DNA from: Chloroflexales bacterium ZM16-3
Lineage (GTDB): Bacteria > Chloroflexota > Chloroflexia > Chloroflexales > Chloroflexaceae
Length of the DNA: 46,098 nucleotides
NCBI GenBank assembly: GCA_004138175.2
Contig: RYFE02000039.1
Location: forward strand, 1 to 46,098
Reading direction: 5' to 3'
The translations under genes were made by a program, and so were the position numbers. The notes below the pieces were generated by a model. The model did not search any database. It saw only the letters and a list, made by a program, of their open reading frames with translations, and was not told where the DNA came from. Each line of letters opens with the position of its first letter. The first letter of the stretch is position 1. Of the stretch, positions 1 to 46,098 are shown in pieces.

Positions 1-473
1 AGCAGCTCGCGCATCTCGATCTCGACGAGCTCCAGCAGCTCCTCATCGTCCATCATATCGGTCTTGTTGAGGAAGACCACGATGGCCGGCACCTGCACCT
101 GGCGGGCGAGCAGGATGTGCTCGCGGGTCTGGGGCATCGGGCCGTCGGGGGCGGAGACCACCAGGATCGCCCCGTCCATCTGGGCGGCGCCGGTGATCAT
201 ATTCTTGATATAGTCGGCGTGACCCGGGCAGTCCACGTGGGCGTAGTGACGGTTCTCGGTCTGGTACTCCACGTGGCGGATGGCGATCGTGATACCACGG
301 GCGCGCTCCTCGGGGGCGTTGTCGATCTGGTCGTAGGCCAAGAACTGGGCCGCGCCGCGCAGGGCGAGCACCTTGGTGATCGCGGCGGTCAGGGTCGTCT
401 TCCCGTGGTCCACGTGGCCGATCGTGCCGACGTTAATATGCGGTTTCGTGCGCTCAAACTTCTGCTTCGCCAT
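1..473 (-). CDS. tuf: Elongation factor Tu, N-terminal part (runs off the left edge)
   Basis: EF-Tu is the GTPase that carries aminoacyl-tRNA to the ribosome. The 157 residues visible hold most of the G domain: the P-loop GHVDHGKT (about 19-26), the switch I element RGITI (59-63), DCPGH (81-85) and NKTD (136-139), which replaces the usual NKCD or NKVD. The start ATG at 473 is preceded by AAGGAGA (483-489) at good distance, and the sequence begins [20 protein letters not shown] as in other EF-Tu. It lies downstream of three tRNA genes on the same strand and is probably co-transcribed with them from the promoter at 949-977, much like the tRNA-tufB operon of enterobacteria. The C-terminal two domains are outside the window. 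Identification is very secure. Confidence 0.98.
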
Positions 474-578
474 TGTGTTATATCTCCTTGGAAAGCGCAA
501 TAAAATGCGCCGCTCGCGCCGGTGTACCGACACGAGCAACCGGGCGGGGCGCTACGGATGCCCCGCCACCTTCACATC

Positions 579-654
579 TGGAGCCTACGACGAGACTTGA
601 ACTCGTGACCTCGTCTTTACCAAAGACGTGCTCTACCAACTGAGCTACGTAGGC
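579..654 (-). tRNA. tRNA-Thr (anticodon GGT)
   Basis: Read on the minus strand the gene folds into a full cloverleaf: acceptor arm GCCTACG paired with CGTAGGC, a D-loop with AGCTCAGTTGGTAGAGC, a five-pair anticodon stem around the loop TTGGTAA, and a T-arm with GTTCAAGTC. The anticodon is GGT, reading ACC and ACT. The 3' CCA is encoded (579-581). It is the tRNA closest to tuf. Confidence 0.96.
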
Positions 655-667
655 AAAATAACATTAA

Positions 668-730
668 ATGTTGAATTATGTAATGTTGAACACTGCTTGC
701 ATTCAACATTCAACATTCATAATTCAACAT
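668..730 (-). repeat. AT-rich inverted and heptamer repeat in the tRNA operon spacer
   Basis: The spacer between tRNA-Thr(GGT) and tRNA-Tyr holds a perfect 13-bp inverted repeat (668-680 with 718-730). Between its arms are more copies of ATGTTGAA/TTCAACAT with a 7-bp period (TTCAACA units). In the tRNA precursor it would form a long AU-rich hairpin between two mature tRNAs. Confidence 0.8.
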
Positions 731-735
731 TCGCG

Positions 736-821
736 TGGTGGGCCGGGCAGGATTCGAACCTGCGAAGGCGCAAGCCAACAGATTTACAGTCTGCCCCGTT
801 TGACCGCTTCGGTACCGACCC
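736..821 (-). tRNA. tRNA-Tyr (anticodon GTA)
   Basis: A class II tRNA on the minus strand: acceptor arm GGGTCGG with CCGGCCC (one G-U pair), anticodon stem CAGA/TCTG around a loop containing GTA, the long variable arm expected of bacterial tRNA-Tyr, T-arm GCAGGTTCGAATCCTGC and an encoded CCA (736-738). It lies between the two tRNA-Thr genes of the tuf operon. Confidence 0.96.
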
Positions 822-829
822 AGGCACCT

Positions 830-905
830 TGGAGCCGACGCAGGGAATTGAACCCTGAACCTACGGTTTACAAAACCGTTGCTCTGCCAATTGAGCTACG
901 CCGGC
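830..905 (-). tRNA. tRNA-Thr (anticodon TGT)
   Basis: A minus-strand cloverleaf with acceptor GCCGGCG/CGTCGGC, D-arm AGCTCAATTGGCAGAGC, anticodon stem ACGGT/ACCGT around TTTGTAA (anticodon TGT, reading ACA and others), T-arm CAGGGTTCAATTCCCTG and an encoded CCA (830-832). It is the first gene of the tRNA-tuf operon, starting about 35 nt after the predicted transcription start. Confidence 0.96.
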
Positions 906-948
906 ACGCGCACATACACAAAACGTGCTGAGCAAACTCAGCCCGCGT

Positions 949-977
949 ATTTTAGCATAGGGCCGTAGTTCTTGCAA
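949..977 (-). promoter_or_regulatory. Promoter of the tRNA-tuf operon
   Basis: On the minus strand there is a -35 box TTGCAA (977-972), a 17-nt spacer and a -10 box TAAAAT (954-949) preceded by TG at the extended -10 position (957-956). The predicted start is near 942. A GCTGAG/CTCAGC hairpin (927-942) would be at the very 5' end of the transcript. The spacing and the position ahead of a stable-RNA operon make this the best promoter in the window. Confidence 0.7.
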
Positions 978-1222
978 ATAGAATTGATTTGCAGACAGGC
1001 TGTTGCAACGCCCCCGGCTGGCGTCTGGAAGTCGCGCCAGCGGGGCGCGTTGCGCCGGGCTCCGGCCTGCGCCGATGCCGGAGCCGCCAGCGACAATACA
1101 ACAGCCCTCCTTCCCTGATATACCCCAAGATGTGGTACCCTCAGCACAGAGAGGCGAGGGTTTCAGGGAGGGCAGTGCCCTCCCTGACCCTCCCAGATTC
1201 TGATGATGAAGGAGGCACCCTG
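978..1222. other. Intergenic region between the tuf operon and purB
   Basis: These bases hold no convincing gene. A short GGCTGTTGCAACG segment (998-1010) matches the terminal repeat of the 105-bp element at 6172-6276 and 26824-26926, so it may be a remnant. The rest is GC-rich leader ending in the purB ribosome binding site AAGGAGG (1209-1215). A purB promoter was not identified with confidence. Confidence 0.5.
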
Positions 1223-2602
1223 ATGTCTGGTGATATGACCCGGCTGGCGACGCTCTCGCCGCTGGATGGCCGCTACCGCGATGATGTGGCCGCCCTGGCG
1301 AGCTACTTCAGCGAGGCGGCCCTCTTCCGCTACCGCGTGCGGGTGGAGGTTGAGTACCTGATCTTTCTGTCCCGCTCGTCTCGGGTGGGCTTTGTGCCTG
1401 CCTTCGACGCGTCCCAGCAGGCCGGCCTGCGCGCCCTCTACCGCCAGTTTAGCGACGCCGACGCCCTGGCGATCTCCGCGTGGGATCGCAAGGTCAACCA
1501 CGATGTGAAGGCCGTCGAGTACTGGCTGCGCGAGCGGCTGGACGACCTGGGCCTGGGGGCGTGGAAGGAGGCTGTCCACTTCGCGCTGACCTCGGAGGAT
1601 GTGAATAACCTCTCCTACGGCCTGCTGGTGCGCGACGCGCGCGACGCCGTGCTGCTGCCGGCCCTCGGCCAGATCGAGGCGCGCCTGCGCGAGCTGGCTC
1701 TCGGCGAGGCGGCATCAGCTATGCTGGCCCGCACCCACGGCCAGCCCGCCACGCCGACCACCTTCGGCAAGGAGATGAACGTCTTCCTGGCCCGCCTGCG
1801 CCGCGCCGTGGCCGCGATCACGGATGTGAAGCTCACCGGCAAGCTGAACGGGGCCAGCGGCACCTTCGCCGCCCACTACGCCGCGCTGCCCGAGGTGGAC
1901 TGGCAGACGTTCAGCGCCGCCTTTGTGCGCTCGCTCGACCTTGAGCCGGTGCTGCTGACCACGCAGATCGAGCCTCACGACACGCTGGCCGCACTCTGCG
2001 ACGCGGTCAAGCGGGCGAACAGCATCCTGATCGACCTGAGCCAGGACTGCTGGCGCTATATCAGCGACGGCTACCTGGCCCAGGCCCCGAAGCCCGGCGA
2101 GGTTGGCTCGTCGACGATGCCGCACAAGGTGAACCCAATCGACTTCGAGAATGGCGAGGGCAACATGGGCATCGCGATTGCCCTGCTTGAGCACATCAGC
2201 CGCAAGCTGCCGATCTCGCGTCTCCAGCGCGATCTCTCGGACAGCACGGTGCTGCGCAGCCTGGGGGCGGCCTTTGGCTACAGCCTGCTGGGCTACCAGC
2301 GGCTGCTGCGCGGCCTGAGCAAAGTCACGGTGCGGCGCGACCTGCTGCTGGCCGATCTAGAGGCCCACCCGGAGGTGCTGGCTGAGGCTGTGCAGACGAT
2401 CTTGCGGCGGGTGGGCTACCCCGAGCCCTACGAGGCGCTCAAGGGGCTCTCGCGCGGGCGGGCGATGACGATGGACGACCTGCGGCGCTTCGTGGGCGAG
2501 CTTGAGGTGGACGATTCGGTGAAGGCTGAGCTGCTCGCCCTGACGCCCGAGTCCTATGTGGGGCTGGCCGCGCGCCTGGCGACACTGCTGGAGGGGCGGT
2601 AG
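1223..2602 (+). CDS. purB: Adenylosuccinate lyase (E. coli-type)
   Basis: PurB splits succinylaminoimidazole carboxamide ribotide in IMP synthesis and adenylosuccinate in AMP synthesis, releasing fumarate. The 459-residue product has the length of E. coli PurB (456) and begins with the same type of segment (LSPLDGRYRDDVAAL). It contains ARTHGQPATPTTFGKEMNVF in the catalytic region and the superfamily signature SSTMPHKVNPIDFE, the flexible loop with the catalytic serine. The open frame extends upstream to 989, but the ATG at 1223 has AAGGAGG seven bases before it and gives the family's normal N-terminus. No other purine genes are nearby. The stop is followed directly by a heptamer repeat. Confidence 0.96.
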   Translation: MSGDMTRLATLSPLDGRYRDDVAALASYFSEAALFRYRVRVEVEYLIFLSRSSRVGFVPAFDASQQAGLRALYRQFSDADALAISAWDRKVNHDVKAVEYWLRERLDDLGLGAWKEAVHFALTSEDVNNLSYGLLVRDARDAVLLPALGQIEARLRELALGEAASAMLARTHGQPATPTTFGKEMNVFLARLRRAVAAITDVKLTGKLNGASGTFAAHYAALPEVDWQTFSAAFVRSLDLEPVLLTTQIEPHDTLAALCDAVKRANSILIDLSQDCWRYISDGYLAQAPKPGEVGSSTMPHKVNPIDFENGEGNMGIAIALLEHISRKLPISRLQRDLSDSTVLRSLGAAFGYSLLGYQRLLRGLSKVTVRRDLLLADLEAHPEVLAEAVQTILRRVGYPEPYEALKGLSRGRAMTMDDLRRFVGELEVDDSVKAELLALTPESYVGLAARLATLLEGR

Positions 2603-2611
2603 GACAGGGGA

Positions 2612-2655
<44 letters not shown>

Positions 2656-2685
2656 GCCTTTTCTTGCAGGATACCAAGCGCTCAT

Positions 2686-5508
2686 ATGAACCGTGGTCGT
2701 CCAGCCATCCCCATAGCCTTCCGGCGCACGATGGCCGCCGCCGAGCGCAGCCCGCGCCGGGCGATGGCCATCGCCCGACGGATGGTGCGGCGCAGGCCCA
2801 AGGACCCATGGGCGCTGCTCAGCCTCGCGGCGGCCCTGCTTGGCTGGGAGCGACCGGCTGAGGCTCGCAGAGCCCTTGAGGCGGCGCGGGCCATCTTCCT
2901 GCGGCGCGGCTGCGCGCCGGGCCTCTTTCGCTGCGACTACGGCCTGCTCCAGATCGACCGGCTCGCCTTCGCCCGCCCGAATATTGACGTGGATCTGGGC
3001 GATCTGGCCGACCAGATCGCTGCCTCCGGCGACGATCTGCTGGCGGCCATGGTGCGGCTCGACCAGGCGCACCAGCTGAATGTGCGCGGCGCGCCGCACG
3101 CCGTCACCGCGCTGCTCAGCCAGATCGCGCCAACGATGCGCATCCGTGGCCCGGTGGCGATGGCCCGCATGCGTCGCATCGAGGGGGTCGCCATCTTCCG
3201 CCAGGGCAACTCCACCGAGGCTATGGCGATCCTGCGCAACGCCGAGCGCGTCTTCCTGCGCCACCGCCTCTGGATCGACGTGGCCCGCTGCTGGTTCGAG
3301 CTGGCTGCCGCCGCCCAGCGGGAGGATCTGGACACCGCTCGCGCCCTCAGCGCCCTCGCCGAGGCGATGGCGGCGCAGGCCGACCTGCCGTTTCTGATGG
3401 CCCGCTGCCGCGAGCGCGGCGGTGCGACTGCGGCCCAGCAGGGCTGCTACGACCTGTCGCTCCAGCAGACGATGGCCGCCCGCGATGGCTTCCGCAGCTT
3501 CGGGCGGTGGGTCGATGTCGCCACTAGCCTGCTGCATATCGGCAATGTCTACTTCTATACCGACCACTGGGAGGCGGCCGCCGTGGCCTATCTCAGGGCG
3601 GAGGTGCAGTTCGCCGAGATCGGCAATATCGGCAACCGGACTATCGCCCGGCTGCGCCGGGCGATGGCCTACCGGCGCATGGGGCGTGCGGACGCCGCGC
3701 AGGATCTGCTGGACGAGGTGGAGCGCGAGGCGGCAACACACGGCTACCGCACCGAGGTCGCCGAGGTCTGGAGCGAGCAGGCTGCGCTGCTGGCCGAGCG
3801 GGGGCGCAGCGCCGAGGCCGATGCGCGCTACGATCAGGCCCACGACCTGTTCGCCGATCTGGGGGATCGGGTCGCCGCCGCCGGGTGCCGCCTGGACCAG
3901 GGATGGCTGGCTGTTGAGGCGGGCGATTTGGGGTGGGCTGAGGCTCGCTTTGTGGCGGCGGCGGCGCTCCGGCATAAGCCGAGCCACACCTGGCGGCTGG
4001 CCCACGGCCTCGGGCGCTGCGCCGAGGGCCGTGGTGACGGGCGCGCCGCCCTCGAACACTACCTTGCGGCGAGCGACACGGTGGCGGCCCTGCGCAGCCA
4101 GATCGCCGACGAGCGGACGTCGAGCCAGCTCTATGCGCAGGCCGCCCGGCTGCACGCCGATGCCCTGCGCATTGCGACGGATCTGGGCGATCCGGCGGCT
4201 GTCCTGCGGCTCGCCGAGGGCCAGCGGGCGCTCACGCTGCGCCGTCTGATGCTGGGCGAGTCGGCTCCGCACCAGGGGGCATTCGCCGACCTGAGCGCGC
4301 AGCTTGCGGTGCTGCTCGACCAGCCCCGCGCCGATGAGGTCGCTCTGGACGCCGCCCTGGATGCCTACGGTGATGCGGTGATGCGCTTCCGCCCTCGCGA
4401 GGGCGTGCCCGCGATCATTGACCGGCTGATTCCCTCTCGGCCAATCAACCTGGGGGAGATCCGGCGGACGCTGCGCGCCGCCCTTGGCCCCGGCTGGACG
4501 GCGCTTGTCTACAGCGTGGCCGACAAGCGCCTCCACATCGTCTGCCTGAGCGATGATGGGATCGACCTGACGGTGCTGCCAAAAGGCGAGGATCTCAAGC
4601 GGCTGATCCGCCACGCGAGCCAGCCGAGCTACCGCTACTACACCTACAACGATGCGCCCTTCGCACACAGGATCACCGCGCGCCCGTGGGACGGGCTGCG
4701 CCGCCTGGCCGACGCACTGCTGCCGCCCCAGGTGCTGCGGCGGCTCGCCCCGGATCGTCGCCTGCTGATTGTCCCGGCGCGGTCGCTCCACGGGCTGCCC
4801 TGGGCGGCCCTGCGCCTCGAAGACGCCTGGCTGGCCGAGCGCGCCGTGGTGCAGGTGCTCCCGTCGCTCTCGGCTGCCCCGCAGCTCGCCGGGCGTCGCC
4901 CGAATGGCCGGGGCGCGCTGCTGGTTGGCTGTATCGCCTTCGGCGGGCAGGCGGCCCCGCTCCCCGAGGTGGCCGCCGAGCTTGATCGGGTGGGGGCGAT
5001 CTGGCCTGGCCCGCAGCGCCGGCTGCTGGATGAGGCCGCCACCTGCGACGCGCTGCTGGCGGCGCTCGCCGAGCCGGGCCTTGGGGTGCTCCACCTGGCC
5101 ACCCACGCCCAGCTCCTGCCAAAGCAGGGGCGCGCCGCCCACATCAAGCTCTGCGACAAGGATCTGCGCCTCGATGCGGTGGCCGGGACGCGATTGGGCG
5201 GGGCCACGGTGGTGCTTTCGGCCTGCGACGGCGCGGCGGCCGATGTGCTGCCCGGCGAGGAGGTGCTGAGCCTGAGCTGGGCCTTTCTGGCGGCGGGGGC
5301 GGCGGCGGTGCTGTCGAGCCAGTGGCCCGTGGCCGACGGGGACGCGCTGCCGCTGATCGAGTCGCTCTACGCGGCGCTCCTGCGGGGAGACGACCCTGCG
5401 CTGGCCCTGGCCCTCGCGCAGCGGGAGGCCATCGCGGCGGGTATGGCGACACAGCTCTGGGGCGGGATGCTCGCCTTCGGCGGCCTCGGGGATACTTTGT
5501 CGATCTGA
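2686..5508 (+). CDS. TPR-repeat protein with C-terminal CHAT (caspase-like) protease domain
   Basis: This 940-residue protein has a long alpha-helical region of TPR-like repeats (roughly residues 30-530, rich in A, L, R and paired helices) followed by a CHAT domain (roughly 600-935). The CHAT core shows the expected dyad: His807 in LHLATHA and Cys847 in VLSACDG, followed by the usual GEEVLSLSWAFLAAGAAAVLS segment and the conserved W of SSQWPV. CHAT proteins are cytoplasmic peptidases of the caspase/separase clan. TPRs usually bind a partner or the substrate. There is no signal peptide or membrane segment. The ATG at 2686 lacks a strong ribosome binding site; a heptamer repeat lies just upstream. 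No obvious substrate such as a gasdermin is next to it, so its role is unknown. Confidence 0.88.
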   Translation: MNRGRPAIPIAFRRTMAAAERSPRRAMAIARRMVRRRPKDPWALLSLAAALLGWERPAEARRALEAARAIFLRRGCAPGLFRCDYGLLQIDRLAFARPNIDVDLGDLADQIAASGDDLLAAMVRLDQAHQLNVRGAPHAVTALLSQIAPTMRIRGPVAMARMRRIEGVAIFRQGNSTEAMAILRNAERVFLRHRLWIDVARCWFELAAAAQREDLDTARALSALAEAMAAQADLPFLMARCRERGGATAAQQGCYDLSLQQTMAARDGFRSFGRWVDVATSLLHIGNVYFYTDHWEAAAVAYLRAEVQFAEIGNIGNRTIARLRRAMAYRRMGRADAAQDLLDEVEREAATHGYRTEVAEVWSEQAALLAERGRSAEADARYDQAHDLFADLGDRVAAAGCRLDQGWLAVEAGDLGWAEARFVAAAALRHKPSHTWRLAHGLGRCAEGRGDGRAALEHYLAASDTVAALRSQIADERTSSQLYAQAARLHADALRIATDLGDPAAVLRLAEGQRALTLRRLMLGESAPHQGAFADLSAQLAVLLDQPRADEVALDAALDAYGDAVMRFRPREGVPAIIDRLIPSRPINLGEIRRTLRAALGPGWTALVYSVADKRLHIVCLSDDGIDLTVLPKGEDLKRLIRHASQPSYRYYTYNDAPFAHRITARPWDGLRRLADALLPPQVLRRLAPDRRLLIVPARSLHGLPWAALRLEDAWLAERAVVQVLPSLSAAPQLAGRRPNGRGALLVGCIAFGGQAAPLPEVAAELDRVGAIWPGPQRRLLDEAATCDALLAALAEPGLGVLHLATHAQLLPKQGRAAHIKLCDKDLRLDAVAGTRLGGATVVLSACDGAAADVLPGEEVLSLSWAFLAAGAAAVLSSQWPVADGDALPLIESLYAALLRGDDPALALALAQREAIAAGMATQLWGGMLAFGGLGDTLSI

Positions 5509-5535
5509 GAGAGACGCCCCGCCGGGGCGTCTCTA
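5509..5535. repeat. Palindrome AGAGACGCCCC-n-GGGGCGTCTCT (copy 1)
   Basis: An 11-bp perfect inverted repeat with a 3-nt loop begins one base after the CHAT stop codon and ends before the convergent DUF4126 gene. Near-identical copies occur at 29754-29782 and 37468-37511, both inside reading frames. Here it could act as a bidirectional terminator. Confidence 0.85.
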
Positions 5536-5541
5536 CGCCCG

Positions 5542-6114
5542 CTACGCCTGCCGCTCGCGCCAGACCCGCGCGGCCCGCCGGAAGACTCGGAAGAACACCA
5601 CGGCCAAGATGACCGCCAGGATGATCGCCAAGGCCGGGGCCATGATCGCCAGGACGCTTAGCAGCAGGGCGGTGCCGTCCTCGGCCAGGCTGAGCAGCGG
5701 GTTGCCCGTGCCAGCGGTGGCCGTCGTCACCACCGGGCGCACCGCCGTGCGGGCCAGGTGCGTGCCGCCCGCCGCCACCACACCGGCGATCGCCACCACC
5801 GCCGGGTGGATGGTCGCCACGTCGCCCTGGGCGGCCAGGGCCAAGATAGCCCCGGCGATCGGCGCGATGATCATCCCCACCGCGTGCAGCGCGCTGTCCA
5901 CGGCGGGCACTTTATCGCCCACAAAGTCTAGCACCGCCAGGGCGGCCACAATCAGCAGCACCAGCGGGTGAGTCAGCAGCCCAAAGGGCGCGGCCAGCTC
6001 GATCAGCCCGAAGCGGGCCAGGATACCGATCGTCAGCAGCGGCAGGAAGGCGTTCAGCCCGGCGGCTGTCGAGAGCCCCAGGCCTGTGGCGAGCGCGATG
6101 AGTGTCCCGATCAT
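5542..6114 (-). CDS. DUF4126 family membrane protein
   Basis: A 190-residue hydrophobic protein matching the DUF4126 pattern: N-terminal GLGLSTAAGLNAFLPLL, LDFVGDKVPAVDSALHAVG, and a glycine- and alanine-rich middle (AGVVAAGGTHLARTAVRP). About five membrane segments can be drawn (about 5-30, 45-65, 75-95, 102-122 and 150-178), ending in a basic cytoplasmic tail RVFRRAARVWRERQA. The function of this family is not known. The ATG at 6114 has GGAGG just upstream on the minus strand. It is convergent with the CHAT gene. Confidence 0.85.
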   Translation of the reverse strand: MIGTLIALATGLGLSTAAGLNAFLPLLTIGILARFGLIELAAPFGLLTHPLVLLIVAALAVLDFVGDKVPAVDSALHAVGMIIAPIAGAILALAAQGDVATIHPAVVAIAGVVAAGGTHLARTAVRPVVTTATAGTGNPLLSLAEDGTALLLSVLAIMAPALAIILAVILAVVFFRVFRRAARVWRERQA

Positions 6115-6171
6115 TGTGGCCTCCGTTGTAGCAATAGCTATGATAGGGACGTGCTCTATCGGCTAAAGGTT

Positions 6172-6276
6172 GCATGTTGCAAAGTACTGGGGCTTCGCCC
6201 CAGACCCAACAAAAAAATTCTGCGGGGGCGGCGAAGCCGCCCCCGCACCCCCACCGGGCGGTGACGTTGCAACAGC
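6172..6276. repeat. MITE-like dispersed element, copy 1
   Basis: About 105 bp bounded by inverted TGTTGCAA/TTGCAACA ends and containing two internal palindromes: CTGGGGC-ttc-GCCCCAG (6187-6203) and an 11-bp GC stem with a gaa loop (6222-6246). The right third is almost identical to the copy at 26824-26926. It contains no reading frame. It lies in the intergenic region between divergent DUF4126 and ABC exporter genes. Confidence 0.8.
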
Positions 6277-6354
6277 CCTGAAGCCCGTACCAATGTATGA
6301 TCTCCTCCCGACACAATCGGGCTATACTACCCTGATGATAGACAAGGAGCATAC

Positions 6355-8229
6355 ATGATCGCAACTCGCGGGCGAAGGTCGCCCAAATCTGAGAAGGGGA
6401 CTGAGACACCCAAGACCCTGCGCGAGCGCTGGGATGAGGCCCGCTCAGCGTTCCGCAATGTCCCCAAGGCATTTGTCCTCGTCTGGGAGGCCCACCGGAT
6501 TGGCACGGTGCTCATGGCCCTGATGACCCTCGTCAGCGGCGTGCTGCCGATCTCGCAGGCATGGGTCGGCAAGCTGATCGTGGACGCGGTGGTCAACACC
6601 GTCAACACGGGCGCGGGCGCACAGGCCGGCATCGACGCCACCCTGCCATTCCTGCTCGTCGAGTTCGCCCTGCTCACCGTGGGCACTGCGATCAGCCAGG
6701 GGCGCAGCCTGGTGGAGCACATGCTCAACGCCCGGCTGACCAACAGCATCAACACGTTGATCATCCGCAAGGCCCTGGCCCTCGATCTGAACTACTTCGA
6801 GGACGCCCAGTTCTACGACAAGCTGCAGAATGCCCGCCGCGAGTCGAACTTCCGCGCGTTGAGCATCATCACTACCAGCTTCAACCTAGCCCAGGGAACC
6901 ATCACCTTAATCTCCTTCGCCGCCGCCCTGATCGCCTTCAGCCCGCTGGTGGCGATCATCCTCTTCGGCGCGACCATCCCCTCCTTCATCGCGCAGACGA
7001 AGTACAGCCGGCTGAACTTCCGTCTGCTCACCTGGCGCGCCCCTGAGCGCCGCCGCATGAACTACCTGGAGCACCTGCTCACGGTGGATAGCAGCGCCAA
7101 GGAGATCAAGCTCTTCGGCCTCGGCGAGCCGCTGCTCAAGCGCTACGAGGAGTTCTTTTGGAAGTTCTACACCGAGGATGAGTCGCTGGCCCGCCGCCGC
7201 TCGCTGATCAGCATGCTCTGGGGCCTGCTCGCCAGCGCCAGCTACTACGGCTCCTACGCCTGGATCGTCTACCGCACCGTCGCCGGCCAGATTAGCATCG
7301 GCGACATGACCCTTTACCTGACGGTCTTCCGCCAGAGCCAGACGACCTTCCAGGGCATGTTCTACAACACCAGCCAGCTCTACGAGAGTGGCCTGTTTCT
7401 AGAAAACCTGTTCGGCTTCCTGGCGATCACCCCGCAGATGCGCAGCGGCGATGGGCTCAAGGTGCCCCGGCCCATCCAGCAGGGCTTTGAGTTCCGCGAT
7501 GTGAGCTTCCGCTACCCCGACCGCGAGGATTGGGCGCTGCGCGGGGTCAACCTGACGATCCGACCCGGCGAGAAGATCGCCCTGGTGGGGGCCAACGGCG
7601 CTGGCAAGACCACTCTGATCAAGCTGCTCACCCGGCTCTACGACCCGACCGAGGGCCAGATCCTGCTCGACGGCGTGGATCTGTGCGCGTATGATCTGGA
7701 CGACCTGCGCGACTGCATCGGGGTGATCTTTCAGGACTTTGTGCGCTACCAGCTTTCGGCCCGCGAGAACATCGGATTCGGCCAGATCAAGGATCTAGAC
7801 AACGAGGCGCGGATCATCTCGGCGGCCGAGCGCGGCGGGGCCGACGAGGTGATGGCGAAGCTGCCCGGCGGCTACGATACCCTGTTGGGCCGCTGGTTCG
7901 AGAAGGGCGCCGAGCTGTCGGGCGGCCAGTGGCAGAAGATCGCCCTGGGCCGGGCCTTTATGCGCGACAGCGAGGTGCTGGTGCTCGACGAGCCGACCTC
8001 GGCCCTGGACGCTGAGCGCGAGTATGAGATCTTCCAGCGCTTCCGCGAGCTGACCGCCGGGCGGATCGCCTTCCTGATCAGCCACCGCTTCTCGACGGTG
8101 CGTATGGCCGACCGGATCGCCGTGATTGAGGATGGCCGCATCGCCGAGCTGGGCACGCACGCCGAGCTGATCGCCCTGGACGGCACCTACGCGCGGCTGT
8201 TTAACCTCCAGGCGGAGGGGTATAGGTAG
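6355..8229 (+). CDS. ABC exporter half-transporter (fused membrane and ATPase domains)
   Basis: A 624-residue ABC protein with an N-terminal transmembrane domain of about six helices (residues 35-330) and a C-terminal nucleotide-binding domain. The ATPase has Walker A GANGAGKT (412-419), the Q-loop in GVIFQDF, signature LSGGQ (521-525), Walker B VLVLDEP (541-547) and the switch histidine in LISHRFS. Half-transporters act as dimers; with no partner next to it this is probably a homodimer. The substrate cannot be told from sequence. The ATG at 6355 follows AAGGAG (6344-6349), and a TATACT -10 box (6323-6328) stands upstream without a clear -35. It is transcribed as a single gene ending at the hairpin at 8234-8278. 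Confidence 0.93.
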
Positions 8230-8233
8230 GAGC

Positions 8234-8278
8234 GCATGAGATGGGGGTGCGAGCAAAGCTCGCACCCCCATCTCATGC
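8234..8278. terminator. Bidirectional hairpin between convergent genes
   Basis: A perfect 21-bp inverted repeat (8234-8254 with 8258-8278) and an AAA loop lie between the stop of the ABC exporter (plus) and the stop of the beta-helix gene (minus). There is no long T-run on either side, so termination may be factor-dependent or the hairpin may protect 3' ends. Confidence 0.7.
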
Positions 8279-8302
8279 TTCATCATCAATCCAGATGTGA
8301 TA

Positions 8303-10159
8303 TCACGGGTAGTTCACCACCGTAACCGGGATATCTGGGTTGGCGATGGTCGATGCGCCGCCGGTGTTATTGACCACATTCCGGATGCCGCCCTTCCCGT
8401 TTGCAGGATCGAGGAAGAGGGTCAGCATGTTGTGCAGGCTCCCCGCCGGGAGGGTATCGGGAACCTCAAACGCGTTGGCCGCGAAGATGTCCAGGCCCTG
8501 GTTGAAGAAGCTGTAGCTGCCCATGCCGTACCCGTTGAACCTCGTCACCTTATCGGCGACCTTCAAGGCTGCCCAGCCTTCGACCGTGGGCGACTGCATC
8601 CACGCCGCCTGGCTGGGCGGGTCGTAGGGCATCTCGTTCTGGAAGAAGACGACCATGCCGCGATTGCCGTTCCAGATCACCTCGTGCTTCTGGTAGTGCT
8701 CGACGAATAGGCCGTAGGCGCTGACCTTGTCGCCGTTGACGATCACGCCGGTGTCGGCGGTGTTGATCGTCCAGCCTACGCCGTTGCCGTGGTCGGCCCG
8801 CCAGGCCCAGATGTCGTCGAGGATGACATCGTCGCTGTTGACGACCAGGCTGGTGGTGGCCTTGCCGGCTGCGGCACCGCCGATGCGAAAGAAGATGTCG
8901 CTGAGCGTGGTCGGGTTGCTGCGGTCGCTCTTGTGGGCGTTCTTCGGGCCGACCTGGAGCAGCACCGGCGAGTTCACCGGCCCGGCGTCGATCATGAACC
9001 CGGCCAGCTTGATGCCCTCGACATCGGCGACCGACATGGCTACGACCCCGTTACTCGGCACGAGCGTGGGCAGGCCCAGGCCGAGAACAACGCTGTCGGC
9101 GCGCTTGACCTGGATCGTCTTGTCGAGCTGGTAGATGCCGGGGGTGAAGAGCAGATTCTTGCCACGGGCCAGCGCATTGTTGATCTTCTGGACGCTGTCG
9201 GTCGGCGTGGCGATGAAGAACTCATCGATCGGGAGCGACTCGCCGGCGGTCGGAGCGCTGCCCCATGTCGTGCCGACGGAGTTGCGCTGGGCGGCGGGCA
9301 CGAATACCCTGTAGCGCCCACGCGAGTCCACGTACAGGTACGGCTTCTCGCGGGTGAGCGGGCTGGCCGCGAGCGTGGTGTACGGGCCACCGCAAGCGTC
9401 ATCGCCGGGGAAGCACTCGGCGGGCGCGCCTACGACGCCGGAGAAGACCTGATTCCAGACGCCGTTGGTCCAGCCATCGAGGACGCTGTTCCTGACCAGC
9501 CACTGCTGCTGCGAGCCGTTGATGACCGTGCCGCCGGCGAATGCCGAGTCGGCGATGAATCCGCCGCTGGCAAACGACGGGCCGGTGCAGTAGTCCATCA
9601 GGGTGAGGTTGCCGCCGGTGATATTGACCCGCCGCATCGGCGCGGCCTGCGAGACGGCCCAGAAGTTGCCGGCGTAGCAGCCAGCACCCGCCGGATCAGT
9701 CACGTTAATGGTCAGGTTCGACAATGACCGCCAGAAGTTATTCAGCGCGATGCAGTTGCCGTCGGTACACTGGTTGTACACGTTGATAGAGCCGTTGATC
9801 ACGACATCGGTCGGTGAGCGGCCTAGTCCGGCCACCTCGGTGTAGTAGCCAACCTGGAAGTTGAGGGGGGCGTCAGCCGTGCCGTAGGTGCCGGGCTTAA
9901 AGAGCAGCGCGTAGCGGTTCGGCCCCATCTCGTCGCTGATCTGCTGGCTGGAGATCGTATCGACCGCCGCCTGGATCTGGCCTATCGGCATGCTCGGGTC
10001 GAAGATCTTCACGTTCGGGCCGAAGTCGGGCTGGTCTCCGCCAGAATGCTGGGTTGGGGAGGCTAATGTCGAGCTGGGAACAGCAAGGACTGTACTCATC
10101 GTCAGCAGAACGAGCGATAGTACCAGAATCCAGATCTGCATTGATCGTCCCTGTAACAT
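8303..10159 (-). CDS. Secreted right-handed beta-helix protein, GH55-like
   Basis: A 618-residue exported protein. The N-terminus is a signal peptide (hydrophobic stretch IWILVLSLVLLTMSTVLA, about residues 8-26). The rest has two related pectate-lyase-like halves, one opening KIFDPSMPIGQIQAAVD and the other TDSVQKINNALARGKNLLF, each followed by a 'FxPGxY' strand. This duplication is the layout of GH55 exo-beta-1,3-glucanases, and from memory close relatives occur in actinobacteria under misleading names such as adenylyl cyclase. The catalytic residue cannot be assigned by eye. The frame opens at a GTG at 10162; the ATG at 10159 is preferred because GGGGG is seven bases upstream. It is the last gene of the six-gene minus-strand sugar locus, and its product would be the extracellular depolymerase. 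Confidence 0.72.
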   Translation of the reverse strand: MLQGRSMQIWILVLSLVLLTMSTVLAVPSSTLASPTQHSGGDQPDFGPNVKIFDPSMPIGQIQAAVDTISSQQISDEMGPNRYALLFKPGTYGTADAPLNFQVGYYTEVAGLGRSPTDVVINGSINVYNQCTDGNCIALNNFWRSLSNLTINVTDPAGAGCYAGNFWAVSQAAPMRRVNITGGNLTLMDYCTGPSFASGGFIADSAFAGGTVINGSQQQWLVRNSVLDGWTNGVWNQVFSGVVGAPAECFPGDDACGGPYTTLAASPLTREKPYLYVDSRGRYRVFVPAAQRNSVGTTWGSAPTAGESLPIDEFFIATPTDSVQKINNALARGKNLLFTPGIYQLDKTIQVKRADSVVLGLGLPTLVPSNGVVAMSVADVEGIKLAGFMIDAGPVNSPVLLQVGPKNAHKSDRSNPTTLSDIFFRIGGAAAGKATTSLVVNSDDVILDDIWAWRADHGNGVGWTINTADTGVIVNGDKVSAYGLFVEHYQKHEVIWNGNRGMVVFFQNEMPYDPPSQAAWMQSPTVEGWAALKVADKVTRFNGYGMGSYSFFNQGLDIFAANAFEVPDTLPAGSLHNMLTLFLDPANGKGGIRNVVNNTGGASTIANPDIPVTVVNYP

Positions 10160-10297
10160 CACGAATCCCCCTATTCCTTGGTGGCTACCTCTTTGATGCG
10201 TACGCTCTCCTCTTCGCGACGGTCAGCACATAGGTATCAACTGGCGACCTCCTTCCGGCGCTCCAGCCAAACGAACCTGATGGGTAAAGGGTTTCTT

Positions 10298-10322
10298 GCG
10301 GAGAGGGACAAGCCCTCTCCGC
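10298..10322. repeat. Hairpin between phosphorylase-like and beta-helix genes
   Basis: A perfect 10-bp stem (GCGGAGAGGG with CCCTCTCCGC) and 5-nt loop lie in the 192-bp gap between the two last genes of the sugar locus. No U-tract follows on the minus strand, so it looks more like an mRNA processing or stability element than a terminator. Confidence 0.55.
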
Positions 10323-10351
10323 GCCTCTCCCAACCCGTCAACGTGGGGGGA

Positions 10352-13300
10352 CTACAAACAGGCGACGGATGTCCAGACGCTGATCTGCTGGATCTCCCCG
10401 TCGCGGGCAAAGACCCCCCGGCTGGCCGCGATGTCTAGGCTGTCACCGTCCAGGGCGCGCTCCGAACCGTCGGCCAGCGTCAGCAGAATGCGGCGCTCAG
10501 CGGACCGGAGGTAGACCACGGGCACCTGGCAGTAGGTGAAGGCGAGGCTGCCTGCGGGGAGGTCAATCTGCCGCCAGCGTCCGCGCAGGTCGAGGTGGCG
10601 GAACATGTCGGGCGCGGCCAGCCACTCGTGGTCGCCGAGCAGGCGCGGGCGGAAGCTGACGATGCCGTTGCGCACCTCCAGGCCAAGCTCGCCCATGCGG
10701 GCGAGGATCTCCTCTTTGACCTGGCCAGTCATGCCGGGCTGCTGGGCGCCCCGGCCGAGCGGCGTGTGCGAGTAGGGGTCGCTGGGGAAGGCCCCGTACT
10801 CGGCGGGCGACTTGTGGGCGCTCAGGCCGGAGCGGATGTCCTGGTAGGCAGCCGCGAGCGCGGCCAGGGTCTCGCCGTCGGCACCCGAGTCGGCGGCGCG
10901 CAGGAAGACCTCCTGGACGGCGAGCAGCAGCTTGGCGACCATGTGCCAGTAGATGCTGCCGAGGCCCTCGTAGGCGAAGAAGCTGCCCGAGCGGCCGGTG
11001 AACTGGGCGTGGTGGAAGGTCTGCTCGAACAGGTCGAGGATCTGCGCGCCCTCGGCCTCGGCCAGGGCGGCGAAGGCCGGCTCCTGGCTCAGCTCGTCCA
11101 GCGCGGCGCGGGCGTCCTGGGCGTTGCGGAAGTCGCCGCTGAAGTGGTAGAAGCCCTCGATATCGCGGCTGATCAGGCGGCGGTCGCCCGCGCGGGCCAG
11201 CGCATCGACCAGGGCCAGGCCGCGCACCTGCGCGGGGGCGATGCGGTTCTTCTGGCGGAAGCCGGGCAGCTCGCGGTTGGGGTAAAGCATATAGCTCTGC
11301 TGGTCGGCGCGGTAGAGCGGGCCTGCGCGCAGGCCGCGCAGCAGGGCTATGGTCTCGTCGGGGCCGATCATGCCCGATGAGAGGATGGCCACCTGGCCCT
11401 CCAGCATCTCGGCGAGCCGACCAATGACGGCGCGGCCATCGGCCAGGCGCAGGGTGTTGTAGCTGTGGTAGAGGCCGTCGTCGCGGCGGTTGGCCCGCAG
11501 CCCATGCTCGACGTAGGCCAGGGTCAGGTCGAGCATGGCCACCACCCGCCCGCGCCCGAGGACGCGCAGGTCGCCCGAGATGCCGTTTCGGTAGACACCC
11601 CAGCGGTAGGCGCTGCCGGCCGCGCCGAGGGCGTCGAGCACGCCCCGGCGCTCCTCGTCGCTGAACTGGCCGTCGAGCCCGCTGCGCTGCGCCTCCAGCA
11701 CCGCAGCCACGCCCTCGAAGAGGTCGCACAGCTCGCGGGTCATCGCCAGATCCTGCGGCCCCTCGGCGAACAGCTCGCGGCAGAAGACGACGTAGCGCCG
11801 CAGGTAGGCCAGCGTCACCACCGAAAGCCCCTTGCCAACCAGGGCGTTGTTGGCGTCATTCCACTCGGGGCGCTGGGTGTTCATCCAGATTCCGCCCTCG
11901 GGCACGAAGTTGGCCAGCTTGGCCAGCAGCAGCAGCAGCAGCTTCTCGGCCAGGCTGGCGTGGATCACCTGGCCAGACTCATCCCAGAGCAGTTTGCCGT
12001 CGCTGCCGCGCTCGGCCACCCGCGCCTCCACCAGGCGCTCGGCCTCCCAGTCAAAGTCGATCGTATGCTGCGGGTCAGCGACCAGGGCCGGATAGGGCTT
12101 GATCCGGTAGGGCACATTGGCGTAGGCAAAGACGCGCCGGCCGAGCTGGGCGCGCAGGCCGCCCGGCTCGAAGCGCTCGGCCGTCTCTAGCAGCTTGAGC
12201 AGGTAGATGATCTGGTGGTCGCTCCAGTAGCCAATATTGGCCCAGGGGTTATGCGGCTCGGGCAGCTCCCACTCGATACCGGCGCGGGTGATCCGGTAGG
12301 GGTTGTAGCCGTCGGCGCTGGTGGCGCTGAGGAAGGTGGCGATCATCCCCATGACATACTGCGGGTAGCTGAAGGCCAGCGGCTCCCAGTTCTGGAAGAT
12401 GTCGCGCCAGTTGCCCTGGTAGTCGAGCCGCCGCGAGCCGTCGGGGCGGCGCACATTGATCGCGAAGCGGTTCCAGGGCCGGCTGGGGTCGCCGTGGCGG
12501 CGGCTGAAGGTGAGCGGCAGGTACTCGCTACAGAGCCGATCCAGGTCGGGCGCGCCGACCGAGGCGGCCCGCTCGTGCAGCCTGCGGGCATCGACGCGCT
12601 CCGGCAGCCCGGCGAAGAACGCGGCGTGGCGCTCTAGCGTCAGCCCGCTGCGGGCGGCCACAAAGGCGCGCAGGTCGGCGCGCTCCACGGTGTAGCCCTC
12701 GGCGAAGATGCCGCCGCGCATCATGTTGAAGAGCGTGTTGGCGACGTGGTGGGCCGCCATCAGCGGGTCGCCGCCGAGCTGCAAGCCATCGGCGCTGGCC
12801 ACCAGCCCCTCAAGCTCGGCGCGCCCGGCGGCGATATCGGCATCCAGGGCGGCGGCCAGCGCGGCGCGGTCGCCGCGCAGGGCAGCCGACAGCTCGGCCA
12901 TATCGGCGGCGTCGCGGGCCACGTCGGCGACGATCCGCCATGAGCACGACTCGCCGGGGGCCAGATCCAGCTGGGCCTGGAGCAGGTAGGCCCCGCGCTG
13001 GCCACGAACATCCTGCTCGGACTCAACCGCCGCGCCGCGCCGGAACGCCTCCACCTGCGCCGACGAGAGCAGCGTGCGCGTATCTTCCAGGCCGATCTGC
13101 CAGGCCACCGTGGCCCGGAGCGACTCGCTCGCCTCAGCCAGGTCGGTCAGGGTCGAGCTGAGCGCAAAGATCGCCATGCCGCTCGGGTCAAGCTCAGCCC
13201 GCTTATAGGCGTCGAGCAGGTTGCTAAAGCCGCTCTGCATCGCCGTGGTCGCCCCGTGCGGCAACAGGTTCTGCACGCCGTCGAGCATCCGCACGGCGCA

Positions 13301-13786
13301 GGCCGCGCCAGACAGCTCGCTCAGGCGACAGCTGCGCACAAAGCCGAAGCGCGGGCTGGTCTGCCAGGTTGCGCGGAAGGCCAGGCCCAGGTCGTGGTTG
13401 CGCTCCTCAAACACCAGGGTGGTGCTCTCGGCATCCTTGTACAGACTGCGCTCAACCCGGTAGCGCTCGCCAGCCCGCTCGCCGAAGGGCTCCCAGCGAT
13501 AGGTGCTGCCCGCCCGCGTCACATGCAGCACCGTCAGCGGGCCAGTGTGCGGGCCGCTGTCATAGAGCCGGTCGACCGTCTCATAGGGGAAGAGCGCCGT
13601 CTCGGGGCTAACCCGCCCCGCCGTCAGGCCGCCGCCGCTCGTCACGAACATCCAGTGGTCTGCCGCGCTAACCAGCGAGATCAGGAAGGGGGCCATCTTG
13701 TCTACGCCGACAATGCGGTAGAGGCGCGCGCCATCAAGCTCGACGAAGCCCCCGCTGGCACCTCGTGCGTCGGTTGTGATAGTCAT
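10352..13786 (-). CDS. Large glycoside-phosphorylase-like protein (GH94/GH149-like)
   Basis: A 1,144-residue cytoplasmic protein without signal peptide. The first ~330 residues look like a beta-sandwich; the middle is helical like an (alpha/alpha)6 barrel. It carries GYWSDHQIIYLLKLLE (519-534), resembling the WGDDHLW segment of GH94; EWNDANNALVG (641-651), resembling the WND motif whose Asp is the general acid in GH94 phosphorylases (here Asp644); and NGISGDL, like the GISGDLP of GH94. The length fits the larger beta-1,3-glucan phosphorylase families (GH149 type). Such enzymes cleave oligosaccharides with phosphate to give a sugar 1-phosphate. It starts 33 nt after permease 2 and probably shares its transcript. 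The family assignment comes from motifs only; a hydrolase or a new family is possible. Confidence 0.6.
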   Translation of the reverse strand: MTITTDARGASGGFVELDGARLYRIVGVDKMAPFLISLVSAADHWMFVTSGGGLTAGRVSPETALFPYETVDRLYDSGPHTGPLTVLHVTRAGSTYRWEPFGERAGERYRVERSLYKDAESTTLVFEERNHDLGLAFRATWQTSPRFGFVRSCRLSELSGAACAVRMLDGVQNLLPHGATTAMQSGFSNLLDAYKRAELDPSGMAIFALSSTLTDLAEASESLRATVAWQIGLEDTRTLLSSAQVEAFRRGAAVESEQDVRGQRGAYLLQAQLDLAPGESCSWRIVADVARDAADMAELSAALRGDRAALAAALDADIAAGRAELEGLVASADGLQLGGDPLMAAHHVANTLFNMMRGGIFAEGYTVERADLRAFVAARSGLTLERHAAFFAGLPERVDARRLHERAASVGAPDLDRLCSEYLPLTFSRRHGDPSRPWNRFAINVRRPDGSRRLDYQGNWRDIFQNWEPLAFSYPQYVMGMIATFLSATSADGYNPYRITRAGIEWELPEPHNPWANIGYWSDHQIIYLLKLLETAERFEPGGLRAQLGRRVFAYANVPYRIKPYPALVADPQHTIDFDWEAERLVEARVAERGSDGKLLWDESGQVIHASLAEKLLLLLLAKLANFVPEGGIWMNTQRPEWNDANNALVGKGLSVVTLAYLRRYVVFCRELFAEGPQDLAMTRELCDLFEGVAAVLEAQRSGLDGQFSDEERRGVLDALGAAGSAYRWGVYRNGISGDLRVLGRGRVVAMLDLTLAYVEHGLRANRRDDGLYHSYNTLRLADGRAVIGRLAEMLEGQVAILSSGMIGPDETIALLRGLRAGPLYRADQQSYMLYPNRELPGFRQKNRIAPAQVRGLALVDALARAGDRRLISRDIEGFYHFSGDFRNAQDARAALDELSQEPAFAALAEAEGAQILDLFEQTFHHAQFTGRSGSFFAYEGLGSIYWHMVAKLLLAVQEVFLRAADSGADGETLAALAAAYQDIRSGLSAHKSPAEYGAFPSDPYSHTPLGRGAQQPGMTGQVKEEILARMGELGLEVRNGIVSFRPRLLGDHEWLAAPDMFRHLDLRGRWRQIDLPAGSLAFTYCQVPVVYLRSAERRILLTLADGSERALDGDSLDIAASRGVFARDGEIQQISVWTSVACL

Positions 13787-13819
13787 CTTTAACCCTGCTC
13801 GGCGAATGCGTAGGCGGCG

Positions 13820-14692
13820 CTATCCCTTGACGGCGCCCGCCGTCAGGCCCGAGACGATGTAGCGCTGGAGGACGAGGAAGATCACCAGCATCGGCAGCGT
13901 CATGATCAGCACGGCCGCCGCCAGCGTGGGCCAGTTGCTGCCGTAGACGCCCTGAAACACGATCATGCCGCGCGTGATCGGGTAGTAGTTCTTGTTGGTG
14001 AGGTAGATCGTCGGCAGGATCAGCTCGTTCCAGATGCCGATCGCATGCAGCACGGCCACGGTGGCCAGGGCTGGCTGGATCAGCGGGAAGACGATCGAGG
14101 TCACGAAGCGAAAATACCCGCAGCCGTCCATGGCGGCCGCCTCATCAAGGTCCATCGGCAGGGTCTTGATGTAGTTCACCAGGATGACGATCCCGATCGG
14201 GTTGACCAGGAAGAGCATCACGTAGCCGACCGGATTGTTGTAGAGCCCCAGGCCCAGCATCAGCTGAAACTGCGGGATCAGCGCCACCGGCAGGAACAGG
14301 GCGATCACATACAGCGTGAGCAGCGCCCCCGCGCCTTTGATATAGCCCCGGGCGATCGGGAAGGCCACAAACACTGCGGTGATCAGGTAGATAACCGTCG
14401 CGGAGACGGTGTAGATCAGCGTGTTGGTCAGGTAGCGCAGGAAGTTGGCCTTGACCCACGCGTCGGCGAAGTTCTGGAAGTTCAGCTTTGTCGGCAGCGC
14501 GGTCGCGCTCTTCATGAAGTCCGGCAGGGTCTTCAGCGAGGTGTTGACCAGCATCAGCAGCGGCCCAAGGTAGATGATGGCGAACACGACGAGCAGCGCG
14601 TAGGCCCCGATCCGCCCCCACTTGATCCGCCCACGCTTGGACAGCTGCTTCGCCCGCAGGTCGGACGACTCCGTTGTCGATAGTGTGCTCAT
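13820..14692 (-). CDS. Sugar ABC transporter permease 2 (MalG-like)
   Basis: A 290-residue inner-membrane permease of the carbohydrate ABC importer class (CUT1). It has six likely membrane helices, starting around residue 27 (IGAYALLVVFAIIYLGPLLML), and the EAA loop EAAAMDGCGYFRFVTSIVFPLIQPALA that docks on the ATPase. The ATG at 14692 overlaps the TGA of the upstream permease (ATGA), so the two are translationally coupled. A longer open frame to 14911 is out of keeping with the family and is rejected as the start. No ATPase gene is present in the locus; a shared MsmK/UgpC-type ATPase elsewhere would be needed. Confidence 0.93.
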   Translation of the reverse strand: MSTLSTTESSDLRAKQLSKRGRIKWGRIGAYALLVVFAIIYLGPLLMLVNTSLKTLPDFMKSATALPTKLNFQNFADAWVKANFLRYLTNTLIYTVSATVIYLITAVFVAFPIARGYIKGAGALLTLYVIALFLPVALIPQFQLMLGLGLYNNPVGYVMLFLVNPIGIVILVNYIKTLPMDLDEAAAMDGCGYFRFVTSIVFPLIQPALATVAVLHAIGIWNELILPTIYLTNKNYYPITRGMIVFQGVYGSNWPTLAAAVLIMTLPMLVIFLVLQRYIVSGLTAGAVKG

Positions 14693-15618
14693 CCCAGGAT
14701 CTTCTCCTCTCTTCGCTGAAGGAAGTACTGCACGGGCAGGCCAATCACCAGAACCAGGCAGAAGAGGACGATCGAGGCGGCGGCGGCGTAGCCCTGGCGG
14801 AAGGCGCTGGTAACGCTGCCCGAGGTCTGGCCAAAGCCCTGGGCGAAGATTAGGTAGCCGAGCACCTGGGTGCCGTTCCGGTAGCCGAGCAGCACCAGGA
14901 ACAGCTGCCACGCCTGGAGCGAGCCGATGATGTTCAGCAGCAGGTTGGTGTTGACATTCGGCGTCAGCAGCGGCCAGGTGATATTTCTAAAAACCTGCCA
15001 CGGGCTCGCGCCGTCGATCTGCGCCCCCTCGTACAGATCCCCCGGAATGGTCTGCAGCCCGGCGATGAAGATCATCATGGTGACGCCCAGGTTAGCCCAG
15101 ATCTGGACGAAGATCACCCAGGCTATAGCCTCGTTGGGCTGCCCGCCCAGGAACTCAGAGCGCATACCGAACAGCCCCAGCAGGCTCGCCAGCGGGCCGC
15201 CCAGCGGGTAGAGGAAGAGCGACCAGATCAGCCCCTGGATGACCGCGCCCAGGATCACCGGCATAAAGAAGATCGTGCGGAAGATGTTGACGCCCTTCAG
15301 GCGCTGGTTCACCAGCATAGCCAGCACCAGGCCGAGCGTAAACTGGATCGTCGTGACACAGAAGCAGAAGATCAGCGTCCGCACCAGCGCCGCGTAGTTG
15401 TCGAGCGACGCCTGGCCCATAAACAGAAACTCCCGGTAGTTCTCAAACCCGATCCAGTGCAGGGCCGTGCCCTGGATGCCGCTCGCATCGGTGAAGGAGT
15501 ACACGCCGGTTGCGACAGACGGCCCGAGCATGATCACCAGGTAGAAGAGGAACCCGGGCAGCAGCAGCAGGTAGGGCGCGAGCCTGGCCCTGCCACGGCC
15601 AAAATGGTAGTTGTTCAT
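14689..15618 (-). CDS. Sugar ABC transporter permease 1 (MalF-like)
   Basis: A 309-residue CUT1-type permease with about six membrane helices (the first at APYLLLLPGFLFYLVIMLGP) and an EAA loop, EGAQIDGASPWQVFRNITWPLLTPN, near residue 200. It pairs with the downstream permease to form the membrane channel. The ATG at 15618 is preceded by GGAGGG on the minus strand; the open frame extends to 15903 but that part overlaps the binding-protein gene and hairpin. The gene ends in a 4-nt ATGA overlap with permease 2. Confidence 0.93.
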   Translation of the reverse strand: MNNYHFGRGRARLAPYLLLLPGFLFYLVIMLGPSVATGVYSFTDASGIQGTALHWIGFENYREFLFMGQASLDNYAALVRTLIFCFCVTTIQFTLGLVLAMLVNQRLKGVNIFRTIFFMPVILGAVIQGLIWSLFLYPLGGPLASLLGLFGMRSEFLGGQPNEAIAWVIFVQIWANLGVTMMIFIAGLQTIPGDLYEGAQIDGASPWQVFRNITWPLLTPNVNTNLLLNIIGSLQAWQLFLVLLGYRNGTQVLGYLIFAQGFGQTSGSVTSAFRQGYAAAASIVLFCLVLVIGLPVQYFLQRREEKILG

Positions 15619-15662
15619 GCCATACCCTCCTACGATTTGGGACAGGCCCACATCACATGGTT

Positions 15663-15705
15663 GATGATGGTGGCGGTGTGGCAAAGCCACACCGCCACCA
15701 TCATC
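15663..15705 (-). promoter_or_regulatory. Stem-loop between binding-protein and permease genes
   Basis: A perfect 20-bp stem (15663-15682 with 15686-15705) and AAA loop begin five bases after the binding-protein stop and end 44 bases before the permease start. In sugar ABC operons such hairpins stabilise the binding-protein message or cause partial termination, so more binding protein than permease is made. That role is inferred. Confidence 0.65.
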
Positions 15706-15709
15706 AGCC

Positions 15710-17062
15710 CTACTTGTTGGCGTCGAGCCCGGACTGCAGGTCGGCCTGAACCTTATCGGCCAGGGCCTGCGGATCATCGAAGGTGCCGAAGGGCTTGAAG
15801 TAGGATGCGTAGGGGTTGGCGAACTCGCCGGCGCCCTTGGGGGCGACCCAGTACTGCTCGTAGCCCACCCGGAAGTTGGCCAGGTAGGGCGCAACCTCGG
15901 CACCGATCGGGCTGCTCAGCGTGGCACCCGGCTGAGTCGGGATGAAGCCCACCGCGTTGGCGAACGCCTGGTAGTTGGCCGGGTCCGAGAACTCCGTCAG
16001 GTACTTCATGGCCGCGTCTTTGTTCGCGGTCTTTCCCGCGACGACCCAGCCCTGGTCGTACTTCCCGAACAGGTACTTGTTCTCATCGGCGTTATCGCTG
16101 CCGGGGAAGGGGATGTAGCCCCACTTGAAGCTCGGCTGGGCCGCGTCGATGGCCGAGGCGTACCAGGTGCCGCCGGGGAACATGGCGACCGCGCCCGAGG
16201 CGAAGCGTCCGGGGGCCGCATCGCCGGCGATCCCGCTCGCGCCCGTCTCCATCATGTCCTGGGCGTAGGTCTTCATCTTCGTCCACATGTCCAGGGACTT
16301 GGCATCGTTCCATGTGGCGCTGCCGGTCCACAGGCCCTCGACGAGCTGGGCCTGGTCGGGGTACTCAGCACCGATCAGGCCGTAGGCGCCCACGAAGATC
16401 GGCCAGCCATCCTTGCCGCCGGCGGTCATGCAGGGAATGTTCGCCGCCTTGAAGGTCGCGCAGGCCGCGACCAGCTCGCTCCAGGTGGTGGGGACGGCCA
16501 CGTTGTTGGCGGTGAAGAGGTCCTTGTTGTAGTAGATGCCGCTGTAGGATACGCGGCCGAGGTTCACCTGGTAGACCTTGCCGTTGTAGGTGCCGGCATC
16601 CTTGATCGCCGCGTCATCGTAGTTCTTGATGAAGGGCTGGTCGGAGATATCCATCAGCAGCCCGGCGTCGATCAGCGTCTGCCAGTTCGGCGCGGTGACA
16701 TTCTTCATATAGGGCTGGGCCGCGTTGGCGAAGCCGAACATATCGACGACGTCTACATCATTAGCCGTTAGGCGGGTCTGCGTAACCGTGCTCAGGTCGT
16801 TGGCGTTCACAACGGCCATGTCCACGGTGATGTTGGGGTACTTGGCCTGAAACTGCTCGTTGAACGTGTTCATAAAATCCACCATCGGGGGGTTCTGGTG
16901 GATGAGCACCTTCAGCGTTACATTCTCTGCCGCCGCTGGGGCCTGGGTTTCCGCCGCCGGGGCCTGGCCCGCCGGGGCCGCCGGGGTCGAGCTGCCACAC
17001 GCCGCCAGGAGCGTCGCGAGCATGGCGATCACGCCGATGAGGACTGAGCTTCGCTTGAACAT
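15710..17062 (-). CDS. Extracellular sugar-binding lipoprotein of ABC importer
   Basis: A 450-residue solute-binding protein of the type 1 carbohydrate family. The first 22 residues are a lipoprotein signal ending in the lipobox LAAC, with the lipidated Cys22, followed by an Ala/Pro-rich linker and the mature domain (LKVLIHQNPPMVDFMNTF...). YNGKVYQVNLGRVSYSGIYYNKDLF and the FASGAVAMFPGGTWYAS region are typical of the family. The ATG at 17062 has GGAGGAG upstream; the longer frame to 17242 is rejected. It is the first gene of the transport operon, and its ligand is not predictable from sequence; oligosaccharides of a glucan fit the neighbours. Confidence 0.95.
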   Translation of the reverse strand: MFKRSSVLIGVIAMLATLLAACGSSTPAAPAGQAPAAETQAPAAAENVTLKVLIHQNPPMVDFMNTFNEQFQAKYPNITVDMAVVNANDLSTVTQTRLTANDVDVVDMFGFANAAQPYMKNVTAPNWQTLIDAGLLMDISDQPFIKNYDDAAIKDAGTYNGKVYQVNLGRVSYSGIYYNKDLFTANNVAVPTTWSELVAACATFKAANIPCMTAGGKDGWPIFVGAYGLIGAEYPDQAQLVEGLWTGSATWNDAKSLDMWTKMKTYAQDMMETGASGIAGDAAPGRFASGAVAMFPGGTWYASAIDAAQPSFKWGYIPFPGSDNADENKYLFGKYDQGWVVAGKTANKDAAMKYLTEFSDPANYQAFANAVGFIPTQPGATLSSPIGAEVAPYLANFRVGYEQYWVAPKGAGEFANPYASYFKPFGTFDDPQALADKVQADLQSGLDANK

Positions 17063-17442
17063 AGCACTCCTCCAAGATCTTCTAGCCTTAGAAAAAAGTC
17101 TCCGACGATGGAGCGGGTTCGTGGAACGGCCATGCGTGGGCTTTGGGCGGTGCCCCCCCTCCTCTCTCTCACGAAGGCTGATATGGTCGCGGATCGCCCA
17201 CATGTGGGGTGCGCGAAGCGGGCAGCGCGTATGCGCGCCCACCCATCATCTGCCTGCGCACATGTACAGGATGCGGTCAGCTGCGGTTTCCATGCGCCTT
17301 GATGTGCGTGTGGAAGCCAGTGGCCGGATATCAGCTTGCCAGATCTATCGTTGGATCTTCATTCTAGCAGACGTGGGGAGGGATGCGCTTGGAGAAAAGC
17401 ATCATGTGCATGGACATTTCAGAGGAACCTGGCCCGCGCGTG
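17063..17442 (-). promoter_or_regulatory. Control region of the sugar transport operon
   Basis: No gene is seen in this 380-bp stretch between the regulator and the operon it probably controls. A TAGAAT -10 box with TG at the extended position lies at 17361-17369 (minus strand), without a good -35. Possible operator elements are TGCGGT direct repeats 10 bp apart (17272-17277 and 17282-17287), the palindrome CCACATGTGG (17198-17207) and a second CACATGT 60 bp away (17259). AraC-type factors usually bind direct repeats about one or two helical turns apart. The assignment of promoter and sites is tentative, because the sites would be downstream of the proposed -10 box. Confidence 0.35.
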
Positions 17443-20400
17443 CTATGCCTCCGCGCGGCGATACGCCTCGGGCGACATGCCGACCTCACGGCGGAAGATG
17501 CGACTGAAATAGCCGCTATCTGAGAACCCGACCAATGCAGCGATATCGGTGATGCTCGCCTCGCCCTGCTTGAGCAGCAGCTTTGCCTGATTGACCCGGT
17601 AGCGATTCAGGTAGGCGATGGGCGTCATGCCCACTTCTTTGTGGAAGCAGCTCGTCAGATAGTCATCGGCCATGCCCACCAGCCGCGCGAGGTCTTGCCG
17701 CGAGATCGGCTCGGCGTAATGCTCGTGGACATAGGCCATGGCCTGCCGCACCAGGCGCTGCGCCTCATTGCTCAGCTTACGCCTGCGCTCAAGGGCTGCG
17801 TCAAGGTGCGCCATCGTCTCGGCGGCGGTGAACAGGCCCTTGCTCATCACGGTGGCGACACCCCGGCCGAGCCGGGCGATGTCCTGCTGACTCAACACCT
17901 GCCCGGTGAGCACAATCACCGGGACATCGCGGGTAGCCTCTGCCTGGCGCAGCGCCTCGATGACGCCGAAGCCGTCGATCTTGGGCATGATCAGATCCAG
18001 CAGCACCAGATCGACCCGCTGCTGGCCCAGGATCTCCAGAGCCTCACGGCCATTGTTGGCCTTGATCACGCGGGCGTCAGGCCAGTGCGACTGAACAATC
18101 CGCGCGTTCATGTCGAGCGTGCCGGGATCGTCGTCCACGACCAGAACGGCCCTCCCCGCGTCATTCGTGTCGCCGGCGAGCCAGTGCTGGTCGAGCGCGC
18201 TGGTCAGCTCGGCCAGCTCAATCGGCTTGGTCAGGTAGTCTAGCTCCAGCACGGACCCGCGATCATGGGCCAGCGTATAAAACATCACCGGGAGATCGCG
18301 GGTCAGCGGGTTGCCCTTGATCGCCTTCAAGATCTCCCAGCCATGCTCAGGATCGCTCGTCATATCCAGCACTACGGCATTGGGCGACACGGTCGCCATT
18401 TCTCCTAGCCAATCTCCGGCGTCCGCCGTCAGCACAAGATGCACCTCAAAGCCGCGCTGGCTCAAGTGCTCCGAGAGGCGCTGCCCGCTGCTGACGTGAT
18501 CTGTCAGCACCATAACGCGCTCCGCATCACGGGCCTGGCTCGCCGGGTCTCTGGCCAGCGTCACGGGCGGCGTCACGGCGGGGAGCGTAAACGAGAAGGT
18601 TGAGCCCGCGCCCTCCTCGCCGGTTGAGTGCAGGCTGATCGAGCCACCGTGCAGCTCAATCAGCCGCTTGCAGATAGCCAGGCCAAGGCCCATGCCGGTG
18701 TAGCCACGCGTGACGCTGCGGTCAGAGCGACGAAACTCGCTAAAGATCGCAGCCTGATCTGCGGGCGGAATGCCCAGCCCGCTATCGCTCACGCTCACCC
18801 GCGCATACTCGCCGCTGGCCTCCAAGGTCAGGCTCACCATACCCTGCGCGGTAAACTTGATCGCGTTGCTGATCAGATTGAGCGCCACCTGCCGCAGCCG
18901 CGTGCGATCCCCCCAGACCCACGGCCCGCGCTCGGGCAGGGCGGCGCTCCAGGCCAGCCCCTTGTCCTCTGCCAGGCGATAGCCGGTCTCGGCCACCATT
19001 CGCAGGGCCTGGCTCAGATCGACATACTCGTTGGCCAGGCGCAGCTGCCCAGCGTCGCTGCTGGCCAGGTCCAGAACATCATTGATCAGGCCGCCCAGAT
19101 GCTGCGCGTTAGCGTTGATCCGCTCCAGGTCATCGCGGTACACCTCCGACAGCGGGCTCGCGCTCTTGTCGCTCTCTTGGACGAGCATCCGGCTCAGCCC
19201 GACGAGCAGGTTCAACGGCGTGCGCAGCTCGTGGCTAACCGTCGAGAGAAAGCGGCTCTTGAGCTGGGCGGCCTCCTCAGCCAGCCGCCGCCCCTCCATG
19301 GCCTCGCGGTAGAGCTGGGCGGTATGCAGGGCGGCGGCCAGCTGCTGGACAATCGCGCCGTAGATCTCCAGGTGATCGCTGTCGAAGGCCACAAAGCCCA
19401 GCTGGCCGCGCGGGCTCACCAGCGGCAGCAGCGCCAGGCTGAACGGGGCCGCTTCAAGCAGCAACTCGGCGGGCGGGAAGTCGCGGCTGAGGCAGAAGGT
19501 GGCAGGCTGATCGGGCGCGGTGATGCTGCGCAGGTGACAGCGGGCCATGGCGTCAACCATACCGCCAGGCTCAAACAGGGCCACCCAGCCCCTGGTAATG
19601 CCCATCGTCGGCAGGTGGCGCGCCAGGATGGCAAACACCTGCGTCTCATCGAGCGCCATCTGGAGCTGCGCGGTCAGCACGCCCATACGGTTCGTTTTCC
19701 AGTGCTCGGCGACGACATAGCGGCGATGCTGGCGCTGCATGTGCGCGCTCAGCACCACGCGCGCGCGGTCGATCAGCTCGTGGGCGGGCGATTGGGGGCC
19801 ATCTGTCGCCTCCTGGAGCGCCGAGATCGCCGCCTGCCAGATATGCGCGTCCTCGTGCGTGAAGGCGCGATCTTGAAGAATCTCGTCGAGCGACACATAG
19901 AACTCGCTCGGGTCGTGCCGCGCCATGGCCTCCGCCAGCGTGTCGGCCAGCCGCCAGCACGACGCCTCAACCTCAGCCTCGGCCATGCCCTGGGCCTGCG
20001 CGAGCACCGCCGCCTTCATGGCTTGCACCAGCTCGGCGGGCTGATCCAGCCCATAGGGCGCTGGCTGCGGAGGCGCGCTGACATCGGGCAGCGCGGCGAG
20101 GCCATGGCCGCGCCCGCATCCGCAGGACTCTCGGGGGATCAGGCGAGTTGGAATCCTGACAGGCTCGGCCAGCACGGTGTCCCCGGCGATCATCTGGGCG
20201 AGCAGCTCTATGGCCCGGTAGCCCATCCGAAACAGCGGGATGCGCACGCTGCTCAGCTCCGGCGTCTGCACGGCGCTCTCTGGCCGGTCATCAAACCCGA
20301 TCACGGCCACATCCTGGGGGATTCGCCGCCCAGCCTCGATCAGCGCCTGGATCACACCGAGCGCCGACTCATCATTGCTGGCCAACACAGCCGTAAACGG

Positions 20401-21021
20401 CGCGCCGCCGTCGAGGATCTGGCGCATGGCCGCATAGCCCGCCGCGTAGACATGTCGGCCATAGGCCACCAGCCGGGGGTCAGCCGAGATCCCATATGCC
20501 TGCAAGGCCACATGGTATGCGCGCAGACGACCGCCGCTATCCCCATCCATATCGTCTGGGCTGCCGGCGATGAAGGCGACCCGGCGGTGCCCGTGGCCAG
20601 CCAGGTGGCGCATCGCCTCAAGGATGCCGCCAGCATTATCGGCGGCGATTGTAGGCCCGCGCTCCCCAGATCCAACAAACAGCACCGGATGCCCGGCGGC
20701 GATCATCGCCTGGATATCACGCGAGAGGGCCGGCAGGTGCAGGGGGTTAATCGCAATCAAGCCATCGGTATTCCAGGGGCCAACCGGCACAAAGTCGGTC
20801 TCGGGCAAGGGGATAGGCCACGCCGGGCGCAAGGGGTCGCCCGTGGTTGCCGAGACGCCCATGCCGCAGCCGAGGAGCAGATGGCAGCCCAGGTTCTGCG
20901 CAGCCAGGCACATGCCATGGAGCAGCGGGTCGAGATAGCTGAGCGGGGTGGCCGTCCAGTAGTACTGCCACCCCGTCAGGACACCAATTGTCAGGTGCCC
21001 ATCGCGCTTATGCGTAGACAT
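17443..21021 (-). CDS. One-protein sugar sensor: LacI-type sensor, histidine kinase, two receivers, AraC regulator
   Basis: A 1,192-residue protein with, in order: a LacI-type periplasmic-binding-like sensor (about 8-290) ending in the cysteine motif SCGCGRG; a helical and GAF-like region (about 330-575); a HisKA domain with His597 in SHELRTP; a HATPase domain (about 690-815) with NLISNAIKF, DSGLGI and GMGLGLAI; a first receiver (about 835-945) with Asp886 and Lys932 but a weak acidic pocket; a second receiver (about 957-1075) with DDD, Asp1009 and Lys1061; and two AraC helix-turn-helices (about 1090-1190). There is no signal peptide or membrane helix, so it senses a cytoplasmic ligand, and no LacI DNA-binding head. 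It stands upstream of the sugar operon and is very likely its regulator. The ATG at 21021 has only a weak ribosome binding site. Confidence 0.93.
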   Translation of the reverse strand: MSTHKRDGHLTIGVLTGWQYYWTATPLSYLDPLLHGMCLAAQNLGCHLLLGCGMGVSATTGDPLRPAWPIPLPETDFVPVGPWNTDGLIAINPLHLPALSRDIQAMIAAGHPVLFVGSGERGPTIAADNAGGILEAMRHLAGHGHRRVAFIAGSPDDMDGDSGGRLRAYHVALQAYGISADPRLVAYGRHVYAAGYAAMRQILDGGAPFTAVLASNDESALGVIQALIEAGRRIPQDVAVIGFDDRPESAVQTPELSSVRIPLFRMGYRAIELLAQMIAGDTVLAEPVRIPTRLIPRESCGCGRGHGLAALPDVSAPPQPAPYGLDQPAELVQAMKAAVLAQAQGMAEAEVEASCWRLADTLAEAMARHDPSEFYVSLDEILQDRAFTHEDAHIWQAAISALQEATDGPQSPAHELIDRARVVLSAHMQRQHRRYVVAEHWKTNRMGVLTAQLQMALDETQVFAILARHLPTMGITRGWVALFEPGGMVDAMARCHLRSITAPDQPATFCLSRDFPPAELLLEAAPFSLALLPLVSPRGQLGFVAFDSDHLEIYGAIVQQLAAALHTAQLYREAMEGRRLAEEAAQLKSRFLSTVSHELRTPLNLLVGLSRMLVQESDKSASPLSEVYRDDLERINANAQHLGGLINDVLDLASSDAGQLRLANEYVDLSQALRMVAETGYRLAEDKGLAWSAALPERGPWVWGDRTRLRQVALNLISNAIKFTAQGMVSLTLEASGEYARVSVSDSGLGIPPADQAAIFSEFRRSDRSVTRGYTGMGLGLAICKRLIELHGGSISLHSTGEEGAGSTFSFTLPAVTPPVTLARDPASQARDAERVMVLTDHVSSGQRLSEHLSQRGFEVHLVLTADAGDWLGEMATVSPNAVVLDMTSDPEHGWEILKAIKGNPLTRDLPVMFYTLAHDRGSVLELDYLTKPIELAELTSALDQHWLAGDTNDAGRAVLVVDDDPGTLDMNARIVQSHWPDARVIKANNGREALEILGQQRVDLVLLDLIMPKIDGFGVIEALRQAEATRDVPVIVLTGQVLSQQDIARLGRGVATVMSKGLFTAAETMAHLDAALERRRKLSNEAQRLVRQAMAYVHEHYAEPISRQDLARLVGMADDYLTSCFHKEVGMTPIAYLNRYRVNQAKLLLKQGEASITDIAALVGFSDSGYFSRIFRREVGMSPEAYRRAEA

Positions 21022-21112
21022 AGAGGGAGCCTCGCTCTCTTAATAATGTAAGACATGGCAGTAGAGCAGAAGGAACGCTGTGCGATGCCGCCCGCCGGGG
21101 GCTTCAGCCCGG

Positions 21113-21154
21113 CTGAGTCTACGAAGGCCGCTGAAGCGGTCTTCGTAGACTCAG
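21113..21154. repeat. Dispersed-type palindrome upstream of the sensor gene
   Basis: A 19-bp stem with one G-U pair and a TGAA loop (CTGAGTCTACGAAGGCCGC with its complement). It is flanked by further small GC palindromes (CCCGCCGGGGGCTTCAGCCCGG and CCCGTTTACGGG). It has the look of repetitive intergenic palindromes common in Chloroflexia. The 403-bp gap 21022-21424 also has a TATAAT box at 21236-21241 with no clear -35, and the aroF promoter candidates. Confidence 0.6.
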
Positions 21155-21291
21155 CCCGCCCGTTTACGGGCCGGGCGCCGCGCATATGCGCCGAAAACAT
21201 ACGTCACACCCAGGGTATCTTTTGCGCTACTGACGTATAATACACTCGGACGAAGCTCGGATGGAAGAGCCAGGGGACGATTCTCACATCA

Positions 21292-21415
21292 CTGGCACCG
21301 TACGGATTCTCGGCTATACTTGTCGGGGGTTGGGGGTTGGGGCTAAGTTTGAAAGCCGAAACCTGCCATCCATAACCTGCAACCTGCAATCTGCAATTTG
21401 CAATCCTGATAGAAT
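21292..21415 (+). promoter_or_regulatory. Promoter candidates and heptamer repeats upstream of DAHP synthase
   Basis: Two candidates are seen. The first is CTGGCA (21292-21297), a 17-nt spacer and TATACT (21315-21320). The second is an extended -10, TGATAGAAT, with TAGAAT at 21410-21415, only nine bases before the ATG; with no ribosome binding site visible this would give a nearly leaderless message. Between them are two heptamer arrays: GGGGGTT units (21325-21342) and CCTGCAA-like units in a 7-bp period (21362-21410). Confidence 0.4.
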
Positions 21416-21424
21416 AGCCATACT

Positions 21425-22492
21425 ATGACCAACAACATGCGCAGGGTTGCCAACGTCCACGTCCGCGAGCTAACGCCCTTCCGCCCGCCGCGCGAGCTGA
21501 AGGAGGCGCTGCCGCTGACCGATGAGGTGGCGCGCACGGTGGCCGAGTCGCGGGCGACGATCAGGCGCATCCTGCGCCGCGAGGACCCGCGCCTGATGGT
21601 GGTGATCGGCCCATGCTCGATCCACGACCCGGCGGCCGCCCTCGACTACGCCCGCCGCCTCGTCGCGCTTCAGGCCACGCTGGGCGACCAGTTCTTCCTG
21701 ATTATGCGCGCCTACCTGGAGAAGCCGCGCACCACTGTGGGCTGGCGCGGCCTGATCAATGACCCGCACCTGGACGGCAGCTTCGATATGGCCGCCGGCC
21801 TGACGATCGCGCGCAGGCTGCTGCTTGAGATCAACGCCATGGGTCTGTCGGTGGCCACTGAGATGCTCGACCCGATTAGCCCGCAGTACATCGACGACCA
21901 GATCAGCCTCGGCTCGATCGGCGCACGCACCACCGAGGCCCAGACCCACCGCGCCCTGGCCAGCGGGGTCTCGATGCCAGTGGGCTTTAAGAATGGCACC
22001 GATGGTGGCATCCAGGTTGCTGTGAATGCATGTGTGGCCGCCGCCGGCCAGCATAGCTTCCTCGGCATCGACGAGGACGGCCGCAGCTCCGTGGTGAAGA
22101 CCACCGGCAACCCCGACAGCTTCGTCATCCTGCGCGGCGGGCGGGCCGAGCCGAACTATTACGACGAGCATGTCGTGCAGGCCGCCCGCCTCATGCGCGA
22201 GGCCCACCTTCGCCCCGCCGTGATGATCGACTGTAGCCACGCCAACGCCAGCGGCGACTTCCGCCGCCAGGAGGCGGTTATGCACACGGTGATCGATCAG
22301 GTGGTGCGCAAGGTCGGCCCGATCATCGGCGTTATGATCGAGAGCAACCTGAGCGAGGGCAAGCAGACCCTCACCGCCGACCGATCCGCCCTGCGCTATG
22401 GGGTCTCGCTCACCGACGGCTGCATCGGCTGGGAGACCACCGAGCGCCTGCTGCACGAGGCGCACCTGGCCCTGGCCCGGCGAGATGCGTGA
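21425..22492 (+). CDS. 3-deoxy-7-phosphoheptulonate (DAHP) synthase, AroG/F/H type
   Basis: This enzyme joins phosphoenolpyruvate and erythrose 4-phosphate in the first step of the shikimate pathway. The 355-residue protein matches the E. coli type (about 350 residues): VIGPCSIHDPAAALDYA near residue 60, RAYLEKPRTTVGWRGLINDP with active-site Arg and Lys residues, PVGFKNGTDGG, and DCSHANASGD with the metal-binding Cys-His region. In E. coli enzymes of this type the N-terminal segment takes part in feedback control by aromatic amino acids; which one controls this copy cannot be read by eye, so no specific aro letter is given. The start ATG at 21425 has no clear ribosome binding site. It has no aromatic-pathway neighbours. 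Confidence 0.95.
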   Translation: MTNNMRRVANVHVRELTPFRPPRELKEALPLTDEVARTVAESRATIRRILRREDPRLMVVIGPCSIHDPAAALDYARRLVALQATLGDQFFLIMRAYLEKPRTTVGWRGLINDPHLDGSFDMAAGLTIARRLLLEINAMGLSVATEMLDPISPQYIDDQISLGSIGARTTEAQTHRALASGVSMPVGFKNGTDGGIQVAVNACVAAAGQHSFLGIDEDGRSSVVKTTGNPDSFVILRGGRAEPNYYDEHVVQAARLMREAHLRPAVMIDCSHANASGDFRRQEAVMHTVIDQVVRKVGPIIGVMIESNLSEGKQTLTADRSALRYGVSLTDGCIGWETTERLLHEAHLALARRDA

Positions 22493-22653
22493 TCCGCATC
22501 GTGCGGGTCAGCGTCTCATACAGCTCATTCACCGCATCAACAAAAGATCGCCCCCCATCGCCCGCCGCAGCGGGAGAGGGGGCTGGGGGGTGAGGGCCAG
22601 AAGCCGCTCCAACGCCATGAGCGGGATCGGCTTACTCGTAAAACATGGAGTTG

Positions 22654-22681
22654 AGCTTCCCGTGCGAACTTCCGGGAAGCT
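22654..22681. terminator. Hairpin in the DAHP synthase-SNF2 gap
   Basis: An 8-bp inverted repeat AGCTTCCC/GGGAAGCT with a 12-nt loop lies in the 247-bp gap. The gap also holds a GC-rich CGCCCGCCGCAGCGGGAGAGG palindromic stretch around 22560. Neither has a U-tract; a terminator role for the upstream gene is possible only. Confidence 0.35.
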
Positions 22682-22739
22682 GTAGTCGGTCGTCCAAACC
22701 AGCAACGGACTTCCGAAAAGCAGTGATAGGCAACCGCGT

Positions 22740-25700
22740 ATGCTGAATGTAGAATCAGTAGAAGTAGAAGGGGTGCCTGCGCGCACCATCGTCCCCCCCG
22801 CCGTGCTGCACGGCACCTGGCTGCCCGCCGAGGGACGGCTCTTCCTGTGGGGCGAGCTGGCCGAGCGCACGGGGAGGCGGGGGCGTCACCGGCGGCGGCC
22901 GGGCCACCCGCCCCACCCGGCCCATGCCCACACCGACACGCTCCACGAGCGCATGGCCGCGATGCTCTCCAGCTCCCGCGTGCCTCCGGGAACCGAGCTC
23001 ACTATCTGGCTGCCCTCGGTGATGGGCGCACCCCTGCCGCTGCGCGAGCTGCGCCAGGCCGGTGCCGAGATCCCCGAGGGCGAGATGGCCCTGGCCGGAT
23101 GGCGCGTGCGCGGGCTGCTGCTCACCGCCGCCCAGGCCCTCGACCTGCTGCTGCCCCCCGCGAACGACCACGACTTTGGCGCTGACCTGCGGGCATGGCG
23201 CACCGCCGCCATGCTGGCCGTCGAGCTGGTGTCCGGCCAGCAGATCCTGCCGTCCCTCGTGCGCGAGGGCGGCGGCCTGCGGGCCAGCTGGGAGCCGCGC
23301 CCCGTCCCCGATGTCGCCCGCAAGATCGCCGCCCTGCGCAGCGGCATGCCCGCCCTCTGCCGCGCCGTCGCCGACACCCCAGATGCCGCCCCCGCCCCGC
23401 GCGCCCTGGTCGACAGCTTCCTCGCCGCCGCGACTGACGCCCTGGTGCGCCAGATCGCCGCCAGCGACTCGGCGGCCGCCACCCAGCTCGCCGCCTGGCG
23501 CAGCCTGCCGCCCTCCCCCGGCGCGGCATGGATGGTCGCCCTGCTTGACCGCGACCCCACCCTGCACCTGCGCAGCCGCGAGGCCGACGAGCTGTTTAAG
23601 GCATGGCAGGCGTGGGCTGGCCAGGAGCACGTCGCCGGCGACGACAGCTTCCGCATCACCTTCCGCCTCCAGCCCCCCGCCGAGCCCAATGAGCCCTGGT
23701 CCCTTGGCTACATGCTCCAGGCGATCGACGACCCCAGCCTGCTGGTGCCCGCCGCACAGCTCTGGCGCGAGCGCGGCCAGCACTTCACCTACCTCGACCG
23801 ACGCTTCGCCCACCCTCAGGAGCGCCTGCTGCGCGGCCTCGGCTTCGCCGCCCGCCTCGTCCCCGCCATCGAGCGCAGCCTGCGCGGCAAGGCCCCCGAC
23901 CACGCCAGCCTCGGCATTGAGGAGGCGTTCGGCTTCCTTAAAGAGGCCGCCCCCCTGCTTGAGCAGAGCGGCTTCGGCGTGCTGGTGCCCTCGTGGTGGG
24001 GCGACTCGGGCCGCCTCAAGGCCCGCGCCAAGGCCGCCCCGCGCAAGCAGAAGCGCAGCGATGGCCCCGGCCGCCTGAGCTTCCAGAGCATGATCGACTT
24101 TCGCTGGGAGCTTAGCGTCGGCGACCAGCCGATCAACCGCGAGGAGTTCGAGCGCCTCGTCGCCCTCAAGCAGCCGCTCGTCCAGGTGCGCGGCGAGTGG
24201 GTTGTGCTTGACCCCGAGCAGGCCCGCAAGGCCATGGATCTCTTCAGCAAGGGCGGCGAGGTGAGCATGGCCGCGCTGCTGCGCATGGGCCTCGGCGGCG
24301 TCGCCGACGACCTGCCCCCCGGTCTCTCCTTCGGCGGCGTGGACGCCGAGGGCGACCTGGGCAGCCTCCTGCTCGCCCTGGCCAACACCGAGTCGCTGGA
24401 GCAGCTGCCCCAGCCCGAGGGCTTCGTCGGCACCCTGCGCCCCTACCAGCTGCGCGGCCTCTCCTGGATGGCCTTCATGCGCCGCTTCGGCATGGGCGCC
24501 TGTCTGGCAGACGATATGGGACTCGGGAAAACGTGTGAGGCGATCGCCCTGCTGCTCCACGACCGCGAGATCGCCCCCGACGCCGGGCCGACCCTGCTGG
24601 TCTGCCCGACCTCGGTGGTGGGCAACTGGCAGCGCGAGCTGGCCCGCTTCGCGCCATCCCTGCGCGTCCATCTCCACCAGGGCGCCGAGCGCCTGCGCGG
24701 CGATGAGCTTGAGCAGGTGGCCGCCGCCAACGATGTCGTGATCACTAGCTACCCGCTGCTCACCCGCGACCGCGAGACCCTGACGCCGCTCGGCTGGCGT
24801 ATGGCCGTGCTCGATGAGGCCCAGAACATTAAGAACAGCGAGACCCGCCAGGCCCAGGCGGCGCGGGCCATCCAGGCCGACGGTCGCCTGGCCCTCACCG
24901 GCACCCCCGTCGAGAACCGCCTGTCCGAGCTGTGGAGCATCATGACCTTCCTGAACCCCGGCTACCTCGGCGGCGAGACGGAGTTCCGCCGCAGCTTCTC
25001 GCGCCCGATCGAGCGCGCCGGCGACTCGGATGCCGCCGCCCAGCTGCGCAGCCTCACCGCGCCCTTCATCCTGCGCCGCCTGAAGACCGACCGCAGCATC
25101 ATCGACGACCTGCCCGACAAGCTGGAGATGAAGGTCTTCGTGCCGCTCACCCAGGAGCAGGCCACGCTCTACGAGGCCACCGTGCGCGACGCCCTGAGCG
25201 AGATCGAGGGCGCCGACGACGAGGGCGCGAAGGCCAGGCGGCGCGGCCTCGTGCTGGCCATGCTCACCCGGCTCAAGCAGATCTGCAACCACCCGGCCCA
25301 CTTCCTGAAGGACGGCTCGGCCCTCGGCGAGCGCTCGGGCAAGCTGGCCCGCCTCGACGAGATGCTGGAGGAGGTGCTCGCCGCGAACGACCGGGCGCTG
25401 ATCTTCACCCAGTTCGCCGAGATGGGCGGGCTGCTCCAGGCCCACCTGTCCGAGCGGCTCGGCGCCGACGCGCTCTTCCTGCACGGCGGCACGCCCTCCA
25501 AGTCGCGCGATGGCCTGGTGCGGCGCTTCCAGGCCCCCGAGGGGCCGCCGATCTTCATCCTCTCGCTCAAGGCCGGCGGCGTCGGCCTGAACCTGACCCG
25601 CGCCTCCCACGTCTTCCACTTCGACCGCTGGTGGAACCCGGCGGTGGAGGACCAGGCCACCGACCGGGCCTTCCGCATCGGGCAGACGCGCAACGTGCAG

Positions 25701-25871
25701 GTGCATAAGTTTGTCTGCGGCGGCACCCTGGAGGAGAAGATCGACGAGATGATCGAGGGCAAGCGCGCCCTGGCCGCCCAGGTGCTCGGCTCCGGCGAGG
25801 CATGGCTCACCGAGCTGAGCACCGACCAGCTCCGCGAGCTGGTGGCCCTGCGGACTGACGCCGCAACGTAG
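22740..25871 (+). CDS. SNF2-family helicase (bacterial HepA/DUF3670 type)
   Basis: A 1,043-residue superfamily 2 ATPase. The N-terminal half (to about 500) corresponds to the bacterial SNF2-associated region. The motor has motif I DDMGLGKT with Lys597, DEAQ as motif II (692-695), the LTGTPVENRLSELWS motif III, the C-terminal lobe with GGVGLNLTRASHVFHFDRWWNPAVEDQ split over 1-2 motifs, and motif VI DRAFRIGQ (975-982). Such proteins translocate on double-stranded DNA or strip RNA polymerase; the cellular role of this subgroup is unclear. The following gene encodes a SWIM zinc finger protein, the usual partner of this type. The TAG stop lies inside the palindrome at 25867-25896. The ribosome binding site before 22740 is weak. 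Confidence 0.93.
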   Translation: MLNVESVEVEGVPARTIVPPAVLHGTWLPAEGRLFLWGELAERTGRRGRHRRRPGHPPHPAHAHTDTLHERMAAMLSSSRVPPGTELTIWLPSVMGAPLPLRELRQAGAEIPEGEMALAGWRVRGLLLTAAQALDLLLPPANDHDFGADLRAWRTAAMLAVELVSGQQILPSLVREGGGLRASWEPRPVPDVARKIAALRSGMPALCRAVADTPDAAPAPRALVDSFLAAATDALVRQIAASDSAAATQLAAWRSLPPSPGAAWMVALLDRDPTLHLRSREADELFKAWQAWAGQEHVAGDDSFRITFRLQPPAEPNEPWSLGYMLQAIDDPSLLVPAAQLWRERGQHFTYLDRRFAHPQERLLRGLGFAARLVPAIERSLRGKAPDHASLGIEEAFGFLKEAAPLLEQSGFGVLVPSWWGDSGRLKARAKAAPRKQKRSDGPGRLSFQSMIDFRWELSVGDQPINREEFERLVALKQPLVQVRGEWVVLDPEQARKAMDLFSKGGEVSMAALLRMGLGGVADDLPPGLSFGGVDAEGDLGSLLLALANTESLEQLPQPEGFVGTLRPYQLRGLSWMAFMRRFGMGACLADDMGLGKTCEAIALLLHDREIAPDAGPTLLVCPTSVVGNWQRELARFAPSLRVHLHQGAERLRGDELEQVAAANDVVITSYPLLTRDRETLTPLGWRMAVLDEAQNIKNSETRQAQAARAIQADGRLALTGTPVENRLSELWSIMTFLNPGYLGGETEFRRSFSRPIERAGDSDAAAQLRSLTAPFILRRLKTDRSIIDDLPDKLEMKVFVPLTQEQATLYEATVRDALSEIEGADDEGAKARRRGLVLAMLTRLKQICNHPAHFLKDGSALGERSGKLARLDEMLEEVLAANDRALIFTQFAEMGGLLQAHLSERLGADALFLHGGTPSKSRDGLVRRFQAPEGPPIFILSLKAGGVGLNLTRASHVFHFDRWWNPAVEDQATDRAFRIGQTRNVQVHKFVCGGTLEEKIDEMIEGKRALAAQVLGSGEAWLTELSTDQLRELVALRTDAAT

Positions 25872-25896
25872 GGGCGCGTCGTGACGCGCCCCTACG
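25867..25896. repeat. Palindrome CGTAGGGGCGCG...CGCGCCCCTACG carrying the SNF2 stop codon
   Basis: Arms 25867-25880 and 25883-25896 are perfectly complementary (14 bp). The TAG at 25869-25871 within the left arm is the stop codon of the SNF2 gene. The element separates the SNF2 and SWIM genes by 47 bp. Similar elements carry stop codons at 27727, 30461, 30484 and 43924. Confidence 0.85.
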
Positions 25897-25918
25897 ATTT
25901 GATTTCGGAGATACCCAT

Positions 25919-26809
25919 ATGCCCCGCCCCCGCCGTAAAAGCAGCAGCAGCAGCAGATATAACGACAGCTGGCCGGAGCGCAGGCCGCGCATCCCGGCCA
26001 ACGGCATTAAGGCGAAGAGCCAGCGCGGCGACTTCGGCGAGTCCTGGTGGGCCAAGCGCTGGATCGAGATGCTGGAGGGCTTCGGCTACGGCACCCGCCT
26101 CACCAGAGGCCGCAGTTACGCCCGCAACGGCTCCGTGCTAAACATCGACATCACCCCCGGTCAGGTCAGCGCACGGGTGCAGGGCTCACAGCGCACGCCC
26201 TATAAGGTCTCGATCGCGATCATCCCGCTGTCAAACGCCCAGTGGGGGAAGGCCATTGACGCGATGGCCGAGCAGGCGATCTTCGCCGCCAAGCTCCTGG
26301 CCGGCGAGATGCCTCACGAGATCGAGGAGGCATTCGCCGCCGCCCACGTCGCCCTCTTCCCCGCCCGCTCCGGCGACCTGGTGACCAGCTGCACCTGCCC
26401 GGACTTCGCCAACCCCTGCAAACATATCGCCGCCGTCTACTTCCTGCTCGGCGAGCGCTTCGACGATGACCCCTTCCTGATCTTCGCCCTGCGCGGGCGC
26501 AGCAAGGACCAGATCATCGCCGCGCTGCGCGCCCGCCGCGCCGAGGCCGCCGATCCCGTCAGCGCGCCGATAGCCCCCGCCGAGCCTGTGCCCGCCCTGG
26601 CCGACCAGCTTGGCTCCTTCGACGAGCCCGGCCCCGAGCTGGCCGAGCTGACGCCCCACATCGCCATCCCCGAGGTTGAGACGGCCCTGCTGCTGCGCTA
26701 CGGCCCGCCCCCCGCCGATAGCGAGCTGGCCCTGCGCAATATCTACCGCGCGCTCAGCCGCGCCGCTATCGAGCGCATCTTCCGCGAGGAGGAAGAAGAG
26801 GAGCTTTAA
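25919..26809 (+). CDS. SWIM zinc finger protein, partner of the SNF2 helicase
   Basis: A 296-residue protein with a SWIM zinc finger of pattern CxCx6CxH: Cys158, Cys160, Cys167 and His169 in the segment TSCTCPDFANPCKHIAAV. The N-terminus is basic and serine-rich, followed by FGESWWAKRWIEMLEGFGYGTRLTRGRSYARNGSV, the usual start of this family. The C-terminus is acidic (EEEEEEL). SWIM fingers bind DNA or protein, and this family commonly follows a SNF2 gene, so the two products probably act together; what they do is not established. GGAG lies nine bases before the ATG. It is separated from the helicase only by the palindrome. Confidence 0.92.
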   Translation: MPRPRRKSSSSSRYNDSWPERRPRIPANGIKAKSQRGDFGESWWAKRWIEMLEGFGYGTRLTRGRSYARNGSVLNIDITPGQVSARVQGSQRTPYKVSIAIIPLSNAQWGKAIDAMAEQAIFAAKLLAGEMPHEIEEAFAAAHVALFPARSGDLVTSCTCPDFANPCKHIAAVYFLLGERFDDDPFLIFALRGRSKDQIIAALRARRAEAADPVSAPIAPAEPVPALADQLGSFDEPGPELAELTPHIAIPEVETALLLRYGPPPADSELALRNIYRALSRAAIERIFREEEEEEL

Positions 26810-26823
26810 TTTATCTCCCCAGA

Positions 26824-26926
26824 GCTGTTGCAATGTCCTGGGGCTTCGCCCCAGACCCGGTTTCTTGTTGGGTTTGGGCGGCTTCGCCGCCCCCGCACCC
26901 CCACCGGGAGGTGACGTTGCAACAGC
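26824..26926. repeat. MITE-like dispersed element, copy 2
   Basis: About 103 bp with 10-bp perfect terminal inverted repeats GCTGTTGCAA/TTGCAACAGC, and internal palindromes CTGGGGC-ttc-GCCCCAG and GGGCGGC-ttc-GCCGCCC. It is closely related to 6172-6276. It lies 15 bp after the SWIM gene stop. A further GGGCTGTTGC fragment follows at 26943. Confidence 0.82.
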
Positions 26927-26948
26927 CCTATTTGTCTCCCCAGGGCTG

Positions 26949-27022
26949 TTGCGCCTCGCACCATCGCTCGGCTATACTGTAGGTGCTCTATCGGCTATCG
27001 GCTATCGGCTATCAGCTATCGG
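26949..27022 (+). promoter_or_regulatory. Promoter and heptamer repeat directly before the DA1-like gene
   Basis: A weak -35 TTGCGC (26949-26954), an 18-nt spacer and a -10 TATACT (26973-26978) are followed by five copies of CTATCGG (one is CTATCAG) at 26988-27022, ending two bases before the ATG. The repeats occupy the place where a ribosome binding site should be. An in-frame GTG at 26983 would let translation run through the repeats, which encode a short LSAIGY-type peptide. Confidence 0.5.
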
Positions 27023-27024
27023 TT

Positions 27025-27729
27025 ATGCCCCACCCAGAGCCGACAACATGCGCCAGCTGCGGCGGCCCCCTCGACGGCGGCTACTACACGCTGATCGACC
27101 GGCCCGACCGCTACTGCACCGGCTGCATCGCCACCCGCCCGCGCTGCGCCACCTGCGGCGCGCCCTTGGGCGATAAGCACTGGCACCTGCACGACGGGCG
27201 GCATCAGTGCGCCGCCTGCCACGCCACCGCCGTGTATGACCCGACCGAGGCGCGGGGGATCTACAACGAGACGGTGGCCAAGGTGGTGGCCCAGTTCGGC
27301 ATGGGCCTGAATGTCGGCGTGGCCTTCCGCCTGGTGGACACGCCCACGATGGAGTCCATCCGCTCGCAGGGCGGCGACAGCCCGCCCGAAGGCCACAACA
27401 CCCTGGGGCTCTACCAGCGCGCCGGGCACCTGCGCACCATCTATATGCTCTACGGGCTGCCCAAGCTCAGCTTCCGCACCACGGTGGCCCACGAGTACGC
27501 CCACGCATGGCAGGGTGAGCGCTGCCCCCTGCTGCGCGATGAGCTGCTGCGCGAGGGCTTCGCCGAGTGGGTGGCCTACCACCACCTGCGCTGGATCGGC
27601 TGCGACCTGGCCGCCCAGCGCATGCTCAACGCGCCCCACCCCTACCGCCCCGCCCTAGAGAAGCTGCTTGGCCTTGAGCTGCGCCTTGGTGCCCCTGGTG
27701 TGATCGACTATATGAAGCGCGCCGAGTAG
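27025..27729 (+). CDS. LIM-like zinc finger and DA1-type zinc metalloprotease
   Basis: A 234-residue protein. Residues 9-65 hold two zinc-binding units like a LIM domain: Cys9, Cys12, Cys31, Cys34, then Cys41, Cys44, several His (52-60), Cys62 and Cys65. The C-terminal half has HEYAH (156-160), an HExxH zinc protease motif, followed by Glu177 in REGFAEW as third ligand. LIM plus an HExxH peptidase with HAW after the motif is the layout of the plant growth regulator DA1, a ubiquitin-activated peptidase; bacterial relatives are uncharacterised. It is a cytoplasmic protein with no signal peptide. The ATG at 27025 has no ribosome binding site, so a GTG at 26983 is possible. The TAG stop is part of a palindrome. 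Confidence 0.82.
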   Translation: MPHPEPTTCASCGGPLDGGYYTLIDRPDRYCTGCIATRPRCATCGAPLGDKHWHLHDGRHQCAACHATAVYDPTEARGIYNETVAKVVAQFGMGLNVGVAFRLVDTPTMESIRSQGGDSPPEGHNTLGLYQRAGHLRTIYMLYGLPKLSFRTTVAHEYAHAWQGERCPLLRDELLREGFAEWVAYHHLRWIGCDLAAQRMLNAPHPYRPALEKLLGLELRLGAPGVIDYMKRAE

Positions 27730-27749
27730 GGCGCATTGCGATGCGCCCC
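27728..27749. repeat. Palindrome GGGCGCAT...ATGCGCCC carrying the DA1-like stop codon
   Basis: An 8-bp stem and 4-nt loop whose left arm overlaps the TAG stop at 27727-27729. It looks like a degraded member of the GTAGGGGC...GCCCCTAC class. A C9 run follows, up to the start of the next gene. Confidence 0.65.
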
Positions 27750-27769
27750 GCGCCCCCCCCCACTCAACC

Positions 27770-30463
27770 ATGAACCTCACCGACGACCAGCGCCGCGCCA
27801 TCCACTCGCCCGGCAACCTCGTGGCCGCCGCCGGCGCCGGCAGCGGCAAGACCCGCGTCCTCGTCGAGCGCTACGTGCGCCTGATCAGCGCGGGCGGCCT
27901 GCCGCCCGACGCCGTCCTGGCGATCACCTTCACCGAGAAGGCCGCCCGCGAGATGCGCGACCGCGTCCGCCAGGCGGTTGAGGCCCGCGCCCGCAGCGAG
28001 CGATCCGCCCGCTGGGAGGAGCTGCGCGCCGCCGTCGAGTCGGCCCGCATCGGCACCATCCACAGCTTCTGCGCCGAGCTGCTGCGCGCCCACCCAGGCG
28101 AGTCTACCCTCGACCCGCGCTTCCGCATCCTCGACGAGGTTGAGTCCGGGATCATGCTCGCCGATAGCGTGGACGAGGCGCTGCGTGAGATGGTGGGGTC
28201 TGGGGAGGCTTCGCCTCCCCAGAGTCCCCACCTCCAGATTGGTAGGGGGAAAGATGTGGAGGGCTTCGCCCTCCACGCCTTCCACACGCTGCTCGACGAG
28301 TTCGGCCCCGCCGAGCTGCGCGTCGTCCTGGCCGACATGCTGCGCGGCGGCGGCGAGGTGCGCGCCGCCATCGAGTCGCTCCCCCCAGACGCCGCCGCGC
28401 TCCAGGCGATGTGGCGCGATCAGCTGGCGGACGCCCGCCGCGCGGCCCTGGCCGAACTGCTGGGCAGCGCCGCGTGGCGTGACGCTGCCGACACCATCCT
28501 TGGCCTGGCCCCCGTCGCCCCCGCCGCCGACAGGCTCGCCGCCCAGCTGCTCGCCGTCGCCGCATGGCTCGCCGCCCCGCCCGCCGACACAGCGCCCGAC
28601 TTCGCCCTGATCAACGCGATCAATCTGACTGTCGGCAGCAAGAAGCTCTGGCCCGCCGAGGGCGACCTGGCCACAGCCAAGTCCGCCCTCAAGGCGCTGC
28701 GCGAGGCATACCGCGCCGCCGCTGGCATCCTCAGCTTTGCGCCCGACCCGCAGATTGAGGCCCGCGCCGCCGAGGCGGCCATCGCCCTGCGCGACCTCTA
28801 CGCCCTCTCCCGCGAGCGCTACGCCGCCAACAAAGCCCGCGCCGACGCCCTCGATTTCGACGACCTGGAGGCCCTATCCCGCGACCTGCTGCTGCGCCAC
28901 CCGCAGGTGCGTCGGCGCTGGGCGGGCGAGCTGCGCGCGATCATGGTCGACGAGTTCCAGGACACCAACGAGGCCCAGCGCGCGATCATCTACGCCCTGG
29001 CCGGCCTTCAGCCCGCCGCCGACCCTGGCCCGCCCGCCGAGCTGTTTGTGGTTGGCGACGGCAAGCAGTCGATCTACCGCTTTCGCGGCGCCGACGTGAG
29101 CGTCTTCCAGCAGGTCGAGCAGGATATCGTCGACCGGGGCGGCCTGCGCGTCCGCATGGACATCTCGTTCCGCAGCCACCCCCACATGCTCACCTGGGTG
29201 AACCTGATTGGCGCGCATGCCTTCGCCAGAACCGCCCCCCTCCAGAGCTTCGAGACGCCCTTCGAGCCGTTGCAGGCCAGCCGGCCCGACCCGACCCACA
29301 ACGTCTGCGTGGAGCTACACGTGGCCTCTGGGGACGGCCTAGCCGCCGACCGCCGCGCCGCCGAGGCTGCGCTGCTGGCCCGCCGCCTGAAGGAGCTGGT
29401 GGAGCGCGACGACGACAGATTGATCATCTACGACCGCGACGAGCGCCGCTGGCGACGCCCCGAGTACGGCGACATCGCCATCCTCTTCCGGGCGTCGAGC
29501 GCCTTCGAGCCATTCGAGGCCGCCCTGCGCGCCCAAGGAATCCCCTTCCTCACCACGGCCGGTCGCGGCTACTACGGGCGCAGCGAGGTGCGCGACCTCA
29601 TCCACCTGCTGCGCGTTATCGACGACCCGACCGATGAGCTGGCCCTGGTGGGCGCGCTGCGCTCGCCGCTCTTCGCCCTGGACGACGCGACGATTGTTGG
29701 CCTGCGGCTAGAGAAGAGCAGTAGCCTGTGGGAAGCAATTATGGCCGACGCCGGTAGAGACGCCCCGGCGGGGCGTCTCTACGCCCGCAAGGTTCTCGCC
29801 GAGCTCCAGACCATGCGCGGGCGGGCGACGGTGGCCGAGCTGCTGCGGGCGGCCCTGGAGCGCACCGGCTACCTGGCCACCATCAGCGGGCTGGAGGACG
29901 GCGAGCGGCGGCGGGTGAACGTGGAGAAGCTGGTGGCGGCGGCCCGGCTCACCGGCGCGCGCGGACTGCGCGCCTTCAGCGAGTACCTGGAGCAGCTGCT
30001 GCGCGCCGAGACCCGCGAGGGCGAGGCGCCCCTAGAGGGCCACGGCAGCGTGCGCCTGATGACCATCCACCGCAGCAAGGGCCTGGAGTTCCCCATCGTG
30101 GCCCTGCCCGACCTCGGGCGCACCGCCCCGCCCGCCCGCGAGCGCTGGCAGGCCCGCCCGCCCTACGGACTAGCCCTCAAGGTGCGCGACCCGGACGATC
30201 AGGAGCGCCTGCCCACCGCCGTCCTCCTGGCCCGCCGCGCCGAGGCCCAGATGGAGCGCGCCGAGTCGGATCGCCTGCTCTACGTATCCCTCACCCGCGC
30301 CCAAGACTACCTGCTGCTCAGCGGGCCAGCCCTGAAGAGCAGCGGCGAGAGCTGGATGAGCCGCATCGCCACTGCCCTTGGCCACCCCTGGGAGAGCGGC
30401 GGCCCGCCCGCCGCCCCCGAGCCGCCCATGATGGAGGTGTTCCGCCACGACGCGCCCACGTAG
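27770..30463 (+). CDS. UvrD/AddA-like superfamily 1 helicase lacking the nuclease domain
   Basis: An 897-residue SF1A helicase with Walker A AGAGSGKT (21-28), motif Ia AITFTEKAAREM, motif II VDEFQDTN (Asp394-Glu395), motif III GDGKQSIYRFRGAD, motif IV SFRSHP, and motifs V and VI (LMTIHRSKGLEFP and LLYVSLTRAQ). This resembles AddA and other Chloroflexota Rep-like helicases. AddA proteins are about 1,200 residues with a C-terminal RecB-type nuclease; here the chain stops soon after motif VI at a TAG inside a palindrome, so the nuclease is absent. No addB is nearby. Two palindromic blocks are part of the frame (28200-28276 and 29754-29782). No ribosome binding site is visible before the ATG at 27770. 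Function in DNA repair is likely but unproven. Confidence 0.9.
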   Translation: MNLTDDQRRAIHSPGNLVAAAGAGSGKTRVLVERYVRLISAGGLPPDAVLAITFTEKAAREMRDRVRQAVEARARSERSARWEELRAAVESARIGTIHSFCAELLRAHPGESTLDPRFRILDEVESGIMLADSVDEALREMVGSGEASPPQSPHLQIGRGKDVEGFALHAFHTLLDEFGPAELRVVLADMLRGGGEVRAAIESLPPDAAALQAMWRDQLADARRAALAELLGSAAWRDAADTILGLAPVAPAADRLAAQLLAVAAWLAAPPADTAPDFALINAINLTVGSKKLWPAEGDLATAKSALKALREAYRAAAGILSFAPDPQIEARAAEAAIALRDLYALSRERYAANKARADALDFDDLEALSRDLLLRHPQVRRRWAGELRAIMVDEFQDTNEAQRAIIYALAGLQPAADPGPPAELFVVGDGKQSIYRFRGADVSVFQQVEQDIVDRGGLRVRMDISFRSHPHMLTWVNLIGAHAFARTAPLQSFETPFEPLQASRPDPTHNVCVELHVASGDGLAADRRAAEAALLARRLKELVERDDDRLIIYDRDERRWRRPEYGDIAILFRASSAFEPFEAALRAQGIPFLTTAGRGYYGRSEVRDLIHLLRVIDDPTDELALVGALRSPLFALDDATIVGLRLEKSSSLWEAIMADAGRDAPAGRLYARKVLAELQTMRGRATVAELLRAALERTGYLATISGLEDGERRRVNVEKLVAAARLTGARGLRAFSEYLEQLLRAETREGEAPLEGHGSVRLMTIHRSKGLEFPIVALPDLGRTAPPARERWQARPPYGLALKVRDPDDQERLPTAVLLARRAEAQMERAESDRLLYVSLTRAQDYLLLSGPALKSSGESWMSRIATALGHPWESGGPPAAPEPPMMEVFRHDAPT
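28200..28276. repeat. Two palindromes inside the AddA-like reading frame
   Basis: A 10-bp stem CTGGGGAGGC/GCCTCCCCAG with a ttc loop (28200-28222) and a 9-bp stem GTGGAGGGC/GCCCTCCAC with a ttc loop (28256-28276). They have the same shape as the hairpins in the MITE-like elements. They encode a low-complexity stretch (about residues 143-170: GSGEASPPQSPHLQIGRGKD) between helicase motifs Ia and II, which reads like inserted sequence. Confidence 0.75.
29754..29782. repeat. Palindrome GTAGAGACGCCCC-n-GGGGCGTCTCTAC (copy 2), inside the AddA-like frame
   Basis: A perfect 13-bp inverted repeat with a 3-nt centre, nearly the same as 5509-5535. In frame it encodes GRDAPAGRLYA (about residues 662-672), between helicase motifs IV and V. 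The open frame is kept. Confidence 0.85.
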
Positions 30464-30487
30464 GGGCGCGTCGCGACGAGCCCCTAC
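30460..30487. terminator. Palindrome holding the stop codons of two convergent genes
   Basis: Arms GTAGGGGC (30460-30467) and GCCCCTAC (30480-30487) enclose a CGTCGCGACG palindrome. The TAG at 30461-30463 ends the AddA-like gene on the plus strand; the TAG read on the minus strand at 30486-30484 ends the hydratase gene. The two coding regions therefore nearly touch. It may act as a bidirectional terminator. Confidence 0.8.
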
Positions 30488-31272
30488 TTCCCCCACTGGG
30501 GCGGGCGCTTCTCCAGGAAGGCGCAGATCCCCTCCTGCGCGTCGGCGAGGCTCGCGTTATCCGCCATCACCTGCCTCGTGTAGGCGTACGCCTCGTGCTG
30601 CGGCATGCTCAGCTGGCGGTAGAACGCCTGCTTGCCCAGCCCCACCACCGTGGCGCTCGCGGCGAGGATCTTCTCGGCCAGAGCGCGCGTGGTTGCCGCA
30701 AGCTCATCGGCGGCCACCACCCGGTTCACCAGGCCAGCCTCACGGGCCGCCTCGGCCGAGATCAGCTCGCCAGTCAGCAGCATCTCCAGGGCCAGCTTCG
30801 CCGGCACCGCCCGGCTCAACGCCACCATCGGCGTCGAGCAGAACAGCCCGATCTTCACTCCCGGCGTGGCGAATCGCGCGCTCCCCGCAGCGACCACCAG
30901 GTCGCAGGTGGCGACCAGTTGGCAGCCAGCCGCCGTGGCCACGCCGTGCACCTGGGCGATCACCGGCTGCGGGATGGACTGGATCATCTCCATCAGCTCG
31001 GTGCAGACCCCGAACAGCTGGCTGTAGAACTCCGGCTCCTGCCCAGTCATCTCGCTCAGATCGTGGCCGGCGCAGAAGGCCGGGCCATTGCCGCTGAGGA
31101 TCACCGCGCCCACGCCCGTATCCACGCCGATCTCCTTGAAGCAGGCCAGTAACTCCTGCATGTGCTCAAGCGAGAGGGCGTTGCGCCGCTGCGGCCGGTT
31201 CATCGTCACGAAGGCCAGCCGACCCTCGCGCTCCACCAGAATGTGCTGGTACACCTGCGTACCTACGGTCAT
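30484..31272 (-). CDS. Enoyl-CoA hydratase/isomerase family protein, ECHDC3-like
   Basis: A 262-residue crotonase-fold protein. It shows the first oxyanion-hole segment FCAGHDLSEM and the second, VHGVATAAGCQLVATCDLVVA. The segment GVKIGLFCSTPMVALSRAVP, where classical hydratases have a catalytic Glu, has none, as in the ECHDC3 subgroup; its reaction is therefore uncertain and hydratase activity should not be assumed. The ATG at 31272 is six bases from AAAGGAGG and is preferred to a TTG at 31275. The stop lies in the palindrome shared with the convergent AddA-like gene. It is divergent from the QTMAN-like gene, with heptamers between them. Confidence 0.9.
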   Translation of the reverse strand: MTVGTQVYQHILVEREGRLAFVTMNRPQRRNALSLEHMQELLACFKEIGVDTGVGAVILSGNGPAFCAGHDLSEMTGQEPEFYSQLFGVCTELMEMIQSIPQPVIAQVHGVATAAGCQLVATCDLVVAAGSARFATPGVKIGLFCSTPMVALSRAVPAKLALEMLLTGELISAEAAREAGLVNRVVAADELAATTRALAEKILAASATVVGLGKQAFYRQLSMPQHEAYAYTRQVMADNASLADAQEGICAFLEKRPPQWGK

Positions 31273-31292
31273 CAATGCCTCCTTTGGCTAAT

Positions 31293-31313
31293 CCTGCAAT
31301 CTGCAATCTGTGT
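31293..31313. repeat. Heptamer repeat (CCTGCAA/TCTGCAA)
   Basis: Three units with a 7-bp period between the divergent hydratase and QTMAN-like genes, of the same type as 21362-21410. A TACAAT box follows at 31322-31327 and might serve the glycosyltransferase gene, though no -35 fits. Confidence 0.6.
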
Positions 31314-31371
31314 AGGGATGGTACAATCGCAGCGCAGTTCTGGCAAATGCTGTGCTCTGTACCCTAATGCT

Positions 31372-32475
31372 ATGCACATCCTCTGGCTCGATCCATTCCA
31401 CGGCGGCTCCCACGCGGCGGTGGCCACAGGCTACGCGGCCCATAGCCACCACAGGGTGACGGTGCTCAGCCTGTCGATTGACGGCGGCTGGCGCTGGCGC
31501 ATGCGCGGCGGCGCGGTGAGCCTGGCCCGCCTCGCCCGCGAGTCCGGCGTCCGGCCCGACCTGATCGTCGCCAGCGATATGCTTGACCTGGCCACCTTCC
31601 GCGCCCTCAGCGCCGATCTGCTCGCCGACGTGCCCGCCGCCGTCTACTTCCACGAGAACCAGCTCACCTACCCGCTGCCGCCGGGCCGCAAGCGCGACTT
31701 CAGCTTCGCCTGGGTCAACTACACCTCGGCCCTGGCCGCCGACGCGGTGATCTTCAACTCGGCATTTCACCGGCGGGCCTTCCTGGAGGCTCTGCCCGAT
31801 ATGCTCGGCCGCTACCACGACTACCAGGAGCTTCAGACGGTGGGAGCTATCGCCGCGAAGGCCGAGGTGCTGCCGCCGGGGGTGGATCTAGCCCGGCTGG
31901 AGGGGCCGCCCGAGGGCGACGGCGGGCCGCCGGTGATCCTCTGGAACTCACGCTGGGAGTACGACAAGCAGCCCGAGGCGTTCTTCACCGGCCTGGAGGA
32001 GCTAGAGCGGCGCGGGGCCAACTTCCGGCTAATCGTCGCCGGAGAGCATATCGACCCGAACGCGCCCGCCTTCGCCGAGGCCCGCGCGCGCTGGGCAGCC
32101 CGCACGATCCACTGGGGCTACGCCGCCAGCCAGGCCGCCTACGCCCGGCTCCTGCGCCGCGCCGATGCGGTGGTCAGCACCGCAATCCAGGAGTTCTTCG
32201 GCATCGGCGTGGTCGAGGCCATGTCCTGCGGCTGCGCGCCCATCCTGCCGCACAGGCTCAACTACCCCGACCTCATCCCCGCGCCGCTCCACGCCACACA
32301 CCTCTACGACGACGCGGGCGGCATGGCCGATCTGCTCATGGCTGCCCTGGCCCGCGCCGGAGCCGACCGCGACACATGGCGCGCTGTGGCAGCGCCCTAC
32401 GGCTGGCCCGCCGTCGCCCCGCGCTACGATGCGCTCTTTGGCGATCTGGCGAAGCTCAGGGAGATGACGTATTAA
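31372..32475 (+). CDS. QTMAN-like glycosyltransferase (DUF3524, tRNA-queuosine mannosyltransferase family)
   Basis: A 367-residue protein starting MHILWLDPFHGGSHAAVATG, the conserved start of the DUF3524/GTDC1 family, with the second hallmark FHENQLTYPLP (His94-Pro103). The C-terminal half is a GT-B domain with LPPGVDL, a WNSRWEYDKQPE segment and the donor-site stretch QEFFGIGVVEAMSCGCAPILP, containing the paired glutamates of GT4 enzymes. The animal member mannosylates queuosine in tRNA-Asp; what bacterial members modify is not known to me. No queuosine biosynthesis gene is in this window. The frame is open from 31162, but the ATG at 31372 gives the family N-terminus; no strong ribosome binding site is visible. 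Confidence 0.88.
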   Translation: MHILWLDPFHGGSHAAVATGYAAHSHHRVTVLSLSIDGGWRWRMRGGAVSLARLARESGVRPDLIVASDMLDLATFRALSADLLADVPAAVYFHENQLTYPLPPGRKRDFSFAWVNYTSALAADAVIFNSAFHRRAFLEALPDMLGRYHDYQELQTVGAIAAKAEVLPPGVDLARLEGPPEGDGGPPVILWNSRWEYDKQPEAFFTGLEELERRGANFRLIVAGEHIDPNAPAFAEARARWAARTIHWGYAASQAAYARLLRRADAVVSTAIQEFFGIGVVEAMSCGCAPILPHRLNYPDLIPAPLHATHLYDDAGGMADLLMAALARAGADRDTWRAVAAPYGWPAVAPRYDALFGDLAKLREMTY

Positions 32476-32493
32476 CCATTGCTTATATGAATG

Positions 32494-32616
32494 GCAATAC
32501 CGCAGAAGTAACCCTGTCACCCATGTCACGCTTCGCTGCGCTCAGCGTCCCGGCCGGGATTCTTCGCTGCGCTCAGAATGACAGAACACTTCACAGGGTT
32601 ACTTCTGCGGTATTGC
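32494..32616. mobile_element. MITE-like element with 24-bp perfect terminal inverted repeats
   Basis: The arms 32494-32517 and 32593-32616 are exact reverse complements (GCAATACCGCAGAAGTAACC...), separated by 75 bp. The centre holds two copies of CTTCGCTGCGCTCAG in direct orientation. No transposase or reading frame is inside and no target duplication is obvious. It starts 19 bp after the QTMAN-like gene and opens an AT-richer stretch before the diterpene cyclase gene. The rest of the 373-bp gap (32617-32848) holds no gene. Confidence 0.7.
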
Positions 32617-32723
32617 TATGAATGAGTTGTCATTCACATATACTATATACCGTAGTACTATGAACTCACAAAAAATAGTACTCATGGCTAATGGATGCAG
32701 GCTCTATCGAGATGTACCTTGCC

Positions 32724-32785
32724 TATAATGAGAGATACGTGTCAACTCAACGCGGAGCTGCCTGCACATCGTTGCGGGCAGCTCC
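32724..32785 (+). promoter_or_regulatory. Possible promoter and leader hairpin of the diterpene cyclase gene
   Basis: A perfect -10 hexamer TATAAT (32724-32729) lies 120 bp before the cyclase start without a recognisable -35. The predicted leader contains a 9-bp hairpin GGAGCTGCC/GGCAGCTCC (32754-32762 with 32777-32785), which lacks a U-tract. Promoter assignment is tentative. Confidence 0.4.
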
Positions 32786-32848
32786 TTCCATGTCCGCCCT
32801 CCTGATCAGGCAAGCACAGCCCACACCACCATCACGCTGGAGGAAACA

Positions 32849-34372
32849 ATGCACGCCTTGACCGAGATCATCCTCACCGATCTCCGCTACCTGATCGCAG
32901 ATCTGGGGGCCGCTGGTGGGATCATGAGCCCATCGATTTATGATACGGCCCAAGTGATCCGCCTCGCCCCGCCGAAAGAAGGCATCTGGCCAGCGGTCGA
33001 TTGGCTCCTGGAGCAGCAGCACGCAGATGGGGGATGGGGAGATCCAGCCGTGCCGCGCGCGCGCGATCTTCCGACCCTAGCGACACTGCTGGCCCTCCGC
33101 AGCAGTGACTCGCGACAGCGTACACGCGATGCAATCCGCGAAGGGGAGTTATTCTTACGCCGCCAAGCGATCTTCTGGACAGGCGGTATCCCCGACGACC
33201 TAACCGCCGGGGCCGAACTATTGCTGCCAACCCTTTTCGAGGAAGCGGTCAAGATCGGCATGAAGATCGACACAGTGCCATACCACGATCTGATCGCCCT
33301 CGGCAACCGTCGGCGCGCGCTCATCGCCCGCTACAGACCGAGCATCGGCACCACCCCGTTACACTCCTGGGAGGCGTGGGGAGATCAGCCCGATCTTGAT
33401 CTTGTGGATCCTTATGGTAGCATTGGTCACAGCCCTGCGGCCACCGCCCGCTGGATCCACGACTCGCAGGGAAACCCTGAGAACGACCCAGCCCGCACCG
33501 CCGCCACGTCCTACCTGGAGCAGGCTGCCGCAGCCAGCGGTGTCAACATCCCTGGTGTGGTGCCAACCTGCTGGCCGATCCCCCGATTTGAACAGGCATT
33601 CGGTATTCACGGCGTCTATCTTGCCGGGCTGATTGATCATCCTGGCCTCGCCGAAGTCGTGCAGCCCCAGATCTCCGACCTCGCGCGATCCATTACCCCG
33701 GCCGGGATTGGGCTCAGCGACACCTTCGCCCCCGATGGAGATGATACGGCCGCAACAATCGCGGTGCTCCACGCTACCGGTCGCCCCGTAGACATTCAAG
33801 TTCTACAGCAGTTTGCTAATAAAGATCATTTCTGCGCTTGGCATGGCGAGCTTCAGCCCTCACTCTCCGTCACCGCTCACGCTATCCACACCTTGCGCCT
33901 GCTCGGACACGACACGACCCCATACGAGCACTACATCATTACGCGCCAGTGCTCCGATGGGCGCTGGCCCGGCGATAAGTGGAACGGATCGTGGCTCTAC
34001 ACAACGTGGCGCTGCGTGATCGCGCTCCATGCCGCAGGACACACCACGCCCATCCGGCGCGCAGTTAGTGCCCTGCTGACCTATCAGCACGCCGATGGGG
34101 GCTGGGGCAGCACCACCTCGAACCCGGAGGAGACAGCCTATGCCACCCTAATGCTGCGCAGCCTGATCCAGGCCAACATTGTTCAGGACGATGTGCGACA
34201 GTCGCTCCAGCGCGGCGATCGCTGGCTCCAGCAGCAGTACCGTCCCTTTGTGCCAAGCACCGTGGCATGCTGGCTTGGGAAAGAGCCCTATCGCCCGCAG
34301 CGTGTCTCACGGGTGATCGAGCTGACGGCACTTCTGAAGAGCCTCAACGATCTGCCGAACTCTATGAGATAG
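32849..34372 (+). CDS. Class II diterpene cyclase (copalyl/kolavenyl diphosphate synthase-like)
   Basis: A 507-residue protein with the bacterial CPS layout: SxYDTA near the N-terminus (SIYDTAQV, 29-36), LHSWEAW (171-177), and the catalytic class II motif DGDD (296-299, DxDD) in APDGDDTAATIAVLHATG. QW-type repeats occur at both ends (QQHADGGWGDP at about 56, QHADGGWGS at about 413). Such enzymes protonate geranylgeranyl diphosphate to bicyclic diphosphates. They lack the DDxxD of class I synthases, and none is seen here. The ATG has GGAGG five bases upstream. Base composition is visibly less GC-rich than the neighbours, and the gene follows a MITE-like element, which suggests acquisition. A partner class I synthase is not in the window. 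Product stereochemistry cannot be predicted. Confidence 0.85.
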   Translation: MHALTEIILTDLRYLIADLGAAGGIMSPSIYDTAQVIRLAPPKEGIWPAVDWLLEQQHADGGWGDPAVPRARDLPTLATLLALRSSDSRQRTRDAIREGELFLRRQAIFWTGGIPDDLTAGAELLLPTLFEEAVKIGMKIDTVPYHDLIALGNRRRALIARYRPSIGTTPLHSWEAWGDQPDLDLVDPYGSIGHSPAATARWIHDSQGNPENDPARTAATSYLEQAAAASGVNIPGVVPTCWPIPRFEQAFGIHGVYLAGLIDHPGLAEVVQPQISDLARSITPAGIGLSDTFAPDGDDTAATIAVLHATGRPVDIQVLQQFANKDHFCAWHGELQPSLSVTAHAIHTLRLLGHDTTPYEHYIITRQCSDGRWPGDKWNGSWLYTTWRCVIALHAAGHTTPIRRAVSALLTYQHADGGWGSTTSNPEETAYATLMLRSLIQANIVQDDVRQSLQRGDRWLQQQYRPFVPSTVACWLGKEPYRPQRVSRVIELTALLKSLNDLPNSMR

Positions 34373-34690
34373 GTACGGCTCCCACGGCTACAGGAGACTG
34401 CTGAAAAAGCCCGGCCCACGGAGCCGCAAACACCTACTGATCCTGCTCGCTCAGCAGCGATGCGTAGGTTGGCGCCAACATGGTATACTTCTTTCTTGGA
34501 GTGAATCGTATATTCCGCACGGCTCATTCTTGGACTTTCCTGTAATGTGGCTTTTCCGCACAGCAATGAGGTAGAACGCTGCTTTCAGGAAATGTCTATC
34601 TTTAACCCGTGCAGGGTATACCACGACAGCCCACATTTTTCAGCCGTCTCTAAAGCTCGTAGGTTTCCGCGCCTAAAGGCAGTGCATTCT
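34373..34690. other. Gene-free region between cyclase and ABC-2 permease
   Basis: 318 bp with no convincing gene. GACTGCTGAAAAAGCC (34395-34410) resembles the outer end of some insertion sequences but has no partner end. A TATACT box is at 34484-34489 without a -35. No ribosome binding site of good quality precedes the permease. Confidence 0.4.
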
Positions 34691-35590
34691 ATGAACCTGC
34701 TCTCGAACCCGGTGCTCACCCGTGAGCTGCGCGGGCGCATCCGTGGCTGGCGCGCCCTGATCATCCTGATTGTCTACCTGTCGATCACCGGCCTGATCAC
34801 CTTGCTGGTGTACGCGGCCAGCGGCAGCTCCTTCTCGGGCGGGCCGAACGATGTGGAGGCGGGCCGGGGCATCGGCAAGGCGATCTTCATCACGGTGATG
34901 ACATCTACCCTGGTGCAGGTCTGCGTGATCACCCCGGCCCTCACGGCGGGCGCGATCTCGGGCGAGAAGGAGCGCCAGAGCTACGACCTGCTGATCACCA
35001 CGATGCTCTCGCCGCTCCAGATCATCCTCGGCAAGCTGACCTCGGCCCTGGCCTTCGCTATGCTGCTGATCTTCGCCTCGCTGCCGATGGCCGGGCTGTC
35101 CTTCCTCTTCGGCGGGGTGAGCGGCACCGAGCTGCTGATCGGCGTGGCTGGGTTGACCGCCACCGCGATCTGCTATGCCACCATCGGGGTCTTCTGGTCC
35201 ACGGTGATGCGCAGCACCCTGGCGGCGAATGTGATGTCGGTGGGCAGCGTGATCTTCCTGCTGCTCTTCATCCCGTTCATCTTTGTGGTTGGCTCGATGA
35301 TCATTGGCGCGTTCGACAACGAGCCGGGGATCATCTACATCTACACGGTGGGCCTGCTGCTCAGCGCGCACCCCTTCATCGCCCTGGGCATCACCGAGGC
35401 CACCCTGAGCAGCGGCGAGAACGCATTCTTCTTCAATGTGCCCTCCAACACCGGCGACATTCTGGTGCCCTCGCCCTGGCTGGTCTACCTCTTCCTCACT
35501 GCCTTGGCCACCGGGCTGTTCCTTGTGCTCTCGGTGCGCCTGCTGCGACCGGTGCAGTATGAGGTGCGCCGCAAGAAGGGCGCCGAGTAG
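34691..35590 (+). CDS. ABC-2 type transporter permease
   Basis: A 299-residue membrane protein that starts MNLLSNPVLTRELRGRIRGWRALIIL, the common opening of ABC-2 permeases near gliding or export systems, and contains the soluble-loop signature GAISGEKERQSYDLLITTMLSPLQIILGKL. Six membrane segments can be drawn (about 20-43, 70-92, 121-145, 153-175, 183-210 and 268-290). It should pair with a separate ATPase, but none is adjacent on either side. The open frame extends to 34547; the ATG at 34691 fits the family N-terminus but has only AAAGG at a long distance. Substrate unknown. Confidence 0.88.
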   Translation: MNLLSNPVLTRELRGRIRGWRALIILIVYLSITGLITLLVYAASGSSFSGGPNDVEAGRGIGKAIFITVMTSTLVQVCVITPALTAGAISGEKERQSYDLLITTMLSPLQIILGKLTSALAFAMLLIFASLPMAGLSFLFGGVSGTELLIGVAGLTATAICYATIGVFWSTVMRSTLAANVMSVGSVIFLLLFIPFIFVVGSMIIGAFDNEPGIIYIYTVGLLLSAHPFIALGITEATLSSGENAFFFNVPSNTGDILVPSPWLVYLFLTALATGLFLVLSVRLLRPVQYEVRRKKGAE

Positions 35591-35650
35591 ACAGAGGGCT
35601 GGGGGTGTGGGGGCAAGGCCGACAGGGGTTCTGCGGATGTGCTGCGCTGA

Positions 35651-36268
35651 TTATGCAGCCAGCCGGAATGCGGCGGCTGTCTCTTCAGTATAAATGCTGG
35701 TGATCGCGCTGCTAGCGCCGGATGCGGCGGCGGCGAACGCCTCGACTACGGCCGGGGCGAACTTGGTGCCGCTGGCAGACTGAAGGTAGGACAGCGCCTC
35801 GGCGTGGCCCCAGGCAGGCTTGTAGGAGCGCGCTTCACGCAGGGCGTCATAGACGTCGGCCACGGCCACGATGCACGCCGCCAACGGAATCTGCGCGCCG
35901 GCCAGCCCGCGCGGGTAGCCGCTGCCATCCCATCGTTCATGGTGGCTGCCGATGACGGCGATCATGGTTGGGTCATCGATCAGGCATGCGATGCGGGCGA
36001 CCCCTAGATCCGGGTGGCAATCCAAGAGCGCGCGCTCGTCGGGGGTGAGCTGGCCGGTCTTGATCAGCAGGTGGCTCGGCACGTCAATCTTGCCGATATC
36101 GTGCAGACGTGCGGCGCGGGCCAGGACTCGCACCTCGGCGTCTGAGAGCCCGAGCTGGATAGCAATTTCGGTGGCAATATGGCTAACCCGCGCACAATGG
36201 GTTGATGTCGCGGCATGGTGCTCCTGCAATGACGAGCGTAGTTCATACTCAATATGAAGGAGACGCAT
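35651..36268 (-). CDS. Stand-alone HD-GYP domain protein (likely c-di-GMP phosphodiesterase)
   Basis: A 205-residue protein consisting almost only of an HD-GYP domain, the class that hydrolyses cyclic di-GMP. It has HDIGK (56-60), the HH pair (109-110) and WDGSGYPRG (113-121, the GYP motif). There is no receiver, sensor or membrane part, unlike most HD-GYP proteins. The C-terminal 40 residues are Ala/Ser-rich. GGAGCGGG precedes the ATG at 36268. A perfect 23-bp AT-rich palindrome is 42 bp upstream of its start. Confidence 0.9.
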   Translation of the reverse strand: MRLLHIEYELRSSLQEHHAATSTHCARVSHIATEIAIQLGLSDAEVRVLARAARLHDIGKIDVPSHLLIKTGQLTPDERALLDCHPDLGVARIACLIDDPTMIAVIGSHHERWDGSGYPRGLAGAQIPLAACIVAVADVYDALREARSYKPAWGHAEALSYLQSASGTKFAPAVVEAFAAAASGASSAITSIYTEETAAAFRLAA

Positions 36269-36310
36269 GATACCCGCTCCATTCGTTGCCTAGCGACAAC
36301 CTATTGCTTC

Positions 36311-36359
36311 TTGTCACTATAGGTAATGATTTTGCTAAAATCATTACCTATAGTGACAA
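36311..36359. repeat. Perfect 23-bp AT-rich inverted repeat
   Basis: Arms 36311-36333 and 36337-36359 (TTGTCACTATAGGTAATGAT... and its complement) are exact, with a 3-nt GCT centre. The AT-rich composition contrasts with the surroundings. It stands between the end of the LCP gene and the start of the HD-GYP gene, both on the minus strand. It could be an operator, a terminator for the LCP gene or a small mobile palindrome. Confidence 0.8.
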
Positions 36360-36473
36360 ACGCATGCCTTGGAAGAAAGTTATGGCCTGATCATTCAGGT
36401 GCGCAACATTCTTCGTCGTTGGTCATTGGTCGTTCGTCGAATCCAACGGGCAATGAACTTCTGGTGCGCTGTA

Positions 36474-37910
36474 CTACTTCCCCAGCAGCTGCCGCACGAG
36501 CTGGCTCACCGTCCCCGGCACCGCGAAGGTGGCGTAGGGGTCGTTGGCGATGCCCCCCTCGCTGACCATGGTCTCGTCCAGGGCGTAGCGCTCGACGGAG
36601 TCGGGCACCACCCCACGGAAGGCCCATGCCAGGCCGAGCATCTGCTCGGGGCTCATGTCGGTCTGGATATCGTCGCGCAGGGCGCTGGTCAGGTCGGAGA
36701 TCATCTGCACCTGGGCCAGGGTGTTGCGCTGGCGCACCTGGTCGAGGATGGCCAGGAGCACCTGCTGCTGACGACGGTTTCGGGCGTAGGTGCTGTCCAT
36801 ATGGCGGATGCGCGCGTAGATCAGGGCCGTCTCGCCGTCCATGTGCTGCATCCCCGGCGCGAAGGACGCCACCATATAGCCGTAGTCCATCGTCGGGTAG
36901 GCCGGGTCGTACAGAGCCTCTGGCACGTCGATATCTACCCCGCCGATGGCGTCAATAGCCGATGTGAATGCCTGGAAGTCGGTGCGCAGCACATGGTCGA
37001 TCGGGATGCCCAGGTACTCGCTCACGGTGCGGCGGGCCAGCTCCACGCCGCCGCCCAGGGCCGGGTAGAGGTCGCCGTAGACGGTCGCCGCGTTGATGCG
37101 GGCCTGCCCGTAGCCGGGGATGGGCACGATCAGGTCGCGCGGCAGCGAGAGCATGGCCACCCGCTGGCGCTCCGGGTCCAGGTGGATCACCACGACCGCG
37201 TCGGAGCGCGTGGTCCAGCTCTCGCCGGGCCGACGGTCGCTGCCGAGGAGCAGGATGTTCACGGCCTGGCCGGACACCGGGGCGATCGGCGCGGTGGGCA
37301 TGAGGGTGGGCAGACGGGGCGGCGCGCCCCCAATAACACTCGGCAGCATGATCGGCGTCGGGCTGGGCACGAAGCCCGCCGGTGCCCCGGCCATGGTCGG
37401 GATGTTCGTGGGCGCAGGCGGCGGCGGCTCGGCGCCGGTGGGGGCGGTCGGGACTGCAACGGTATCGGTAGAGACGCCCCGGCGGGGCGTCTCTACGCGG
37501 GGCGTCTCTACCAGGATGGCGGGCACGCGCAGGGCCGGGGTGGGCGTCGGCCCTGCATGCGCGGTGATCTGCATCGCAGCCACATTCTGGCGGATCGTGT
37601 AGGCCGCATAGGCTACATTCCCGAACACGAACCCCAGCCCGCCAACCAGCAGCACCGCCAGGCCGATGACGGCGTAGCGCACCCAGGGGATGCGCCGCTG
37701 CGGGGCAAGTGCGGTCTCAGGCGCGACAGGTGGCACCAGCAGATCGCCCAGCAGATCGCCCAGCAGCGCCATATCCGCCTGATCAATAGCGGCCCGGCAG
37801 GCCGCGCATCCCGTCAGGTGGAAGCCTAGTGTCACCTGCTCTAGGCTCTTCGGCCCTGGGCGCACCCCAGACTCGATCAGCCGTCGCGCCTCATCACAGC
37901 CTATCGACAT
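36474..37910 (-). CDS. Zinc-finger/LytR-CpsA-Psr (LCP) fusion protein
   Basis: A 478-residue single-pass membrane protein. Residues 5-38 form a cytoplasmic zinc-finger motif of the anti-sigma (zf-HC2) type: Cys5, His31, Cys35 and Cys38 (HLTGCAAC). A membrane helix follows at about 79-100, then a Pro/Thr-rich linker to about 210 and an LCP domain beginning VNILLLGSDRRPGESWTTRSDAVVV, with SLPRDLIVPIPG and a YARIRHMDSTYARNRRQQ segment carrying the conserved arginines. LCP enzymes transfer polyprenyl-linked glycopolymers to cell wall or protein. The zinc finger is an unusual addition; no sigma factor gene is next to it. The ATG at 37910 follows GGAGG at 10 bases. The linker contains the palindrome at 37468-37511. 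Confidence 0.88.
   Translation of the reverse strand: MSIGCDEARRLIESGVRPGPKSLEQVTLGFHLTGCAACRAAIDQADMALLGDLLGDLLVPPVAPETALAPQRRIPWVRYAVIGLAVLLVGGLGFVFGNVAYAAYTIRQNVAAMQITAHAGPTPTPALRVPAILVETPRVETPRRGVSTDTVAVPTAPTGAEPPPPAPTNIPTMAGAPAGFVPSPTPIMLPSVIGGAPPRLPTLMPTAPIAPVSGQAVNILLLGSDRRPGESWTTRSDAVVVIHLDPERQRVAMLSLPRDLIVPIPGYGQARINAATVYGDLYPALGGGVELARRTVSEYLGIPIDHVLRTDFQAFTSAIDAIGGVDIDVPEALYDPAYPTMDYGYMVASFAPGMQHMDGETALIYARIRHMDSTYARNRRQQQVLLAILDQVRQRNTLAQVQMISDLTSALRDDIQTDMSPEQMLGLAWAFRGVVPDSVERYALDETMVSEGGIANDPYATFAVPGTVSQLVRQLLGK
37468..37511. repeat. Palindrome GTAGAGACGCCCC (copy 3 plus half copy) inside the LCP gene
   Basis: A perfect 13-bp inverted repeat (37468-37480 with 37484-37496) and a further half unit (37499-37511). 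On the minus strand it encodes VETPRVETPRRGVST in the linker. The protein tolerates it because the linker is disordered. Confidence 0.85.
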
Positions 37911-38231
37911 ACGATTGTCGCCTCCCGGCGGGGTATGGGGCCGTAAGATTGTAGATTGTAGATTGCAGATTTGGTGCAGGAGAACACCATTCACGACATC
38001 AAACGCTACAGCAACCTGAAACCTTTTGGCATCACGGATCGCTTGCTGATGCGCTCGGCCTGTCCCCTGTCCCCTGTCCCCTGTCCCCTGAGAATACGCT
38101 AGGTCACTATACCATTCTCATTCGGAATCTGGTATGATGGCTGGGATAATTCCCGTTCTGTGCCCTCTATATCTGGACCTCGTCACCTCAGTGTCTCCAG
38201 CTGTGTGATCTGTTGCAAAGGAGCAGAGTCT
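37911..38231. repeat. Divergent intergenic region with two heptamer arrays
   Basis: The 321-bp gap between the LCP gene (minus) and the S9 peptidase gene (plus) has no gene. It holds AGATTGT units with a 7-bp period (37946-37973) and four exact TGTCCCC units (38061-38090). GATAAT (38145-38150) or TATGAT (38133-38138) may be the -10 box of the peptidase gene, but neither has a good -35. Confidence 0.7.
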
Positions 38232-40607
38232 ATGCGTCCATTTCGCTGGCTGCCTGTGCTTCTGGCCTCCCTCCTCCTGATCGGCATCGCGCCGGCCCAG
38301 GCCCAGGACTCGAAGACATCAACGAAGAATAATATTGTTACTGTGCAGCAGACGAGCCAGGATGAGGAGTTGCCCACCATCCTCGCCGATGACGAGGCAT
38401 CCAAGATCAAGCATCTCCAGAGCGATCTGGTCGTCACCGTGCCCTCCAGCCCGGTCAGCCCGGACGACCAGGTTGTCTTTGTCACCTCCGGCGATCAGCT
38501 GGGCTTCCTGAACATTAACGACGGGAGCTCGGTCGAACTGCCGACCGAGGCCCTCGGCCCCTTCCTGCCTCTGCCTATGCTCGGTGTCTCGCAGTACACT
38601 TGGCTCGACAACGAGACCCTCGGCACCCTGGCGCTGAACTTCGCCGCCACCACCCAGGAGGAGTCGCTGGTGATCCTCGGGATCAACCGCGACACCCTTG
38701 ATCTCAGCGGCGCCTACGTCCCCATCCCCCAGGATCTCGGTATCGTCTCGGTCTCGCCCGACCTACTGCACTTCCTGATGGTCGTCATCCCGCCCGACGC
38801 TGTGAGCTCTGGCGGTACCGCCGCGATGCTGAAGACGACGAAGGTGCAGATCACACTGCCCCAGGTCGAGGTGGCCGTGCGCGCAGAGACTCCGCTCCTG
38901 CCGCGCGCGCTTCAGGCCCGCGCCGCCCAGGCCCGCATCCAGTTTGCTGGTCTGCTTGATCGCTTCAAGCTCATGCAGGACACGCCCATTGAGGGCGGGG
39001 TCACGGTGACAGAGAAGACCCTTGACCTGATAACCTACAACGCGCAGACCGGTGAGCGCAACTATGTGACCACGGTGCCCGAGGCGACAAATCTCTTTGG
39101 CGAGGCGTGGTCGCCCGACTCCTCGCACATGGCGATCTCGCTCGTCTCGCTGCGCCAGCCCGACGACCCGCGCCCGCTCTATGATGGCGCGCTGCTCTCG
39201 GAGATCTTCTACCGCGATGTGACGGGGAATATCCCGCCGACTGAGAACCCGCTGCTTCAGAACAATAACACCTACATCATCGATCTTAACAGCCACGAGG
39301 TGCAGATCCTGCGCGCGGCCGGCCCCGGCGCCCCGCCCCTGCTAGAGGCTACCGCCTGGGCGCCCGACAACGCCACTCTGCTGGTGAAGGCATGGTACCC
39401 GGCCAAGCTCAAGGGCCGAACCTACCCGATCTACACGTGGCAGTTCAGCGATCGGGCATCCTACCGCTTCTACAACGCTGACATGCAGATGACAGGCGAG
39501 CTGAACACCAACATCCTGTCCAGCGCCTCGTTCAGCCAGGGCACGGCCATTTTTGTCTCTTCCGACGAGATCATCTTCCGCGGCGTGATCGGCAGCAACC
39601 GCCAGCCCTACTACTACAACCGCGTCTCCGGCGAGCTGCGCAACCTGGGTGATCGAGCCGGCACCTACGGGGCGATCGTCAGCACCCACAGCTCGCGCCA
39701 GATCGTGCTGGTCTACCAGTCCTTCACCAGCCCGCCCGATGTCTACCGGCTCGGCTGGGATGGCAAGGGCTTCGCCCGGCTCACCTGGTTCAATGAAGAG
39801 CTGCGCCAGCTGGCCAACCTGCGCCAGGACCCGGTCAGCTTCAAGCTGAGGAGCGGCGTGACTCGGACGGGCACGCTCATCCAGCCCGCCGACGCGGCCT
39901 TCCCGCCCAAGGGCAAGCCGCTGATCGTCTGGCAGGAGGGCGGGCCGGGCGTGGCGATGTTTAACTCATGGGCCACCAACGTCGAGAACCCCTACAGCCT
40001 GCTGCCGACCTTCGGCTTCCCGGTGCTGGTGGTGCCGCTGGCCGGTCGGCCGGGCTATACCCCGGCCAGCTTTAACTCGCTGGCCGACAACGGCAACTTC
40101 GGCCAGATCGACATTGACGAGCAGGCCGAGATCGTCGGGCAGATGGTGGCCCGTGGCTGGGCGAACAAGAGTAAGGTTGGCATCGTCGGCTGCTCCTACG
40201 GCGGCTACTTCACCTGGCAGAGCGTCGTCCGCCACCCCGACACCTACGCGGCCGCCAACCCACAGTGCTCCCTGGTGGACACGATCACCGAGTGGACGCG
40301 CGGCTACGATTCGCTGATGCCCTACCTGGAGGGGGTGCCTCCCTACAACAACAATGCCGAGTACCGCAACGACTCGCCGGCCTATAACGTGGGGAAGGTG
40401 AAGGCGGCGGTGCTCTCCTTCCAGGGCAGCCAGGACTTCCTGCCGGTGGTGCAGGGCGAGAACATGCACCTCCAGCTCTACAACCGTGGCGCGAACGTGC
40501 GCATGGTCAAGTTCATGGGCGAGGGCCACGGCCTGATGGATCCGAACAACCAGCTCTACGCCGCCCAGCAGCAGCTCGACTGGTTTAGGACCTACCTGAA
40601 GCCATAA
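38232..40607 (+). CDS. Secreted prolyl oligopeptidase-family (S9) peptidase
   Basis: A 791-residue exported serine peptidase. Residues 1-24 are a signal peptide ending APAQA. The middle is a beta-propeller-like region with WSPDSSHMAISL and WAPDNATLLV repeats. The C-terminal alpha/beta-hydrolase has Ser655 in GCSYGGY, Asp735 in SQDFLP and His766 in EGHGL, the S9 triad in correct order. It would cut peptides outside the membrane. AAAGGAG (38217-38223) lies eight bases before the ATG at 38232; the frame to 38160 is not needed. It is convergent with a small membrane-protein gene across a strong hairpin. The substrate is not known. Confidence 0.93.
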   Translation: MRPFRWLPVLLASLLLIGIAPAQAQDSKTSTKNNIVTVQQTSQDEELPTILADDEASKIKHLQSDLVVTVPSSPVSPDDQVVFVTSGDQLGFLNINDGSSVELPTEALGPFLPLPMLGVSQYTWLDNETLGTLALNFAATTQEESLVILGINRDTLDLSGAYVPIPQDLGIVSVSPDLLHFLMVVIPPDAVSSGGTAAMLKTTKVQITLPQVEVAVRAETPLLPRALQARAAQARIQFAGLLDRFKLMQDTPIEGGVTVTEKTLDLITYNAQTGERNYVTTVPEATNLFGEAWSPDSSHMAISLVSLRQPDDPRPLYDGALLSEIFYRDVTGNIPPTENPLLQNNNTYIIDLNSHEVQILRAAGPGAPPLLEATAWAPDNATLLVKAWYPAKLKGRTYPIYTWQFSDRASYRFYNADMQMTGELNTNILSSASFSQGTAIFVSSDEIIFRGVIGSNRQPYYYNRVSGELRNLGDRAGTYGAIVSTHSSRQIVLVYQSFTSPPDVYRLGWDGKGFARLTWFNEELRQLANLRQDPVSFKLRSGVTRTGTLIQPADAAFPPKGKPLIVWQEGGPGVAMFNSWATNVENPYSLLPTFGFPVLVVPLAGRPGYTPASFNSLADNGNFGQIDIDEQAEIVGQMVARGWANKSKVGIVGCSYGGYFTWQSVVRHPDTYAAANPQCSLVDTITEWTRGYDSLMPYLEGVPPYNNNAEYRNDSPAYNVGKVKAAVLSFQGSQDFLPVVQGENMHLQLYNRGANVRMVKFMGEGHGLMDPNNQLYAAQQQLDWFRTYLKP

Positions 40608-40650
40608 GCACTGAGGGGCTGAGGCACTGAGGCACTGAGGCACTGAGCAA

Positions 40651-40683
40651 GCGGGGCGGGGCGACAATATCGCCCCGCCCCGC
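40651..40683. terminator. Bidirectional hairpin framed by inverted octamer repeats
   Basis: A perfect 14-bp stem (GCGGGGCGGGGCGA, 40651-40664, with 40670-40683) and 5-nt loop lie between two convergent genes. It is framed by TGAGGCAC octamers (about 40611-40648) and their complements (about 40710-40739), which could pair outside the central stem. Confidence 0.7.
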
Positions 40684-40735
40684 TCTCGTTCTCCCCGTCG
40701 ATGACCGAGCCTCAGCGCCTCAGTGCCTCAGCGCC

Positions 40736-40966
40736 TCAGTGATGCTTTCTCCGCTCGGCGCGGTAGCTGCCGATAAACACCACCGCCAGCAGCGGGATGA
40801 GGTAAGGCCAGATCTCGCGCTCGTCTTGGAGCTGTCGCCACACCGCGCGCAGCTGCACGATCAGCGGGTAGCGCGCGATCTGCGTCTCGATGATGTTGGC
40901 GGCCTGTCGCTTCCAGATCGGGTCCTGCGGCTCCAGCTCGTCATATCCCTGCCGACGGTTAAACAT
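40736..40966 (-). CDS. Small single-pass membrane protein, function unknown
   Basis: A 76-residue protein of unrecognised family. It is mostly polar and helical (MFNRRQGYDELEPQDPIWKR...) with one hydrophobic segment near the end (IWPYLIPLLAVVFIGSY, about residues 52-68) followed by a basic tail RAERRKHH, so it is probably anchored by its C-terminus with the N-terminus outside or a tail anchor. The start is supported by AAGGAGA four bases before the ATG. Its stop overlaps the octamer repeats. Confidence 0.65.
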   Translation of the reverse strand: MFNRRQGYDELEPQDPIWKRQAANIIETQIARYPLIVQLRAVWRQLQDEREIWPYLIPLLAVVFIGSYRAERRKHH

Positions 40967-41121
40967 GGGGTCTCCTTATCGTGATCGGATCGCGCCTACG
41001 GGCGGTCATCGTAAGATTAAGATGTTACAAGTACCGCAGTACTATATGCGGGCTCGTACATGAGTTATATAGTATATGATAACGTCCACTTTACACAATG
41101 CCCCCAAGAAAGGAGGCCACT

Positions 41122-41346
41122 ATGCGGCGGACGTTACGCCACCTCCAGCCCATCGCCGCAGCCGTTCATCGTTGGCTGGCCGCCATCCGTATGCTGCTCT
41201 ACGCAGGTGCGACCGGCCAGGGTCTTGTTGAGTACGGCCTGATCCTGGTGCTGATCATGGTCGTCTGTGTCGCGATCATCGGTATGGTCGGCAACACGAT
41301 CAGCCAGGTCTGGTACGAGAAGCTGATCGGCGGATTCCCCAGTTAG
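41122..41346 (+). CDS. Flp-type pilin prepeptide
   Basis: A 74-residue class III (Flp/Tad) prepilin. A basic leader ends in G at residue 33, followed by QGLVEYGLILVLIMVVCVAII: Glu at +5 and Tyr at +6 after the cleaved glycine, then a hydrophobic helix, as in Flp pilins. It would be processed by a TadV-type peptidase and assembled by the Tad machinery, none of which is in this window. AAAGGAGG (41109-41116) fixes the start at 41122 rather than 41098. It ends at a hairpin. Confidence 0.88.
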   Translation: MRRTLRHLQPIAAAVHRWLAAIRMLLYAGATGQGLVEYGLILVLIMVVCVAIIGMVGNTISQVWYEKLIGGFPS

Positions 41347-41373
41347 CTCTTATTATTTCTTTGTTATCCCATT

Positions 41374-41414
41374 CGAAGGGGTGCGTGGGGGTTTCGCCTC
41401 CGCGCACCCCTTCG
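41374..41414. terminator. Hairpin between flp pilin and rqcH
   Basis: A 12-bp outer stem (CGAAGGGGTGCG with CGCACCCCTTCG) with further internal pairing between two convergent genes; a short ATTT tract follows on the plus strand. Confidence 0.7.
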
Positions 41415-41419
41415 GATTT

Positions 41420-43243
41420 CTACCATGGCTGGCGCGGGGCGGCGCGCAGGGTGCGCTCGGCGCGGTAGGTGACGAGACCGGGCGGCCCGCCCACCACCTT
41501 GCGCACCAGCGCCCGCCTGCATATGTCGATCTCCACCGCCGCCTCGCCCCGGGCCTGGCTGAAGTGGGCGGCCAGCCCCGCCGCCTCGGCCATGGTCTGC
41601 TCGGGAACCTCGCGCCCGCCGCTGCGCACGATCACATGGGCGCCGTGGATGTTGCGCGCGTGCAGCCAGATGTCGTCGGGCCGCCCGATGCGGAAGGTGA
41701 CCTCCTCGTTCTGGCGGGCGCTGCGGCCCACGGCGATGCCGAAGCCGTCACTTGAGACCAGCTGGATGGGGCGGGCCTTGCTGGCCTTGCGCCGCCGCTT
41801 GGCCGTGGCCGGGTCGGGGTGCTCGCGCAGGTAGCCCAGATCCTCGGCCTCCATGGCGATCTGCTCGATCTGGTCGAATTCGTCGCTGAGCAGCAGCAGG
41901 GCGGCCAGCTCCTCGACACCAGCGATGCGGGCCTCGACGGCGGCCATGCGCTCGGGCAGGCCGGCCAGGGCGCTCTTGGCCTTGTCATATGCCTTAAAGC
42001 GCTCCTGGGCCTGCTCCACCGGGCTGCGCCTCGGGTCAAGGGCGATGCTGCGCCCCTCCACGGTCAGCTCGGCCTGGCCGGGGCGCAGCTCGTGCATAAA
42101 GGCGAAGATCATCTCGCCCTCCCAGCGCAGAGCCTCAAGCTCGCCAGCCTTGCGCAGCTCGCCGCCGATCTGGTCGCGCTGGCGGGCCAGGCGCTCGCGG
42201 GCCGCGCCGAGCTGCTGGGCCAGCGCGTCACGGCGCTGGGTGTGGCCGGTCAGCTCCTCGCGGGCGGCGTAGAATGCCTCCAGGGCCGCGCTGATGCTCT
42301 CCTGCGGGCTTACGCCGGGCAGGTGGCCCAACAGGTAGGGCGCGTAGGCCGTGGGGCCGTCTGGGCCGACCGCTAGGCAGGGCTGCCATGGCGCGCTGAA
42401 CAGCTCGCGCAGCCGGGCGGCCAGGCTGTACCAGGGCAGGGCCGCATCCAGGCGCGCCTTCGGCTCGCCCAGGGCGCGGAAGATCGCCTCGCGGGCCACC
42501 TGTGGCGAGACGCCCCGGTAGCTCGACACGACCGCCTTGCCCATGTCGCCCGCGAACAGCTCCGCCATCGACGCCAGCCCCTCGCCCGTCGCCTGGGTCG
42601 GGTCGCGCTTCTCCTGGGCCGGCGGCAGCTCGTAGACCTGGCGCGGCATGATCACGCGGTGGCTCATGCGCGGCGTCACCCGCTTCACGCTCTCTAGCAC
42701 CAGGTTGTTGTCATCCACCAGAATAATATTGCTGCGCCGGTCCATCGGCTCGATGATCAGGTCGGTGTTCAGGAGTCGGGGGTCGGGAGTCAGGAGTCGG
42801 GGGTCGGCTAGATCTGCATCGATATCATCATACTCGGCGATCTCTCGATCTCCCTCCTCATCCGGCCCCTGACTCCTGATTCCCGACCCCTGATCCCCAG
42901 CATTGTTGCGAGTCTCCGCCCGTTTGGCTATACTAAGCAGAAGGATGCGCTCCAGAGTCGGCTGCTCAATGGCCACCACCCGGCCGCCGAGCAGGTACTT
43001 GCGCATCAGCAGGAGCATCGGGGTGTCCTGCTCGATCCCTCGGGTGAGGCGGGCGCGCACCAGGTGGACGCGGGCGAGCTGCGGGTGGGCCGAGGCGAGC
43101 AGCTGGTGGCGTTGCCCGTGGTTGTAGATCTCCAGCCCGATGCTGAGCGGCCCTGTCTGGAGCACCCGCTGGATGCGCCCGCCGAGGATCGTCTCGCGCA
43201 GCTCGTCGGCCACCGCCGCGATGGTCAGTGCGTCAAAGTACAT
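41420..43243 (-). CDS. rqcH: RqcH/NFACT-family ribosome quality-control protein
   Basis: RqcH binds stalled 50S subunits and adds alanine tails to the nascent chain. The 607-residue protein begins MYFDALTIAAVADELRE, the standard NFACT-N start; it has a long coiled-coil region (about 300-450) and a C-terminal NFACT-R domain with DDIWLHARNIHGAHVIVRSGG. The NFACT-N domain is interrupted by a low-complexity stretch (about residues 114-164) encoded by two heptamer arrays. The open frame extends to 43285, but 43243 gives the family N-terminus; the ribosome binding site is weak. It is divergent from gmk by 53 bp. Confidence 0.92.
   Translation of the reverse strand: MYFDALTIAAVADELRETILGGRIQRVLQTGPLSIGLEIYNHGQRHQLLASAHPQLARVHLVRARLTRGIEQDTPMLLLMRKYLLGGRVVAIEQPTLERILLLSIAKRAETRNNAGDQGSGIRSQGPDEEGDREIAEYDDIDADLADPRLLTPDPRLLNTDLIIEPMDRRSNIILVDDNNLVLESVKRVTPRMSHRVIMPRQVYELPPAQEKRDPTQATGEGLASMAELFAGDMGKAVVSSYRGVSPQVAREAIFRALGEPKARLDAALPWYSLAARLRELFSAPWQPCLAVGPDGPTAYAPYLLGHLPGVSPQESISAALEAFYAAREELTGHTQRRDALAQQLGAARERLARQRDQIGGELRKAGELEALRWEGEMIFAFMHELRPGQAELTVEGRSIALDPRRSPVEQAQERFKAYDKAKSALAGLPERMAAVEARIAGVEELAALLLLSDEFDQIEQIAMEAEDLGYLREHPDPATAKRRRKASKARPIQLVSSDGFGIAVGRSARQNEEVTFRIGRPDDIWLHARNIHGAHVIVRSGGREVPEQTMAEAAGLAAHFSQARGEAAVEIDICRRALVRKVVGGPPGLVTYRAERTLRAAPRQPW
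42771..42900. repeat. Two inverted heptamer arrays inside rqcH
   Basis: Five 7-bp units of AGGAGTC/GGGGGTC type (42771-42805) and five units of the complementary type (CCCCTGA, CTCCTGA, TTCCCGA..., 42866-42900) lie in the rqcH frame. Because a unit is 7 bp, gain or loss of one unit would shift the frame. They could also pair with each other. Confidence 0.85.
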
Positions 43244-43296
43244 GGCTATCCGTAAGGGCGCCCCCATGTGGGAGCCCCCTACCATACAAGGATCCT

Positions 43297-43926
43297 ATGT
43301 CGAGGTCGCTCAATCCGCTGCTTGAGGGAAAGCAGGCCACGCCGCTGCTCGTCGTCATCTCTGGGCCTTCGGGCGTGGGCAAAGACTCGGTGCTGATGCG
43401 TATGCGCGAGCTGGGCTTCCCGTTTCACTTTGTGGTCACGGCCAACAGCCGCCCGCGCCGCCCCGGCGAGATCGACGGGTTCGACTACCACTTCGTGACC
43501 CCCGAGCGCTTCGAGGAGATGATCCGCGACGACGAGCTGCTGGAGTGGGCCGATGTCTACGGACAGTATAAGGGCATCCCGAAGTTTGAGGTGCGCCAGG
43601 CCATGGAAAGCGGCCGCGACGTGATCCTGCGGATTAATGTGGATGGCGCGGCCACAGTGAAGCAGATCGCGCCCGAGGCGGTGTTCATCTTCCTGGCCCC
43701 GGCCTCGCTCGATGAGCTGCGCCGTCGGCTGACCTTGCGCCGCACCGAGAGCCCCGACGAGATCGAGGGCCGCCTCGCCGTGGCCGACCAGGAGCTTGAG
43801 CAGGCCCGCAACTTCGACTACGTCGTGATCAACCACGAGTCGCGGCTCGATGAGGCGGCCGGGCAGATCCGCGCCATCATCACCGCCGAGAAGCTGCGGG
43901 TCTTCCCGCGCGAGGTGCGGCTGTAG
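43297..43926 (+). CDS. gmk: Guanylate kinase
   Basis: Guanylate kinase converts GMP to GDP with ATP. The 209-residue protein has the P-loop GPSGVGKD, the GMP-binding stretch TANSRPRRPGEIDGFDYHFVTPERFEEMI (in the usual position but with NSRPRR for TTRxPR), EWADVYGQYKGIPK, and the lid region LRRRLTLRRTESPDEIEGRL. The ATG at 43297 has AAGGA just upstream. The order rqcH-gmk back to back is seen in other bacteria where gmk lies near ribosome-linked genes. The TAG stop lies within the left arm of the 25-bp inverted repeat. Confidence 0.95.
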   Translation: MSRSLNPLLEGKQATPLLVVISGPSGVGKDSVLMRMRELGFPFHFVVTANSRPRRPGEIDGFDYHFVTPERFEEMIRDDELLEWADVYGQYKGIPKFEVRQAMESGRDVILRINVDGAATVKQIAPEAVFIFLAPASLDELRRRLTLRRTESPDEIEGRLAVADQELEQARNFDYVVINHESRLDEAAGQIRAIITAEKLRVFPREVRL

Positions 43927-43994
43927 GGGCAACCCTATGTGGTTGCCCACACAGGAGCAACCACATAGGGGCAACCACATAGGGTTGCCCCTAC
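43923..43994. repeat. 72-bp element with 25-bp perfect inverted repeats carrying the gmk stop codon
   Basis: Arms 43923-43947 and 43970-43994 (GTAGGGGCAACCCTATGTGG... and its complement) are exact. A third partial unit (GCAACCACATAGG) sits in the centre. The TAG at 43924-43926 ends gmk. It fills most of the gap before the YqeY-like gene. Confidence 0.85.
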
Positions 43995-44028
43995 GACCGG
44001 GAACAAATTTGATGCTTATGAGGTCTTT

Positions 44029-44583
44029 ATGACATCGATACAAGATCGCCTGACCGCCGACATGAAGGACGCCATGCGTGCGGGCGAGAAGGCCCGCCTA
44101 ACGGTGATCCGCACCACCCGCGCCGCCCTCCAGTCTGCCCAGCTTGAGGCGGCCAAGCAACGCTACGACGCCGCCGCCCGCGAGATCGAGGCCCGGCACG
44201 CCGATGATCCCGCCGCCCGCGACGCAGCCCTGTCCGCGATCTCGGCCGACGCACACGTCGTCCTCGACGAGGCCGACGCCGAGGCGGTGATCGCCAAAGA
44301 GATCAAGCGGCGGCGCGACGCCGCCGAGATCTACCGCAAGGCATCCCGCGAGGACTTGGCCAGCCAGGAGGACTCCGAGGCAGCTATCCTAGAGGCATAC
44401 CTGCCCAAGCAGATGAGCGTCGAGGAGTTGCGCCCCGCTGTGGCCGACCTGATCGCCGAGCTTGGGCTTAGCGGCCCCTCCAGCATGGGCAAGCTCATGC
44501 CCGCCCTGATGGAGCGCTTCAAGGGCCGCGCCGAGGGCCGCCTGCTCAGTCAGGTGGCACGCGAGCTGCTTGCGGGCACCTAA
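44029..44583 (+). CDS. YqeY/GatB-like domain protein
   Basis: A 184-residue protein of the GatB/YqeY family, related to the tail domain of the amidotransferase GatB that binds tRNA. It starts SIQDRLTADMKDAMRAGEKARLTVIRTTRAAL and ends with EAYLPKQMSVEELRPAVADLIAELG...MGKLMPALMERFKGRAEGRLLSQVARELL, the family pattern. Free-standing YqeY proteins are about 148 residues; the extra ~35 residues form a charged helical insert (about 40-80). The function of YqeY is not settled. The ATG has only GAGG at six bases. Confidence 0.9.
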   Translation: MTSIQDRLTADMKDAMRAGEKARLTVIRTTRAALQSAQLEAAKQRYDAAAREIEARHADDPAARDAALSAISADAHVVLDEADAEAVIAKEIKRRRDAAEIYRKASREDLASQEDSEAAILEAYLPKQMSVEELRPAVADLIAELGLSGPSSMGKLMPALMERFKGRAEGRLLSQVARELLAGT

Positions 44584-44672
44584 CTGCCGCACTGCGCGCG
44601 GCCCGCGCCGGGCATTTGGGGTCGCACGCTCAATCGCCGTCGTGGCATCACCCCACGGCGGCGAATAACGCC

Positions 44673-46098
44673 ATGAACACCACGCTGCGCCGCTGGCTCG
44701 CCAGCATCCCCTCTGTGCGACCGCTCCGCCCGATCATCGCCCTCTCTCGGCGCGCACCGCTGGTGCTGGGCCTGGAGGGTCTGCTGCTTATGGTCGGTAT
44801 TTGGGCCGCGCTCACCCTGAGCCTCCCTGGCGAGTATGGCCGCCTAGAGGTTGGTCAGCCCAGCCCGCAGAGCATCGTCGCCCTGCACGACGCCGTCTAT
44901 GTCAGCGATGTACTCACCGCCGAGCGTCAGGCCCAGGCCGAGAACAGCCCCGAGAATCTGGTCTATAACTACGACCCGCAGATCCCGATTAAGCAGCGCA
45001 GCGCCCTCAACACGCTGCTTGACACGGTCGCCAGCGTGCGCAGCGACCCCTCGCTCAGCCGGGCAGATCGCCTCGCCAAGCTCGCCGCCCTGCCCAACGC
45101 CTCGGTGAAGCTCTCCGAGGAGCGCGCCGACCTCATCCTGACCCTCGACGACGACAGCTGGAATATGCTGCGCCAGGAGATCAATAACCTCTATAACCGC
45201 GCCCTGAACCGCTACGACTACGCGATCGATGAGCAGGCGCTGATCGACCTGAATGAGCGATGGCTCACCTACTGGCTCGCCACCACCAGCCTCTCGCCAA
45301 CCCAGCGTGACCTGGCCCTCTTCTTCACCCAGTCTTTTATGCTGGTGAACCGCACCCTCAACGAGGATGCCACCGCCGCCCGCCGCCAGAGCGCCCACGA
45401 CAAGGTGCCGCCCCAGCAGGTGCGCGTCCTCGCTGGCGAGAGCATCGTCCGCGTCGGCGAGATCGTCCGCCCAGAGACGATCGAGAAGCTCCAGCAGACC
45501 GGCGCGATGCCCCTGGCCCTCAGCTGGCTGGGCATCGCCGGGCGCGGACTGATCGCTGCGCTGTTAGCCGCCGGCTTTGTCGGGTACATCCTGGCCTTTC
45601 AGGGCGATCTGGCCTGGCACCCGCGCTCGCTCCTCGTTATCATCGCCCTGATCGACTCGGCACTGATCGCCACCCGGATCATCCTGCCCCTCGCCGACGA
45701 GAATGCCTACCTCTGGCCCCTGGCCAGCCTGGCGATCATCATGGCTGTCGTCTTCAACGGTCGCCTCGGCCTGGCCGTCTCTGCCCTGCTCTGCCTCACC
45801 ATCGGCATCATGCAGGATAACGCCCTGCCTCTGGCCATCACCCTGCTCGCCAGCTGCACCGTGGGAATCTTCATTGTTCGCAATGCCGAGCATATGATCT
45901 CGTTTGTGCTCGCCGGTATCGGCATCGGTGTGACGGTGGCGATCTCGCAGATGGCCTTCTGGATGCTGGAGCAGCCAACGCTGCGGCCAGGCGACCTGAG
46001 CGCCCTGGCCCTCTCTGTGCCGCTCTTCGCCAGCATGAACGGTGCCCTCTCGACCATCCTCTCCCTCCAGGGCCATCGCATCTTATTCTGCATTGTAG
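44673..46098 (+). CDS. 7TM-HD (PgpH-type) c-di-AMP phosphodiesterase, N-terminal part
   Basis: The frame is open from the ATG at 44673 to the end of the window (475 residues) and continues beyond. One membrane helix (about 29-50) is followed by an extracellular HDED-like domain (GQPSPQSIVALHDAVYVSDVLTAERQAQAE...) to about residue 280 and then by at least six hydrophobic segments. This is the layout of PgpH/YqfF, whose cytoplasmic HD domain hydrolyses cyclic di-AMP; that domain lies outside the window. YqeY-like and PgpH genes near each other are found with ybeY and phoH in other bacteria. The ribosome binding site is weak. A small hairpin (CCGTCGTGG...CCCACGGCGG) precedes the start. Confidence 0.85.
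   Translation, partial: MNTTLRRWLASIPSVRPLRPIIALSRRAPLVLGLEGLLLMVGIWAALTLSLPGEYGRLEVGQPSPQSIVALHDAVYVSDVLTAERQAQAENSPENLVYNYDPQIPIKQRSALNTLLDTVASVRSDPSLSRADRLAKLAALPNASVKLSEERADLILTLDDDSWNMLRQEINNLYNRALNRYDYAIDEQALIDLNERWLTYWLATTSLSPTQRDLALFFTQSFMLVNRTLNEDATAARRQSAHDKVPPQQVRVLAGESIVRVGEIVRPETIEKLQQTGAMPLALSWLGIAGRGLIAALLAAGFVGYILAFQGDLAWHPRSLLVIIALIDSALIATRIILPLADENAYLWPLASLAIIMAVVFNGRLGLAVSALLCLTIGIMQDNALPLAITLLASCTVGIFIVRNAEHMISFVLAGIGIGVTVAISQMAFWMLEQPTLRPGDLSALALSVPLFASMNGALSTILSLQGHRILFCIV

Follow-up and report, generated by a model that had tools for sequence, protein, structure and literature searches.

Introduction

The GH149 type I clusters of Proteobacteria encode a COG0747 binding protein and two ATPases, and no extracellular laminarinase (PMC5827456). 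What these clusters have in common with the locus reported here is a GH149 enzyme, an ABC importer and a LacI or AraC regulator, whereas our locus has an importer of the SBP_bac_8/MalFG type without its ATPase, a predicted secreted glucanase, and a hybrid kinase that begins with a LacI core and ends in an AraC-type domain. The hybrid two-component systems of Bacteroides span the membrane and have a periplasmic sensor, which in BT1754 is of the periplasmic-binding-protein fold (PMC3243724). Like them, the regulator considered here is a single polypeptide at a glycan locus that runs from a sensor through kinase and receiver domains to a DNA-binding output; however, no membrane-type stretch was found in it, and it senses with a core of the LacI kind, which is cytoplasmic. 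It also shares a ligand-binding core with CelR, solved with cellobiose (PDB 5ysz), but it has no headpiece, and its output would be a phosphorelay and an AraC-type domain. Our search for a LacI-core hybrid kinase in the open-access literature, with subscription journals mostly outside its range, found no description of one.

The locus lies within a 46,098-nucleotide stretch from Chloroflexales bacterium ZM16-3, hereafter the window. Judging from the comparisons presented below, it is likely to be a beta-1,3-glucan utilisation locus under the control of a one-protein cytoplasmic phosphorelay, with dedicated oligosaccharide sensing and a history of regulator-promoter exchange.

Results

Reading of the open reading frames together with profile searches placed six genes side by side on the minus strand between 8303 and 21021, just as the original prediction had arranged them. 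Its description of the locus as complete has to be qualified on two points, as the transporter ATPase is encoded elsewhere and a gap of 189 bases precedes the GH55 gene. None of the six matched a SusC/SusD pair in Pfam or NCBIfam. Scans for sigma-70 promoters and terminators returned one and four hits, respectively, both under the shuffle means. The assignment to beta-1,3-glucan was strengthened by distant Chloroflexota, whose GH16 and GH149/GH161 genes come after a regulator, an SBP, and two permeases arranged as here. The original prediction would have been refuted by HMM searches placing its two enzymes in unrelated families; the outcome favored it, with a curated-model match for the GH149 and, for the GH55, a full-length alignment to a solved member of that family.

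The predicted GH149 beta-1,3-glucan phosphorylase (10352-13786, minus strand, 1144 aa) matched the NCBIfam equivalog NF058639 with 1523.1 bits against a cut-off of 1150 over residues 11-1137, bearing out its earlier reading as a GH149-type phosphorylase, and matched PDB 6hq6 with 1081 bits. This identity also ruled out the 1144-residue protein as the sensor. The catalytic loop WND, the RD motif, and the phosphate-recognising His of the family (PMC6771811) are kept as W642-N643-D644, R461-D462, and His948, the last located by its offset from the 6hq6 alignment. Homology with the GH149 enzyme Pro_7066 is full-length and extends to most active-site residues, from which the activity of the window protein is predicted.

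The outermost gene (8303-10162, minus strand) encodes a predicted secreted GH55 beta-1,3-glucanase of 619 aa with a PF12708 domain and a hydrophobic N-terminus; it starts at a GTG or at an ATG at 10159. It matched none of the NCBIfam models, but residues 45-619 align with the whole of SacteLam55A (PDB 4pew, 558 bits), a full-length match that upholds the GH55-like label it had been given. Read by eye from the alignment, Glu510 and Tyr513 correspond to the catalytic acid Glu502 and to Tyr505 of SacteLam55A. The proton relay of SacteLam55A consists of Thr149, Ser198, Gln174, and Glu480 (PMC10637969), and by the same reading the Gln, Ser, and Glu are kept and Thr149 is replaced by Leu140. The Thr149-equivalent position also varies in the characterised MnLam55A, where it is Glu-140 (PMC10637969). 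The window protein is homologous to SacteLam55A over its full length and in most active-site residues, with one relay residue different, and its activity is predicted.

Membership of this GH55 in the operon is less clear. A GH55 was found in 0 of 40 regulator loci within the stretch fetched. Its presence here is unusual, and the control of the operon may not extend to it. One alternative, which we regard as possible though rather unlikely, is that it is a separate passenger, acquired and carried on its own transcript (for example, for use against fungal walls), outside the regulon of the operon. The 189-base gap that separates it from the GH149 gene holds a 10-bp hairpin, and the gene may consequently be off the GH149 transcript, although the fold z-score of -0.57 is not significant. 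No direct repeat of the kind described below was found in front of it, GH16 occupies that part of the locus elsewhere, 0 of the 22 other family genomes in the sample have a GH55 at E 1e-20, and the nearest relatives (69-71%) are mainly in two other families (f24 and f25). Nevertheless, the gene adjoins the operon on the same strand with the same predicted substrate, and a relative of the sensor with GGDEF output, in genome G232, is likewise near a GH55 gene, together with GH16, GH3, GH94, and GH161 genes.

Between the enzymes and the regulator are the importer genes, all on the minus strand. The sugar-binding lipoprotein (SBP; 15710-17062, SBP_bac_8, PF13416) was identified from Pfam, NCBIfam, and motifs, with an ATG at 17062 behind GGAGGAG and the lipobox LLAAC. 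Permease 1 (14689-15618), nearest to the UgpA/MalF type, and permease 2 (13820-14692), nearest to the GlcU/MalG type, are both BPD_transp_1 proteins scoring under the equivalog cut-offs, and the ATGA overlap previously noted between them is present (GGGATGAGC). By Pfam, none of the six genes encodes the transporter ATPase. A single MalK-type OB domain was matched in the whole genome, in a UgpC-subfamily gene on another contig (C79), in a search with one domain model that would miss ATPases lacking this domain. This sole MalK/UgpC-type gene can account for the ATPase absent from the locus and favors the sharing of an ATPase that had been proposed. The parts of a MalFGK-type importer would thereby be distributed between the locus (SBP and both permeases) and C79, although the pairing is our inference.

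The regulator (17443-21021, minus strand, ATG start) is a predicted soluble protein of 1192 aa, which we dissected using Pfam, alignments and motifs, an AlphaFold model, Foldseek, and hydropathy. Residues 1-300 form a LacI-type ligand-binding core (Peripla_BP_3, 130 bits) without the LacI headpiece: PF00356 has no match, and the core begins at about residue 10. In the AlphaFold model the sensor has the LacI-core fold, and CelR with cellobiose ranks second in Foldseek. A helical linker follows, then a GAF-like domain recognised by fold (residues ~459-579), a HisKA domain with the motif His597, an HATPase domain (704-815), a degenerate first receiver, a canonical second receiver with Asp1009, and an AraC-type HTH (1111-1189). 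By Pfam domains and motifs, a single polypeptide carries the kinase, the receivers, and the AraC-type output, and the kinase and second-receiver motifs are intact in the alignment. An active first receiver was considered; judged by eye from the alignment, it lacks the acidic pair, and its phosphate-site Asp varies, being Asn in Chloroflexus. The highest 19-residue Kyte-Doolittle mean is 1.54, versus 2.67 and 2.85 for the permeases, and no membrane-type hydrophobic stretch was found at that length. A membrane-bound regulator was ruled out on this basis, which agrees with the protein having been called cytoplasmic; this calculation is the sole ground for the term.

By sequence comparison, LacI-core hybrid kinase regulators are a family of the Chloroflexota. 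From 244 relatives the best 80 were kept, and trees were built from one best match per locus. Relatives with this locus include the cultured Levilinea saccharolytica and Ornatilinea apprima. Of 78 loci, nine were partial and 63 were of the kinase-AraC type; the partial loci were dropped, as were 23 kinase-AraC loci with less than 6 kb downstream, leaving 40. Half of these 40 (20) have an SBP of the same type with both permeases, 17 have a GH149, and four have a GH161. The GH161 query, a protein from locus L113, matches a solved GH161 structure over its full length (830 bits) and was rejected as a GH149 (87.8 bits against the cut-off of 1150). Within a core clade, GH149, GH161, GH94, or GH16 genes occur in 25 of the 28 loci with enough flank, compared with 2/12 outside it, both GH16 (Fisher 1.8e-5, kinship not corrected for). 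It should be noted that four of the 25 have GH16 alone, a family with several substrates. As for the window regulator itself, it was absent at E 1e-90 from all four congeners and from 11 of 18 other family members sampled. Simple retention of the Chloroflexus regulator by descent was rejected, since the protein is absent from most relatives and the tree sets it apart from Chloroflexus, although its own place there is weakly supported (82).

Comparison of promoters revealed a direct repeat, AATGTCCA-N13-TTTCTCCA, with a period of 21 bp at 17390-17418 (minus strand), which is the probable operator of the giant regulator. A probable -10 box, TAGAAT (17361-17366, minus strand), placed by its conserved spacing, lies 23 bp past the repeat. 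Among 22 regulator-to-SBP promoters the repeat is found with ≤4 mismatches in 21 and with ≤2 mismatches in 16, against 0.015 expected, and the distance to the -10 box is 22-23 bp in 18 of the 21 sites (null maximum 9). The pattern was built from the same 22 promoters on which it was scored, so that independent support comes only from the -10 spacing and from held-out loci. The repeat occurs in 6/43 of these, every time with the same -10 spacing. The other 37 were without it and the same stretches gave three reverse-strand matches against six forward-strand ones; the held-out count is therefore weak, and the spacing bears the weight. One locus with the operon, L132, has no direct repeat in its promoter, and a repeat search within the window promoter gave no result of use. 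In the window genome the exact pattern occurs once, before this operon, with the next best two sites having two mismatches. Three Chloroflexus genomes scanned for the operator had no match (G110) or two 2-mismatch matches each (G126 and G230).

These data also bear upon what the sensor binds. The enzymes and transporter might serve beta-1,3-glucan while the LacI-type sensor reports the general sugar state through some other ligand, such as glucose 1-phosphate, glucose, cellobiose, or a mixed-linkage oligosaccharide. We consider this improbable, as GH149/GH161 genes occur in 21/28 core-clade loci versus 0/12 outside, and a single exact genomic site, before this operon, fits a dedicated regulator. 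Even so, beyond the core clade the sensor has several relatives that adjoin other ABC genes, and one (L106) that adjoins a GH42 gene. Chloroflexus retains the regulator without such an operon, and three core-clade loci (L121, L133, and L140) have none of the enzymes searched for, L133 having a GH3. Thus, the ligand need not be laminari-oligosaccharide everywhere. Least probable of all is that the regulator is a repressor, or is mainly set by its unliganded kinase state, with sugar stopping phosphorylation and the repeat blocking RNA polymerase: the site is near the expected position of a -35 element and sequence does not reveal whether control is positive or negative, but no consensus promoter was found there, and direct repeats that end ~22 bp ahead of a -10 box are the usual layout for AraC-type activators.

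Turning back to a dedicated, activating regulator, a congener (G238) has the same operon with the same DAHP/SNF2 neighbours, and a LacI gene in place of the giant regulator; its contig ends after the GH149 gene. Its promoter has two LacI palindromes and no direct repeat, while no LacI palindromes were found in the window. The transporter and phosphorylase genes of the two are 84-91% identical, and local alignment of the SBP leader and start (17033-17149, minus strand) scored 77, the highest of 30 shuffles being 38. Upstream of this segment the homology stops, which marks the edge of the exchanged regulator-promoter segment. Since G238 keeps this operon in the same place but with a LacI repressor and LacI palindromes, regulator and promoter were swapped as one.

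Stand-alone LacI headpieces were found in 12 instances among 97 stretches with the regulator or its sensor, a set that includes GGDEF versions and overlapping contigs; a 13th, in L194, was recognised by eye, and two longer proteins were left out (L158, 180 aa; L169, 339 aa and a full LacI). Examples are a 63-aa protein in L127 and a 64-aa one in L141, each with a palindrome. The 12 show codon-position differences of 0.316/0.231/0.631, and LacI-like palindromes accompany 7 of the 13 headpiece loci as opposed to 1/27 other core-clade loci. The window is not among the 13 loci with a free headpiece beside the regulator: none was found within 1.5 kb, and the three headpieces in its genome are all inside frames of full LacI length. 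We put it at nearly even chances that some soluble LacI-core/kinase/AraC fusions keep their headpiece as a separate neighbour gene of 63-81 aa, with two arms on one operon, the giant protein activating at the repeat and the headpiece binding palindromes just downstream, and that the window, through in-place exchange of a LacI repressor for regulator plus promoter, is left with just the activating arm.

Discussion

The mechanism we envisage begins outside the cell, where the secreted GH55, going by its family, would cut beta-1,3-glucan. The lipoprotein and two permeases would import the oligosaccharides, presumably energised by the UgpC/MalK-type ATPase encoded elsewhere, and the GH149, as a member of a curated equivalog family, would split them with phosphate to yield glucose 1-phosphate, sparing ATP. 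An imported oligosaccharide, most likely laminari-oligosaccharide, would bind the LacI-type core and thereby control the kinase, with His597 passing phosphate on to the second receiver at Asp1009. The AraC-type domain would then bind the direct repeat just upstream of the -10 box and turn on the SBP-permease-permease-GH149 operon, a proposal whose site and spacing come from comparison. Comparison shows that regulator and promoter were exchanged in place with a LacI repressor and its palindromes; in the window lineage, the giant regulator would be the newcomer.

Four points go beyond the original prediction: that the sensor is of the LacI type, that there is a probable operator, that the regulator differs from that of a sister species through a swap, and that the GH55 is the odd member. 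The locus connects glycan use with a type of regulator of which our open-access search found no description, and it supplies a putative operator and a ligand class. Among Anaerolineae, mostly uncultured, it flags likely beta-1,3-glucan users. If the split headpiece is real, it would provide a route from a one-component repressor to a two-arm system. The window and G238 amount to a natural experiment, in which closely similar transporter and phosphorylase genes share a site but have different regulators, each with its own kind of operator. The pair suggests how an activating phosphorelay can take the place of a repressor circuit while the structural genes are left untouched.

Gene content of the locus

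As originally predicted, six neighbouring minus-strand genes are present at 8303-21021 of the window, which is itself an entire contig (C61) of a 6.27-Mb genome in 127 contigs. The gene of the binding lipoprotein (SBP) starts at 17062 and encodes a lipobox, while the two permease genes share an ATGA. Here and below, the functions of the enzymes, transporter and regulator are those that we infer. The 1,144-residue protein matched the NCBIfam equivalog for GH149 beta-1,3-glucan phosphorylase (1523 bits; cut-off, 1150) and the solved GH149 6hq6 (1081 bits), and a Pfam search gave no match. The WND and RD motifs of GH149, named in PMC6771811, lie at residues 642-644 and 461-462, and His948, judged by its offset in the 6hq6 alignment, is the counterpart of the phosphate-recognising His. 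In the secreted GH55 protein, residues 45-619 aligned with SacteLam55A (558 bits), whose general acid, Glu502 according to PMC10637969, is Glu510 here; reading the alignment by eye revealed one change among four relay residues, Thr149 to Leu140. Pfam returned a pectate-lyase-like match alone for this protein (30 bits; cut-off, 27), and NCBIfam returned none. The GH149-GH55 gap also contains a 10-bp perfect GC-rich hairpin without a T run (10280-10340; fold z -0.57), which could be a processing element, an attenuation element or chance.

The SBP and two permeases are nearest to the MalFG/UgpAE types. The missing ATPase had been taken to imply a shared one, an idea now supported by a whole-genome search with a model of the MalK-type OB domain, which ATPases lacking that domain would escape. 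The one match lies on contig C79 of the same genome (G000), in a gene that scores as a UgpC-subfamily member (466 bits against a cut-off of 432); an adjoining LacI gene precedes it, the two together being at L116:9237-11551. Permease pairs also occur near two other LacI genes, on C90 and C83, and these would need the C79 ATPase too. The C79 ATPase is apparently a common motor for several sugar importers.

A predicted soluble LacI-core sensor joined to a kinase and an AraC-type domain

The giant regulator (17443-21021, minus strand) begins with a LacI-family ligand-binding core at residues 1-300, recognized by Pfam, by sequence search and by matching its AlphaFold model to solved structures. 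The model of residues 1-580 has a mean pLDDT of 80, and its closest solved structures are LacI-type proteins, with CelR-cellobiose ranking second. The LacI headpiece is absent, and no membrane stretch was found in the protein. The core is followed by a helical linker and then by a domain that seems GAF-like from the strands and helices of the model, without a Pfam match. Beyond it lie the HisKA (His597) and HATPase domains, then two receivers, the first degenerate and the second intact (Asp1009), and finally an AraC-type domain. Of 163 matches in its own genome, the best ones listed, apart from the regulator itself, were confined to either the LacI core or the GAF-kinase-receiver part. Residues 297-302 read RESCGC (20116-20133), and S-C-G-C after the core is invariant in 11 of 11 sensors in each of two alignments, GGDEF versions included; it may serve in metal binding, redox chemistry or structure.

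Distribution of the regulator and its enzymes

Scanning the sensor alignment against 84,980 species genomes identified 244 relatives, and the best 80 of these, representing 78 loci, were used. All but two of the 78 carry Chloroflexota names. L147 (JAHHHY010000011.1), labelled Pleurocapsa minor (Cyanobacteriota), falls within Anaerolineae in two trees and is probably a mis-binned contig; the other, L184, is labelled Acidobacteria and has a GGDEF output. The outputs are kinase-AraC at 63 loci and GGDEF at 6, with 9 cut or broken. Forty of the kinase-AraC loci have ≥6 kb of sequence downstream. An SBP of the same type plus both permeases occurs at 20 of these, and the enzymes encoded are GH149 (17), GH161 (4; the query matched a solved GH161 over its full length with 830 bits) and GH16 (25). 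Other ABC genes occur at 11, and three have none of the searched genes. The core clade, the branch of the regulator tree holding the window, comprises 43 rows, 28 with enough flank. GH149, GH161, GH94 or GH16 occurs at 25 of these 28 (4 with GH16 only) versus 2 of 12 outside (both GH16 only), and GH149 or GH161 at 21 of 28 versus 0 of 12; the Fisher values (1.8e-5 and 9e-6, respectively) overstate the significance because related loci are not independent.

In the 400-genome phylum sample, GH149 matches were present in 19 genomes, 12 of them above the cut-off. The same-type transporter accompanies nine of these 12 and was not found in the fetched stretches of the other three (G336, G187 and G264). 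Of the nine, three have the giant regulator (the window, G200 and G216), five have a LacI gene (G238, G214, G260, G253 and G345) and one (G370) is cut at a contig end.

The GH55 gene appears to be a local addition. GH55 was found neither in the 22 other genomes of the window's family in the sample nor at any of the 40 kinase-AraC loci; its closest relatives (69-71% identical) are in other families, and nothing was found to place it under the operon's control.

Chloroflexus-type genomes contain an orphan giant regulator (L097-L103, L138, L140, L143, L145 and L146); neither a transporter nor a phosphorylase of the matching kind occurs in the fetched stretches. A GGDEF domain replaces the kinase on the same LacI-core/GAF-like sensor in L113 (2844-5114; by Pfam) and in L168, L180, L182, L184 and L187 (by similarity). 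L168 has three close tandem copies, and the L113 sensor lies near GH55, GH3, GH16, GH94 and GH161 genes.

A candidate operator and a stand-alone headpiece

Words common to the regulator-to-SBP gaps yielded a direct repeat, (A/T)TTNTCCA-N13-TTTCTCCA, with a 21-bp period. With ≤4 mismatches it occurs in 21 of 22 promoters (1.3 expected from mononucleotide shuffles) and with ≤2 in 16 (0.015 expected), while the reverse strand has one at 4 mismatches and none with fewer. As the pattern was drawn from the very promoters scored, further checks are important. In 18 of 21 cases, the best -10 match lies 22-23 bp 3' of the repeat (maximum of 9 in 500 shuffles). Among held-out regulator loci, 6 of 43 carry the repeat with ≤3 mismatches within 1.5 kb downstream, all in the core clade (L121, L128, L130, L133, L137 and L148), versus at most 1.7 expected from a background of 0.026 per kb; three matches were also found on the reverse strand of these stretches, making this count weak by itself. 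All six are followed by TACAAT or TAGAAT after 22-23 bp, counted by eye. In the window, the comparison-derived repeat lies at 17390-17418, followed by TAGAAT at 17361-17366. This genome has a single exact match to the pattern (two more sites have 2 mismatches). In G216 and G200, the sole exact match lies in the corresponding promoter, G216 having one other site at 1 mismatch. It is absent from promoters of LacI-run loci (best, 5-6 mismatches forward and 5-7 reverse).

At 12 loci (L121, L127, L129, L132, L133, L135, L137, L139, L141, L147, L154 and L155), a stand-alone LacI headpiece of 63-81 residues is encoded in the interval separating the giant regulator from the genes that follow (e.g. L127:13778-13969 and L141:6192-6386). 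The one copy typed scored 63 bits with Pfam LacI, and a further headpiece is visible in a three-frame translation of L194. Differences per codon position (0.316, 0.231 and 0.631) fit purifying selection. Among 40 core-clade loci, LacI-like palindromes occur ≤700 bp downstream of the regulator at 7 of 13 with a headpiece versus 1 of 27 without (Fisher 6e-4, under a rule set after some of these sequences were viewed). In five of the seven, the palindrome is 36-42 bp upstream of the headpiece gene, and L141, also among the seven, has two exact matches to the palindrome pattern of LacI-run loci. The window has no headpiece gene.

Exchange of regulator and promoter

The operon of the congener G238 is 90% (SBP), 91% and 89% (permeases) and 84% (GH149) identical to that of the window, and the same DAHP synthase and SNF2 genes adjoin both. 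Where the window has the giant regulator, G238 has a divergent LacI gene accompanied by two TGAAANCGNTTTCA palindromes, with extra genes between LacI and DAHP synthase, one encoding a receiver-PAS-GGDEF-EAL protein. The window contains no such palindrome with ≤2 mismatches allowed, leader homology ends at 17149, and the transporter tree groups the window with G238 (100/99). This comparison of operon, neighbours, palindromes, leader and tree shows that regulator and promoter were exchanged as one unit. Three members of another genus have the same LacI arrangement (LacI ~72% identical), and because it is thus common to two genera, we infer the direction of exchange, with LacI the likelier older state in the window's family.
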